From an uncultured Acidimicrobiales bacterium (GTDB lineage: Bacteria; Actinomycetota; Acidimicrobiia; Acidimicrobiales; SHLQ01): a DNA stretch of 47,777 nt. The translations under genes were made by a program, and so were the position numbers. The stretch is taken from NCBI GenBank assembly GCA_938002955.1, contig CALLAA010000110.1, forward strand, positions 1 through 47,777, written 5' to 3'. Positions 1-47,777 of the stretch are shown here, in pieces (positions within the stretch are counted from its first letter, which is position 1; the number at the start of each line of letters is the position of its first letter). The notes under the pieces are model-generated. The model was not told the DNA's origin. It did not search any database and was given only the letters and a program-made list of their open reading frames with translations.

Positions 1-355
1 CGGTCGAGCCGTAACAGGATCTGGCGCTTCCATTGCTCCGCGTGTGGTCGCCCGATAGCCGAGTGACTCGAACAGCGCTATCAGCTCGGCTTCGGTGTAA
101 TCGTTGACCACACACCAAGGTCCCTGGGCCACGCGACACGATGTCGGTCGCAATGTGTTCGCACCCCTCGGGGAGGTACTCGGCCAGCGCCAACATGCCC
201 GACCCAAATTCGAGGACCCGCTCTCCCGGTTGTACAAAGCCTGCGAGCCGTTCGGTTCGAACGTTCCAGTTTTCGTGAAAGTTCTCTTTGTTGCTCCATC
301 TGGCTACGTCCGATCGCTGGCTGCGGCGCTGCCGGTAGTCGCGAAGGCCATTCAC
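1..355 (-). pseudogene. Class I SAM-dependent methyltransferase, apparently disrupted, cut by window edge
   Basis: Reading leftward from a GTG at 355, directly after the amidase stop codon, the protein has a methyltransferase start: a WSNKENFHENW segment, then motif I VLEFGSG and an EYLPEG...DIVSRGPGTLVC stretch. Near position 105-130 this frame turns into Arg/Ser-rich nonsense, while another frame becomes convincingly coding (VVNDYTEAELIALFESLGY) and stays open to the window edge. In this kind of methyltransferase about 90-100 residues normally separate these two parts, so I infer an internal deletion with a change of frame, although an assembly error would look the same. The start lies 1 nt past the amidase stop, so the pair was probably translationally coupled. 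Confidence 0.5.
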
Positions 356-356
356 G

Positions 357-1469
357 CTAATTCTCATTGCCCTGCTCCTCGAGTGCGTCGCTCAATTGTG
401 CGGCGAGATCGACCGTATCGCCGAGGTCGGGATCCTGACAGCCCTCGACGCCACCGCCACCACCCGATGACCGCAAACCAAAGCTCGGTTCGACATAACC
501 GGATCCGGGGTCGTCGGTGATGAACCACCGAACGACCGCCTGACTAATCGCCTCGGCCTCGGCGATCTGCAGCTCGCCGGTGCGCATCAGATCGACTTCG
601 GCGGTGTTGCCAAGAAAGGCCATCTCGGCCAGAACAGCAGGCGTCTCGGGCAAGCGGACCATGCCGTAGAAGTCTTCGCCGGTGTCGCGATTTGGGCGAT
701 AGGTCGCACCGGCGTCCACTCCGGCGAACCATTCGATATCGAAGGCACCGAGGGCTTGACGGGATTCTTCGACCAAGATCCCCGCAAAGCGCTTCGACTC
801 GCTCGAGTCCTGCTGGTAGTAAACCTCGGTTCCTGGTTCGTCGGAGCGGGGTACGTTTGTGTTCGTGCCTTGATGGTGAATCGAGACCAGCAAGGCAGCA
901 CCAAGGCGGTCCGCAATCTCGACCCTGGTTCGAAGCGGGATCCGGATGTCGGTGTACCGGGTGAGCGTGACATCGAAGCCCTGTTCCTCGAGCAATGCTT
1001 CGGCGAGCAGTCCGACTTCGAGGTTGACGTCCTTCTCCGCAATTCCATCGCTCGTGACCGCGCCCGGCTCGAGTCCACCGTGGCCGGGGTCGAGCACCAC
1101 ATGAACCCGATCATCGGTCTCCCCCTCGGTCACGACCGTTACCGACTGACATGGCGTTCGGACAAGATGGCCGTCGCGAACTCGATCGAGCACTGGCACG
1201 ATCACGTCCGTGGTCGTGCGAAGCACCCGAGCCACGTCGTCGAGTTCGAGCGGAGGAGCGAGCGTGGTCGTTGTGGTGGTCGTCGTTGTGGTGGTCGTCG
1301 TGGGCGCAACGGTTGTGGGCGTCGCCGTCGACGAAGGGGACACGAGAATGCGTGATGACCCAGCAAACTCGTCGCCTCCGCTTGCGCAGCCCACAGCGGC
1401 GAGCACAACGATGCTGAGCCAGCCGATATGCGCCAAAATCCGCCAACACGATTCGCGCTTCATGGCCAT
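357..1469 (-). CDS. N-acetylmuramoyl-L-alanine amidase (Amidase_3), lipoprotein
   Basis: A zinc amidase that cuts the bond between muramic acid and L-alanine in peptidoglycan. The 370-residue protein begins with a hydrophobic segment ending in a lipobox-like AVGC (Cys28), so it is probably a lipid-anchored exported protein. A Thr-rich spacer follows, with 13 consecutive Thr at about 57-69. The Amidase_3 domain starts near residue 122. The expected ligands are visible: His130 in LDPGHGG, Glu145 in AEKDVNLE and His198 in SIHHQG, with the catalytic Glu in VLAEMAFLGN. The C-terminal tail is Gly-rich. It is read away from the small membrane protein gene at 1519. An alternative ATG at 1463 would remove two residues. 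Confidence 0.9.
   Translation of the reverse strand: MAMKRESCWRILAHIGWLSIVVLAAVGCASGGDEFAGSSRILVSPSSTATPTTVAPTTTTTTTTTTTTTLAPPLELDDVARVLRTTTDVIVPVLDRVRDGHLVRTPCQSVTVVTEGETDDRVHVVLDPGHGGLEPGAVTSDGIAEKDVNLEVGLLAEALLEEQGFDVTLTRYTDIRIPLRTRVEIADRLGAALLVSIHHQGTNTNVPRSDEPGTEVYYQQDSSESKRFAGILVEESRQALGAFDIEWFAGVDAGATYRPNRDTGEDFYGMVRLPETPAVLAEMAFLGNTAEVDLMRTGELQIAEAEAISQAVVRWFITDDPGSGYVEPSFGLRSSGGGGGVEGCQDPDLGDTVDLAAQLSDALEEQGNEN
1264..1303 (-). repeat. Low-complexity poly-threonine codon tract in the amidase gene
   Basis: The tract is a near-uninterrupted run of ACC/ACG/ACA codons on the minus strand, read on the plus strand as repeated gtggtcgtt. It encodes the 13-Thr spacer between lipid anchor and catalytic domain. 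Such triplet-like runs can change length by slippage. Confidence 0.75.
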
Positions 1470-1518
1470 GAGTCTTGCGGACCTATCCCTGGTGCGGTGG
1501 GACCACTACCATTGCCAT

Positions 1519-1716
1519 ATGAATCTCATGAAGAAACCAGGTGCATCCCTTCTTCTTGTCGGCGCGGTTCTGTTCTTTATCGTCCAGCCCGTCGTCGGCA
1601 AGGTTCCGTTCCTGGGTGGTGTCGTCGCTCCGATGGCCTTCATCGTCGGAGCGCTCGGCATGATCGGCGGCGGTTACCTCATCGCCCGCAGCACCTTTGG
1701 TTCCGGCGGCAACTAG
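1519..1716 (+). CDS. Small two-helix membrane protein, unknown function
   Basis: A 65-residue protein starting MNLMKKPGASLLLVGAVLF, with two hydrophobic helices (about residues 9-27 and 33-54) separated by a short GKVPFLGG loop. No family is recognised. Its TAG stop shares its last G with the GTG start of the following M48-type peptidase gene (TAGTG), so the two are almost certainly co-translated. The context suggests a membrane partner or accessory of the peptidase, but this is inference. The ATG at 1519 is chosen because upstream codons in this frame are antisense to the amidase gene. Confidence 0.65.
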   Translation: MNLMKKPGASLLLVGAVLFFIVQPVVGKVPFLGGVVAPMAFIVGALGMIGGGYLIARSTFGSGGN

Positions 1717-2726
1717 TGGCGAAGAAATCAACCGAACTCGACCTCCATCAGTCCGGCCGTGTGATCTTCTCCGAGATCAGCGCCCATGCCTGGGAACACC
1801 CGACCGACCGTGCGGCCCTGTCGTCGCTCCAGCAGATCCCGGGCTTTGACAACTTGCTTCGCAAGTTCGTCGGTATGTTCGGCGAGAAGAACGTCTCCAC
1901 GCTGTTCACCGCAGCGGCGGTGAAGGTGGGACCGAAGCAATACCCGTCGATTCACGAGTCGCTCGTTCGTGTCTGCGAGATTCTCGACACGGACGTACCG
2001 CCGCTGTACATATCGCAGACGCCGATCGTCAACGCCGGCGCGTACGGCATGGACAATCCGTTCATCGTGCTCAACTCCAGCCTGATCGAACTCGCCTCGC
2101 CAGAGGAGGTCGAAGTGGTGCTCGGCCACGAGGTTGGCCACATCATGAGCGAACACGCCCTGTACCGCACGCTGCTCTACCTGCTGCTGACGTGGTCCTC
2201 TCGGGTCACCCCGATCGTGGGACAAGCCACCCTGCCGATCATGATGGCGTTGCTCGAGTGGAGCCGAAAGGCCGAAATCAGCTGCGACCGCGCTGGGCTT
2301 CTCGCCTCACAAAACCTCGAACACGCACAAGGCATGCACTGCGTGCTCGCCGGCGGGGTCCGAGGCCGCCGAGACGAACTGAGCGTCGAAGCGTTCGTCG
2401 AGCAGGCCGACGAGTACCGCAGCCAAGACGGCCTCGCCGCCTACTACCGCTTTATGGCCACGCTCGGACGCTCGCACGACTTCCCGGTCGTTCGCGTCGC
2501 TGAGCTTCGGAACTGGGTCGACAGTGGTGACTACGCCACCATCATGGGCGGCGATTACCACCGAATTGGCGACCCCTATTCGCCGAGCGAGGACTGGAAG
2601 ACCGCCGGACGTAACTTCTCCGACAAGGCCGGTCAAGTCTTCGAAGACACGGACAAGTACGTAAACCAGGCGCTCAATGACTTCATGAACTCGGCGCGTC
2701 GCTTGTTCGATAGCGGCGAGTACTAG
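1716..2726 (+). CDS. M48 family zinc metallopeptidase
   Basis: A 336-residue peptidase with the gluzincin motif HEVGH within VVLGHEVGHIMSEH, and a downstream EISCDRAG segment that supplies the third zinc-binding Glu, as in M48 (HtpX/Ste24-like) enzymes. The domain lies between about residues 60 and 270. Unlike HtpX, it has no N-terminal membrane helices. A hydrophobic stretch follows the active site (YRTLLYLLL, then QATLPIMMALL). This fits the soluble or peripheral M48 proteins common in actinobacteria. The GTG start at 1716 is set by the 1-nt overlap with the upstream membrane protein. The stop is only 5 nt from the convergent glycosyltransferase gene. Confidence 0.85.
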   Translation: MAKKSTELDLHQSGRVIFSEISAHAWEHPTDRAALSSLQQIPGFDNLLRKFVGMFGEKNVSTLFTAAAVKVGPKQYPSIHESLVRVCEILDTDVPPLYISQTPIVNAGAYGMDNPFIVLNSSLIELASPEEVEVVLGHEVGHIMSEHALYRTLLYLLLTWSSRVTPIVGQATLPIMMALLEWSRKAEISCDRAGLLASQNLEHAQGMHCVLAGGVRGRRDELSVEAFVEQADEYRSQDGLAAYYRFMATLGRSHDFPVVRVAELRNWVDSGDYATIMGGDYHRIGDPYSPSEDWKTAGRNFSDKAGQVFEDTDKYVNQALNDFMNSARRLFDSGEY

Positions 2727-2731
2727 GACCT

Positions 2732-4252
2732 TTAGCCTGCGTCGCTTACGAGCGATAAGGGCGGTTGTTCCGTTTCGGTGGTCGACCCAGCATGTATGTG
2801 GGACTGGCGAAGCATCTGGTTGAGATCTGCTGGTGCCTGCAAGTCGACGAAGAACTGGAAGCTAAAGAGCTTCGGACTCACCTTGATGGCAAGTTGATTC
2901 GCCTTCAACAACGCCCGCGCTTTTTTGCTATCCCCGAGCGCGAGCGGGAACGGCGCCGGAACGCCGTCAATGTCGCCGATCGAGAAACCAACCTGTCGGA
3001 ACAGTCGACGCAGCGTGCGACTGGTAAAGAGACGGGTATGCGTCATATCGAGAATGCCACGGGGCCCGTAGTTGAATTGTCCGACCAAAAGACCTAGCCG
3101 CGTGATCGCAAATGCGATGTTCCCAGTCGAGACATGAACCCGCAGGACCTTGCGGTCTCGACAGAACTGCGCAAGCTCCTCGGCGAAATTCTCCGGTGAG
3201 CGTAGGTGCTCGATCACGTCGAGCATCACGACAACGTCGATGTCCTCGTCGATCGGCGGCAAACCATTGTCGAGGTTGAACTCAATGAAATGATCGAACG
3301 CTGACGTATCCTGAGGCGTATCAAGGTCCACCCCAATCACCCGGCAGCCCTTGACGCGCAACTCTCTCGCCAAGTGTCCGTCGGAACTCCCAAGATCGAG
3401 CACGGTCGAGTTTGGCGGAATCTTGCCAAGCGCAATGTAGGCAGGACTCATGAAGTCGATTTTCGACTCGTAGAGACCATCGCGACCCTCAACGTCGTAC
3501 TTGCGCTCGTAAAAGAGGCCCATGTCGTGCAGCTTTGACCGCAGGCTTTGTGAGACGACGTTGCGGGCATAATCGAGGCCGTTGACGCGACACTCCTCGT
3601 CGCCGTAGTGCGTGGGAATCGCGATCTCACCAATGTGATACCCAGCCCGCGTGAGCTGAATGAAGATCTCCGTATCGAAGTGGAAGTCGTTGGAGTTCAG
3701 CGAAAACGGAATCGAGCGGAGCGCTTCGGTCGAGTACGCCCGAAAGCCGCTGTGAAACTCGGTGAGGTCCGTATCCAGAAGCCCGTTTTGCACCACAGTG
3801 AGCGTCTGGTTACCGAGGTACTTGTACTTGGGCATGCCTCCGGCGATAGCGCCTCCATCGGTAGCGAAACGCGAGCCGAAAGCTGCGCCATGCTCGAGTG
3901 CACAGTTAACGATCGCCCGGATCTCCTCGGGCGGATACTGCCCATCTCCGTGAACCATCACTACCGCATCGAAGCCCCCGGCGACGGCGTACTGGTAACC
4001 CAGCTTTTGATTGCCTCCGTAGCCCTGATTTCGAGGATTGCTCAATACTCGCGACGCGTAAGGCAACGCAGATTTCGCAAGCGCCCGTGTCGCTACTTCC
4101 GACGTTCTGTCAGTCGACGCATCATCGAAGACCGCGATCTCCACATCGAACTCATCGTCAAGATCGTTGGGAATCCGGCCCAACACCCACTCGATGTGCT
4201 TTTCAGCCATATAGGCAATGACAAAGATCAGGAGCCGCTTCTTAGATGACAT
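2732..4252 (-). CDS. GT2 polyprenyl-phosphate glycosyltransferase fused to a SAM methyltransferase
   Basis: A 506-residue two-domain protein. Residues 1 to about 245 form a GT2 glycosyltransferase of the DPM1/GtrB type: VFDDAST at 41-47, NQGYGG at 75-80 and the metal-binding HGDGQ at 101-105. From about 262 a class I methyltransferase follows, with DLGSSDG at 286-292, GVDLD near 307-311 and MLDVIEHL near 343-350. The GT domain should load a sugar onto polyprenyl phosphate on the cytoplasmic face. The fused domain could methylate that sugar, the lipid or a partner, which the sequence does not settle. It is the last gene of the gtrA operon and overlaps the upstream membrane protein gene by 11 bp. 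GtrB-type C-terminal membrane helices are not evident. Confidence 0.85.
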   Translation of the reverse strand: MSSKKRLLIFVIAYMAEKHIEWVLGRIPNDLDDEFDVEIAVFDDASTDRTSEVATRALAKSALPYASRVLSNPRNQGYGGNQKLGYQYAVAGGFDAVVMVHGDGQYPPEEIRAIVNCALEHGAAFGSRFATDGGAIAGGMPKYKYLGNQTLTVVQNGLLDTDLTEFHSGFRAYSTEALRSIPFSLNSNDFHFDTEIFIQLTRAGYHIGEIAIPTHYGDEECRVNGLDYARNVVSQSLRSKLHDMGLFYERKYDVEGRDGLYESKIDFMSPAYIALGKIPPNSTVLDLGSSDGHLARELRVKGCRVIGVDLDTPQDTSAFDHFIEFNLDNGLPPIDEDIDVVVMLDVIEHLRSPENFAEELAQFCRDRKVLRVHVSTGNIAFAITRLGLLVGQFNYGPRGILDMTHTRLFTSRTLRRLFRQVGFSIGDIDGVPAPFPLALGDSKKARALLKANQLAIKVSPKLFSFQFFVDLQAPADLNQMLRQSHIHAGSTTETEQPPLSLVSDAG

Positions 4253-5696
4253 CGAGTTCGTTCCTTTTTGAAAAGACAGAGCGCACCGCGACCGATGCCA
4301 TGATCAGCACAATAGCGAGAGGGCCCAAGAGATATCGGGCATTGTCGATATACGCGGAGCCGAGGGCCGCCGAAACAGAACAGATGAGTGCGAGGGCTGC
4401 CAATGATGTTGCGCGATGGGCTCCGCGGAATGCCAAAGACAGCAACAAGAGCGCCACCCCTATAGTGGCAACGGTTCCTTTGTGGCCGCGGTAATCACTG
4501 TAGATCGCACCGAAACGGCGGAAGAGAGTACTCGTCGCCAAGAACCCGGCAGGTCGGTTCTCGTTTACTCGCTCAAGTACGAGAGGAACGCCACCTTCCT
4601 TGCCGACATTGTTCAGTGTTAGGCGGCCGCTCTGGTCTTGATTGGTCGATGCCAAGGCGCGGTTCACGATGCCACCCAGATCGTCGGTTCGCCCCGCTTG
4701 GAGTCCGCCCACAAAGGACTTTGCCTGCTCTCGGCGGCGCGAGGTGCCCGCGGCCTCGAACATGTCGTCAATGCGCACGCTGACGAGCTCAACACGTTCG
4801 CTGTAATCGGGAACTTCGCCCTCCATCCCTTTGAGAAATGTGTACAGATTGCCTTCATCAAACCACTGGGCCTGGCTCTCGTCGGCACGGTTCTCTGCGT
4901 CGACGACAAACGTTGCCTGCCACGCGCCGTACCACTCCGCCCGTGCCCGCTCCGACACGGGTTCGAAGACGCCGAGCTCAGCACTGTTTTCGAATGATTG
5001 GGCTAACGCAAGCGTTGCCGAGAGCGAGAACGGCACTGCGAGGACCGCGATCGCGATCCGCTTCGTGAGCAGCTGTTCCTTCCACAAAACCCATGCGATC
5101 GATGCGGTCAAGCAGAGCAAGGACGTGTACTGAAGCTTTATCGTCGAACTCATGAACGCCAGTGCCCCTGACGCTGCCGCGATCTGCACCGGGTAGCGAC
5201 GTGTGAGCGGCCGCTCGGTGGCTACGGACGCTGCAAGGCCAGCGGCGACAACACACCATGGGATTAGGAAACCCTCCGGCAAGATGAAGTCAGCGTGCAC
5301 CACGAAGACTGGCGTGGTGATCACCATGAGCGCCGGAACCGCCCACCAACGCAGTGCATAAATGACGAGAAGGATGCCGATGAGCAACACCGAACGCTGC
5401 ATTATTGCGACGCCAAAGACGCGGTCCCAGCCAGCGATCGAACCAATGAAATCGGTGATCACCACCCAAAGCGGTTGTGCGACCTGTCGGTACCCCTGGA
5501 CGATCAGACCCTCTCCAAACGGGTCGGACGCGGCGCGGGATAGATACCCGAGTGAATCGTTCGTTACGACCCCGGCGATATCGGCTGCCAGCAGACGAGC
5601 GACAAAGAAACCTGCGAGCACCCAATACCCCCGCTGAAGCAATGACCTCACCCGCACGGCCACAGACAGCGGTTCCTCGTTCCGATCGTCGCTCAT
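4242..5696 (-). CDS. Polytopic membrane protein, possible GT-C type glycosyltransferase
   Basis: A 484-residue protein with about ten hydrophobic segments and a large polar loop (about residues 240-380). Near the N terminus, after the first helix, it has VVTNDSLGYL. An acidic residue at this position is characteristic of GT-C glycosyltransferases that use polyprenyl-phosphate sugars outside the membrane. It sits between gtrA and a GtrB-like gene, the place held in serotype-converting gtr clusters by the specific glycosyltransferase, so I infer that it transfers the flipped sugar to a surface polymer or protein. Start ATG 5696 overlaps the gtrA stop (ATGA). The family itself is not recognised. 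Confidence 0.7.
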   Translation of the reverse strand: MSDDRNEEPLSVAVRVRSLLQRGYWVLAGFFVARLLAADIAGVVTNDSLGYLSRAASDPFGEGLIVQGYRQVAQPLWVVITDFIGSIAGWDRVFGVAIMQRSVLLIGILLVIYALRWWAVPALMVITTPVFVVHADFILPEGFLIPWCVVAAGLAASVATERPLTRRYPVQIAAASGALAFMSSTIKLQYTSLLCLTASIAWVLWKEQLLTKRIAIAVLAVPFSLSATLALAQSFENSAELGVFEPVSERARAEWYGAWQATFVVDAENRADESQAQWFDEGNLYTFLKGMEGEVPDYSERVELVSVRIDDMFEAAGTSRRREQAKSFVGGLQAGRTDDLGGIVNRALASTNQDQSGRLTLNNVGKEGGVPLVLERVNENRPAGFLATSTLFRRFGAIYSDYRGHKGTVATIGVALLLLSLAFRGAHRATSLAALALICSVSAALGSAYIDNARYLLGPLAIVLIMASVAVRSVFSKRNELDVI

Positions 5697-6109
5697 GACG
5701 CTTGAGCTCGAAAGATCACTCGGTCGAGTACGAAGAACCGCATGAGCCACGCAATGCCGTATCCGAGAAAGCTCCCAACGTTTGCCGCGAGCACATGGTC
5801 GACTCGCTCCGTCACAAACCGGACGGTCGCCGTTGACACCAACAAGCCCAAAACACTCATTGCGAAGAAGGCCCCAATCTGCATTGTTCGTGCCGACGGG
5901 TCCGAGCCGACCCAGACGAACTTCAGACTGAGAATGAACCCGACGATCGCAACGATCAGGACTGCAACGGCGTTGGCGACCACTGCGGGCCACCCAAACC
6001 CGGCAAAGAACAACAGGATAAGGAACTGGCCGAGGCCGGCGGTGATAACCGTCACGCAGAGGAAACGTGCAGCCCGTTGCCGAGTCGGACTACCGAGAGT
6101 TTCGTTCAC
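5693..6109 (-). CDS. gtrA: GtrA family membrane protein (putative lipid-linked sugar flippase)
   Basis: A 138-residue protein with four transmembrane helices in the GtrA/DPMS arrangement: FLCVTVITAGLGQFLILLFF, then an NAVAVLIVAIVGFILSLKFVW segment that includes the typical N-x-x-x-S-F-x-x-x-K/N-x-x-W-like helix, then two more. GtrA proteins are thought to move polyprenyl-phosphate sugars across the membrane. It is first in a three-gene operon with 4-bp (ATGA) and 11-bp overlaps. It is divergent from thioredoxin, with 119 bp between the two starts. Confidence 0.85.
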   Translation of the reverse strand: MNETLGSPTRQRAARFLCVTVITAGLGQFLILLFFAGFGWPAVVANAVAVLIVAIVGFILSLKFVWVGSDPSARTMQIGAFFAMSVLGLLVSTATVRFVTERVDHVLAANVGSFLGYGIAWLMRFFVLDRVIFRAQAS

Positions 6110-6164
6110 TTCTCGATCCTAGTTCGGTGCCGGGGCACAGATGTACGGTTGCGCTGGAATAATG

Positions 6165-6182
6165 AACCCGGCTTACCGGGTT
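6165..6182. repeat. Perfect 7-bp inverted repeat between gtrA and thioredoxin
   Basis: AACCCGG-CTTA-CCGGGTT lies 55 bp from the gtrA start and 46 bp from the thioredoxin start. It could be an operator serving either divergent gene. No U-run follows on either strand, so a terminator is unlikely. Confidence 0.5.
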
Positions 6183-6228
6183 CTTACCCGTGACAGTATG
6201 CGTGTTGCATACCCCAAGAAAGGCCCCC

Positions 6229-6621
6229 ATGAGCACGATCGATATCACCTCCGAGCAGTTCGAAGAGACCGTCCTTGGCGACGGCATCGTCCTGGTCGAC
6301 TTCTGGGCCGACTGGTGTGGCCCGTGCAAGTCCTTTGCTCCCGTATACGAAGCGTCGAGCGAGAAGCACAGCGACATCACCTTTGCCAAGGTCAACACCG
6401 AGACCGAGCAGGCACTCTCGGGCGGACTCGGCATCCAGTCGATCCCAACGATCATGGCCTTTCGCGACGGGGTCCAAGTCTTCAGTCAGCCTGGTGCACT
6501 CCCAGAAGCTGCGCTCGAAGATCTGATTGGACAGATCGAGGCCCTCGACATGGAAGCAGTCCACAAAGAGATTGCCGAGCACCAAGCCGCACACGAACAC
6601 GGTCCGGGCTGTAACCACTGA
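6229..6621 (+). CDS. Thioredoxin with His-rich C-terminal tail
   Basis: A 130-residue cytoplasmic thiol-disulfide oxidoreductase. The thioredoxin fold is complete: VLVDFWADWCGPCK with active-site Cys30 and Cys33, then the cis-Pro loop SIPTIMAF and a PGALPEAALEDLI helix. The last 25 or so residues are an extra helix and a tail, HQAAHEHGPGCNH, with four His and one Cys. This is not part of the standard thioredoxin domain and looks able to bind a metal ion. The ATG at 6229 is preceded by AAGAAAGG at a suitable distance. The gene is single. Confidence 0.9.
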   Translation: MSTIDITSEQFEETVLGDGIVLVDFWADWCGPCKSFAPVYEASSEKHSDITFAKVNTETEQALSGGLGIQSIPTIMAFRDGVQVFSQPGALPEAALEDLIGQIEALDMEAVHKEIAEHQAAHEHGPGCNH

Positions 6622-6654
6622 TCTATTCAGCGGTCGCAATCCGAGCCTGACGGC

Positions 6655-6689
6655 TCTCGATGCTCGGCTGCTAGCCAGAGGCCGCGACC
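6655..6689 (+). repeat. 35-bp direct repeat, copy 1
   Basis: This copy begins TCTCGATGCTCGG and continues with CTGCTAGCCAGAGGCC. The second copy starts 104 bp further on and differs at two positions. Just in front lies a small hairpin, GAGCC-TGAC-GGCTC (6643-6656), which may help end thioredoxin transcription. Confidence 0.7.
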
Positions 6690-6758
6690 GTTCGACCGAG
6701 CAAGCTCGGATCGACCTACGAGTAAGCGGCGGGATGGCAAAGCCACCCGAGCTACCCG

Positions 6759-6793
6759 TCTCGATACTCGGCTGCTAGCCAGAGGCCGCAACC
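6759..6793 (+). repeat. 35-bp direct repeat, copy 2
   Basis: This copy matches 6655-6689 except for A instead of G at two positions. It ends 3 bp before the stop codon of the convergent AraC-type gene. The two copies fill most of the 175-bp gap between two converging genes. Confidence 0.7.
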
Positions 6794-6796
6794 CGT

Positions 6797-7774
6797 TTAG
6801 ATGGCGGCGGAGATCTGTTCGAAACTTGTCCGATAGCTCGTCGGCGTCGTGCCGACGAGCCGTCGGAAATGTTGCCGAAGGTTCGTTGCCGTTCCAAGCC
6901 CGGTTTGGGCTGCGACCGTTTCCACCGACGCGCTCGTCGTCTCGAGCAACCGGCGAGCCCGAGCAACCCGCTGGCGGATGATCCACTGTTGCGGGGTCGA
7001 CGACGTCTGCTGCTTAAACCAGCGATGAAATGTCGTCACGCTCATGTGCGACTCCCGAGCCAAATCGGCGACCGTTAGCGGTGCGTGCAGATTTTGTTCG
7101 ACATACTCCTGTACGGCCGCAACCGATGGCCCCGGCTCAGACGATGATGGCGGGTCGACGAACTGTCGCTGGTCGCCATGGCGGTGGGCAGCAAAGACCA
7201 GCCGACGAGCCACGATATTCACCGCTTCTTCCCCGTGGTCGAGCCGCACGAGATGCAGGGCGAGGTCGAGGGCCGCCGCGCTGCCGGCAGCGGTGAAGAC
7301 GCCGTCGTCCTCGACGAACAGCACATCGGGCTCGACTCGAACCGCAGGAAATCGAGCGATGAGCTCGTCGGCATAGCGCCAGTGTGTGGTTGCACGACGG
7401 CCGTCGAGCAAGCCTGCCTCGGCAAGTAATAGCGATCCACTGCAGAACGACACCATTCGGGCACCATTCGCCGACGCCACGCGGAGCACGTTGAGCACGT
7501 CGGAGTCGGCTGCCGCGGCAGGCGTCGGGTGTCCGGGCACGATCACCGTGTCCATGTCTGCAAGAGCCTCGAGCGGGGCGCTCGGCGTCAGAGTGAAGAA
7601 GCCCTGGCGCATCGTGACCGAACCCGGCCCACAAGTGTCGAGGACATACGGTGTGCCTGGCAGCTCTGGTCGATCGAGGCCGAATACCTCCGTAGCGACT
7701 CCCATTTCGAATGGGTTTGTGTTTTCGACAACGAGTACGCCGACCCGATGGATGTGGCAGGAATCTTTCGACAT
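6797..7774 (-). CDS. FtrA-like transcriptional regulator (DJ-1/PfpI-like domain plus AraC HTH)
   Basis: A 325-residue regulator. Residues from about 10 to 185 form a glutamine-amidotransferase-like (DJ-1/PfpI) sensor domain with the nucleophile-elbow Cys in VSFCSGSLLLAEAGLLDG. The C-terminal 100 residues or so are a double HTH of the AraC family (LTVADLARESHMSVTTFHRW, then VETVAAQTGLGTATNLRQHF). This matches the GlxA/FtrA class, whose members typically control amino-acid or one-carbon metabolism. The ligand cannot be read from the sequence. It is divergent from the cupin/DinB pair (52 bp between starts), so it may regulate that pair. Confidence 0.88.
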   Translation of the reverse strand: MSKDSCHIHRVGVLVVENTNPFEMGVATEVFGLDRPELPGTPYVLDTCGPGSVTMRQGFFTLTPSAPLEALADMDTVIVPGHPTPAAAADSDVLNVLRVASANGARMVSFCSGSLLLAEAGLLDGRRATTHWRYADELIARFPAVRVEPDVLFVEDDGVFTAAGSAAALDLALHLVRLDHGEEAVNIVARRLVFAAHRHGDQRQFVDPPSSSEPGPSVAAVQEYVEQNLHAPLTVADLARESHMSVTTFHRWFKQQTSSTPQQWIIRQRVARARRLLETTSASVETVAAQTGLGTATNLRQHFRRLVGTTPTSYRTSFEQISAAI

Positions 7775-7825
7775 ATGGCATATCTACCAGCTACAGGTTC
7801 GATCAGAAACTGCTTGGCTAGAGGT

Positions 7826-8200
7826 ATGGACAACAAGATCAACCTCAGCGAGGCCCTCGGCTCATTCGACGAACAGTGGTCACCGCGCAATATTGCGACC
7901 GTGAACGACTACGACGTTCGGGTCGTGCACATTCAGGGTGAGTTCGTCTGGCACGCTCACGACGACACAGACGAGCTGTTTCAGGTCCTCACCGGTGACG
8001 TACAAATTCATCTTCGCGATCGCACGATCGAGCTGTCCGCTGGCGACATCTACGTCGTTCCCAAAGGCGTCGAACACAAACCAGCGTCGGTTGATGGCGC
8101 AAGCATGTTGCTCTTCGAGCCGAGCGATACCACAAACACGGGAACCACCAGCGAAGAACTTCCCGACCACATCAGCACGACGAGCGGAGTAGCCCTATGA
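7826..8200 (+). CDS. Cupin domain protein
   Basis: A 124-residue single-domain cupin. Motif 1 reads FVWHAHDDTDELFQVLTG, giving the His-x-His, Glu metal-ligand pattern. Motif 2 reads AGDIYVVPKGVEHKP and supplies the last His. Its substrate is unknown. Start ATG 7826 is preceded by AGAGGT. Its stop overlaps the DinB-like gene start (ATGA), so the pair is translationally coupled and probably acts together. Confidence 0.85.
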   Translation: MDNKINLSEALGSFDEQWSPRNIATVNDYDVRVVHIQGEFVWHAHDDTDELFQVLTGDVQIHLRDRTIELSAGDIYVVPKGVEHKPASVDGASMLLFEPSDTTNTGTTSEELPDHISTTSGVAL

Positions 8201-8742
8201 ACGACCTTCCATCTCCACCCGCACCAGGTCAGGCGGACGACAAGGACTGGACATGGGTTCTCGACCGCCCTTGCCCAGACTGCGGAGCCGATGTGGGAGC
8301 GCTCACCATCGATGAGGTCGCCGCTCTCAATCGGTCCAACGCAGCCGCATGGGCCGATGTCCTGGCGGACCCTGCAGCAGCTCGGGTTCGTCCTGCCCCC
8401 GACGTGTGGAGCCCACTGGAGTACGCCGCGCACGTTCGCGATGTCTTTCGGCTGTTCCGTGAACGCCTGGACTTGATGCTTGGTGAAGACGACCCGATGT
8501 TCGCCAATTGGAATCCGAACGAGACCGCCGAAGCCGAGCGCTACGACCTTCAAGACCCCGCCACCGTTGCGGCCGAGCTCAGCGAAGCCGCCAACCGACT
8601 CGCCGATCGATTCGGCTCCCTCTCACCGGACCAGCTCGAACGTCCGGGGCGTCGATCCGATGGGGCCTCGTTCTCCGTCCTGTCCTTCGCGCGATATGAG
8701 ATCCACGACCCGCTTCATCACCTCTGGGACGTCACCCAATAA
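8197..8742 (+). CDS. DinB superfamily protein
   Basis: A 181-residue four-helix-bundle protein of the DinB/YfiT type, a group of metal-dependent enzymes that includes thiol transferases working with mycothiol or bacillithiol. The likely metal ligands are His in LEYAAHVRDVFRLFRERL and in the C-terminal YEIHDPLHHLWDV. An N-terminal CPDCG pair is seen before the bundle. It overlaps the cupin stop by 4 bp. The presence of mshA elsewhere in the window is compatible with a mycothiol-linked role, but no substrate can be named. Confidence 0.8.
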   Translation: MNDLPSPPAPGQADDKDWTWVLDRPCPDCGADVGALTIDEVAALNRSNAAAWADVLADPAAARVRPAPDVWSPLEYAAHVRDVFRLFRERLDLMLGEDDPMFANWNPNETAEAERYDLQDPATVAAELSEAANRLADRFGSLSPDQLERPGRRSDGASFSVLSFARYEIHDPLHHLWDVTQ

Positions 8743-8751
8743 CTAACTCCG

Positions 8752-8800
8752 AATCTGTGGAGTCTGAGGACCGAATATCAGTCCTCAGACTCCACAGATT
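8752..8800. repeat. Perfect 20-bp-arm palindrome, copy 1 (5' of AbiEi-like gene)
   Basis: The arms are AATCTGTGGAGTCTGAGGAC and its exact complement, around a 9-nt spacer (8772-8780). It lies 9 bp past the DinB-like stop and 82 bp before the AbiEi-like start. A 30-nt block including the left arm (8750-8779) recurs unchanged at 9789-9818. It could act as terminator for the upstream genes, as operator for the downstream gene, or be a REP-like mobile palindrome. No U-run follows the right arm. Confidence 0.8.
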
Positions 8801-8882
8801 TGTACTGTTCTTGCGTGTCACAGCCCGTTTGTAGAGTCGGCACTACTTCCCCCTATCGCTCGCTCACGAACGTAGGACTCAC

Positions 8883-9785
8883 GTGGAACATCTCTATGAC
8901 TTCGCCTCATCTCGACACGGGGTGTTCTCCCGCCTCGAGGCACAGAAGCTCGGCATCTCGAAGAGCCAGATCAGCACTCGAGTGAAGAATGACCAGTTCA
9001 TTCGAGTAGCACCCGCCGTCTACGCGCTGGCGGGAAGCCCTGACACGTGGGAACAACGGGCGCGAATCGCGGCGCTCACCACACGCGGGCTCGTCAGCCA
9101 TCGCGCTGCCGCGTATGTGCACGGCATCGATGGATTCGGACCGAGCGATATCGAAGTCACGGTCCCAAAGTACCGACGGCCAGAAGGCGCTGGACTCTGG
9201 GTCCATCGCACCACGCAATTCGGCCGAGCTGACGCGCAAGAGGTCGATGGAATTCCGGTTACGGGCATCGCTCGAACGGTCCTCGATGTGGCCGCCGTTC
9301 TTGGACCAAAGCGCCTCAACTGGGTAGTCGACGCGGTGATCCGCCAGGAACTGATCACGTGGGAAGACCTTTTCCATGTGTGGGTCATCCACTCAATCCA
9401 AGGCCGCAACGGTTCGGGCCGCCTCCGAAAGCTGCTCGAGGAGAGGTACGGCGACGAACAGATACCCGACAGTAAATGGAACCGGATGGTGAGCGACTTA
9501 CTGATCGATGCTGGGCTTCCAGCACCGATCATGGAACACGAGGTTCGCTGCAATGGTCGCCTTATTGGCCGGGTCGATCTCGCCTACCCTGATTGCCGAC
9601 TTGCCATCGAGCTCGATAGCTCACGATGGCATCTGAATGCAGAGTCCTTCGTGAAGGACCCACGTCGAAAGAACCAACTCATGCTCGCCGGGTGGACGGT
9701 TCTCACCTTCACGTGGGCCGACTACGCGGACACTCCACGCGTACTCGTCGACACGGTCAAACAAGCACGTCTCACCGCCGCTTAA
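8883..9785 (+). CDS. AbiEi-like antitoxin/nuclease: wHTH domain plus DUF559-like C-terminal domain
   Basis: A 300-residue protein. The N terminus (about 1-50) is the winged-helix typical of AbiEi antitoxins: VFSRLEAQKLGISKSQIS, then FIRVAPAVYALAG. The middle part has AbiEi-type segments (SHRAAAYVHG, IARTVLDVAAVLG). The C terminus resembles the DUF559/Vsr-like PD-(D/E)xK nuclease fold: Asp232 in RVDLAY, Glu243 in AIELDSSRWH, then Asp259/Arg261 and GWTVLTFTWAD. No AbiEii nucleotidyltransferase toxin gene is adjacent, so it is an orphan, as is common in actinobacteria. The GTG start is preceded by a weak AGGAC. Two near-identical palindromes frame it. Whether it cuts DNA, regulates transcription or both is unknown. 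Confidence 0.8.
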   Translation: MEHLYDFASSRHGVFSRLEAQKLGISKSQISTRVKNDQFIRVAPAVYALAGSPDTWEQRARIAALTTRGLVSHRAAAYVHGIDGFGPSDIEVTVPKYRRPEGAGLWVHRTTQFGRADAQEVDGIPVTGIARTVLDVAAVLGPKRLNWVVDAVIRQELITWEDLFHVWVIHSIQGRNGSGRLRKLLEERYGDEQIPDSKWNRMVSDLLIDAGLPAPIMEHEVRCNGRLIGRVDLAYPDCRLAIELDSSRWHLNAESFVKDPRRKNQLMLAGWTVLTFTWADYADTPRVLVDTVKQARLTAA

Positions 9786-9790
9786 ACGCG

Positions 9791-9839
9791 AATCTGTGGA
9801 GTCTGAGGACCGAATATCGACCACCAGACTCCACAGATT
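9791..9839. repeat. Palindrome copy 2 (3' of AbiEi-like gene), decayed right arm
   Basis: The left arm and spacer are identical to copy 1. The right arm keeps only the outer 15 bases (9825-9839), giving a 15-bp stem with a 19-nt loop. It lies between the AbiEi-like stop and the convergent sucD stop, where a bidirectional terminator would be useful. It is in the same orientation as copy 1 and starts 1039 bp downstream of it. Confidence 0.8.
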
Positions 9840-9846
9840 CGTAGTA

Positions 9847-10731
9847 CTAGAGGTTTTTGACGATCTCGGCCATGAGGTCGCCTGCTTCGGTTGGGTTGAG
9901 TCCAACCTGGACGCCTGCATCACGCAGTGCGTCCATCTTGGCCGCAGCCGTGCCCTTGCCGCCGGACACGATTGCTCCTGCGTGGCCCATCTTCTTGCCA
10001 GGAGGCGCCGTGACTCCGGCGACGTAGCTGACGACCGGCTTGGTCACGTTTGCCTTGATGTACTCGGCTGCTTCTTCTTCGGCCGATCCACCAATCTCGC
10101 CGATCATCATGATGGCCTTGGTCTCCGGGTCGGCTTCAAAAGCTGCGAGACAGTCGATGAAGTTCGTGCCAGGGACCGGATCGCCACCGATACCGACCGA
10201 AGTCGTCACGCCGATGTCCTTTTCTTTCAGTTCGTACACAGCCTGGTAGGTGAGCGTTCCCGAGCGGCTGACGACACCGACGGGGCCGCCGGCCTTTGCG
10301 ATGTGTCCGGCCGTGATACCGATGTTTGCTTTTCCGGGGCTGATGATGCCCGGGCAGTTTGGACCCAGCAATCGGGTGTCGGGGTAGTCGGCGACCAGCT
10401 TGTTATAGAACCACGCTTCGTCGTGGGCGGGTACGCCCTCGGTAATGACGACGACGAGCTCCATGCCCGCCTCGGCGGCTTCCATAACGGCGCCCTTTAC
10501 CGCTGGAGGCGGTACGAAGATGCAGCTGGCGTTGCAGCCGGTCTCGGCCTTTGCATCGGCCACCGACGCAAAGATCGGCATTCCGTCAACATCGGTGCCC
10601 GCCTTCTTTGGATGGGTGCCGCCGACGATGTTCGTGCCGTACTCGCGGTTCAGGTTGCCGTAGTAGCGACCCGTGCTTCCGGTCAGCCCTTGGTAAACGA
10701 CCTTGGTGGTTTCATCGAGGAAAATTGCCAT
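9847..10731 (-). CDS. sucD: Succinyl-CoA synthetase alpha subunit
   Basis: A 294-residue alpha subunit of the TCA-cycle enzyme that turns succinyl-CoA into succinate while making ATP or GTP. It has the CoA-binding Rossmann start (VVYQGLTGSTGRYYG), the LLGPNCPGIISPG segment, and the phosphorylated active-site His250 in MGHAGAIVSGGKGT. Length is normal. It follows sucC after 30 nt and ends in the palindrome shared with the AbiEi-like gene. Confidence 0.97.
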   Translation of the reverse strand: MAIFLDETTKVVYQGLTGSTGRYYGNLNREYGTNIVGGTHPKKAGTDVDGMPIFASVADAKAETGCNASCIFVPPPAVKGAVMEAAEAGMELVVVITEGVPAHDEAWFYNKLVADYPDTRLLGPNCPGIISPGKANIGITAGHIAKAGGPVGVVSRSGTLTYQAVYELKEKDIGVTTSVGIGGDPVPGTNFIDCLAAFEADPETKAIMMIGEIGGSAEEEAAEYIKANVTKPVVSYVAGVTAPPGKKMGHAGAIVSGGKGTAAAKMDALRDAGVQVGLNPTEAGDLMAEIVKNL

Positions 10732-10761
10732 TGTTCTTCAGTCCTATTCAGTCGTTCGAGT

Positions 10762-11904
10762 TCAGCCAGCGACGAGCGATACGGCCTTCTCGGCGGCGCT
10801 CAGCATGGTTGGTTCCATCATCAGTGCGTCACCCAGGTGCGGGGCGAGCATGTCGCGTCCCTGCTGAGCGTTCGTGCCATCGAGGCGGATGACGATTGGG
10901 CTATCGATCGTGACCCGCTTCATTGCCTCGATAATGCCTTCGGCAACCTCTTCGCCGCGGGTGATACCGCCGAAGATGTTGATGAAGATCGCCTTGACGT
11001 TCGGGTCGTTGTTGATGACCTCGAGTGCCCCGGCCATGACGTCGGCGTTAGCGCCGCCGCCGATGTCGAGGAAGTTCGCCGGCTTGCCGCCAACCTGATT
11101 GACCACGTCGAGGGTGCTCATCGCAAGTCCAGCACCGTTTGCGATGACACCGACCGAACCATCGAGGCCCACGTACTGCAGGCCCTTTGCGTGAGCGGCA
11201 GCTTCGCGCTCGTCGCGGGTTTGCGTGGCGTCGTATTGCTCGTAGTCGGGGTGCCGGAACACGCTATTTCCGTCGAGGGTGACCTTTGCGTCGAGCACGT
11301 GCACGACACCTTCGGGGGTAAGGATCAGCGGGTTGATCTCCACCATGTCGGCATCGCCGTCGACATAGGCGGTGTACAGCTTCTGCAAGATGTCGACCGA
11401 CCCCTCTACCGCAGCGTCGGGGAGGTTGGCAGCGGCGATCCATCCGCGCACGTCGTCCTCCCTAAGACCGACGACGGGATCGACCCAAATCTTCGCGATG
11501 GCGTCAGGGTTTTCCTCGGCGACGGTCTCGATCTCGACGCCGCCTTCTTTCGACAACATGCCGAGGTGCTTCTTCGCCGAACGATCGAGGGTGAAGCTTG
11601 CGTAGTACTCCTCAGCAATATCGGAGGCCTTCTCAATCCAGACGCGCTGGACGATGTGACCCTTGATATCGAGTCCGAGGATGTTGCTCGCGTGTTCGCG
11701 CACCGCATCGATGTCAGCGGCAAACTTGACGCCGCCAGCCTTGCCTCGACCGCCGGTGTGCACCTGGGCCTTGACCATCACGGGTGCACCGAGCTCTTCA
11801 GCTGCAGCGACAGCTTCGTCTACTGAGAAAGCGATCTTGCCAGGTGATACGGGCATCCCGTATTGCGCAAAGAACTCTTTGCCTTGGTACTCGAACAGGT
11901 CCAC
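10762..11904 (-). CDS. sucC: Succinyl-CoA synthetase beta subunit
   Basis: A 380-residue ATP-grasp subunit. It starts with the family hallmark DLFEYQGKEFFAQYG, then VMVKAQVHTGGRGKAGGVK (nucleotide binding) and ends with NIFGGITRGEEVAEGI, which joins the alpha subunit. The GTG start at 11904 is favoured by this conserved N terminus and by a strong GGAGG 5 nt upstream. An upstream in-frame ATG at 11970 would add 22 unconserved residues. It heads the sucCD operon and is divergent from the membrane-anchored protein at 12002. Confidence 0.96.
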   Translation of the reverse strand: MDLFEYQGKEFFAQYGMPVSPGKIAFSVDEAVAAAEELGAPVMVKAQVHTGGRGKAGGVKFAADIDAVREHASNILGLDIKGHIVQRVWIEKASDIAEEYYASFTLDRSAKKHLGMLSKEGGVEIETVAEENPDAIAKIWVDPVVGLREDDVRGWIAAANLPDAAVEGSVDILQKLYTAYVDGDADMVEINPLILTPEGVVHVLDAKVTLDGNSVFRHPDYEQYDATQTRDEREAAAHAKGLQYVGLDGSVGVIANGAGLAMSTLDVVNQVGGKPANFLDIGGGANADVMAGALEVINNDPNVKAIFINIFGGITRGEEVAEGIIEAMKRVTIDSPIVIRLDGTNAQQGRDMLAPHLGDALMMEPTMLSAAEKAVSLVAG

Positions 11905-11969
11905 TGTTTCCTCCGTCGTGGGGTGAGGTCGCACGTCGTGAACGCCGACTGATACAGCGATACTAGGCA

Positions 11970-11987
11970 AGGGAACATCACTTCCCT
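11970..11987. promoter_or_regulatory. Inverted repeat and -10-like element in front of sucCD
   Basis: AGGGAA-CATCAC-TTCCCT lies just upstream of a minus-strand TAGTAT (11965-11960) that could be the sucC -10. If so, the repeat sits between -10 and -35, where a repressor would block transcription. It also lies just before the divergent gene. Confidence 0.35.
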
Positions 11988-12001
11988 GGTCTCCAACTCA
12001 A

Positions 12002-12511
12002 TTGCCTGTGAGCGCATCTATGCCTGTTGCAAAAGGTCCATCGTTCGATATCCGCAGCGCCGCCATCTTTGGCGGGGTCGCGGTCGTTGCTGCCGTCATT
12101 ATCGGCATCGTCGCCATCCAGCTCGGAACCCGAACGAACACGCTGGTCTTGGGCGACACCGACTTCGGATCGCTGAGCGCAGACAACATGGCCGCAGAGA
12201 TCGCCGAGAACGGACCCATCCTGTGGCCGGACATCGCGAGCGGCAACCGGGACATCTGGTTGCAGCACACCGGTGACACTCCTGGTGAAGGATGGGTTGC
12301 GTTCGACGCCCGTGTCCCCGGGGCGGGGCGCGAGTGCAACGTCACATGGAACGTCGCCGAGCGCACCTTTGCTGATCCCTGTGACGGAGCGACCTATGAC
12401 GAACGTGGTAGCGGCCTGCCACAAATCCCGGTGTACATCGATCAGCGAACGTTGATCATCGACCTGAACGGAATTCGCGACCCCGACGAGTTCTCGGGCT
12501 ACTCGGGATAG
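12002..12511 (+). CDS. Membrane-anchored protein with a degenerate Rieske-like domain
   Basis: A protein of up to 169 residues: a short cytoplasmic N terminus, one transmembrane helix (AAIFGGVAVVAAVIIGIVAI), then an outside domain. The C-terminal part, CNVTWNVAERTFADPCDG followed by ATYDERGSGLPQIPVYID, has the spacing and the Y-D-x-x-G-x-G...P ending of Rieske domains. The CxH...CxxH cluster ligands are missing, so a 2Fe-2S centre is not expected. The resemblance is by eye and may be only structural. The start is uncertain: TTG 12002, GTG 12008 or ATG 12020 are all in frame, without a clear ribosome binding site. A strong hairpin terminator follows. Confidence 0.65.
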   Translation: MPVSASMPVAKGPSFDIRSAAIFGGVAVVAAVIIGIVAIQLGTRTNTLVLGDTDFGSLSADNMAAEIAENGPILWPDIASGNRDIWLQHTGDTPGEGWVAFDARVPGAGRECNVTWNVAERTFADPCDGATYDERGSGLPQIPVYIDQRTLIIDLNGIRDPDEFSGYSG

Positions 12512-12530
12512 CTGTCCGAAAACGACAAAT

Positions 12531-12561
12531 GCGGTCCCAGAGCCCGCCGCTCTGGGACCGC
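12531..12561 (+). terminator. Strong 13-bp stem terminator
   Basis: GCGGTCCCAGAGC-ccgcc-GCTCTGGGACCGC is a perfect 13-bp stem. It starts 19 bp after the stop of the preceding gene and is followed by a T-rich stretch ending in GGTTTTT. It could also work against leftward transcription from pcrA. Confidence 0.85.
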
Positions 12562-12648
12562 AGTTATCTGGTTTTTCAAGCCGCCTGACTCGATAAACCT
12601 TGGGGATTGTCCGCCGCCAGGTGTAGTAAAACACACCCCACCCCCAAA

Positions 12649-12670
12649 AAATGACAACGAGTTGTCATTT
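12649..12670. repeat. 10-bp inverted repeat in the pcrA downstream gap
   Basis: AAATGACAAC-GA-GTTGTCATTT is a perfect, AT-rich inverted repeat in the 249-bp convergent gap between 12511 and 12761. Its short loop and sequence look more like a protein-binding site than a terminator. Further along, CTACCC-ATTT-GGGTAG (12720-12735) is another small inverted repeat. Confidence 0.5.
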
Positions 12671-12737
12671 CACACTTTTCGACACTGAACAGCCCGATTC
12701 GAGAAGCACGTTGTCGAAACTACCCATTTGGGTAGGT

Positions 12738-12758
12738 CCGAAAACCCGTGATTTTCGG
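12738..12758 (-). terminator. Possible pcrA terminator hairpin
   Basis: CCGAAAA-cccgtga-TTTTCGG begins, on the minus strand, 2 nt after the pcrA stop codon. The 7-bp stem has no long U-run after it, so termination strength is doubtful. The strong hairpin at 12531-12561 may serve as backup. Confidence 0.4.
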
Positions 12759-12760
12759 CG

Positions 12761-14995
12761 CTACAGCTTCTCTAGGGGCGCCCAACTCAACAAAAGCTGC
12801 TTCTCCCCAACATCGGGGAAGCGCACTCGCGCTTCGGCCTTATCTCCCGATCCTGTGATGTCGATAATGACACCTTCGCCAAACTTTGCGTGCATGACGT
12901 CGTCGCCGATCTTGAGGCCGAGTTCTTCGGCACCAGAGGGTGTTGGACCGGTCCGCTTCAGCGCGGTCTCGACCATCGATTCGCGGTGTTCCTGACGTCG
13001 ACTCTCGCGGTCCTTGGAACTAAACCCGCCGCTCGATCCATAGCTGCTCGAGCCAAAGCTCGACGAGCGCCGCCTCGCTCGACTCCCTTCGGCGTCTTGC
13101 ACCAGGCCCTCGGGGATCTCGTCGAGGAACCGACTCGGCGGGTTGTACTGGGTGGTCCCATGCAGCATGCGGCTCCAGGCGTGCGACAAGAAGAGCCGCT
13201 CGCGGGCGCGGGTAATTCCGACGTAGGCCAACCGCCGCTCTTCTTCGAGCTCTCGCGGTTCGCCGAGCGAGCGCATATGTGGGAAGACACCGTCCTCAAG
13301 ACCGATGAGGAAGACGATCGGGTACTCCAGCCCCTTTGCCGAATGCAACGTCATCAGTACGACCTGAGACTCGTCCTCGTCGAGCTTGTCGGTATCGGCG
13401 ACCAGGCTGACCTGTTCGAGAAACTCCTCCACCGTCTCGAAGTCCTCGGCGCCACCGACGAGTTCGGCGAGGTTCTCGATGCGGCCTTCGGCTTCGATCG
13501 AACGTTCCTCTTCGAGGTCGGCCATATAGCCAGACGCGTCGAGCATGTACCGCAGCATCTCTGCCGGTCCAGTGTCCGTGAGCTTCTCGGCAGCATCGTC
13601 GATGAGCACCAGAAATTCGTCGATGCCCTTGGGTGCGCGGCCTGAAACCCCAGCTTCGTCGTAGTGGCGAAGGGCGTCGATAAATGGCACTCCCATCATT
13701 TGTGCCCACTGGTCGAGCTTGAGGACGGTCGAATCCCCGATGCCGCGCTTGGGGACGTTGAGGATGCGCTTGATGCTGACCTCGTCGACAGGGTTCGCGA
13801 CCGCCTTCAGGTAGGCCATTGCGTCTTTGACCTCACGCCGGTCATAGAAGCGTGTGCCCCCAATGACCTTGTACGGGATGTTGACGCGGACAAGGTATTC
13901 CTCGAGCGCACGGCTCTGCGCGTTGGTCCGATAGAACACGGCCATATCGCCCCAGCGATGCATGCCGCCTTCGTGGATGCGGGCGAGTTCGTGGGTTACC
14001 CATTGGGCTTCGTCGATCTCGTCGTCAGCGAAATACCGTAGGATCTTCTCGCCGTGCCCTTGTTCGGTCCAGAGCTCTTTTGGCTTGCGGCCCTCATTGT
14101 TTTCGATGACCGCATTGGCGGCGTCGAGCACGGTTTGAGTCGACCGATAGTTCTGTTCGAGTAGGACGACGGTCGAGTCCGGAAACGTTGTCTCAAACTC
14201 GAGGATGTTGCGGATGTCGGCGCCGCGGAATCGATAGATCGATTGGTCGCCGTCGCCAACAACACAGACCTGACGGTGTGCGCTTGCGAGCATCGTGACG
14301 ATCGCGTTCTGCACAGAGTTCGTGTCCTGATACTCATCGACGAGCACATGGCGAAAGCGACGCTGATAGTGATCGAGCACGTCGGGGTGTTTCTTGAAGA
14401 GTTCGACGGTGTTGAACAGCAGGTCGTCGAAGTCCATTGCGCCGGCCTTGAGCAGACGAGCCTGATACTCGGCATACACCTCGGCGATCTTGCGCTCGAA
14501 GATGGTCTGGGCACCCTCGGTGTATTCGGAGACCGTTTTGTAGTCGTTCTTTGCCGAACTGATCGCTCCGTGGACCGTTCGGGGAGGGAACTTCTTGGAG
14601 TCGAGGTTGAGGTCTCGAAGTACGTAGCCGGTGAGCCGGACCGCATCGGACTGGTCGTAGATCGTGAACGATGACGGGAACCCGAGTCGAGCAGCGTCGC
14701 GTCGCAAGATTCGCACACACGCGGAGTGGAACGTGCTTACCCACATCTTCTCGGCGACGGGTCCGACCAAGGCGCCAACGCGTGTCTTCATCTCGTCGGC
14801 GGCCTTGTTCGTGAAGGTGATGGCCAGAATCTCAAACGGCGACACCCCCCGCTCTTGGATCAGATGCGCAATCCGATGGGTGAGCACCCGAGTCTTACCT
14901 GAGCCAGCGCCAGCGATGATGAGCAGCGGCCCACCATCGTGGAGCACGGCGTCTTCTTGGGCAGGATTTAGACCGTCAATGAGTGGCGTCGACAC
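12761..14995 (-). CDS. pcrA: ATP-dependent DNA helicase PcrA/UvrD
   Basis: A 744-residue SF1A 3'-to-5' helicase for nucleotide excision repair and removal of obstacles in replication. Motifs in order: Q-motif region LNPAQEDAVLH, Walker A IAGAGSGKTRVLTHR (Lys34), Ia ITFTNKAADEM, II VDEYQDTN, III VVGDGDQSIYRFRGAD, IV LEQNYRST, V LMTLHSAKGLEYPIVFLIGL, VI RRLAYVGITRARERL. A Ser/Gly-rich linker follows, then a C-terminal Tudor-like segment (IGDDVMHAKFGEGVIIDITG) that in PcrA contacts RNA polymerase. Length is usual for actinobacterial PcrA/UvrD1. Confidence 0.96.
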   Translation of the reverse strand: MSTPLIDGLNPAQEDAVLHDGGPLLIIAGAGSGKTRVLTHRIAHLIQERGVSPFEILAITFTNKAADEMKTRVGALVGPVAEKMWVSTFHSACVRILRRDAARLGFPSSFTIYDQSDAVRLTGYVLRDLNLDSKKFPPRTVHGAISSAKNDYKTVSEYTEGAQTIFERKIAEVYAEYQARLLKAGAMDFDDLLFNTVELFKKHPDVLDHYQRRFRHVLVDEYQDTNSVQNAIVTMLASAHRQVCVVGDGDQSIYRFRGADIRNILEFETTFPDSTVVLLEQNYRSTQTVLDAANAVIENNEGRKPKELWTEQGHGEKILRYFADDEIDEAQWVTHELARIHEGGMHRWGDMAVFYRTNAQSRALEEYLVRVNIPYKVIGGTRFYDRREVKDAMAYLKAVANPVDEVSIKRILNVPKRGIGDSTVLKLDQWAQMMGVPFIDALRHYDEAGVSGRAPKGIDEFLVLIDDAAEKLTDTGPAEMLRYMLDASGYMADLEEERSIEAEGRIENLAELVGGAEDFETVEEFLEQVSLVADTDKLDEDESQVVLMTLHSAKGLEYPIVFLIGLEDGVFPHMRSLGEPRELEEERRLAYVGITRARERLFLSHAWSRMLHGTTQYNPPSRFLDEIPEGLVQDAEGSRARRRSSSFGSSSYGSSGGFSSKDRESRRQEHRESMVETALKRTGPTPSGAEELGLKIGDDVMHAKFGEGVIIDITGSGDKAEARVRFPDVGEKQLLLSWAPLEKL

Positions 14996-15092
14996 GTGTC
15001 AACCATACAGGTGTTCGGTGCACTGATGGGGCGAGCGGTGGGTGCCAACGAAGAAATTTCCTCGCTGGAACCCACCCCCACAGCTCCGGTCT

Positions 15093-17852
15093 CTAGCAGG
15101 CGAATTCTTGTTTCTGCCAGGACAAACCATCGGCTGAGAGCGACGCCACGCACACGCTCACCACGGGCTTCTTTGCCGACTGGTTGGTCGTCATCACCAC
15201 AACGCCGGTCGTATCGGTAACGCCCGAAATCGTCTCGTTGATCGATCCAGAGACCTGAACCGTTACCTCGGCATCGACAACTGGCGAACCGTACTCATCA
15301 ACGACGCCAACAGTCACGACTGCACGACGACTCCCTCTACTCGCAGAAGCTGTCTCTGTCGATATCGAGTCGACCACCAACGTCGACGGTGCTGCCGCCG
15401 TGGTGAAGCGGAAGATCTGGCTGCTGCTCGACCCAAGGTCGTTCAGTGCCTCTACCTGCCACTGATAGGTGACGCCAGAGGTTAGGCCGGATAGTCGAAT
15501 ACTGTTGCTGCTCGTTCGTTGAACCGGAATCACGACATCGCCCGCAACGGTGATCCGATATTCGACCGCTCCAGCTGCTGGAGTCCACGACAGGGTAGGA
15601 CGTGTCGACACACCCGACTGGCCGTCGACTGGAGTCACTTCCGACACGGTCGCAGGAGGTTCGGTCGGCGGCTCTCCTCCGGTCAGCTCGATGAGATCGA
15701 CCGAAACCTGGTCGAAGAATGTATTTCGACCCGTTCGGTCCGTATCAGTGATCCGGATGAAGACCGAACCGCTCGGAGCACCGAGGTCGGCGCTTAAACT
15801 CCCCTGGCCGCTCGTCAATTCGCCTAGCTCCACCCACGGACCGCTGGCCCCAGAGCTCCACGACACGGCAAACCCGTCGTCGGCATCGCCCGCGTCAACG
15901 ACGGAGGCTTCGATCAAGAGCAGGTGGTTGCCGCTGGTGACGTCGATCTGCCAACGATGGTCGAGTTCGTCGTGTCGGAGGTTTGGTCGGCCCCCTGAAC
16001 TCGCCTCTGTTAATACCTGCCGGCCGTTTCCTAACGACTCGGTTGCGGAGAAGCTGCCGGATACTGTGCCACTCACGGTTGTTTCCGCCACAACCGTGTC
16101 GGCTCCTACCGGTTCGATCGGCGGCTCAGGCGTGGTTACCGCTATCGAACCCGATGGCGACGACACGTTAGCCGAGTTGTCTACGGCGAGCACACGGTAT
16201 TGGTACGTCGAGGCAGCATCGACCGTCGTGTCGACGAACTCGGGTTGGATAAGGCCGTCTCCCACGACCACCCAACCAGCTCCCTGGCTCCGTTCGACGA
16301 CGTAGGAGGCAAGGTCCGGTTCGACGTTCCCATCCCAGCGAAGCGCAACCGAGTTCGCACTTGTTTCGGTGATAGCTAGGCCGGTTGGAGCTGCCGGAGC
16401 CTCGACATCTACGGGGCCATCGGCGGCCTCGATAGTGAGCGTGTATTGCCCGAGGCTCGCATATGAGGTCCACCCGGTAGGAGAGGACGCAAGTGGTGTC
16501 CCCCACCCAGCTCCTGCGACACTCACCGTGTACGTGCCAGCGTCAAGATCTGGCAGCTCGATGAGCCCGCTCAGCACTCCGGGTTCGTCACTTATTGCAA
16601 CTACCTGGCCGTCATCGCCCGTGACTACCACCCGCGGATCAAGGTTCGGGTTTGATGGATGCACGGTCACCGAAACCGTAAGCCCACCTGCGGTCGTCAC
16701 GAGGAAGGCGTCGACATCGACAGTTCGAGAGATCACACCCGTGTAGGTTCCGGTTTGTGCCCGAGTAGCGCTGTCAGACGTGTCGCCATGGTCATCTTGG
16801 ACATAGCCAAAACCGTTGCCATTCGTGAGCGATGCAAGTACTTCGAGATCGTCCTCGCCATAACCAAAGTTTGCTTCGCTACCCAAGTTGTTGGCGTCGA
16901 AATATTCGCCTCGCGACCACTGCGTAACCGTGCGATTATACGAGGCGCCCATAATTGGGCCCCATGACTCGTCACCGGCGCCATGACCTCGGTAGTAACC
17001 GGTCGTGCTCTGCCCATCGTGGGCCAGGAGCATTGCATGACCGACCTCGTGGCTGATTGCTTCCACGACTCCGGTACGGCTGGCGTTGAACACAAAGACT
17101 GGCTCATCGACGCGGTCATCGAAGCTTCCGATGTAGGCAATGCCACCACAGCCGCAGAGACCCGCAGAGTCGGAGGTGGTGATGACGCGTGTGCCCCAAC
17201 GTAGATCGCCACTTCCGGTGTTTCGAAGGTCGTCGACCGAAGGCTCGATCGTCGTGACGTTGACGTCGAATGGCGCAAAGTCCTCGGCAACGGCCTCGAA
17301 CGCCGAGCGAATGATGGACAGCTCAGCTGCGGACCATGATGTCGGGTCGCCGTCGGTGTCGTACGGCGGTGACACGATCGTGGGACGCTCGGCGTTGTTC
17401 CACGTCGTCCCTTCGGTCACGTGTCCGTCAAAGTCGAGGTAGATCGTATGGTCTGCTCCAGGTCTACTCGCAAGAAAGAAGACCGCGTCATCGGTCGGCG
17501 GCGCCGCCACTACTGATAGATCGGCCGCGTCGGGCTCGACGAGACGTTCCTCGGTCGCCTCCTCGACATACAGCAGCTCACCGCCACCATCAACAAAGAG
17601 GGTCGGATCACCCCGGAACATGGCCTGCAAAGTCGATGACCGCAAACCATAGGCTCGGGCGACATCGGGAAGCCGTTCTCCCAAAACCGCAATAGCCCGC
17701 TCGCCGTTTGCCCAATCAGGTACCGCTGTGTTTGGTTGGCCATTCCCTCGTTGAGCGCCAGCCGAAGCTGCAGCTCCCGACAGCAAGGCCAATACCGCGA
17801 AACACCCGACAACAAGGTGTCGAGTTCGTTTTGGGCGACGGCGAATTTTCAT
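15093..17852 (-). CDS. Large secreted zinc metalloprotease with FN3 and Ig-like C-terminal domains
   Basis: A 919-residue exported protein. A signal peptide covers about residues 1-34 (RHLVVGCFAVLALLSG...ASAGA). Residues around 52-100 look LysM-like. A metzincin-type catalytic domain runs from about 135, with YLDFDGHVTEGTTW and the zinc site SHEVGHAMLLAH (His268, Glu269, His272, His278). The usual Gly at position 8 of that motif is Leu. Then come a prepeptidase-like beta domain (about 370-470), a fibronectin type III domain (about 485-575), a galactose-binding-like region, another FN3-like domain (about 725-805) and a terminal bacterial Ig-like domain with TVGVVDEYGSPVVDAEVTV. It probably degrades extracellular protein. 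It is a single gene, 97 bp upstream of pcrA. Confidence 0.85.
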   Translation of the reverse strand: MKIRRRPKRTRHLVVGCFAVLALLSGAAASAGAQRGNGQPNTAVPDWANGERAIAVLGERLPDVARAYGLRSSTLQAMFRGDPTLFVDGGGELLYVEEATEERLVEPDAADLSVVAAPPTDDAVFFLASRPGADHTIYLDFDGHVTEGTTWNNAERPTIVSPPYDTDGDPTSWSAAELSIIRSAFEAVAEDFAPFDVNVTTIEPSVDDLRNTGSGDLRWGTRVITTSDSAGLCGCGGIAYIGSFDDRVDEPVFVFNASRTGVVEAISHEVGHAMLLAHDGQSTTGYYRGHGAGDESWGPIMGASYNRTVTQWSRGEYFDANNLGSEANFGYGEDDLEVLASLTNGNGFGYVQDDHGDTSDSATRAQTGTYTGVISRTVDVDAFLVTTAGGLTVSVTVHPSNPNLDPRVVVTGDDGQVVAISDEPGVLSGLIELPDLDAGTYTVSVAGAGWGTPLASSPTGWTSYASLGQYTLTIEAADGPVDVEAPAAPTGLAITETSANSVALRWDGNVEPDLASYVVERSQGAGWVVVGDGLIQPEFVDTTVDAASTYQYRVLAVDNSANVSSPSGSIAVTTPEPPIEPVGADTVVAETTVSGTVSGSFSATESLGNGRQVLTEASSGGRPNLRHDELDHRWQIDVTSGNHLLLIEASVVDAGDADDGFAVSWSSGASGPWVELGELTSGQGSLSADLGAPSGSVFIRITDTDRTGRNTFFDQVSVDLIELTGGEPPTEPPATVSEVTPVDGQSGVSTRPTLSWTPAAGAVEYRITVAGDVVIPVQRTSSNSIRLSGLTSGVTYQWQVEALNDLGSSSSQIFRFTTAAAPSTLVVDSISTETASASRGSRRAVVTVGVVDEYGSPVVDAEVTVQVSGSINETISGVTDTTGVVVMTTNQSAKKPVVSVCVASLSADGLSWQKQEFAC

Positions 17853-18020
17853 AGGTTCTCCTGATTTGATCTAGCAGGATCTCGACCGGCATTGGGAAAA
17901 CCTTGAGTCATTTGACCTAGTCCATGTGGCCGGCAGCGTCGACAGATCGCGAGATGCGAGCTCGCCATGCTTACCTGGGAGGTAATTGTGTGGACTACGT
18001 CGAATCGTTTTGATGAACCC

Positions 18021-18473
18021 ATGACGACGACAACACCAACCCGAACAACGACCCACCCCACCACCGGCCTTTCGGCCCCGGCGACGCAACTAAAGCTCGC
18101 ATCTATTGGCACGCTCGGCTTTGCCCTGATGATCGCCTTTGGCTCACACGAGCTCACCGACGGGCCGCTTCGATGGTTCGCCGACCTCCTCTTTTGGCCG
18201 CTCGGCGACCCGCAGGTGCTCACCAACGAGGCACAACTACTCGCCGCGATCCTCGGTGGAATCATGGCGTCATGGGCCGCGCTCGTGTGGATGCTCACCG
18301 ACGCACTCGCCGCCGAACAGCCGCTGCTGCTGCGCCGCCTCATCCTCACCATGATGACGATTTGGTTCGTGATCGACAGCGCCGGCTCGGTGGCATCGGG
18401 CGGCTGGCTCAACGTCATCGGAAACCTCGCGTTCCTCGCGTTGTTCGTGCTCCCCGCTCGACGCCTCCGATGA
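18021..18473 (+). CDS. Four-helix integral membrane protein
   Basis: A 150-residue protein with a Thr-rich cytoplasmic N terminus and four hydrophobic helices: TLGFALMIAFG, LLAAILGGIMASWAALVWML, LLRRLILTMMTIWFVID and LNVIGNLAFLALFVL. No named family is recognised. Between helices 1 and 2 lies a polar loop with HELTDGPLRWFADLLFWPLG. ATG 18021 is chosen because a longer frame from 17967 adds unconserved-looking residues across the intergenic region. Its stop overlaps an ATG of the following regulator frame (ATGA), so the two genes form an operon. Confidence 0.75.
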   Translation: MTTTTPTRTTTHPTTGLSAPATQLKLASIGTLGFALMIAFGSHELTDGPLRWFADLLFWPLGDPQVLTNEAQLLAAILGGIMASWAALVWMLTDALAAEQPLLLRRLILTMMTIWFVIDSAGSVASGGWLNVIGNLAFLALFVLPARRLR

Positions 18474-18487
18474 CCTACGGTGGCGCG

Positions 18488-19264
18488 ATGAGCACCCCTA
18501 CGACGACTGCGGCCTTTGGATCTGTCCTAAAGGAATGGCGAGGCGTCCGAAGAATGAGCCAGCTCGAACTCGGGTCGATCGCCGAGGTGTCTCCACGGCA
18601 CATCTCGTTTCTCGAGTCCGGACGGTCGAATCCGAGCCGACCGATGGTGCTCCACCTCAGCGAGGTGCTCGACGTTCCTCGACAGGAGAGAAACCGCTTC
18701 CTCAGCGCAGCTGGCTTTGCGCCAATCTACGAACAGCATGACCCCGACGGCGAGGCAATGGAACCCATACGTCAGGCAATCCAATGGACGCTCGAACAGC
18801 ACGATCCTTTTCCGGCCATCGTCCTCGACCGACACTGGAACGTTCTCCAAGTCAACAACAGCGCGGCCATGATGTTCTCGATGCTGGGACTCGAGTCATC
18901 GATCAACATGATCGATGTGTTCGTCCACGACTCGGCGATCCGGACGCAGATCGTGAACTGGTCCGAGGTCGGCTACTTCTTACTGACCCGCCTGCGGACG
19001 GAGAACACATCGCTCGGTGGCGACCCGTTCATCGAGCAGGCAATCGCTGCCCTTTCGGCCGATGCTGCGATCGCGCCACCGACGTCGGCCACGTTGCCAC
19101 CAGCGCTACCCGCAATCTTCCAGATCGGGGACATGACCGTCTCGTTGCTGTCGACGATCGCACAGTTTGGTTCGGCCGAGGACATTGCACTGGCCGATCA
19201 ACGGATCGAGTTGTTCTTTCCTGGTGACGAACCGACCAGAGAATTGTTTCTGGCTACCGGCTAG
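18488..19264 (+). CDS. MmyB-like XRE-family transcriptional regulator
   Basis: A 258-residue regulator. The N terminus is an XRE helix-turn-helix: VLKEWRGVRRMSQLELGS, then VSPRHISFLESGRSNPSR. The rest is a MmyB-like ligand-binding domain, with the typical PFPAIVLDRHWNVLQVNNSA at about 99-118 and a C-terminal IALADQRIELFFPGDEPT. These domains bind fatty-acid-like ligands in known structures, which suggests sensing of a small hydrophobic molecule. ATG 18488 gives the natural N terminus, while ATG 18470 would add six residues and overlap the upstream stop. It ends 11 bp inside the convergent propeller gene. Confidence 0.87.
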   Translation: MSTPTTTAAFGSVLKEWRGVRRMSQLELGSIAEVSPRHISFLESGRSNPSRPMVLHLSEVLDVPRQERNRFLSAAGFAPIYEQHDPDGEAMEPIRQAIQWTLEQHDPFPAIVLDRHWNVLQVNNSAAMMFSMLGLESSINMIDVFVHDSAIRTQIVNWSEVGYFLLTRLRTENTSLGGDPFIEQAIAALSADAAIAPPTSATLPPALPAIFQIGDMTVSLLSTIAQFGSAEDIALADQRIELFFPGDEPTRELFLATG

Positions 19265-20687
19265 CGACGATCCATGTCGTGCCAGATTCACTGGTCTGCA
19301 CCATGACGATCTCGCTGCTTCCGGTGGCGACCAGCCGCAACCGGTCGGGAGCAGCTACGTCGATCTGCGCGGTGGAGAACGAGTCTTCATCGGCGATTGC
19401 GACGACCGAGGACGAACCGTCCTCGCCGAGGAATCCCATCGTCGAGGCACTGACCGAGACACCACGGTTGGACGCTGCAGACAATGCCGTCCATGTGATT
19501 CCGCCATCGTTGGAGACCAAGGTCCCCGCAGCAGCGTCATCGATGTTGCGCAAGATCACCGCGCCGTCGGCAACCGACACCGTGTGGTTCGCAACATCGA
19601 CGCCGGCCGATGCCAAGGCCTGGACGTCCCAGTCAGCAGCGTCCGTCGAGCGGAACAAGGCAACGCCAAGATCGCTCGTGCGGCCGGCGACGACGAAAGC
19701 ATCGCCGACGGTGGTGGCGCCGCTCAGGGAGAGCGCATCCAGGCGACCGGTGCGCTCGTATGGCCCACCGATCGGCCCGGACCACACCTGGGGCGACTGA
19801 TCGTCTCCGATGACAATCACCCCAGGTGAGCCAACAGCAAGGTCGGTGGCATAGACCTCGCTGCCAGCGAGCGGTGCGGATACGTCCCACGTCACCATGT
19901 CCGAAGACGTGCCGATGAGTACCCGCTTAACTCCTGCGCTTGCATCGAAGCGCTCAAATAGTGCGACGTAGGTTCCGTCGTGTTCGCGAAGGATCGACGC
20001 CGTTGCGTCCTCTGGGACGCCGACGAGTTCTGTGCTCGTCCAGTCGAGACCATTCTCTGATGCCAATGCCATCGCCATCGTGCTGTCGCCAAAGGCTGCA
20101 GCAAGGCCGACGTAACCACCCGCTCCGTCGGCGAGCACCAAGACGCCCGATCCGCTCGAGAGGCCAACCGCCGATTCGCGCGTTTCGACCGTCATGGTCG
20201 CATCATCGTTTTGCAGCAGTGTCGCCGAACCAAAGTCCGCAGTTGTTGTCGTGCCGGCGTCGACGGTCCCAGCCTCATCGGCGTCGACCGATGACTCCTC
20301 GACAGGATCATCAGACGCGGCATCGACGATCGCTTCGGTGTCGGCCGATGCATCGTCCGTTACGTCCTCGGCATCGACCGCGGCCATATCGCTGGACGCG
20401 ACGTCGTCATCGAGCACTTCGGTGGCTTCCGACTGCGCAGCAGCGTCGCTGTTCGGTGCAGCGTCGGCGACTTCGACGGTCGTCTGGCCGTTTGGCTGGC
20501 TGGCGTAGAAGGCACCGAACAGGAGCGAGCTGCTGAGGAGCACTGCGCCACTGGCGCCGAGGACCCGGTTGCGATGGCGTCGGTCGTTGGCGACCGAGGC
20601 GAGCTCGTCGATCGATGGAGCGACGCCCACGTTGGTTGATCGGCCGGAGCGTTCAAGCTCGGCGCGCAAGCGGTCTTCAAGATTCAT
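19254..20687 (-). CDS. Membrane-anchored BNR/propeller-like protein, putative anti-sigma partner (module 1)
   Basis: A 477-residue protein starting MNLEDRLRAELERSGRS, a cytoplasmic segment of about 40 residues, then one transmembrane helix (about 43-62). A long acidic Ala/Asp/Ser-rich stalk (about 70-150) leads to an extracellular domain with repeated Asp-box-like units: ASENGLDWTST, TSSDMVTWDVS, STDAADWDVQA and SNDGGITWTA, typical of sialidase-like beta-propellers. It overlaps the sigma gene by 4 bp (ATGA), the usual place for an anti-sigma factor. A zinc anti-sigma HxxxCxxC motif is absent. It is a paralogue of 21358-22674. The anti-sigma role is inference from topology and gene order. Confidence 0.75.
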   Translation of the reverse strand: MNLEDRLRAELERSGRSTNVGVAPSIDELASVANDRRHRNRVLGASGAVLLSSSLLFGAFYASQPNGQTTVEVADAAPNSDAAAQSEATEVLDDDVASSDMAAVDAEDVTDDASADTEAIVDAASDDPVEESSVDADEAGTVDAGTTTTADFGSATLLQNDDATMTVETRESAVGLSSGSGVLVLADGAGGYVGLAAAFGDSTMAMALASENGLDWTSTELVGVPEDATASILREHDGTYVALFERFDASAGVKRVLIGTSSDMVTWDVSAPLAGSEVYATDLAVGSPGVIVIGDDQSPQVWSGPIGGPYERTGRLDALSLSGATTVGDAFVVAGRTSDLGVALFRSTDAADWDVQALASAGVDVANHTVSVADGAVILRNIDDAAAGTLVSNDGGITWTALSAASNRGVSVSASTMGFLGEDGSSSVVAIADEDSFSTAQIDVAAPDRLRLVATGSSEIVMVQTSESGTTWIVASR

Positions 20688-21154
20688 GATTCGTCTCCGA
20701 GGAGTCGGTTGAGTTCGTGCAGTGCACGATTGGTACGGCTCTTGACCGTGCCAGGCGAAATGTCGAGGGCGTCGGCGGTCGCGTCGATCGTCCAGTCGAG
20801 GAAGTATCGAAGGACCAACACGTTGCGTTGCTCCTCGGGCAGTGTTCGCAGCGCGTTTGTGAGCTGCGGGTCCGGGGTTGGGTCGGTGGTCGATTCCGGA
20901 CGGGCGATCGTGGATGCGAACCGTCGATCCCGGCTGCGTCGCCGGAATCGGCTCGTGGCCCAATTGCGGGCGGTGCGGTACACCCACGCGGCGGGTTCGT
21001 CGAAGGAGCCAACGGCGTGCCAGCGATGCAGGGCCCGAGTAAATGCTTCGTCCACGGCTTCGGTGGCGAGTGCGTCGTCGCCGAGCGCGATCGATAGCGC
21101 TCGGACCAAGCGGTCTCGCTCACCGGCGTAGACGGTGGAAAAGTCGTTGTTCAT
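20684..21154 (-). CDS. ECF-type RNA polymerase sigma factor (module 1)
   Basis: A 156-residue sigma factor. Region 2 reads ALATEAVDEAFTRALHRW...WVYRTARNWATSRFRRR. Region 4 reads LPEEQRNVLVLRYFLDWTID and then ADALDISPGTVKSRTNRALHEL. It resembles the SigE-like/SACE group of actinobacterial ECF factors. It is clearly paralogous to the sigma gene at 22671, with IARPES, VLVLRYF and ISPGTVKSRT in common. ATG 21154 is chosen because the N terminus then aligns with the other copy. A GTG at 21244 lies close to the predicted transcription start and could give a leaderless, 30-residue longer form. Confidence 0.88.
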   Translation of the reverse strand: MNNDFSTVYAGERDRLVRALSIALGDDALATEAVDEAFTRALHRWHAVGSFDEPAAWVYRTARNWATSRFRRRSRDRRFASTIARPESTTDPTPDPQLTNALRTLPEEQRNVLVLRYFLDWTIDATADALDISPGTVKSRTNRALHELNRLLGDES

Positions 21155-21253
21155 CACCCGTACCTGGCTTTGGGCACGGCGAGAACGAGCGCCGGCGACC
21201 ACGGGGTGGCCGGGCAGCACTGCTGATCTCGAAATCGTGTCCACGCCTGCTCT

Positions 21254-21278
21254 ACGCCCATCTCACGTGAAAGGTTCC
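21254..21278 (-). promoter_or_regulatory. ECF-type promoter candidate for module 1
   Basis: On the minus strand GGAACC (21278-21273) is followed after exactly 16 nt by CGTAG (CGT at 21256-21254). GGAAC with 16-17 nt to a CGTC/CGTA-like -10 is the usual ECF promoter shape. The same combination and spacing occurs in front of module 2. Confidence 0.55.
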
Positions 21279-21308
21279 CAGAAAAACCAGATTTCTCCCA
21301 AACGCCCA

Positions 21309-21357
21309 CGCCAACCCCCATAACGCCGGGTCTGACCCGGTGTTGTGGGGGTTGGCG
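21309..21357 (-). terminator. 24-bp stem terminator after module 2
   Basis: Directly after the stop codon of the module 2 propeller gene, CGCCAACCCCC... pairs with ...GGGGGTTGGCG over 24 bp with two G-U type pairs and a tiny loop. It separates module 2 from the module 1 promoter, so the modules are probably independent transcription units. Confidence 0.8.
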
Positions 21358-22674
21358 CTAGCGGAGCGGGACTCGCACGTAGTTGAGCTCGGCGGTTTCG
21401 GCGACTTGCAGGAGCACTTCGTCGGCACTCACTCCGATCAGGATCGCGGTCGCCGACGCAGGAACGAACGGTTCGAGGTTGATCTCGCGGAACTCAGCGC
21501 CGGTCGATACCACCAGCCCGACGCGAGCCGTCACGGAGCCTTCGACTTCTTGCTCGGCCTCGCCGGTGAGCAACACGGCCACAGCCTCGTTACTCGACCG
21601 CACATCGAATGACCACCAGGACGCGTTCGCAACAGTGTTCGGGACACCGACAGGTGTCCACGACGAACCGCCGTCGACCGACTCAAAGATCTGGAAGATG
21701 CCAGCGCCGCTGAGATTGGTGGACCCAATCGATAGCAATTTGCCGTCGGCCGAGGCGATCGTGGAGAACTGATTCGCCGGGTCGGCAACGGTGGCCGCCG
21801 ACCACGAGTCGCCGTTCGTCGATGTCCACACCTCGGGCGCTCCGTCGCCGAAGGCCGACAGCGCAAAGCCTGAGCTCGTCGCTGAAATTCGGTCGACACC
21901 GAACTCGACAGCATCGAGCACCATCGCTTGGTATGGGCCACCGATGGGGCCGCGAATGACGTACCCCGTTGGCGAAAACTCACCCTGCTCATCTTCGGCC
22001 GACGCGCCGAAGGCCGACGCCGTGGTCACGACCTGACCATCGCGAATGGCGAGGCCCGATACGAACGCGTCCGGTTCGTCGGCGAGCACCGCGATGAGGG
22101 TCCAGTTGGTTCCGTCCGTTGCGGTACCGATGAAGTTCTGCGGTGTTCCGGTGTTCTTATCGAATGTTCGGAACACACCAGCGAGCATGCCGTCACTGTG
22201 GGTCAACGCTGCAATCTCGATGTTGTCGTCGAGTCCGGTGGTTGGCGTTTCTTGCCAGTTCACGCCGTCATCTGAATCGATCGCGAGTATCGAACCGGCG
22301 TCATTGCGGAGGCCGACGAAGCCATCGTCGACGCCGACGATGACATCGAAGCTTGCGACCGGCCCGTCGAACATTGCAGAGTCGCTAGCCCCGGGCTCAA
22401 TCATTGCGGATTCCATGACGGCATCGTCCTGGGCCATCTCGTCCTGGGCCATCTCGTCGAGGGCGATGTCGTCGCTGTCCGACGTACCGACCAGCGATGT
22501 AGCGCCGAGCACCAGGCCGATCCCGACCACACCGGCTGCCAAGCCAGCACCGATCTGATTGCGACGGGTACGTCGTTTGCCCGCAGCCGAGATATCGCTC
22601 GCCGAAGCGTGTCCCTCGACGAAGAGGTCCTCCGCGGAATGCATGTGGTTTCTGAGACGGTCTTCGAGGTTCAT
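21358..22674 (-). CDS. Membrane-anchored BNR/propeller-like protein, putative anti-sigma partner (module 2)
   Basis: A 438-residue paralogue of 19254-20687, again beginning MNLEDRLR. A basic stretch (KRRTRRNQ) precedes one transmembrane helix (about 37-58), then a short acidic stalk that repeats DEMAQDEMAQDD. The extracellular domain has Asp-box-like units: DSDDGVNWQET, TATDGTNWTLI, STNGDSWSAAT and SVDGGSSWTPV. It overlaps its sigma gene by 4 bp. Its stalk is much shorter than that of the other copy. Holding the sigma factor at the membrane and releasing it on an outside signal is the likely role, but no known anti-sigma domain is seen. Confidence 0.75.
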   Translation of the reverse strand: MNLEDRLRNHMHSAEDLFVEGHASASDISAAGKRRTRRNQIGAGLAAGVVGIGLVLGATSLVGTSDSDDIALDEMAQDEMAQDDAVMESAMIEPGASDSAMFDGPVASFDVIVGVDDGFVGLRNDAGSILAIDSDDGVNWQETPTTGLDDNIEIAALTHSDGMLAGVFRTFDKNTGTPQNFIGTATDGTNWTLIAVLADEPDAFVSGLAIRDGQVVTTASAFGASAEDEQGEFSPTGYVIRGPIGGPYQAMVLDAVEFGVDRISATSSGFALSAFGDGAPEVWTSTNGDSWSAATVADPANQFSTIASADGKLLSIGSTNLSGAGIFQIFESVDGGSSWTPVGVPNTVANASWWSFDVRSSNEAVAVLLTGEAEQEVEGSVTARVGLVVSTGAEFREINLEPFVPASATAILIGVSADEVLLQVAETAELNYVRVPLR

Positions 22675-23225
22675 GAGGGGATCTCCGTCGTCGAGCCGCC
22701 ATCTTCTGGATCGAGCTGCTTCGCCATCGCATCGAGCGCACGACTCGTGCGGCTCTTGACCGTGCCGGGTGAAATCTCGAGCGCCTCGGCGGTGGCCTGC
22801 ACGTCCCAGTCGTAGAAGTAGCGAAGGACGAGCACTGCACGATGCTCATCGGTGAGCGTGGCAAGCGCAGCCTCGATCGTTGGGTCGAATTCTGGGTCGA
22901 CGACCGACTCGGGGCGAGCAATGCGCGGCGCATATTCACGATCACGCTTCCGCCGTCGAAACCTGCTCGTCGCCCAGTTGTAGGCAACCCGGTAAACCCA
23001 CCCCTCTGGGCGGCTATATGAACCAACCTTGTCCCAACGCTGAACCGCCCGTGTCATTGCCTCATCGACGGCCTCCGACGCGAGTGCGCTGTCGCCGATG
23101 GTCATCGACAATGCCCGCACCAGAGCATTCCGGTTCGCGGCGAAGAACGCACCGAACGGCTGAACGGTCGAACTTGCGTCGTCTGGGTGGGAGGTTGCTT
23201 GGGCAGCAAAGGCACCGTTTGCCAT
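22671..23225 (-). CDS. ECF-type RNA polymerase sigma factor (module 2)
   Basis: A 184-residue sigma factor. Region 2 spans about 45-95 (SALASEAVDEAMTRAVQRW, then WVYRVAYNWATSRFRRRK). Region 4 spans about 120-175 (LTDEHRAVLVLRYFYDWDVQ, then AEALEISPGTVKSRTSRALD). It is about 60 % identical by eye to the module 1 sigma factor in the aligned core. ATG 23225 gives a leader of about 20-25 nt behind the predicted ECF promoter. The gene is divergent from the F420-type oxidoreductase gene at 23319. Confidence 0.88.
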   Translation of the reverse strand: MANGAFAAQATSHPDDASSTVQPFGAFFAANRNALVRALSMTIGDSALASEAVDEAMTRAVQRWDKVGSYSRPEGWVYRVAYNWATSRFRRRKRDREYAPRIARPESVVDPEFDPTIEAALATLTDEHRAVLVLRYFYDWDVQATAEALEISPGTVKSRTSRALDAMAKQLDPEDGGSTTEIPS

Positions 23226-23255
23226 AGCCACAGTTGTAGTGCGCACGTCATGTAC

Positions 23256-23280
23256 ACGCCGCGAACCCACGATCGGTTCC
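23256..23280 (-). promoter_or_regulatory. ECF-type promoter candidate for module 2
   Basis: On the minus strand GGAACC (23280-23275) is followed after exactly 16 nt by CGTGTA (CGT at 23258-23256). This has the same -35 element and spacing as the module 1 candidate at 21254-21278, which suggests recognition by one or both of the local sigma factors. Confidence 0.55.
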
Positions 23281-23318
23281 ATCAAATTTCGAAAACGAAC
23301 GTGACTACATTGAGTGCC

Positions 23319-24248
23319 ATGACCGCACCGATTCGCTTTTCTGCTTCTCTCGGGAAGATCCCCACCGATCAAATCATCGCGACCGCCCAGCGCGCTGAAG
23401 AACTCGGCTACTACTCGGTCACGATTCCCGACCATCTCGACGATCAGCCCGCCCCGCTCATTGCGCTCACGGCCGCTGCGGCGTCGACGTCGACCATCCG
23501 GTTCTTGCCGCTCGTGCTCGCAAACGACTACCGCGAGCCCGTCATCTTGGCCAAGGAGCTCGCCACGATCGATGCGCTGTCGGGCGGCCGCCTCGAGGTC
23601 GGCTTAGGCGCAGGCTGGATGACCGCCGATTACGACTTTGCCGGTATCGAGAACCTCTCCCCCGGCACGCGGATCCGTCGACTCTCCGAATCCGTCGACA
23701 TCATCACCGCGCTGATGGCCGGCGAGCAGGTCGACATCGACGGCGAGTTCTATTCGGTGCACGGCACGCTCGGCACGCCCCATGCTGTACAGCCCGACGG
23801 GGTAAAGGTCATGCTCGCCGGCGGTAAGCAAAAGATGCTGACGCTCGCCGGGGAAAAGGCTGACATCATCGGGATCAACCCAGGGTTGACAGCGGGTGTC
23901 ATCGATGAACGGGCTGGCCGTGACGCCACGTTGGAACGCACCGACCAAAAGATTGAGTGGGTGCGTGACGGTGCCGGCGAGCGGTTCGATTCGCTCATCT
24001 TCCAGACACGCATTCACCTCGCCATGATCACCGACGACCGAGAGGCGGTGGCCCAGGAGATGGCGCCGTTGCTCGGCATCTCGGCCGAAGAGGCGCTGGC
24101 ATCGCCGCACGCACTCGTCGGCAGCGTCGACCAGGTCGTCGACGAGGTGCAGCGCTGGCGAGACCGGTGGGGCTTCTCCTACGTCTCGATCAATGCGGAA
24201 ATGCTCGAAGACTTTGCTCCTGTTGTAGAAGCGTTGAACGGCCGCTAG
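23319..24248 (+). CDS. LLM-class F420-dependent oxidoreductase
   Basis: A 309-residue luciferase-like TIM-barrel protein. N terminus PIRFSASLGKIPTDQIIATA, then YYSVTIPDHLDDQPAPLIAL and the signature SGGRLEVGLGAGWMTADYD near 90-108. These are typical of TIGR03621-like F420-dependent enzymes of actinobacteria. It would move hydride between F420 and an unknown substrate. ATG 23319 fits the family N terminus. A TACATT 7 nt before the ATG could be a -10 element giving a leaderless message. Its last 59 bp overlap the GMC oxidoreductase gene on the other strand. Confidence 0.88.
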   Translation: MTAPIRFSASLGKIPTDQIIATAQRAEELGYYSVTIPDHLDDQPAPLIALTAAAASTSTIRFLPLVLANDYREPVILAKELATIDALSGGRLEVGLGAGWMTADYDFAGIENLSPGTRIRRLSESVDIITALMAGEQVDIDGEFYSVHGTLGTPHAVQPDGVKVMLAGGKQKMLTLAGEKADIIGINPGLTAGVIDERAGRDATLERTDQKIEWVRDGAGERFDSLIFQTRIHLAMITDDREAVAQEMAPLLGISAEEALASPHALVGSVDQVVDEVQRWRDRWGFSYVSINAEMLEDFAPVVEALNGR

Positions 24249-25824
24249 TTCGTTCGAGCTCACCGAGGTGACGTGCGAGGCGCACCGCCAGCGCCACGAT
24301 CAGCAACGTTGGGTTGAAATGCCCGCTCGTTGGAAACGTTGAGCTGCCCGCGATGAAGAGATTCTCGATGCCGTGTACTCGGCAGTCAGCATCGACGACA
24401 CCGTCGGCTGGAGCGGTGCTCATGCGCGTCGTCCCCGACGGGTGCTTCATGTCGATCATGTCAAGGTGATCCTGGCCATCGAGAAGATCGCTGGAGAACG
24501 TGGTGATCCCAATCGACTCGACCGCATTGCGAAACAACTCATGCATCCGATGTTGTGAGCGGCGGGTGGACTCACCGATTCGCCAGTCGAGCGATACGCG
24601 CGGCAGACCAAAGCGGTCGAGATTGCGATGATCCACCGTCAAGCGGCTCGCCCGATCCGGTTCGTGCTCCATCTGATCGACCACGACAAACTTCGTGGGT
24701 GTTGCACGTCCGGTGCTCAGCCGAGCGAATTCCGGCACGTGACGACCCATGGTGACGAGGTCGCAAGCAAGCTCCCGACCTTCGCTGCGATCACGCGCTC
24801 CGAGCCGTCCCCGTATCCGCTTGTAACTGTCGAAGCCGTCGCTGGTCTGCTCGTCGCACACCAGATAGCCATGCATGCTGTGGTTCAGGAGCTCCTCCGA
24901 GCGCTGCATTGCCTCGGGGAACACCAGCCGCAGCTGCGTGAGGCCAAAGGGCCCGTCGACTCGTTCGTCGAGAAACGAGACGGCATTGCGTTGGGCTTGG
25001 GTTAGTCCGCGCAGGTCGATACGCGCATGTCCCTCGCCGCGAGGATGATCGAGATAGTAGCGACCCACGTTGTCGTGCTGGTTGCCGATTCCCGTGTCGA
25101 ATCGGTCGTTGGACGCGAGGAGCAGGCGGGCGTTCTCGATGCCCCCGGCAGCCAAGACAAACTGCGATGAGCGAACAACGAAGGTGCCCCCGCCCGGCCC
25201 AACGACGCGAACGCCAGTCACTCGTGACGACTCGTCGACGATCAAACGCTGCGCCGTCGCGTGCGTCAGGGTCATGACATTCCGAGACCGTTTGAGCAGC
25301 GGTTTCGCTGCCTTGCCCATGTCTTGGGCCCCCGACCACAGGAAGGGTTGCAACTCGACCTGATCGCCGGCGAAGGTTCTGATGGTCTCGTTCGTTGGCC
25401 ACCGTGAAAGATCGAACGAGTCGAAATGTGGGACCTCGAGAATGCTGGCGGCTTTGGGATACCACTTGTTGAGTTCGGAGAACTCGATTGGCCAACCGCT
25501 CTTTGGAACCCACGGCCGAGGCGCGAAGTCGATCGCGTCAGGGAGCGCGATCCGCCCGAACCACAGATTTGTGGACCCGCCGAGCCACCGGCCCCGATCC
25601 TCGATGGGGTTTCTGGTCCAATCGCCGCGCTGCTCGATCTGGAAGCTGTCGGCCTCGGCCTCGGTGTCTCGCTTCTGACCGCCCGCTTCGAGCATGATCA
25701 CGCGGGTGTTGGACCCGTCCAGGCAGCGCGCCAAGGTGATCCCTGCTGCCCCGCTTCCGATCACGCAAATGTCGGTGGTCAGAGTCTCGTCTACGGCAAC
25801 ACCCTCTGCCGAACGAATCGCCAT
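24190..25824 (-). CDS. GMC-family FAD-dependent oxidoreductase
   Basis: A 544-residue flavoprotein. The FAD Rossmann motif is ICVIGSGAAGITLARCL (about 20-36). RWLGGSTNLWFGR follows, and the C-terminal block HPSGTTRM...GVVDADCRVHGIENL...TSGHFNPTLLIVALAVRLA matches the GMC_oxred_C family of sugar/alcohol oxidases. It probably oxidises a sugar or other alcohol. It is 3 nt downstream of a DegT-type aminotransferase, so an oxidation-then-amination route to an amino sugar is a reasonable guess. The last 59 bp lie antisense to the end of the oxidoreductase gene at 23319. ATG 25824 is the natural start. Confidence 0.88.
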   Translation of the reverse strand: MAIRSAEGVAVDETLTTDICVIGSGAAGITLARCLDGSNTRVIMLEAGGQKRDTEAEADSFQIEQRGDWTRNPIEDRGRWLGGSTNLWFGRIALPDAIDFAPRPWVPKSGWPIEFSELNKWYPKAASILEVPHFDSFDLSRWPTNETIRTFAGDQVELQPFLWSGAQDMGKAAKPLLKRSRNVMTLTHATAQRLIVDESSRVTGVRVVGPGGGTFVVRSSQFVLAAGGIENARLLLASNDRFDTGIGNQHDNVGRYYLDHPRGEGHARIDLRGLTQAQRNAVSFLDERVDGPFGLTQLRLVFPEAMQRSEELLNHSMHGYLVCDEQTSDGFDSYKRIRGRLGARDRSEGRELACDLVTMGRHVPEFARLSTGRATPTKFVVVDQMEHEPDRASRLTVDHRNLDRFGLPRVSLDWRIGESTRRSQHRMHELFRNAVESIGITTFSSDLLDGQDHLDMIDMKHPSGTTRMSTAPADGVVDADCRVHGIENLFIAGSSTFPTSGHFNPTLLIVALAVRLARHLGELERTSGRSTLLQQEQSLRAFPH

Positions 25825-25827
25825 CGA

Positions 25828-26967
25828 CTATCCGAGTCGTTTCAGCAGCAATTGAAAGGCGGGAGTTGGCAACTCTGGGGCGAGCTCGACCGTGCATGTA
25901 CGGGCGAGGATCTCGAGCGTACGAGCGCATGTGTCGTCGTCGTAGCTGACGTCGCGATCGTTCCATTGGTATGGATCGAGCCTCGGATGCTGTGGATGCT
26001 TGGACAGGATCGATTGCCAGTTCGTGTACACGTGGCGGCCGGTGTCGACGAGACGCCGAGCACCTTTCGTCTCGCCAAACCGTGCCGCATGGTCGGGGTC
26101 GTCGAATGCGATCGCGATCCCAACGGCCCCGGCCGGGTCGTGGTGCATGGCTATTCGCATTCCGGGGTCGTTGAGTTCATCGATTCGGTCAGCGACCATG
26201 GCTCGCCGTTTGCGCCGTAGTGCCATCTGCTTGTCGAGACGCTTCACCTGTGGACGCAGAATCGCCGCGGAGAGTTCGGGCATTCGAGAGTTCACGCCGA
26301 CGAAGGCTGGTTCGTCGAGGTCGAATTGTTCGGAGCGCTGATAGCTACCCACGTCGTGGTACATGCCCGCTCTTGCGTAGTACTTCGGGTTGTTGGTGAT
26401 GAGCGCGCCGCCCTCGCCGCAGCGAATGTTCTTGTGTTGGTTAAAGCTGAATACGCCAATGTCACCAATCGACCCGGTTGGGCGTCCTCGATGGGTCACA
26501 CCGATCGCCTGACAGGCGTCCTCGATCACGACCAGGTCGTGCTCCTTCGCGATCGCGGCAATCGCGTCCATATCTGCCACGAGGTTGAGCATGTGGACGG
26601 GGATGATGGCTTTGGTGGCATCGGTCATTCGCGCCTTGATATCGATTGGATCGATGGTCAGGCTCTCGTCGACGTCGACCAGGATCGGCACCGCTCCGAC
26701 CGAGATCACCGCTGCTGCGGTCGACACCCACGTGTAGGCCGGTACGAGCACTTCATCCCCCGGGCCGATCTGGGCTCCCACGAGGGCACAGATCAGTGCG
26801 GACGTCCCGCTGTTGAGCGCCAGTGCGTTCGCTGACCCCATCCATGACGCAAGCTCGTTCTCGAACTTCGTCGTCTCTGAGTCCCCCGCCGTGTAGTACC
26901 TGGCGAGGTCTCCCCGCCCGAGGACGCGGACCGCTGCGGCGATCTCGCGTGGTCCAATAACAGCCAT
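25828..26967 (-). CDS. DegT/DnrJ/EryC1/StrS family PLP-dependent aminotransferase
   Basis: A 379-residue enzyme of the sugar aminotransferase family. Features include NSGTSALICALVGAQIGPGD (cofactor phosphate region), VLVPAYTWVSTAAAV, VIEDACQAIG (Asp binding the PLP ring nitrogen) and the internal aldimine Lys in FNQHKNIRCGEGGAL. It would aminate a keto-sugar, usually nucleotide-linked, for a surface polysaccharide or a secondary metabolite. It is the first gene of a two-gene operon with the GMC oxidoreductase. The 201-bp gap upstream (26968-27168) ends in hemD and shows no clear element. Confidence 0.93.
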   Translation of the reverse strand: MAVIGPREIAAAVRVLGRGDLARYYTAGDSETTKFENELASWMGSANALALNSGTSALICALVGAQIGPGDEVLVPAYTWVSTAAAVISVGAVPILVDVDESLTIDPIDIKARMTDATKAIIPVHMLNLVADMDAIAAIAKEHDLVVIEDACQAIGVTHRGRPTGSIGDIGVFSFNQHKNIRCGEGGALITNNPKYYARAGMYHDVGSYQRSEQFDLDEPAFVGVNSRMPELSAAILRPQVKRLDKQMALRRKRRAMVADRIDELNDPGMRIAMHHDPAGAVGIAIAFDDPDHAARFGETKGARRLVDTGRHVYTNWQSILSKHPQHPRLDPYQWNDRDVSYDDDTCARTLEILARTCTVELAPELPTPAFQLLLKRLG

Positions 26968-27168
26968 GATGTTCCTCCGAAATTACTGCGACCCGCCCGC
27001 ATCAATTGCGGTGTCATGCTTGCTCAACCGTGTTCCCCAAGGGTCCACGAAGGCAGATAGACCATGCCCGCCAGCGGGTTTCACCCGCCGTCTCGGAATT
27101 GTTTTCCCCACCCATTTGCCATAGTAGACACGATCTCGGCGTCGCGCCGAGCCGATCGTGCCCGTGCG

Positions 27169-27885
27169 TTAGAGCAGTTCCAGGATGGCGTTGAGGGTCG
27201 GCTCGGGGGCGATGGTGATATCGAATCCGGCCGCGAGCGCAGACGCCGCCGTAACGCCGCCGATGCAAACGGCAGCAGTAGGTCTCACACCGACATGCGT
27301 CGTATAGCGGTCGACGGCGGATGGCGAAGCAAAAACGACCGTGTCGGCTTCCTGCGCAGCGAGTACCGCATCGGGGTCGAGCTCGGGCATCACGTTGCGG
27401 TAGGCGGCGACCGTCTGCACCTCGACACCCCGTTCGACAAGCCCGTCAGCCAGCACGGTTCGGCCGGACTCTGCCTGGGCAATGAGCACCCGACCGTGAA
27501 TGGTGATCGTGTCGAATGCCGAGAGCAGGCCTTCCGACGATGCAGCGTCGGGTCGAAGGTGGACCGTCCATCCAGCAGCCTCAAGAACGGCGCCCGTTCC
27601 GCTCGCGATCACCGCGATCGAACACGCTCCGGGGGTGAGCAGTGCGGCTTCAGCGTGCTCGACAACGCGCCTCGCTCCATTCGGAGAGAGCACGACGAGC
27701 CAGTCGCCTTCTCGAAGCTCGGCGAGAGCATCTCGTAGTGCTGCACCGTCGTCTTCGGGTTCGACGATCTCGAGCAGCGGCAACTCGATCGCCTGGCCGT
27801 CGCGTTCACGAATCGCAGCGACGAGCGGCGCGGCCTGGGGTACTGCCCGAGTGACCACGATCCGCCGACCGCCGAGGTTCGGCAT
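27169..27885 (-). CDS. hemD: Uroporphyrinogen-III synthase
   Basis: A 238-residue protein that closes hydroxymethylbilane into uroporphyrinogen III. The family is weakly conserved. Visible are the start GRRIVVTRAVPQAAPLVAAI, an LSPNGARRVVEHA segment, the VYR-like QTVAAYRNVMPE and VVFASPSAVDRYTTHVG. Its assignment is secured by position: its ATG follows the hemC TAA with no gap. No hemB follows directly. Confidence 0.9.
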   Translation of the reverse strand: MPNLGGRRIVVTRAVPQAAPLVAAIRERDGQAIELPLLEIVEPEDDGAALRDALAELREGDWLVVLSPNGARRVVEHAEAALLTPGACSIAVIASGTGAVLEAAGWTVHLRPDAASSEGLLSAFDTITIHGRVLIAQAESGRTVLADGLVERGVEVQTVAAYRNVMPELDPDAVLAAQEADTVVFASPSAVDRYTTHVGVRPTAAVCIGGVTAASALAAGFDITIAPEPTLNAILELL

Positions 27886-28773
27886 TTAGACCAGCCGGGC
27901 CCGAAGATCTGCGGCGAGGCCTCGGCCCATCGCCTCACCGTCATCGCCAACACGTGAGTCGACAAACACGACCTCAGCTCCATCGGACAACATGGCGGTG
28001 AGTTCGACTCGGTCGACTCCGTCCTCACTTACGATGACGCCATAGGCTCCTGCGGGAAGGTCGCAGTCGCCACCGAGTTCCATCAAGAAGGCCCGCTCTG
28101 CATCGAGCACCCGATGGGCCACCGGATCATCGATGGCGGCGAGCGCAGCGATTGTGGCGGCGTCATTGGACCGACACTCAATTGCGAGCGTTCCCTGACC
28201 GACCTGGGGCAGCATCTGTCCAATACTGAGCCGATCGACGACGTCGGGGGTGCGGCCGAGGCGATCGAGCGCGGCCGACGCCATCACGATCGCGTCGAGA
28301 TCGCCGCCAGCCGACTTGGTCAGGGCGAGCCGGGTATCGATGTTTCCGCGGATTTCGACGAGTTCGATGTCGGGTCGTAGCGCAGCGAGTTGGACCTGCC
28401 GGCGAATCGACCCCGTGCCGACACGGGCACCGTCGGGCAGGTCCCCAAGCGTGCACCCAACGAGCGCGTCTCGCGAATCGGCGCGACCGGGGACCGCACA
28501 TATCGTCAAGCCGTCGGGAGTGAGTGCGGGTAGGTCCTTGGCCGAATGCACCGCAATGTCAGCCCGGCCGTCGAGCACCGCAGCTTGCACCTCTTTGACG
28601 AAGACCCCTTTGCCACCGATTTCGTGGAGCGGCGTGACCTTGTCACGATCACCAGCGGTCGACACCACGAGCGGCTCGACGACACCAGTGCCCGCAGCTG
28701 CGACGAGATCGGTGACGTGGTCGGTTTGCCAACGGGCAAGAACGCTGCCTCGGGTTGCTGCTCGGATTCGCAC
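27886..28773 (-). CDS. hemC: Porphobilinogen deaminase (hydroxymethylbilane synthase)
   Basis: A 295-residue enzyme that joins four porphobilinogen units. It shows IRAATRGSVLARWQTDHV, GGKGVFVKEVQAAVLDG, DIAVHSAKDLP with the catalytic Asp80, GSIRRQVQL and the dipyrromethane cofactor Cys237 in ELGGDCDLPAG. Length is normal. It lies 9 nt after hemA and is followed immediately by hemD. Confidence 0.96.
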   Translation of the reverse strand: MRIRAATRGSVLARWQTDHVTDLVAAAGTGVVEPLVVSTAGDRDKVTPLHEIGGKGVFVKEVQAAVLDGRADIAVHSAKDLPALTPDGLTICAVPGRADSRDALVGCTLGDLPDGARVGTGSIRRQVQLAALRPDIELVEIRGNIDTRLALTKSAGGDLDAIVMASAALDRLGRTPDVVDRLSIGQMLPQVGQGTLAIECRSNDAATIAALAAIDDPVAHRVLDAERAFLMELGGDCDLPAGAYGVIVSEDGVDRVELTAMLSDGAEVVFVDSRVGDDGEAMGRGLAADLRARLV

Positions 28774-28782
28774 GAGATCAGC

Positions 28783-30039
28783 CTAGGTGTCGATATCGAA
28801 GAGGTCCTGCAGCGCTTCAGCCAGTCGCTCTCCGCGAGCGGTTCCGGCGGAGTCTCGAAGTTGAGACATAGGCCGGTGGAGCAGCTTGTTGAGTAGTGCC
28901 TTGGTGGCAGCATCGATGTGGGCTTTGGTGTCCTCGTCGACCGAATTCCCGATGCGGGCGAGTTCGGCGGTACGTAGGGCCTCGACGTCGCGGCGAAAGG
29001 CTGCGGCGAGGGGCTCGACCTTTTCGGCCGTGGCGACGGCCATGAACCGAACGACCTCGTCGTCGATGACCGACCGAACTGCGTCGATCTCGCCTCGGCG
29101 TTCGGCGCGGCCAGCCTCGGCAAATTCGGTCAGGTCTTCCATGTCGAGCAGCGTGACGCCAGGAATTTCACCAGCGGCGGGATCGACATCGCGTGGAACG
29201 GCAATATCGACGATCAGCAGCTTGCGCTTAGGCCGAGCGGTCATGATGCTCTGCAACGTGTCGTGATCGATCATCAGTGCGTTGGCACCGGTACCGGTGA
29301 GCAAGACATCGACATCTTCGATGACCGACGCGAGTTCGCTGAGCGGAGCGACATCGCCGCCGACCCGTTCGGCGAGACCAGCAGCACGTTCAACGGTTCG
29401 GTTACAGATAACGATTCGACGGGTACCGGCGTCGCGAAGCGCGACGGTCATGCCTTCGCTCATCTCGCCAGCGCCGAGCACGCAGATCGCTTTGCCGTCG
29501 AGGGTTCCGAGCGCATGAGTTGCCATGGCGACAGCTGCGCGAGACACCGACGTGATGTTGCGAGCAATGCCGGTAGATGCCCGGACCTTTCGGCCAGCCG
29601 TGCACGACGCAGAGAAGAGCTTGGCGAGCGACGGCCCAACAACGCCAGCGGTGTGCGCTTTGTCGTAGGCGGTGCGGACCTGTCCGAGAATTTCGGTCTC
29701 GCCGAGTACGGCGGAGTCGAGGCCAGAAGCAACGCCGAACAGGTGGCGAGCTGCGTCTGCGTCGTGATGCGCGTAGAGGTGGTCGGTGAATGCCATGGTG
29801 GGCAGTCCCGAGTGCCGAGCGAGCGCATCGCGCACGTCGCCGTAGGCGGGGTGAAAGCGTTCGGCCCGAATGTAAATCTCGGTCCGGTTACACGTGGACA
29901 GAACGACAGCTTCGGAGATGTCTTCCGATGCGGTTAGGTCGTCAAAGAGCTTCGGCAACCGCTCGTCGTCGATGGCCAACTTCTCGAAGTCATCGATCGG
30001 AATCGATCGCTGATTCACTCCTATGACGACTACAGACAT
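28783..30039 (-). CDS. hemA: Glutamyl-tRNA reductase
   Basis: A 418-residue first enzyme of the C5 heme pathway, reducing glutamyl-tRNA to glutamate semialdehyde. The nucleophile is Cys50 in VVLSTCNRTEIYIR. The NADPH domain has ICVLGAGEMSEGMTVALRDAG, and a C-terminal helical dimerisation domain follows (about 310-415). It is the first hem gene of hemACD and lies 130 bp after the M1-like peptidase gene on the same strand. Rex control of this block is suggested by gene order. Confidence 0.96.
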   Translation of the reverse strand: MSVVVIGVNQRSIPIDDFEKLAIDDERLPKLFDDLTASEDISEAVVLSTCNRTEIYIRAERFHPAYGDVRDALARHSGLPTMAFTDHLYAHHDADAARHLFGVASGLDSAVLGETEILGQVRTAYDKAHTAGVVGPSLAKLFSASCTAGRKVRASTGIARNITSVSRAAVAMATHALGTLDGKAICVLGAGEMSEGMTVALRDAGTRRIVICNRTVERAAGLAERVGGDVAPLSELASVIEDVDVLLTGTGANALMIDHDTLQSIMTARPKRKLLIVDIAVPRDVDPAAGEIPGVTLLDMEDLTEFAEAGRAERRGEIDAVRSVIDDEVVRFMAVATAEKVEPLAAAFRRDVEALRTAELARIGNSVDEDTKAHIDAATKALLNKLLHRPMSQLRDSAGTARGERLAEALQDLFDIDT

Positions 30040-30134
30040 GCGGCGGGACTCTCACGTTTGGCTACGGGAAGTGTATCCACTAACAGGATCACGTTGATTC
30101 AGAAACCCTGCCAAGTCCCACGGGCTTCCAAATT

Positions 30135-30150
30135 GGTGACTTCGTTCACT
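30135..30150. promoter_or_regulatory. Crp-like half-symmetric site upstream of hemA
   Basis: G-GTGA-CTTCGT-TCAC-T keeps the GTGA-N6-TCAC core of Crp/GlxR sites, 96 bp upstream of the hemA start. Close by, CGCAAATTTGCG (30156-30167) is a perfect 12-bp palindrome next to the peptidase stop codon. A Crp-family gene is present at 41920. Function is unproved. Confidence 0.35.
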
Positions 30151-30169
30151 CGGACCGCAAATTTGCGAC

Positions 30170-32221
30170 TTACGCAGCGAGACGCACGTCGTCTATCGAC
30201 GGTTCGCTCGAGGACGTCGCGCGGCGACTGCGAACGACAACCACGCCTGCGAACAGTACGAGCATCACCGAGGCGCCGGCTCCGATCTTTGCCCACAGGA
30301 TGCGTTCGGCCCCAACGGCTGCTGCTCGGACGAGCGTCACGTCGACACCGGACCGAGCAGCCGCGATCTGTTCGACGTCATCGATCGCAAACGCTGCTTC
30401 AGCACCAAGGCTGAACGAAATCAAGCTGTTGTCGCCGAGCCCCCACCGCTCCTCACTCGTTCGTTCTCGCTCGACGATGGCACGCACGGCTTCAACATCG
30501 GCCATCGACTGGACCTGCTGGTTGAGCATGTCGAGCGCACCGGCATAGTCGGGTTCGGACTGTTCGTATCTGGCGCGGGCTGCATTGGACAGTTCGAGGT
30601 TGGCGCTAGCGGTCGCGTCGGCGACGTCGCGATATCGGTCCTGAACCGCCTCGGCGTCGTCGAGGAGTGCAACGGCGGTGTCGAACCGCCACGCTTCGAG
30701 CGCCGATCGCAGGTCGTCGGGGATTCGCCACGCGAGATCTTGGGAAACGAACTGGTCGTAGCGATCCCGCACCTCCCGGCGACGCTCGAGCTGTTCGATG
30801 TGCGATTCGCCGAGAACGTAGTCGACGAAGAGCGCTTCGATCTTGGCCTCATCCTCGGCATCGACGTGCATTGCGGCCAGGTCGAACAGTCGACGCCAGT
30901 CGTTTGGCTTGTTCGTGAGTTCGGTTTCGTCGTCGCCCGGATACGCGGTCGTGTGCGCATCTGCCGCAGCGATGACCTGCTGCATCCCGTCGCGGTCGAG
31001 CAGGTTGTAGAGCTCGTGCATCACGTACCACGCAGTGTCGTATCCGTACGCCTCCTGAGCGAGGAAGGTTTCATCGCTGACCCCACCAACACCGTTGCGA
31101 CCCCACCCGAGCAGCGGCGTCGCGGCGGGACTCTGAGTGTTGGGTATTCCGGGCAACCGTTCGAGGTCCCAGCCAAGTTCGTTCATGGCCCGCCAGGTGT
31201 ACTCCTCGGCGAGCCCTTCAGATACCCATCGCTCCACGAAGAGGTCTCGATTGAACCACGCATGGGTGAGTTCGTGCATCATCACCGTCTGATCGAGTTC
31301 GTTCCCGATCTCGATCGAGGTGTCGGCCGGGTTGTACCAACCGCCGTAGCCATAGAAGTACGGGGTTACCGACTCGGTGATCTCGAGTGTGTCCTGGTCG
31401 GGAATTGGCAGGCCGATGAGCGACTCGAGCTCGGGGAGGCCGACGCTGATCGTCTCCTTCGCGAACGTTGCCCACGCAGCATCGCCGGGCCAGCTGTGGA
31501 GTTCGATCGATTGGCCGGCCACGCTGAATGTGGTTGCTTCGAGTTCATCGTCGACGGTCACCGTGACGTAGGCGAACAGGTCTTCGGGGCGGGCGAAATC
31601 CCGCGGCGCCCATTCGATGTAGTCGTCGTTCAGCCCGGTACGCCGAAGCAGCCCGCCGAACTCATTGAGGTCGGCCTCTTCGGGAACCCGCAACAACAAC
31701 GAACCCGTACCAGGGTCGGAGAACGACCACAGCGGGAAGGCGTGGAACGCAGGATTGGAGAAGAAGAGGCCATCGTCGCGAATCTCGCCGCGTGGGAGTG
31801 TGTAGCTGACCGTGAAGCTGCGGCTTTGGCCGGAACGGAGCTCCGAGGGCAGTCGAACGGTTCGTATCTCGAAGTCTTCGTCGACCGCTTCACCGGTGCT
31901 CGACAGCGTGCTCCCTCGGCTCGTGATCCGAAGGTCTTCGGCGCCGATGGGCACGATGACGATGTAGGTGTCGAAGTACGAGTAATAGATCGTGTTTCCG
32001 CTGCGGCGTTCTCGAGACGTGTTGGTCATGACCGCCTCGGTGACCACCTGCACCCCGTCCTCGGTGATCGTAAAGACGGTGTCCTCTGCGTATGACAGTC
32101 CGTCGACCTGCGCGCCAGCGGTCGCTACGCCCGTTACGAGCACGCCGAATAGCACTGTGAGCACAGCCAGAAAACGCATCCCCAACAGTTTCGGAGCTGA
32201 CCCGAGGGCCCTTGATGACAA
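30170..32221 (-). CDS. Membrane-anchored M1-like (gluzincin) metallopeptidase
   Basis: A 683-residue exported protein. Signal peptide about 1-37 (RFLAVLTVLFGVLVTGVATAGA). A beta-rich domain follows (about 40-245), then a gluzincin domain with MMHELTHAWF (His316, Glu317, His320) and WVSEGLAEE (Glu335). The spacing from the second His to this Glu is 14 residues, shorter than the 18 usual in M1 peptidases. Alpha-helical repeats follow (about 440-610). One C-terminal transmembrane helix (GAGASVMLVLFAGVVVV) with a basic tail would leave the enzyme outside. It sits 27 nt after rex and before hemA, so it is probably co-transcribed with rex. Its substrate is unknown. Confidence 0.82.
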   Translation of the reverse strand: MSSRALGSAPKLLGMRFLAVLTVLFGVLVTGVATAGAQVDGLSYAEDTVFTITEDGVQVVTEAVMTNTSRERRSGNTIYYSYFDTYIVIVPIGAEDLRITSRGSTLSSTGEAVDEDFEIRTVRLPSELRSGQSRSFTVSYTLPRGEIRDDGLFFSNPAFHAFPLWSFSDPGTGSLLLRVPEEADLNEFGGLLRRTGLNDDYIEWAPRDFARPEDLFAYVTVTVDDELEATTFSVAGQSIELHSWPGDAAWATFAKETISVGLPELESLIGLPIPDQDTLEITESVTPYFYGYGGWYNPADTSIEIGNELDQTVMMHELTHAWFNRDLFVERWVSEGLAEEYTWRAMNELGWDLERLPGIPNTQSPAATPLLGWGRNGVGGVSDETFLAQEAYGYDTAWYVMHELYNLLDRDGMQQVIAAADAHTTAYPGDDETELTNKPNDWRRLFDLAAMHVDAEDEAKIEALFVDYVLGESHIEQLERRREVRDRYDQFVSQDLAWRIPDDLRSALEAWRFDTAVALLDDAEAVQDRYRDVADATASANLELSNAARARYEQSEPDYAGALDMLNQQVQSMADVEAVRAIVERERTSEERWGLGDNSLISFSLGAEAAFAIDDVEQIAAARSGVDVTLVRAAAVGAERILWAKIGAGASVMLVLFAGVVVVRSRRATSSSEPSIDDVRLAA

Positions 32222-32248
32222 TTTTGGCCTGTTGTCAGGCGGTCGGCG

Positions 32249-32908
32249 CTAGGCCGACTTGTCGGTGTTTCCGCCTTCGGCTGGTGATTCGCGTTGTTGG
32301 TAGTAGCCGAGGATCTGGAGTTCGGTTGCGAGGTCAACTTTGCGAAGTGGCACGGTTTCGGGAACGTGCAGCACGCTCGGCGCAAAACTCAGTATCGAGC
32401 GAACACCCGCCGCCACGAGTGCATCTGCCACGGCTTGGGCTGCTTCGGCTGGTGTTGCGATGATGCCGACGGCGATTGCGTGTTCATCGACGATGGCTGC
32501 GAGGTCATCGATATGTGAAATGGTGATGCCGTCGACGACTTCGCCGACTTTGGCGTCGGATGCATCGACCAACGCAACGATTGGGAAGCCGCGGCTGGAG
32601 AAGCCTCCGTAGTGCGCGAGCGCCTGTCCCAGATTTCCCATACCGACGATGACAACCGGTGTCTCAATATCGAGACCGAGCGCATCGCCGATCTGGCGAA
32701 GCAGGAACTTCACGTCATATCCGACGCCGCGAACCCCGTAGGTCCCGAGGTAGCTGAGGTCCTTGCGTACCTTTGCTGCATTGACGCCAGCGAGGTCGGC
32801 GAGTGCTGCCGAACTGACCATTTCGGCGCCGGTAGACGCGAGCTCTACGAGCGATCGTCGGTAGATCGGAAGACGCGCCACTGTTGCGTCTGGTATTTCG
32901 CGCGCCAT
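32249..32908 (-). CDS. rex: Redox-sensing transcriptional repressor Rex
   Basis: A 219-residue repressor that leaves DNA when NADH rises. An N-terminal winged helix (ARLPIYRRSLVELASTGAEM, then DLAGVNAAKVRKDLSYLGTY) is followed by a Rossmann domain with IVGMGNLGQALAHY at about 85-98 and a domain-swapping C-terminal helix. ATG 32908 gives the family N terminus MAREIPDATVARL. A longer frame exists but would run over the operator. The perfect Rex operator 24 bp upstream indicates autoregulation. In streptomycetes rex is directly followed by hemACD, while here a peptidase gene intervenes. Confidence 0.95.
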   Translation of the reverse strand: MAREIPDATVARLPIYRRSLVELASTGAEMVSSAALADLAGVNAAKVRKDLSYLGTYGVRGVGYDVKFLLRQIGDALGLDIETPVVIVGMGNLGQALAHYGGFSSRGFPIVALVDASDAKVGEVVDGITISHIDDLAAIVDEHAIAVGIIATPAEAAQAVADALVAAGVRSILSFAPSVLHVPETVPLRKVDLATELQILGYYQQRESPAEGGNTDKSA

Positions 32909-32928
32909 GTCCACAGGCCCCACGGTAC

Positions 32929-32952
32929 CGCTTGTGCACCGGCGCACAAGCG
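32929..32952. promoter_or_regulatory. Rex operator (ROP site)
   Basis: The core TTGTGCACCGGCGCACAA (32932-32949) matches the Rex consensus TTGTG-N8-CACAA, and symmetry extends to 9-bp arms (CGCTTGTGC / GCACAAGCG). It lies 24 bp upstream of the rex start and 109 bp upstream of the divergent CAP-protein gene, so it probably controls rex and may influence that gene too. Confidence 0.8.
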
Positions 32953-33057
32953 CATCACCAGAACCCCTCACTGCGAGACCTTGATATCACTCTCTGTGGT
33001 GAGATGGTTCGTTTGTCCCACTTAAGGTTGGGGTGTTTGCCATCCGAAGCTTCATTT

Positions 33058-33849
33058 GTGACTACTACTCCCGACGTTTCGCTGCGGCTTCGCCTGGCAC
33101 ATCGCCTCACCGGCATGCTCGCCGTGTGGGTTCTCGTGCTGGCCGTACTCTCCCCTGCACCTGCAGGTGCGTCCGCTTCTGAGGAAGCCGCGTTTATCAA
33201 CCAGGTAAACGCCGCCCGAGCACAGGTGGGCTTGCCGGCACTGCTTCCAGATGTACAACTCACCAACCTCGCCCGAGGCTGGGCTGGTTCGATGCGCGAC
33301 GGTGCCTGCGGCGCAGATAACTACATCTGCCATGCAAGCCCGATCAGCGCAGGCGTCACGCATCCTTGGGCGAAGCTCGGCGAGAACGTCGGCACCGGAC
33401 CCGATGTTGGTTCGGTTATGTCCGCCTTCATTGCGTCACCGGGCCACTACGCGAACATCGTCGATCCCGAGTTCACGCACATCGGCGTCGGTGTGGTGTG
33501 GGACGGCAACCGAATGTTCACCACACATCGGTTCATGAAGCTGCAGGGCGCGTCGCCAACAACGACCGCAGCGCCGACGACGACAACTGCTGCGCCAACG
33601 ACGACGCAGGCGCCGGCAACGACGGCAAGCCCAGCGACCACGTCGGCCCCATCGGCCACCCCAACGACGGCAGCGCCGGACACGGACACGACGAACGACG
33701 GCGGTTCTCCAGATCGGTCATCGACTGCGAATGAGGAACCAGCGGACGAGCGGGCCCTTGGGGTTCCCGCTCGAACTCGACAACCAGTGGCGGTTCTTGA
33801 GGAACGGGCAAGCGTGCTGATCGACGCACTCTTGATCACCGGCCCATAA
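33058..33849 (+). CDS. Secreted CAP/SCP-domain protein with Thr/Pro-rich tail
   Basis: A 263-residue exported protein. Signal peptide about 1-40 (LTGMLAVWVLVLAVLS...AGASA). The CAP domain (about 42-165) begins EEAAFINQVNAARAQVGLPA and contains GENVG, SPGHYANIVDPEFTHIGVGV, which are the bacterial SCP/YkwD signatures with the His of the CAP cavity. A long TTTAAPTTTTAAPTT-type linker follows, then a polar C-terminal part. Bacterial CAP proteins are found on or near the cell wall, but their activity is mostly unknown. GTG 33058 is chosen because it yields a clean signal peptide. Confidence 0.87.
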   Translation: MTTTPDVSLRLRLAHRLTGMLAVWVLVLAVLSPAPAGASASEEAAFINQVNAARAQVGLPALLPDVQLTNLARGWAGSMRDGACGADNYICHASPISAGVTHPWAKLGENVGTGPDVGSVMSAFIASPGHYANIVDPEFTHIGVGVVWDGNRMFTTHRFMKLQGASPTTTAAPTTTTAAPTTTQAPATTASPATTSAPSATPTTAAPDTDTTNDGGSPDRSSTANEEPADERALGVPARTRQPVAVLEERASVLIDALLITGP

Positions 33850-33862
33850 CGCCGGTCAGCGG

Positions 33863-33952
33863 CTAATTCGCAAGGAAGACGAATTGGGTCACCGCTGCGC
33901 CCAAGATGACGAGCAGCAGCAAGACGATGGTGAGCGTGACCATTGGTCGCAT
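33863..33952 (-). CDS. 29-residue single-helix membrane peptide
   Basis: MRPMVTLTIVLL...VTQFVFLAN is almost entirely one hydrophobic helix. Its ATG (33952) lies 1 nt after the SAM hydrolase stop codon on the same strand, so it would be translated by re-initiation. It does not resemble a known family. It could be an unannotated small membrane protein or a chance frame, but the consistently hydrophobic composition and the tight coupling favour a gene. Confidence 0.5.
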   Translation of the reverse strand: MRPMVTLTIVLLLLVILGAAVTQFVFLAN

Positions 33953-33953
33953 G

Positions 33954-34802
33954 TCAGCTCCCTCGGCCAAGCGTGACTGGCGTGGACGTGCCTTGGGGGC
34001 CATCCAACTTCTCGATGCGAAGTTCTTCGCTTGCGCCAACACCGAGGTACTCGGCGGCCGATCCACCGTTCACGGCGAGCGACATCAGGCCCGAAGAGTC
34101 GAGGATCGCCCCGACCTCGCCGGTCTGAAGCGATCGGTAGGCAGGCCGAACAGCGATGGTCTCGCGGCGATCCTTGATGACGAGGGAGAACGGGTCGCCC
34201 CAGTCGGCCAGGTCGTCGGGTCCGATGTTGAGTTGCACGTTCCCGAAGTGATCAACCCACAGCACCTCGACAACCAGCCCGCCGTCTTCAATGTCGATGA
34301 CGGGAAGCAACCCTGGAATGAGCGATGTCGGTTCGATTGCGGGGCCGAGGTCGGCGAGGTCGACACCCATCGACAGGTGAGCGGCGGCTGGAGCAAAGAC
34401 GTCGCGACCATCGAAGGTGCTTCCGAGCCGTGGTAGTTGGTAGTCGGGATTTGCAAGCTCAACAGCTCGGGTCGCGCCGCCAACGAGGGCGACCGCCGAG
34501 GCGAGAACGCCGTTGTCTGGGCCGACCAGCACCGATATTCCGTCGCCGACTTCGACGGCAACAGCTCGTCGCTCGGTCCCGACGCCAGGATCGACCACGG
34601 CGAGCACGACGCCCGGGCACAGGTATTGGGCCGACCGGGCGAGGGCGAGCGCCCCGGCTCGAACATCGTGGGCGGCGATGCCGTGGGTGATGTCGATGAC
34701 CGCAGCCTCTGGTGCGATCGATCGGATAACGGAGTGAACAACGCCGACGAATTCGTCTTGGTGGCCAAAGTCCGAGAGAAACGAGATGGTGTCATAACGC
34801 AC
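33954..34802 (-). CDS. SAM hydrolase / SAM hydroxide adenosyltransferase (DUF62 family)
   Basis: A 282-residue enzyme that splits S-adenosylmethionine into adenosine and methionine using water. The start ISFLSDFGHQDEFVGVVHSVI, then DITHGIAAHDVRAGA, VVDPGVGTERRAVAVE, LVGPDNGVL and FDGRDVFAPAAAHLS, contains the conserved Asp-His-Arg set of the family. The C-terminal beta domain has VDHFGNVQLNI. It should help remove excess SAM. It is downstream of the BldC-like gene but separated from it by a terminator. Confidence 0.92.
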   Translation of the reverse strand: MRYDTISFLSDFGHQDEFVGVVHSVIRSIAPEAAVIDITHGIAAHDVRAGALALARSAQYLCPGVVLAVVDPGVGTERRAVAVEVGDGISVLVGPDNGVLASAVALVGGATRAVELANPDYQLPRLGSTFDGRDVFAPAAAHLSMGVDLADLGPAIEPTSLIPGLLPVIDIEDGGLVVEVLWVDHFGNVQLNIGPDDLADWGDPFSLVIKDRRETIAVRPAYRSLQTGEVGAILDSSGLMSLAVNGGSAAEYLGVGASEELRIEKLDGPQGTSTPVTLGRGS

Positions 34803-34838
34803 GACGTCAGGCTACGGCCGCGCGACGAAGAAAAGAAA

Positions 34839-34867
34839 GAAGGCCGGACCCTCGGGGCCCGACCTTC
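34839..34867 (-). terminator. Rho-independent terminator after the BldC-like gene
   Basis: GAAGGCCGGACCC pairs with GGGCCCGACCTTC (13 bp, two G-U type pairs) and is followed on the minus strand by TTTCTTTTCTTC. It is oriented to stop transcription from the HTH gene before the SAM hydrolase gene. Confidence 0.8.
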
Positions 34868-34904
34868 AAATACAAACAGGCGCCATCGTTAGCGCACTCG
34901 CAAC

Positions 34905-35099
34905 CTAACCAGCCTCGGTATAACGATCTCCGAGGTAGCGGTCGACATCGTCTGGGCGCAGGCGGTAGGACCGCCCGACCCGAATGGCAGAAAGCTCTCC
35001 TGCCTTGATGAGTCGATACACCGTCATGGTGCTCACTCGCATTAGTTGTGCCACTTCTGCGACTGTCATGAAGTGTCGACGTTCGTCGAGTTGGCTCAC
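34905..35099 (-). CDS. BldC-like small helix-turn-helix DNA-binding protein
   Basis: A 64-residue protein made of one MerR/excisionase-type winged helix: MTVAEVAQLMRVSTMTVYRL, then IKAGELSAIRVGRSYRLRPD. It resembles actinobacterial BldC and mycobacterial Rv0500A, which also sit next to proC. BldC binds direct repeats head to tail and controls development and growth genes. GTG 35099 is preceded by a purine-rich GGAGAAGGGG but at a long distance. ATG 35069 would give a 54-residue protein. The upstream region carries repeated sequences that could be its own sites. Confidence 0.85.
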   Translation of the reverse strand: MSQLDERRHFMTVAEVAQLMRVSTMTVYRLIKAGELSAIRVGRSYRLRPDDVDRYLGDRYTEAG

Positions 35100-35182
35100 G
35101 TTGGTTGGCCCCTTCTCCGCTTGCGAACCTGAACTTATTCGTTCGTGAGCGGAACGCAAATGCGGAACGAAAAAAGTCTGCA

Positions 35183-35211
35183 GTTCGCGCACTGGGCGCG
35201 AATGTTCGCGC
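35183..35211. promoter_or_regulatory. Repeated GTTCGCGC elements upstream of the BldC-like gene
   Basis: GTTCGCGC occurs at 35183-35190 and 35204-35211, a 21-bp (two helical turns) distance. The second copy also forms a perfect palindrome, GCGCGAA-TG-TTCGCGC (35196-35211). A little nearer the gene, GCGGAACG is repeated with a 13-bp period (at about 35149-35169). This looks like an operator region, perhaps autoregulatory. Confidence 0.5.
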
Positions 35212-35259
35212 GTAGAGACATGGTTTTCGAGCAAATTTCCAGGGCGAGGAGACGATCTG

Positions 35260-36045
35260 CTAGGAGGCGCCGAGCTCGATCGAGCGAGCGACTGCAGCTC
35301 CCACAACCGACTCGACCAAACCCAAGAAGTCGGCATCGGCAAACACGGCCAACCCTGCCGCCGTGGTGCCCCCCGGCGACGTGACGTTCTGACGCAGGAT
35401 CGCTGGGTCCTCGCCGGATTCGCTCAGCAACGTGGCGGCCCCGAGAAGCGTTTGGCGCGCCAACGCGTCGGCGATATCGGGGGTCAGTCCGTGGGCGATG
35501 CCAGCAGCGATGAGGCCTTCGGCGAGATGGAACACGTAGGCGGGCCCGCTGCCACTGACACCGGTGACAGCGTCAAGGTCTGATTCGGCAACCCGAACCA
35601 CCATGCCGACGGCACCGAGGATCGATTCGGCCCACTCCATGTCTGCGTCGGTGGTAAGCGCTCCGCCAGCGATAGCCGAGGCTCCTTGACCCACGAGCGC
35701 TGGCGTGTTCGGCATGCAGCGAACGACGCGAGCGTTGGGGGCTGCGGCCTCCATGTTCGGAATCGTCACCCCGGCAGCGACCGACAGCAGCCGGGATGCT
35801 CCGGCCAATCCCAGAGCGGAAGCGACCTCGAGAACGTATTGCGGCTTAACCGCAATGAGTGCGTCCACACCATCGTGGACGGTATCGCCGACGGTTAGAC
35901 CCGGATAGGTCGCGGCGAGTTCACCTCGTCGGTCGTCGTTGAGTTCAACGACAGCGACCTCCGATGCTGCGGCCCAACCACTGGACAAGACGCCGCCGAG
36001 CAGCGCCTCCCCCATCTTTCCTCCACCAACGATTTGAAGCTTCAT
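35260..36045 (-). CDS. proC: Pyrroline-5-carboxylate reductase
   Basis: A 261-residue enzyme for the last step of proline synthesis. The dinucleotide motif is IVGGGKMGEALLGG. Further signatures are AVKPQYVLEVAS, MPNTPALVGQGASAI and the C-terminal block VTGVSGSGPAYVFHLAEGL...TSPGGTTAAGL. Length is slightly short but complete. It lies upstream of the BldC-like gene (160 bp), a neighbourhood also found in mycobacteria. Confidence 0.95.
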   Translation of the reverse strand: MKLQIVGGGKMGEALLGGVLSSGWAAASEVAVVELNDDRRGELAATYPGLTVGDTVHDGVDALIAVKPQYVLEVASALGLAGASRLLSVAAGVTIPNMEAAAPNARVVRCMPNTPALVGQGASAIAGGALTTDADMEWAESILGAVGMVVRVAESDLDAVTGVSGSGPAYVFHLAEGLIAAGIAHGLTPDIADALARQTLLGAATLLSESGEDPAILRQNVTSPGGTTAAGLAVFADADFLGLVESVVGAAVARSIELGAS

Positions 36046-36132
36046 GGACCGATCATATGCCCAGATACCGAACGGCGAAGCCTGCGGGGCGGCCGAGTTG
36101 CTTTTCGATGCATTTCATGTATTCTAGGTAAT

Positions 36133-36147
36133 TAACAGGACCTGTTA
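36133..36147. repeat. 7-bp inverted repeat upstream of proC
   Basis: TAACAGG-A-CCTGTTA lies in an AT-rich stretch 88 bp before proC and 38 bp after the ybjN-like stop. It is a possible operator or part of the proC promoter. Minus-strand TAGAAT just downstream (near 36123-36128) is -10-like. Confidence 0.4.
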
Positions 36148-36184
36148 GATGGCCTTCGGGGAAGTTGGCCATCAGCAGGTCTTG

Positions 36185-36667
36185 TCACTTTTTGTCCGCA
36201 TCATCTGCAAAACGCGATGCAAACCCAATCTTGAGTGCAGGTCGGAAGCAGAGCTCGACGGCCGCATACACCGAGCCGAGAATCCGATCGAGGGCGGCAT
36301 GGGACACCTCCATCAGGTCGATTCGGCCCTTCAAGAAGATTGCGTGCTCTTCGCCGATCGTGAACGCCAAGTCACGAAACGAATCGTTGCGCACGAGCAG
36401 CTGCTCATAGAAGGCCCCATGGTTCTCCTCGGGAGCGGGCATCACATACGTCTCATAGGCAAGGGTTCGTTGTCCAAGGTCGAACCAGACCGAGTACACG
36501 TCTTTGGCCTCACCGTTGACCCGAACAAACCATCGGTCCTTTGGAGACTCGACGTCTTCGACGACAGCGGCGACAACCGGATTCTCTTCGAGGCCGTCAA
36601 GCCAGGTCGTCAGCGTGGTGATCGCAGTTGCTCGTTCCTCTGCGGTTGGCGGTGCAAACTCGTCCAT
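36185..36667 (-). CDS. YbjN domain protein
   Basis: A 160-residue alpha/beta protein of the YbjN family, related in fold to type III secretion chaperones. Segments include WFVRVNGEAKDVYSVWFDLG, LAYETYVMPAPEENHGAFYE and LKGRIDLMEVSHAALDRILG. The biochemical role is not known. It lies 12 nt downstream of mshA, the same order as mshA and its YbjN-type neighbour in mycobacteria, so it belongs to that operon. Confidence 0.88.
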   Translation of the reverse strand: MDEFAPPTAEERATAITTLTTWLDGLEENPVVAAVVEDVESPKDRWFVRVNGEAKDVYSVWFDLGQRTLAYETYVMPAPEENHGAFYEQLLVRNDSFRDLAFTIGEEHAIFLKGRIDLMEVSHAALDRILGSVYAAVELCFRPALKIGFASRFADDADKK

Positions 36668-36679
36668 GCCGAGAGGCTA

Positions 36680-37888
36680 CTAACACTCGACGAGCGCGTT
36701 GGCCTCAACAAGATCGATGTACATGCGTCGCAGCCGACCAGCGAGGCCAGACCAGGGATAGCGGCTTGCCGTCACCGCCGCCGCGGCGCCGAGCGCAGTT
36801 GCGTGCTCGCGGTCGCCCAGAATCTTGTTGATCGCGGCGGCGTAATCGGCGGGTTCGCGATCGTCGATGAGATAGCCGGTGACCCCATCCTGCACGAGCG
36901 TCCGGAGGCCTCCGACCGCTGCAGCTACGACGGGCACCCCACACGAGGCTGCTTCGAGTGCCACCAGGCCGAACGATTCGGACCGGCTGGGCATCACCAG
37001 CACGTCGGCTGCTCGGTAGTACGTCGACAGCGCATAGTGCGGTTGTGGCTCGACGAAGATCACGCGGTCACGAAGGTCAAGGTCGTCGATCATGGTCATG
37101 ATCCGGGCGACCTCGAGGTCGCCTTCTTGGCCGCTGGCGCCGCCCACGATCATCAGCGTGGCCGTTTGGTCGTCGAGTTGGGCAAGCGCCTGCACGGCGA
37201 TGTCGACGCCCTTCAACGGCTGAATCCGTCCGACGAATAGGGCGAGTGGACCGCCGTCATACCCGATTGCTTCGCGAGCACCCGCGGAGTTACCAGGAGC
37301 GAAGAACGCTCGGTCGACACCCGGTGCCACGATCTCGACGCGATCGGGGTGTGCGTTGTACAGCTCGATGAGTTGTCGACGCTCTTCTTCGGCGTTGGCG
37401 ACGAGCACGTCGGAACACGCCACGACCTTGGCCTCGGCCTCGATTCGTTCGCCGGGTTCGTGATCACCCATTTCGGCCTTCACCCGGGCAAGGGTGTGGA
37501 AGGTGGTGACGAGCGGCAATTCGAGTGGGTGTTTGAGACGGTGTCCGACAACGCCCGAGAGCCAATAGTTCGCGTGCAGTACATCGACCGGGTTGTCGAG
37601 CAGCCAGGCCTGCAACCACTCGGTGAACTCGTCGACGATGCCGGGCAGTTCTTCCTTGGACAGGTCGCACGGCCCGGCGGGCACGTGAATCACCCGAAAG
37701 CCGGGTTCGACCTCCACGATTGGCTCGAGTTCCTCGGCCCAGCGACGGACGAACACGTCGCAGGCCACACCGGCCTGGGTGAGCGATGAGACGAACTCTC
37801 GTATGTAGACGTTCATTCCGCCACTGTCACCAGAGCCCGCTTGCGTCAGCGGGGAGGTGTGTAGCGAGATGACGCCGGCCCGAAGCAC
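36680..37888 (-). CDS. mshA: D-inositol-3-phosphate glycosyltransferase (mycothiol synthesis)
   Basis: A 402-residue GT4 enzyme that joins GlcNAc to inositol phosphate, the first step toward mycothiol. The N terminus carries the MshA signature SLHTSPLTQAGSGDSGGMNV, then HANYWLSGVVG, FHTLARVKAE, FVGRIQPLKGVDIAVQAL and the donor site SRSESFGLVALEAASCGVPV. GTG 37888 is chosen because it directly precedes the conserved start, and its G is shared with the rlmB TAG. It implies that the organism uses mycothiol as its main thiol. Confidence 0.95.
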   Translation of the reverse strand: MLRAGVISLHTSPLTQAGSGDSGGMNVYIREFVSSLTQAGVACDVFVRRWAEELEPIVEVEPGFRVIHVPAGPCDLSKEELPGIVDEFTEWLQAWLLDNPVDVLHANYWLSGVVGHRLKHPLELPLVTTFHTLARVKAEMGDHEPGERIEAEAKVVACSDVLVANAEEERRQLIELYNAHPDRVEIVAPGVDRAFFAPGNSAGAREAIGYDGGPLALFVGRIQPLKGVDIAVQALAQLDDQTATLMIVGGASGQEGDLEVARIMTMIDDLDLRDRVIFVEPQPHYALSTYYRAADVLVMPSRSESFGLVALEAASCGVPVVAAAVGGLRTLVQDGVTGYLIDDREPADYAAAINKILGDREHATALGAAAAVTASRYPWSGLAGRLRRMYIDLVEANALVEC

Positions 37889-38820
37889 TAGGCCTGGCCC
37901 AACCCAAGGCGTCGACGAGCGACGTCGAACATGGCCACCGTGGCGGCGGCCGATACGTTCAGCGAGGCGACCGCACCCTGCATCGGGATCGAGACGAGTT
38001 CGTCGCACCGCTCCCTGGTCAGCCGCGAGAGGCCGGGGCCCTCAGCGCCGAGGACCAGACACATTGGCTGGTCGGCGAGATCGAGATCGAAGATGGAACG
38101 GGTGCCGCCCTCGTCGAGGCCAATGACCCACACGTTGTGCTTTTGCAGGGTCTGAATCGCAGCGGGAACGCCGGGCACATTCGCGATCGGTACATGTTCG
38201 ATCGCACCAGCTGCGGTCTTTGCAACGGTTGCCGAGATCCGAGCTGAACGGTGCCGAGGCAGGATGAGCCCGGTGACACCGGCGGCGTCGGCCGAACGGA
38301 AGATCGCCCCGAGATTGTGGGGGTCGGTCAACCCATCGACCATGATCAGAAACGGGTTCGGCCCGTCCACCATGTCCTCGATATCGACCGTCGGCAGGGG
38401 CTCTGCTTCGGCGAGCACACCTTGGGCGCTCTCGGTGTCGGAGAGTGCGTCGAAGGCTCCTCGTCCGACCTCGCGAATGTTGATCCGTTGGTCGCTCGCG
38501 AGCATCTCGATGTCTTCGAGGATCGGCGCGGGGTCGAGTCCGCTTTGCATGACGATCTCGCGGACCTTGCGCTTGTCGGCGAGCAGCAGTTCGCGAACCG
38601 CCTGACGTCCTTCGATTCGATCACCGCCTGGACCCTTGTGCCGTCGCCCTTCGCCGGCCGACCCAGCCGGGCCCTCCTCGCGTCCGAGCGGCGTTGTGCC
38701 TCGTTGCCCTGGCTTGCGGTTCTGGCGTTGCGGTCCGCGTTGAGGCTTACCGCCGCGACGAGGTTGTCCCGATGGCCCGCCGCTGCTTCGGCGGCCGCCT
38801 TGGTTGCGTCCCTTCGCCAT
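37888..38820 (-). CDS. rlmB: 23S rRNA (guanosine-2'-O)-methyltransferase RlmB / TrmH family
   Basis: A 310-residue SPOUT methyltransferase. The first 65 residues are a basic Gly/Arg/Gln-rich tail common in actinobacterial RlmB. The substrate-binding domain (about 68-140) begins IEGRQAVRELLLADK. The knotted catalytic domain follows, with VDGLTDPHNLGAIFRSADAAG (Asn-Leu-Gly, Arg), LVLGAEGPGLSRL and IPMQGAVASLNVSAAATVAMF, all motifs of TrmH-type 2'-O-methyltransferases. The target is probably G2251-like in 23S rRNA, by family. It overlaps mshA by 1 nt. Confidence 0.93.
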   Translation of the reverse strand: MAKGRNQGGRRSSGGPSGQPRRGGKPQRGPQRQNRKPGQRGTTPLGREEGPAGSAGEGRRHKGPGGDRIEGRQAVRELLLADKRKVREIVMQSGLDPAPILEDIEMLASDQRINIREVGRGAFDALSDTESAQGVLAEAEPLPTVDIEDMVDGPNPFLIMVDGLTDPHNLGAIFRSADAAGVTGLILPRHRSARISATVAKTAAGAIEHVPIANVPGVPAAIQTLQKHNVWVIGLDEGGTRSIFDLDLADQPMCLVLGAEGPGLSRLTRERCDELVSIPMQGAVASLNVSAAATVAMFDVARRRLGLGQA

Positions 38821-38829
38821 CGAGGATGA

Positions 38830-39927
38830 CTACGAACCGAGCCGCACCGACCAGGTTCCCGAGTTCGAGAGAACCTGCACGACGGTGATGCCGGATTGGG
38901 CGGTCGATGTGGCGGTGAACGGTGGTGTTGATCCACCGGCGAAGCGAACTTCGTTGATCATGAGGTCGCGACCGCGGGTTGGCGAAACGCCGATCACGGC
39001 GAAGTTTCCGTAGCCGTCCCAGGTGGCGGTGCTTTCGGTGAAGTTCTTGACCTGGTTCGACACACGGTAGACCTCGTTTCCGACGCCTCGGGTCGCTGCA
39101 CGCTTCAGCGGAAGGCCGGTGCGGTTCACGAACGAGATCGACCAGACGCCGCCGCCGCTGTCTACCTCGATCGCCGCGGGCTTGCCGCGGAACATGAACG
39201 CGCCGCCGTAGGTATCGCCGACGCCCGAGTACGTGGCGATCGTGTTGCCCTGGGCGTCAAAGGCGCGAATTCCGAGAGCATCGAACGAACCTGCGCCGTT
39301 GAGATCGACTCGAGCAACGTAGTAGTCGTCGCAGCGGGTGCGCGACCCGGCAAAGCAGTAGCGGGCTACCGAGAACGTGTCCGGAATCGTGGGACGAGCA
39401 ACAGCGTCGCCGACGCCGGCGACGGTCGTCGAGTTGCCCGCCTCGCAACTGGTGATCTGGGTGTCGATGTTTTGGACCGTGCACGTGTCGGCACCGAGGT
39501 TGCCCGCAATGCGATCGGCGCCTTGTTCGCCGGTGATGCGATCGCGTCCGGACTTGCCGCTGATGTAGTCGTCCCCGCGGCCACCGCGAAGGTCGTCGTG
39601 GCCGTCGCCGCCGATAATGCGGTCGTTGCCGTAGCCGCCGATGATCAGGTCGGCGCCGGGGCCGCCCTGGATGTAGTCGTTGCCGGCGTTACCGCAAATG
39701 ACGTCGTTTCCGGCTGCTCCAAAGATCTGGTCGTTGCCGCCGTTACCGACAATGACGTCCTTGCGAGGTGTTCCCCGGAGGACATCGTCACCCGTGGTGC
39801 CAACGATCGTCGCTTGCTGACCAGCGCAGGTAGCGACGGTTTGTGCGTTCGCTGTTGGGCTGAGGAACACCGCGGCCAATGACAGGGTCAGGGTTGCGAG
39901 GAGCACCGCTTTGATTCGAGTAAGCAT
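38830..39927 (-). CDS. Secreted RTX-type calcium-binding repeat protein
   Basis: A 365-residue exported protein. The signal peptide is about 1-29 (KAVLLATLTLSLAAVFL...TANA). Residues about 42-155 are a run of hemolysin-type nonapeptides (GNGGNDQIF, GNAGNDYIQ, GGYGNDRII, GGRGDDYIS), which fold into a calcium-loaded parallel beta roll. The remaining 200 residues form an unknown beta-rich domain with CFAGSRTRCDDYYVARVDLN. Unlike classical RTX toxins it has a Sec signal, and the repeats are N-terminal. It lies 9 nt before rlmB on the same strand, an odd neighbour for rlmB-mshA-ybjN. Confidence 0.85.
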   Translation of the reverse strand: MLTRIKAVLLATLTLSLAAVFLSPTANAQTVATCAGQQATIVGTTGDDVLRGTPRKDVIVGNGGNDQIFGAAGNDVICGNAGNDYIQGGPGADLIIGGYGNDRIIGGDGHDDLRGGRGDDYISGKSGRDRITGEQGADRIAGNLGADTCTVQNIDTQITSCEAGNSTTVAGVGDAVARPTIPDTFSVARYCFAGSRTRCDDYYVARVDLNGAGSFDALGIRAFDAQGNTIATYSGVGDTYGGAFMFRGKPAAIEVDSGGGVWSISFVNRTGLPLKRAATRGVGNEVYRVSNQVKNFTESTATWDGYGNFAVIGVSPTRGRDLMINEVRFAGGSTPPFTATSTAQSGITVVQVLSNSGTWSVRLGS

Positions 39928-40044
39928 GGGTACCTTTCAGCGCCTCGATATCTAGTCCGCCGTTGAGACAGCTAGACGCTAGCGAGCGCCGACGAACTCC
40001 GACAAGGCGCAGTGACGGACCACTCACGGTCGGTGGTCACACCG

Positions 40045-40704
40045 CTACGCCGCTTTGATGGGCGCTGGGTCGATTCGCAAGCGAGCGAGGAACAGCTGCA
40101 CCCAGAACCCGACCGAGCCAGCCATCCAGATCGTTCCCCAGCCGACGTCGCCACCAAGAATGGCGCCGAAGATCAACGCGGTGAATTCGATGCTGCTGCG
40201 AGCGAGCCAGACGGGGAGTCCCCGACCTTGCAGGAATGTCATGATCCCATCGCGCGGTCCGGGCCCGAGACCGGCACCGATGTAGAACCCGGAACCAACA
40301 CCGATGAGTATCGGCGCTACAGCGAGCGCAAGGATCCGGACGGGAAGCGAGGTGAGATCGGGGACGATGAAGATCGTCAGGTCCATGACCGGGCCGATGA
40401 CCGCAACGTTGAGCAACGTGCCGATACCGATTGGCTCGCGCATGGCCGGAAAGCTCATGACGAGCACGAGGCCGACGACGAGGACAGCTGCACCGATCGT
40501 GAGCGGCGTATGGATTGCGAGGCCGCCGTGGAACACGGTCCACGGGTTGACGCCGAGGCTCGCTTCGACGGAGAGGCCGAGCGCGAACCCGAAGATCACC
40601 AATCCAACGAGCAGGTTCGAGATTCGGCGTTGCTTTGGGTCTCGGATTTTGTAGACGAGGAACGGGCCGAATTTTCGTGTTGTGGATGCAGCGGTGTTGG
40701 TCAC
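40045..40704 (-). CDS. YczE/YyaS/YitT-like membrane protein
   Basis: A 219-residue protein with five or six membrane helices. The hallmark of the family is seen near the N terminus: LLVGLVIFGFALGLSVEASL, then GVNPWTVFHGGLA. Later segments are GSGFYIGAGLGPGPRDGIMT and LPVWLARSSIEFTALIFG. The function of these proteins is not established. GTG 40704 overlaps the ispF stop (GTGA), making it the third gene of an ispD-ispF operon. Confidence 0.87.
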   Translation of the reverse strand: MTNTAASTTRKFGPFLVYKIRDPKQRRISNLLVGLVIFGFALGLSVEASLGVNPWTVFHGGLAIHTPLTIGAAVLVVGLVLVMSFPAMREPIGIGTLLNVAVIGPVMDLTIFIVPDLTSLPVRILALAVAPILIGVGSGFYIGAGLGPGPRDGIMTFLQGRGLPVWLARSSIEFTALIFGAILGGDVGWGTIWMAGSVGFWVQLFLARLRIDPAPIKAA

Positions 40705-41216
40705 GAAGTTCGTGCGACCAGTGCAACTGCCCAACACGCGATGCCCTCATGACGACCGAGTGCACCGATTCCCTCGGGTCGCTTGCCCTTGACGGTGACG
40801 GGAGCACCGAGCGCTTCTGACAGACGTTGCTGCATGGCATCACGATTCGGGGCGAGCTTCGGCGCGTCGAGCACGACCGAGCAGTCAGCGTTCTGGGGCT
40901 CCCAGCCAGCAGCGCGCACGCTCGCAGCTGCGGACCGCAGGAGTTCGATGCTGTCGGCGCCGGCGAGCGCAGGGTCGGTATCGGGAAAGTGCGATCCAAT
41001 GTCTCCGAGTCCGGCGGCTCCGAGCACCGCATCGGTGACCGCGTGTGCGATGACGTCGGCGTCGCTATGACCATGCAGCCCTGGGCCAGCGTCGGTGAAG
41101 GTGACTCCGCCGAGAACCATTGGACGGCCGGGGTCGTCGGAGAACGGGTGGATGTCGAAGCCCTGCCCCACGCGAATCGACGGCGATCCGTACGTTGGCT
41201 CTTCGGTAGTGGTCAT
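40701..41216 (-). CDS. ispF: 2-C-methyl-D-erythritol 2,4-cyclodiphosphate synthase
   Basis: A 171-residue MEP-pathway enzyme. The zinc site is DIHPF near the start together with GHSDADVIAHAVTDAVLGAA, then GDIGSHFPDTDP, and the C terminus VKGKRPEGIGALGRHEGIAC. Length is usual. It overlaps ispD by 4 bp (ATGA), and the products catalyse steps 3 and 5 of isoprenoid precursor synthesis. Confidence 0.96.
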   Translation of the reverse strand: MTTTEEPTYGSPSIRVGQGFDIHPFSDDPGRPMVLGGVTFTDAGPGLHGHSDADVIAHAVTDAVLGAAGLGDIGSHFPDTDPALAGADSIELLRSAAASVRAAGWEPQNADCSVVLDAPKLAPNRDAMQQRLSEALGAPVTVKGKRPEGIGALGRHEGIACWAVALVARTS

Positions 41217-41899
41217 GACGAGGCGACCTTGCGGTGTTCGATCAGCGCGGTTGCGGTGACGAGATCGGTTGGTTCGGTGAGCTTACGGTTCTCCGCTTCG
41301 CCATCGATGGTTTCGACCAAATGTCCGCTGGCTTCCACCAATGTGGCGTCGTCGGTGGCCTCACCTGCTGATGCGTGGGCCGAACGCAAGGTCGTTGCGT
41401 CGAATCCCTGCGGTGTTTGCACCGCCAGTAACCGGCTGCGGTCGACCACTCCGCCGTCGACGTGACGGATGGTGTCCGCGACTGCGACCGCCGGGATCAC
41501 GGCGTTCGATCCGTTGCGCACGGCTGCGACCACTCGGGCGAAGAGCTCGGGGGTAGCGAGCGGCCGGGCCGCATCGTGCACGAGCAATACGGCCGCGTCG
41601 GCGGGCACGGCGGCGATCCCGCAGCGGACCGATTCGGCTCTCGTCTGTCCGCCAGCGACGACGCGAACGTCGGCTCGCGCGGTCACTTCGATGTCCGAAA
41701 CGGTGTCTTCGGGAACCACGATCACAACGCCCTCGGAGACGCTCGCAGCGGCATCGACCGAGCGCTGTAGGACCGACCGGCCGGCCAGATCAGCGAACTG
41801 TTTGCGACTACCGAAGCGAAGTCCGGACCCGCCGGCGACGATCACGGTCCAAACAAATTCGGCCAAGTCTTCGATCGAATCGGCGTTGGGGTGGCTCAT
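41213..41899 (-). CDS. ispD: 2-C-methyl-D-erythritol 4-phosphate cytidylyltransferase
   Basis: A 228-residue nucleotidyltransferase that makes CDP-methylerythritol. It has VIVAGGSGLRFGSRKQFADL (Gly-rich loop with the conserved Arg and Lys), VVAGGQTRAESVRCGI, LVHDAARPLATPELF, LLAVQTPQGFD and ATDDATLVEASGH. It heads the ispD-ispF-yczE-like operon. Its start codon is only 20 bp from the divergent crp-like start. Confidence 0.95.
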   Translation of the reverse strand: MSHPNADSIEDLAEFVWTVIVAGGSGLRFGSRKQFADLAGRSVLQRSVDAAASVSEGVVIVVPEDTVSDIEVTARADVRVVAGGQTRAESVRCGIAAVPADAAVLLVHDAARPLATPELFARVVAAVRNGSNAVIPAVAVADTIRHVDGGVVDRSRLLAVQTPQGFDATTLRSAHASAGEATDDATLVEASGHLVETIDGEAENRKLTEPTDLVTATALIEHRKVASS

Positions 41900-41904
41900 G
41901 TCAC

Positions 41905-41910
41905 TAGTAT
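41905..41910 (+). promoter_or_regulatory. Possible -10 element of the Crp-family gene
   Basis: TAGTAT ends 9 nt before the ATG at 41920. Combined with the 20-bp divergent spacing, it suggests a leaderless or nearly leaderless message whose -35 lies inside the ispD coding start. No clear -35 hexamer is seen. Confidence 0.3.
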
Positions 41911-41919
41911 CGCAATGTC

Positions 41920-42579
41920 ATGGTTGAAACCTCACTTCTCACCTCAGTAGATCTGTTCCGCGATGTCGACGACTCCGTCGCATCGGAACTTGCCGCAGCA
42001 GCGACCGAAAAGTCCCTATGGCGCGGCGACATCCTCTTTAGCGAAGCGCAAGAGCCGGATGCTCTCTACATCGTCATCAGCGGCCGCATAGCGATCGCCA
42101 ACAAATCGATCGACGGACGCGAGTCCGTCGTGGCCCTCATGGAGGACGGCGACCTGTTCGGCGAGATGGGCTTGTTCGATGGCCTCGGTCGTTCCGCCGA
42201 AGCGCGTGCCCTCGAGCCGTCGAAGGTGGCCGAGATCCCGTACGCGCCGGTGAAGAAGGTGTACGAGGATCATCCAGATCTGCTGTGGCGTGTCGTCGAC
42301 ATGCTTGCGCGCCGCCTTCGTTCGATGGACGAAGCGCTTGCCGACTCGGTGTTCCTCGACGTGACCGGCCGTACGGCCAAGCGTTTGCTCGAGCTCGCTG
42401 GCGACTCTGATGAGTTCACACTGCCGATCACCCAGGAAGAGCTATCCGGCATGGTCGGTGCGTCACGAGAGCGTGTGAACAAGGCCATCTCAGCATTCAT
42501 TCGCCTCGGTTGGCTGAGCCAAACCGATCGTCGCTACACGATCACCAATCGCAAGCAGCTCGAGATCCGCAGCCGTTAG
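41920..42579 (+). CDS. Crp/Fnr-family transcriptional regulator
   Basis: A 219-residue regulator. The cyclic-nucleotide-binding domain (about 10-125) includes LYIVISGRIAIANKSIDGRE and DGDLFGEMGLFDGLGRSAEARA, where the GEM...RSAEARA segment forms the phosphate-binding cassette. The C terminus is a winged helix, with ITQEELSGMVGASRERVNKA as recognition helix region. It resembles actinobacterial Crp/GlxR, with a conserved cassette that makes cAMP binding plausible. No Fe-S cysteines are present, so it is not Fnr. Confidence 0.93.
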   Translation: MVETSLLTSVDLFRDVDDSVASELAAAATEKSLWRGDILFSEAQEPDALYIVISGRIAIANKSIDGRESVVALMEDGDLFGEMGLFDGLGRSAEARALEPSKVAEIPYAPVKKVYEDHPDLLWRVVDMLARRLRSMDEALADSVFLDVTGRTAKRLLELAGDSDEFTLPITQEELSGMVGASRERVNKAISAFIRLGWLSQTDRRYTITNRKQLEIRSR

Positions 42580-42645
42580 AGCCGCCTACCGAGGGCACCG
42601 GTGTGGTTGACTTGGCTGTCGGGCGTTCGAAATGGAGGCGTACCC

Positions 42646-43467
42646 GTGACCACTGAGCGAATCGACGGCGATACCTACGTCGTCACCGCCGAAGAAGTCG
42701 AACGATTTCATACCGACGGGTACGTGCATCTTCGCGGCCTGCTGACGACCGAAGAGGTCGACGCACTGTCTGACGTGTACGACCAGTTCTTGCGCCGCGA
42801 GATCGACGTCCCAGGTAAGGACTACTGCGACATGGCCGGCGACTATGGCCGGAACCCCGAGGATTACTCGATCGTCAATGTGATGCTGCCTCGCCGGTAT
42901 TACCCCGCGTGGGTGGACAACATTTTCGAGCGCCGAGCCGCGTCGGTGGCCCAACAACTGCACGGCGACCGGATGGTCATCGATTACGACCAGTTGCTGG
43001 CGAAGCAGCCGTACAAGGACGATGCGGTTTTTGCCTGGCATCAAGACATGGCCTATTGGCCCGATACTCCGGATACGAACACGGCAACACTGTGGCTGGC
43101 CATCGACGACTCGACGGTGGACAACGGCTGCATGCGGTTCGTTCCGGCCACAAACCATGAACCGAGCCTTCGACCCCACGAACCGGTTTTTGGTGGTCGT
43201 GGCGAGAGTCATGCGCTCGGCACCACGCTTCGCGACGACGATGCCGTGGTGACCGTGCCGATCCAGCGTGGTGACGTCACCGTGCACAACGAACGGGTGA
43301 TGCACGGTTCCGGCGGCAATAACACCGACGGTTTTCGGCGTGCGTACATCTTGGCGTTTCGGCGAGACGAAACAGTCCAGATCGAGCGTGAGCTCGGATT
43401 CACCCACAGCCACAACGACAGCCTCGATGTCCTCGACGATGTCGGCGTCGACGGCGAGAGCCGTTAG
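42646..43467 (+). CDS. Phytanoyl-CoA dioxygenase (PhyH) family protein
   Basis: A 273-residue Fe(II)/2-oxoglutarate oxygenase. The N terminus has FHTDGYVHLRGLLTTEEVDAL, typical of the family. The iron site is visible as His-x-Asp in FAWHQDMAYWPD and a distal His in NERVMHGSGGN, with the 2-oxoglutarate-binding Arg in FRRAYILAFR. The substrate is not predictable. GTG 42646 is chosen over 42601 because GGAGG lies 7 nt upstream of it. It follows the Crp-family gene on the same strand and converges on the TetR-type gene. Confidence 0.9.
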   Translation: MTTERIDGDTYVVTAEEVERFHTDGYVHLRGLLTTEEVDALSDVYDQFLRREIDVPGKDYCDMAGDYGRNPEDYSIVNVMLPRRYYPAWVDNIFERRAASVAQQLHGDRMVIDYDQLLAKQPYKDDAVFAWHQDMAYWPDTPDTNTATLWLAIDDSTVDNGCMRFVPATNHEPSLRPHEPVFGGRGESHALGTTLRDDDAVVTVPIQRGDVTVHNERVMHGSGGNNTDGFRRAYILAFRRDETVQIERELGFTHSHNDSLDVLDDVGVDGESR

Positions 43468-43483
43468 CGAGTTCCGATCTCGG

Positions 43484-44134
43484 TCACTGGCCGTCGAGAC
43501 GGACGAGCCCGTCGAGGATGAGATCGAGCACGAGTTCGAAGCTGCTCGAGGTCGATCCGTCGAGGTGCTGGTGGACGTGGGCGATCGTGTGCGAATGGTC
43601 GTTGGGCGACAAGCTCGCAATGAATGCGTGCATTGCGTCTTCAGCCTCTTCGGGGTCACTGCCCAACGTCATGCTTTGTTCTTGAAGCGTGTAGCCATGG
43701 ACGTGGTTGGTGATGGCGTGGAACCCGTGGTGTGCGAGGTCTTTCGATAGGCCGCTTTCGTCGAAGGCTCGGAGTAGGAATTCCATCTGAGCAACACGTG
43801 CGGGACCGGGCAGGTGTTTGAGCCAGAGCTCAGCAGCCCACGGATGTTTGATGAGAACCGCTCGCGTCGACATGGCGTTGGCTCGGATGGCCTGCAGGGG
43901 CTCAACGCCGGAGGGCTCGTCGATCTGTTCAGCGACGGTGTCGACCATCATCGACAAGAGTTCGTTCTTGTTCGCGATGTGGTTGTAGAGCGCCATTACC
44001 TCGAAGCCGAGCCGGCGTGCCAGGTTGCGCATGGACAGGCCTTGCACGCCGTCGAGATCGGCGAGGTCGATGGCGGCCGAGACGATTGCTGTGCGGCTGA
44101 GGGGCTGTCGCTGAGGCGTTTGTTTGGATGGCAT
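43484..44134 (-). CDS. TetR-family transcriptional repressor
   Basis: A 216-residue repressor. The HTH spans about 13-60: AIVSAAIDLADLDGVQGLSM, then RNLARRLGFEVMALYNHIAN and KNELL. The C-terminal domain resembles TetR_C (Tet-class) ligand-binding domains with WAAELWLKHLPGPARVAQME. ATG 44134 gives a normal N terminus, while upstream codons in this frame would run across the operator. A perfect 16-bp-arm palindrome lies between it and the divergent oxidoreductase gene, so it probably represses both. Ligand unknown. Confidence 0.92.
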   Translation of the reverse strand: MPSKQTPQRQPLSRTAIVSAAIDLADLDGVQGLSMRNLARRLGFEVMALYNHIANKNELLSMMVDTVAEQIDEPSGVEPLQAIRANAMSTRAVLIKHPWAAELWLKHLPGPARVAQMEFLLRAFDESGLSKDLAHHGFHAITNHVHGYTLQEQSMTLGSDPEEAEDAMHAFIASLSPNDHSHTIAHVHQHLDGSTSSSFELVLDLILDGLVRLDGQ

Positions 44135-44170
44135 TCGACGCGTTTCGTTGAGGGTTCCGGAGAAATGACC

Positions 44171-44199
44171 TTGACTACGTACGCTGTACGTTATAGAAC
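44171..44199 (+). promoter_or_regulatory. Promoter of the MDR oxidoreductase gene
   Basis: TTGACT (44171-44176) and TAGAAC (44194-44199) are separated by 17 nt, a good vegetative promoter shape. The element is covered by the TetR-type operator. On the opposite strand TATAAC (44195-44190) may serve the repressor gene itself. Confidence 0.55.
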
Positions 44200-44212
44200 G
44201 TACAGCGTACGT
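44177..44212. promoter_or_regulatory. TetR-type operator, perfect 16-bp arms
   Basis: ACGTACGCTGTACGTT-ATAG-AACGTACAGCGTACGT is a perfect palindrome, with each arm itself made of overlapping GTAC-type small palindromes. It sits between the divergent TetR-type gene and the MDR gene, overlapping the latter's promoter. The length could hold two repressor dimers. Confidence 0.85.
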
Positions 44213-44231
44213 TTCTACGTGGAGGTTACAA

Positions 44232-45263
44232 ATGTCCGTTCCCATAAGCCCGACAAAGACGCCAGAGGACAACGTCATTCCAGCGAAGATGACCGCTGCG
44301 GTTACGCGGAGTTATGGAGCCGCTGATGCTGTATCGATCGAGGAACTCGACGTACGTCAACCGGCGACCGGCGAGCTCCTCGTCAAGGTCGAAGCCTCAT
44401 CGCTCAATGCACTCGACTGGCACTTCCTGAGCGGCACGCCGTACGCACTTCGTCTCATGAACGGTCTCCGCACGCCGAAGCGCATCGTGCCCGGCGCCGA
44501 CGTTGCAGGCACCGTCGTGGGCATCGGACCTGAAGTCACCAACATCACGCTCGGAGATGAGGTGTTTGGCGAATGCGAAGGTGGCGGCTGCGGCGAATAC
44601 CTCACGGTCAAGGCAACGAGCGTCGTCCCCAAACCAGACGCCGTCTCGTTTCAGGATGCGGGCGCAACGCCAGTGGCCGGCCTAACAGCACTTCAGGGTC
44701 TGCGAACACAAGCGAACGTGCAGCCGGGAGACCGAGTGCTCATCAACGGTGCGGCTGGTGGAGTTGGAACCTTCGCCGTCCAGATCGCCAAGGCACTCGG
44801 CGCCCACGTCACGGCGGTGTGCAGCACCCGCAACGTCGACATGGTGTTGGCCCTGGGCGCGGACGACGTCATCGACTATACGGTCGACAGTTTCGTGGAC
44901 GGAGGTGCCCGTTTCGACGTGTTGCTCGACAACGTTGGCAGCAAATCTCCAGCCGAAACCCTCAGCGTGCTCGTGCCCAATGGCCGGTATGTGTCGGTGA
45001 GTGGCCCCAAGGACAACAAGTGGCTCGATCCCATGCGATACATCGCCCGCATGTGGCTCGCGTCCAAGCGGTCGGGCCAGTCGTTTCACCACTTCGTTGC
45101 TTCTCCCGTGCCCGAGGACCTCACGTTTCTCGGCGAACTGCTGGCGAGCGGCCAAGTACGACCCGAGATTCAACGGGTCATTGGCGTTGACGACGTTGCT
45201 GCAGGACTGGCGGAGATCGGAACCGGCCATACCCGAGCCAAGATCGTTGTTGTTCCCGGCTAG
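44232..45263 (+). CDS. Quinone oxidoreductase-like MDR superfamily protein
   Basis: A 343-residue NAD(P)H-dependent reductase of the zinc-free MDR type. The GroES-like part runs to about 140 (ASSLNALDWHFLSGTPY, IVPGADVAGTVVGIGPEVTN). The Rossmann part has VLINGAAGGVGTFAVQIAKALG at about 176-197. The C terminus ends TGHTRAKIVVVPG, as in NADP-dependent quinone/enone reductases. No structural zinc cysteines are present. GGAGG lies 7 nt before ATG 44232. Control by the neighbouring TetR-type repressor suggests induction by a quinone or electrophile. Confidence 0.92.
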   Translation: MSVPISPTKTPEDNVIPAKMTAAVTRSYGAADAVSIEELDVRQPATGELLVKVEASSLNALDWHFLSGTPYALRLMNGLRTPKRIVPGADVAGTVVGIGPEVTNITLGDEVFGECEGGGCGEYLTVKATSVVPKPDAVSFQDAGATPVAGLTALQGLRTQANVQPGDRVLINGAAGGVGTFAVQIAKALGAHVTAVCSTRNVDMVLALGADDVIDYTVDSFVDGGARFDVLLDNVGSKSPAETLSVLVPNGRYVSVSGPKDNKWLDPMRYIARMWLASKRSGQSFHHFVASPVPEDLTFLGELLASGQVRPEIQRVIGVDDVAAGLAEIGTGHTRAKIVVVPG

Positions 45264-45296
45264 CGAAAGCCTCAGAAGCCACCACAAAAAATGCGC

Positions 45297-45330
45297 AAGC
45301 GCTGCAGGAGGCGGGATTCCTGCAGCGCTT
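45297..45330 (+). terminator. 13-bp stem terminator after the MDR gene
   Basis: AAGCGCTGCAGGA-ggcgggat-TCCTGCAGCGCTT is a perfect stem 33 bp after the MDR stop. It is preceded by an A-run (ACAAAAAA), so it may also stop leftward transcription of the convergent GNAT gene. No strong T-run follows on the plus strand. Confidence 0.7.
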
Positions 45331-45397
45331 ACAGATACAAGGACGGCCGAGCGAACGCTTTTGTCGCGGATTTTCTACAAAATCTTTTTGGACTGAT

Positions 45398-45883
45398 TTA
45401 CAGCCACTTCTCGTAGTACGCGATTTCTTCATCGGGACCGTAGGGTCGGGCTCGATCGACCTCGGTAAAGCCAAACTTCTGATGAAAGTGGTGCGAGTGC
45501 GGGTTGTCGGGAACCGTGTTGACTTCGGCGGCGAGTATCCGCTTGCCATGTCCATAGGCCCAGGCTTCGAAGGCGTTATAGAGGGCGGGGCCAAGGCCTT
45601 TCCCCTGAGCCGCAGCGGTCATCGCAATCCGGTCGACATACGCGAACTCGGCGTGGCGGCCGGCGAAGAAGGCAAAGTTTGGGCTTGGATACCCAACGGT
45701 GGTGTTGTCGAGCCCGATCAGAAATCCGAGAGGGCTGTCATCATCGTCCTCGACCACCACGAAAAAGCTCGCGTTGTCGGCGAAGTAGGCGAGCTTTTCT
45801 TCGTCCATCTCGCCGACCTCGGGAACACATTCGGCGTTGATTGCAAGGACTACCTCGGCATCTGCCGGTTCATAAGAACGCAT
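45398..45883 (-). CDS. GNAT family N-acetyltransferase
   Basis: A 161-residue acetyltransferase. The acetyl-CoA pyrophosphate loop is AAAQGKGLGPALYNAFEAWA (the Q-x-x-G-x-G/A motif), preceded by the beta4 strand YVDRIAMT and followed by EVNTVPDNPHSHHFHQKFGF. An acidic VVVEDDDDSPLGFLIG strand comes earlier. The substrate is unknown. It stands alone between a terminator and the permease gene. Confidence 0.9.
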   Translation of the reverse strand: MRSYEPADAEVVLAINAECVPEVGEMDEEKLAYFADNASFFVVVEDDDDSPLGFLIGLDNTTVGYPSPNFAFFAGRHAEFAYVDRIAMTAAAQGKGLGPALYNAFEAWAYGHGKRILAAEVNTVPDNPHSHHFHQKFGFTEVDRARPYGPDEEIAYYEKWL

Positions 45884-45965
45884 AGTGCAAGGTTAGACGC
45901 AGCAAACCCCGGACCTGCCCAAGCCGAGAGACTTGGACCGATCCGGGGGTGCTGGGGGGTGCTTG

Positions 45966-47777
45966 TTAGCCGCTGATGGCGTCGAGTACGTCGAGCTTTC
46001 CGGCTCGGCGGGCTGGCAGGAAGCCTGCGATCAGACCAGCGAGCGCTGCGACGATGACCAGCAAGGCCAGCGAGAGCCATGGCACAGCAAGGTTGTTGAG
46101 CACGTAGTCGGGGGTTGCGACGACGACCAGGATGCCGAACACGATGCCGACGACGGCTCCGAGGAGTGCACCGACCGCTGACACGATTGCTGCCTCCCAA
46201 CGGACCATCTTGTGCATCTGGTTGCGGGTCATTCCGACGGCTCGAAGCAAGCCAAGCTCACGGGTGCGCTCAAAGATCGAGAGCGCCATGGTGTTCACGA
46301 TGCCGATGAAGGCAATGAGGATTGCGAGCCCGAGGAAGCCGGTCAGGATGTAGAGCAGGTTGTCGACCTCGCCGCTGATCTCCTCGCGATATTCGACGGC
46401 CGACTGAGCCGTGATCTGCGGGAAGTTGCCCCCGACCGTCGCCATGGCTGCGTCGGCCTGCTCGGTGGTCGAACCCTCGGCGATCGAGGTCGCCACCCAG
46501 TCGTAGCTGTCCTGGTCGCCAATGGTGTTCCAGCGAGCATCGTTGACGAGTACCCCTTCGAAGATGTTGCCGTCGGTGAAGATGGCGACGATCTCCATGT
46601 CGATGGCACTGCCATCTGCGAGCTCTACCGACACCGTGTCGCCCATGCCGACGAGCATCTCTTCGGCAACCGCGTCTCGGATGGCGAGGGAGTTGTCGTC
46701 GATGTCGGCGTAGCTGCCTTCGATGAGGTCGAGGTTGACGACATCGTCGATCTGTTCGAGCGGCAGCGTGCTGACCTCGGCACCGATGCCGTCGATGTCG
46801 GTTCCCCAGTACTTCATGCCGGCGACGTTCTCGAGGTGAGGTGATTCCTGCATCTCGAGGAGCGCAGCTTCGGGGACCAAACCGTTGCCGGTCGGGAACG
46901 CTGCGTAGTCGGCTTGCACCGTGGTTTCGAGCAACTCGTTGAGGTCGTTCTTGAGCGTTTGCCCAACAACGAACGCCATCGATACCAGCGACAGCCCAAT
47001 CATGAGCGCTGCAGCCGTGGTGGCCGTGCGCTTTGGGTTACGGGCAGCGTTCTCCTTAGCCAGCACGCCGGGACGGTTGTAGATCTTGGCGATCGGCGCC
47101 CCCAGAGCCCGAGAGATCGGTGCTGCGACGAGTGGGCTCAGCAACGTAATTCCGACGAACAACAGTGCCGCTCCGCCACCGAGCATGCCGAGCAATGTGG
47201 CGGTGCTATCGATGCCGCCGAACAGCGAGACGCCGGTGAGGGCGGCTCCGCCGACGGTGAGCAGCGCACCGATGAGGATCGAGCGGGTGCCTGCGGTCGT
47301 GGCGCTTGCGTCGTGGCCACTGATTGCCGTGACCGGCGATGTAAGGCCAGCCTTGCGGGCGGGAACCCAAGCCGAGAGCAGGGTGACACCGATTCCAACG
47401 CCCATGCCGATGAGCACTGTGGTGACCGAAAGTGCCTTGTCGAAGTCCGGCAGTTCTGCGCCGAGTGAGTTCAGGAATGCCTCGACTCCGTAGGCCAGCC
47501 CGAGTCCGACGAACAGGCCGATGATCGAGGCGACGAAGCCAACCACGAGCGCTTCGCCCATGACGGCCCGGCGAACCTGCTTTGGGGTTGCTCCGACAGC
47601 TCGAAGCAGTCCGAGTTCGCGGACTCGCTGGCTCATCACGATGTTGAACGTGTTGGCGATGATGAAGATCGACACGAACAGCGCAACGATGGCGAACGAG
47701 CGCAAGATCCAGGCAAAGACGTTGATGAAGGAGTTGAACTCTGCTGAGGTTTCGGCGTTGAGGTCGGCGGTGTCTTG
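45966..47777 (-). CDS. ABC transporter permease with two FtsX-like domains (MacB/LolC type), 5' end missing
   Basis: An open frame of 604 codons that runs off the window edge, so the N terminus lies beyond it. It contains two FtsX permease domains, each with the characteristic REL GLLRAVGA/M T segment (RVRELGLLRAVGATPKQVRR near the start and RTRELGLLRAVGMTRNQMHK near the end) and three or four helices. Between them is an extracellular MacB-like periplasmic domain (about 260-430). These permeases work with an ABC ATPase, which is probably upstream beyond the window, and export or extract lipoproteins, peptides or lipids. The frame continues through 47706-47777 (...FNSFINVFAWIL). Confidence 0.9.
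   Translation of the reverse strand, partial: QDTADLNAETSAEFNSFINVFAWILRSFAIVALFVSIFIIANTFNIVMSQRVRELGLLRAVGATPKQVRRAVMGEALVVGFVASIIGLFVGLGLAYGVEAFLNSLGAELPDFDKALSVTTVLIGMGVGIGVTLLSAWVPARKAGLTSPVTAISGHDASATTAGTRSILIGALLTVGGAALTGVSLFGGIDSTATLLGMLGGGAALLFVGITLLSPLVAAPISRALGAPIAKIYNRPGVLAKENAARNPKRTATTAAALMIGLSLVSMAFVVGQTLKNDLNELLETTVQADYAAFPTGNGLVPEAALLEMQESPHLENVAGMKYWGTDIDGIGAEVSTLPLEQIDDVVNLDLIEGSYADIDDNSLAIRDAVAEEMLVGMGDTVSVELADGSAIDMEIVAIFTDGNIFEGVLVNDARWNTIGDQDSYDWVATSIAEGSTTEQADAAMATVGGNFPQITAQSAVEYREEISGEVDNLLYILTGFLGLAILIAFIGIVNTMALSIFERTRELGLLRAVGMTRNQMHKMVRWEAAIVSAVGALLGAVVGIVFGILVVVATPDYVLNNLAVPWLSLALLVIVAALAGLIAGFLPARRAGKLDVLDAISG

Follow-up and report, generated by a model that had tools for sequence, protein, structure and literature searches.

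Two ECF sigma factor genes lie side by side in the window, the 47,777-nucleotide stretch of DNA analyzed here, and each is followed by the gene for a membrane protein, raising the question of whether and how this partner holds the sigma factor and which promoter the sigma factor reads. All four genes (sigma-A, partner-A, sigma-B, and partner-B) are encoded by the minus strand. Both sigma factors contain regions 2 and 4, with PF04542, PF08281, and PF04545 above cut-off in each, identifying them as ECF sigma factors, and no region 3 family was listed for either in the Pfam scan. The best NCBIfam match of both is TIGR02983 (SigE-fam_strep), with scores of 120.8 and 114.5 bits that remain below the cut-off of 141.55. 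The two sequences, estimated by eye in the original prediction to be about 60% alike, are 62% identical over 151 residues without gaps. The further anatomy described at that stage is borne out, in that each sigma stop codon is overlapped by the partner start over 4 bases (ATGA), both partners begin with MNLEDRLR, and each has a single hydrophobic helix, at residues 40–65 in partner-A and 42–60 in partner-B. The two modules are probably the result of a duplication within this genus.

Partner-A (21358–22674, 438 amino acids, model mc7baf05854f9) is comprised of a cytosolic tail (residues 1–38), a membrane helix (~40–65), a stalk, and a predicted seven-bladed propeller (107–438), the strands of the model having been sorted into blades by hand. 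Partner-B (19254–20687, 477 amino acids, model m2e71617ea479) has a cytosolic tail (1–~40), a helix (~42–60), a long acidic stalk reaching to ~151, and a predicted propeller (~152–477). The outer parts are 29% identical in the BLAST-aligned stretch, and the low-confidence stretch of the models, corresponding to the stalk, ends at residue 106 in partner-A and at residue 151 in partner-B, confirming that outer domains and stalk lengths differ. The tail is better conserved between the two partners (31% identity) than the propeller (23%). Foldseek searches of the PDB with the AlphaFold models as queries gave 279 matches for partner-A and 368 for partner-B at E ≤ 0.001, and propeller proteins, judged by name, make up most of the 50 matches listed per partner, with modest TM-scores of 0.25–0.46 depending on the query. 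According to these models and fold searches, the outer domains of both partners are β-propellers, which supports the proposal of a duplicated transmembrane signalling unit with propeller outer domains. Of the more specific BNR/Asp-box assignment, the fold stands and the family matches are weak: Pfam BNR_2 in partner-A (E = 1.4e-6) reaches 28.3 bits, below its cut-off of 31.4, and Pfam BNR in partner-B has E = 0.22. The tails are modelled with helices at residues 3–18 and 25–57 and at residues 3–17 and 26–62, with tail pLDDT mostly 37–80 per ten residues, and probably consist of two helices. Because the propeller is located outside, it cannot itself hold the sigma factor. Both partners are probable anti-sigma factors; by analogy, it is the cytosolic tail, ~38 residues long and zinc-free, that is likely to hold the sigma factor, with the propeller as the outer sensor.

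The pairing is conserved in relatives, as the original prediction had anticipated. Among 171 sigma ORFs, a set selected for this sigma type, 158 are followed by a one-helix partner and 13 have no recognized partner; the 4-base overlap is present in 94 of the 158 pairs. The median helix start is residue 39, hence the tail of ~38 residues. No cysteine precedes the helix in 157 of the 158 partners, and the HxxxCxxC motif of zinc anti-sigma (ZAS) domains is absent from the first 100 residues of all 158. The idea that a propeller, instead of a zinc domain, controls the sigma factor was therefore right about the zinc domain, with the tail rather than the propeller as the likely holder. In the draft genomes of the genus, the A–B tandem order is found in 6 of 11, the A- and B-types lie on separate contigs in one, and only the B-type was found in four. 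In a sample of 395 genomes from the class, 250 encode a related sigma factor, and the cultured relative Ilumatobacter carries a related pair (L248).

Upstream of both sigma genes, and with the same spacing as originally noted, lies GGAACC-N16-CGT, at 23256–23280 for sigma-A and 21254–21278 for sigma-B, kept in A-type and B-type relatives, respectively. Each promoter ends 9 nt before a GTG in frame with the sigma gene. GTG 23246 sits 7 codons upstream of the sigma-A ATG (23225), and GTG 21244 sits 30 codons upstream of the sigma-B ATG (21154). The ATG-started open frames given earlier (22671–23225 and 20684–21154) were extended because of this promoter geometry, and the true genes are probably 22671–23246 for sigma-A and 20684–21244 for sigma-B. 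The 9-base motif is not rare by itself, with 94 occurrences in the genome compared with 27 for the reversed pattern, and the objection that it might occur at random frequency is answered by its position, not by its total in the genome. In 47 loci, the best 47 of 57 listed sigma places, the motif lies within 400 nt upstream of the sigma match in 23 with N16 and in one with N17, and it is present in 22 of the 47 windows of 300 nt before the start codon, where ~0.004 per window is expected from the remaining sequence of the same loci. The form [G/C]GAACC-N16-CGT exactly 9 nt before GTG or ATG occurs in 28 of the 47 loci, in all 28 in frame with the sigma gene, and the 670,200 strand-bases of these loci contain one further match, which is the promoter of L097. 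The sigma start of L097, also among the 47, had been set too far upstream. The B-type relative L087 lacks the exact promoter form, and the exact in-frame promoter is missing from 128 of 172 sigma ORFs. As the promoter stands 9 nt before an in-frame GTG or ATG, the sigma mRNAs are, judging from sequence, probably leaderless and self-starting, with the message beginning at the start codon.

The remaining 44 of the 172 sigma ORFs, which have NGAACN-N16-CGT-N9-RTG in frame, show how the promoter varies with its sigma factor. When the first −35 base is G, the column of Escherichia coli sigma-E R176 holds Arg in 37 of 37 cases; when it is C, Arg is absent in 6 of 6, with Thr or Val instead; the single T case has Arg. 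Three extra promoters recognized by eye have CGAACC with a changed −10, and their sigma factors carry Glu, Glu, and Val. Arg-type sigma factors are thus preceded by GGAACC or GGAACG, with one TGAACC, and the non-Arg paralogues by CGAACC. In the available text of PMC3397946, R176 of E. coli sigma-E is described as touching the −35 G. That the first −35 base tracks the sigma4 residue supports the view that each sigma factor would read its own promoter. Arg is the commonest state regardless (134 of 172 sigma ORFs), and the C/non-Arg cases all fall in one clade and may therefore represent one event rather than six. The leaderless geometry and the match between −35 base and sigma4 residue are new here and do not appear in the original prediction.

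The same motif with leaderless spacing is also found away from sigma genes. In the 11 genomes of the genus, GGAACC-N16-CGT-N9-RTG occurs at 75 sites and the reversed pattern at 6. Nine of the 75 were omitted as sigma promoters and 66 were examined, giving 62 distinct sites. Eight of these are sigma promoters, and 34 open an exported-like ORF, which in 27 cases carries a motif resembling a lipobox. For the CGAACC control, with 34 sites, none of the 30 examined was exported-like and 5 were sigma promoters. Assignment of the exported genes to a sigma-A/B regulon was dropped because their sites do not follow the presence of these sigma factors. Genome G004, with one B-type sigma factor, has no site beyond its sigma promoter, and G003 has six exported-gene sites even though its B-type sigma gene lacks the exact promoter; G003 also carries the Arg-type sigma factor L091 with GGAACC, which weakens the argument against a regulon. 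Such sites are also present in G021, G031, G032, G037, and G047, which gave no sigma-A match at E ≤ 1e-20, although a profile search shows that G032 and G037 do carry related sigma factors. The exported-gene sites differ from the sigma promoters in spacer and −10 neighbors. A protease-inhibitor role is at most a lead: of 30 proteins scanned, two are serpins and one has a META domain, and a resemblance of several others to I78 had no Pfam support at E ≤ 0.05.

These exported-gene sites bear on an alternative that we regard as unlikely, in which the partner does act as an anti-sigma factor, while transcription of the modules depends, with no autoregulation, on another ECF sigma factor of the same −35/−10 class, such as one resembling SigM. 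It would account for the core motif and leaderless spacing in front of many lipoprotein genes, both within the genus and across the order, and a GGAACC-N16-CGTACAAGG site is found in 11 of 11 genus genomes. Its surroundings were inspected in the window genome alone, where it overlaps the end of a sigma gene, presumably SigM-like, and lies just before an anti-sigma-like gene. A foreign sigma factor would not, however, make the −35 base agree with the sigma4 residue of the module's own sigma factor. A leadered promoter, with the in-frame GTG arising by chance and translation from ATG 23225 and ATG 21154, is rather improbable. Both ATGs are open starts, but in the 47 upstream windows each of the 22 GGAACC-N16-CGT sites is followed at exactly 9 nt by an in-frame GTG or ATG, and across the 11 genomes offset 9 has 75 matches compared with 142 for offsets 10–15 together, ~24 each.

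Slightly less probable again is that the partner does not bind the sigma factor and is simply a co-expressed surface protein, an adhesin or a sialidase-fold enzyme. Sialidases and lectins are among the PDB fold matches, and no anti-sigma domain is detectable: the Pfam scan of 35 partners gave four BNR_2, one PSII_BNR, and one GvpG match and no anti-sigma family, and the PDB sequence search with the tail gave 13 matches up to E = 10, none an anti-sigma factor by name, the best being a POU-domain protein (E 0.00056). Covariation with the sigma factor, as pairs per column over z 3, is 0.52 for the tail, 0.55 for the 20 residues outside the membrane, and 0.10 for the membrane helix; since the tail does not exceed the outside segment, covariation is no proof of contact between sigma factor and tail. 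A surface protein is nevertheless hard to reconcile with complete partners spanning 170–767 residues that keep the tail, a basic patch, and the helix position, and with Tt-TolB, a protein of the same layout that binds and inhibits its sigma factor.

Tt-TolB is from Thermoanaerobacter tengcongensis, a member of the Bacillota, and the TolB-type domain has a propeller fold. By this analogy the kind of system is already known, the same layout having been demonstrated experimentally to be anti-sigma in the Tt-RpoE1/Tt-TolB pair. As far as the available text of PMC3397946 describes it, residues 1–39 of Tt-TolB bind Tt-RpoE1, the helix spans residues 39–61, Tt-TolB inhibits transcription in vitro, and Tt-RpoE1 is autoregulated; promoter position and the −35/sigma4 match would point the same way here. 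The two systems share a sigma gene directly upstream, a helix near residue 39, a short cytosolic N terminus, a propeller-type outer domain, an N16 spacer, and a CGT-type −10. In contrast to the modules described here, the −35 of Tt-RpoE1 is tGTTAC and the outer domain of Tt-TolB is TolB rather than Asp-box, and the leaderless geometry and tandem duplication are not described for that pair in the same available text. The partner tails also resemble CnrY, the class II anti-sigma factor whose two helices wrap CnrH (in the available portions of PMC7406223 and PMC4598750), in being short cytosolic segments, apparently of two helices in the models, with no zinc motif. The PDB search with the tail found no sequence match to CnrY, and CnrX, the sensor of that system, is a separate protein, whereas in the modules described here sensor and partner form a single chain. 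In the class II arrangement, the first helix lies on sigma4 and the second on sigma2. Membrane-anchored control of an ECF sigma factor from the neighboring gene is a point of analogy with ZAS and class I anti-sigma factors, but unlike ZAS domains the partners lack HxxxCxxC, and the tail does not reach half the average size of a class I domain (101 ± 33 residues; available text of PMC7406223). In ECF57, the sigma factor itself is extended at its C terminus by WD40-like repeats (available text of PMC8999054), so that propeller-type repeats are likewise linked to an ECF sigma factor but are not in a separate membrane protein. Tt-TolB and these extensions are the propeller-type precedents found in searches of open-license papers; absence in print is not claimed.

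Taken with these precedents, we consider it likely that both pairs act as transmembrane signalling units that amplify themselves, the tail of each partner holding its sigma factor and each sigma factor reading its own leaderless promoter. At rest, as the anatomy and the Tt-TolB experiment suggest, the zinc-free tail, probably as two helices, would keep the ECF sigma factor at the membrane. The outer propeller would sense a change, by ligand binding or proteolytic loss, and the sigma factor would be freed, probably by cutting of the stalk and the membrane helix; an M50 intramembrane protease gene is present (best E 2.5e-41). The freed sigma factor would then read GGAACC-N16-CGT before its own gene, and the mRNA, starting at or beside the start codon, would lead to sigma factor and partner being made together, the geometry being observed and the transcription presumed. 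The modules would be transcribed separately, from very similar promoters, and probably respond to different cues, given that their outer domains differ. Directly 3' of the partner-A stop codon, a terminator-like hairpin without a T run (21308–21358, minus strand; −55.7 kcal/mol and z −5.8 for the fold of 21285–21372) would split them into separate transcription units; a consensus scan found no T-tailed terminator at this hairpin, and an Rfam search of 18000–25000 gave no match.

Evenly poised, in our judgment, is the wider reading that these modules belong to a large actinobacterial class with a zinc-free two-helix tail of ~38 residues, swapped outer domains, and leaderless, self-read sigma mRNAs, in which sister modules are insulated by a paired change of −35 base and sigma4 residue (G with Arg, C with no Arg). 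If true, the promoters, start codons, and partners of many unstudied sigma systems would be assignable from sequence alone, and short zinc-free tails, unnamed by Pfam in 35 of 35 partners, may be a common type of anti-sigma factor. The two promoter types and their sigma factors would also form a natural specificity pair, in which exchanging a single base and a single residue should be enough to turn one specificity into the other.

The two gene pairs lie on the minus strand of contig C110 of the window genome, a 3.93-Mb draft. Pair A consists of the open frame of the ECF sigma factor sigma-A (22671-23225) and the gene for its one-helix membrane protein, partner-A (21358-22674), and pair B of the open frame of sigma-B (20684-21154) and the gene for partner-B (19254-20687). 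Sigma regions 2 and 4 score above the Pfam cut-offs in both sigma factors, which are 62% identical over 151 residues; their top NCBIfam model is SigE-fam_strep, yet below the family cut-off. In each pair the sigma stop and the partner gene share a four-base, ATGA-type overlap, and both partners begin with MNLEDRLR, confirming the duplicated arrangement of the original prediction. A very stable hairpin directly 3' of the partner-A stop (21308-21358, -55.7 kcal/mol, z -5.8) sits between partner-A and sigma-B, where the terminator scan found no T run. Because of this hairpin and the presence of its own promoter, module B is likely a separate transcription unit from module A. On the plus strand, a divergent ORF (23187-24248), which we take to resemble an F420-type oxidoreductase, has a probable start near 23320, near the sigma-A promoter, and an ORF at 18173-19264, the middle of which presumably resembles a helix-turn-helix, converges on partner-B, sharing 11 bases with the 3' end of that gene.

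With sigma-A as query, a match at E<=1e-20 is found in 29 of 59 relatives, and a profile built from 30 sigmas detects a related sigma in 250 of the 395 genomes sampled from the class. Among 171 distinct sigma ORFs, a set selected for this sigma type, 158 are followed by a partner with a membrane helix (median start of the first helix, residue 39), bearing out the expected conservation of pairing, and 94 of these 158 pairs overlap by four bases. The proposed lack of a zinc anti-sigma motif also holds, with HxxxCxxC in the first 100 residues of 0/158 partners and no Cys before the helix in 157. Loci from Actinoplanes, Nocardioides, Micromonospora, and Kribbella have an equivalent layout. Within the genus of the window genome (11 genomes), the A-B tandem occurs in six, the two types are on separate contigs in one, and B-type alone was found in four, several drafts being incomplete. 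The tree separates A (7 rows) from B (11 rows) within one common group and is therefore compatible with duplication within the genus, although two long-branched rows in that group leave this short of proof that A and B are sisters.

The motif GGAACC-N16-CGT is present upstream of both sigma-A and sigma-B. The predicted clustering stands for sigma genes, with the motif within 400 nt upstream in 23 of 47 related genes (the 47 top-ranked of 57 places) and an N17 version in 1 more, but not as genome-wide rarity, the motif taken alone being common (94 occurrences versus 27 with the reversed pattern). Within 300 nt upstream of the start codons that we chose at these 47 loci, a GTG or ATG stands exactly 9 nt past CGT at 22/22 GGAACC-N16-CGT sites, six further loci carry CGAACC at identical spacing, and all 28 of the 28 GGAACC and CGAACC sites are in frame with sigma. 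The 670,200 strand-bases of these loci contain one leftover match, which is the own sigma promoter of locus L097. Across the 11 genus genomes, 75 sites have offset 9, and offsets 10-15 sum to 142. The in-frame GGAACC geometry also precedes sigma genes of Actinoplanes/Paractinoplanes (L253, L255, L257) and Nocardioides (L264). In the promoter of Tt-RpoE1, the sigma factor of the closest known system, from Thermoanaerobacter tengcongensis, the CGTC element spans -13 to -10 (PMC3397946), so the first start-codon base in our loci would lie within one base of the expected transcription start. About a quarter of mycobacterial mRNAs are leaderless, and GTG or ATG suffices in them (PMC6448022). We infer that the sigma mRNAs are leaderless, with true starts at 23246 (sigma-A) and 21244 (sigma-B).

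Arg-176 of E. coli sigma-E contacts the first G of the -35 element (PMC3397946). The R176 column was read from 172 sigma ORFs aligned to E. coli RpoE and scored for in-frame NGAACN-N16-CGT-N9-RTG, which is present in 44 and absent from 128. Arg, the commonest residue at this column (134/172), occupies it in 37/37 ORFs with G as first -35 base and in the single one with T, and the six with C have Thr (five) or Val (one). The C-type sites belong to a clade of paralogous sigmas (L088, L089, L090, L092, L093, L103, L106, L107, and L108) having CGAACC instead of GGAACC, no sigma4 Arg, and partners of ~650-690 residues; beyond the six scored above, three of its members combine CGAACC and an altered -10 with Glu, Glu, and Val, read by eye. 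Locus L091, the first branch next to this clade, has Arg and GGAACC. Since the change is confined to one clade, the G-to-C switch and the Arg loss may represent one event, in the direction predicted by the contact. This match between -35 element and sigma4 is the best support in this analysis for the proposed sigma autoregulation.

The AlphaFold model of partner-A (alignment of 17) has helices at 3-18 and 25-57, a low-confidence stalk up to residue 106, and an all-strand domain at 107-438 of mostly good confidence, with seven blades by our count. Partner-B is modeled on the same plan with a stalk reaching ~151, and in both models the pLDDT of the cytosolic helices is low to moderate. The 50 PDB matches listed by Foldseek for each partner are mostly propellers by name, including sialidases, sortilin, and kelch for partner-A and BamB, PLL/PHL lectins, and sialidases for partner-B. 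The predicted outer domains thus clearly belong to the propeller fold class, as anticipated, but because the TM-scores by query are modest (0.25–0.46), none of the listed matches is a close structural relative. At least two strict Asp-boxes are present outside the membrane in 38/158 partners (shuffles, n = 20, mean 0), which makes Asp-box domains one among several outer-domain types.

The original prediction was right in outline, and its observation is correct and exceeds chance, but it wrongly placed control of the sigma factor in the propeller; the anti-sigma part would instead be the short cytosolic tail. This reading draws on the Tt-TolB experiment and on class II anti-sigmas such as CnrY, which are built on a plan of two helices (PMC7406223, PMC4598750). 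In Tt-TolB, whose helix spans residues 39-61, residues 1-39 bind the product of the sigma gene immediately upstream, and the full protein inhibits transcription (PMC3397946). The partners resemble Tt-TolB in the sigma gene just upstream, the short cytosolic N-terminus, and the helix near residue 39. Covariation did not show a sigma-tail contact, as tail scores were similar to those of 20 residues outside the membrane and exceeded only the membrane helix. Speculatively, sigma could be released by intramembrane cleavage of the partner; an M50 protease gene is present in the window genome, likewise in 14/14 control genomes.

This promoter, with its spacing unchanged, also stands before genes for exported proteins or lipoproteins, at 34/62 distinct genus sites fetched, compared with 0/30 CGAACC control sites. 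GGAACC-N16-CGT-N9-ATG is found ahead of many such genes among the loci L117-L186 (L135/L183, L145/L184, and L173 in the window genome) and, in other genera, L217-L234 and L236. Among 21 hand-picked sites (20 from other genera, 1 from the genus), 19 precede such genes, a rate biased by choosing mostly for ATG and a similar -10. Products include serpins, a META protein, DUF4349, DUF6174, and VWA proteins. The transcripts are apparently leaderless, and the genes may form an ECF regulon devoted to surface lipoproteins. These genes do not plainly track the presence of sigma-A/B. A near-identical site, GGAACC-N16-CGTACAAGG with a freely variable spacer, occurs in 11/11 genus genomes; in the window genome (G000:C56:21261-21302, in L039) it overlaps the 3' end of what we take to be a SigM-like sigma gene, just before a presumed anti-sigma-like gene, and may be a promoter inside the gene or reflect conservation of the encoded peptide. 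For these two reasons the exported genes are left unassigned to sigma-A/B. Architecture, pairing, promoter geometry, and the specificity match are direct observations. This kind of system is already known through Tt-TolB, and what is new here is the probable leaderless autopromoter, the match between -35 element and sigma4, and the tandem of unlike propellers.
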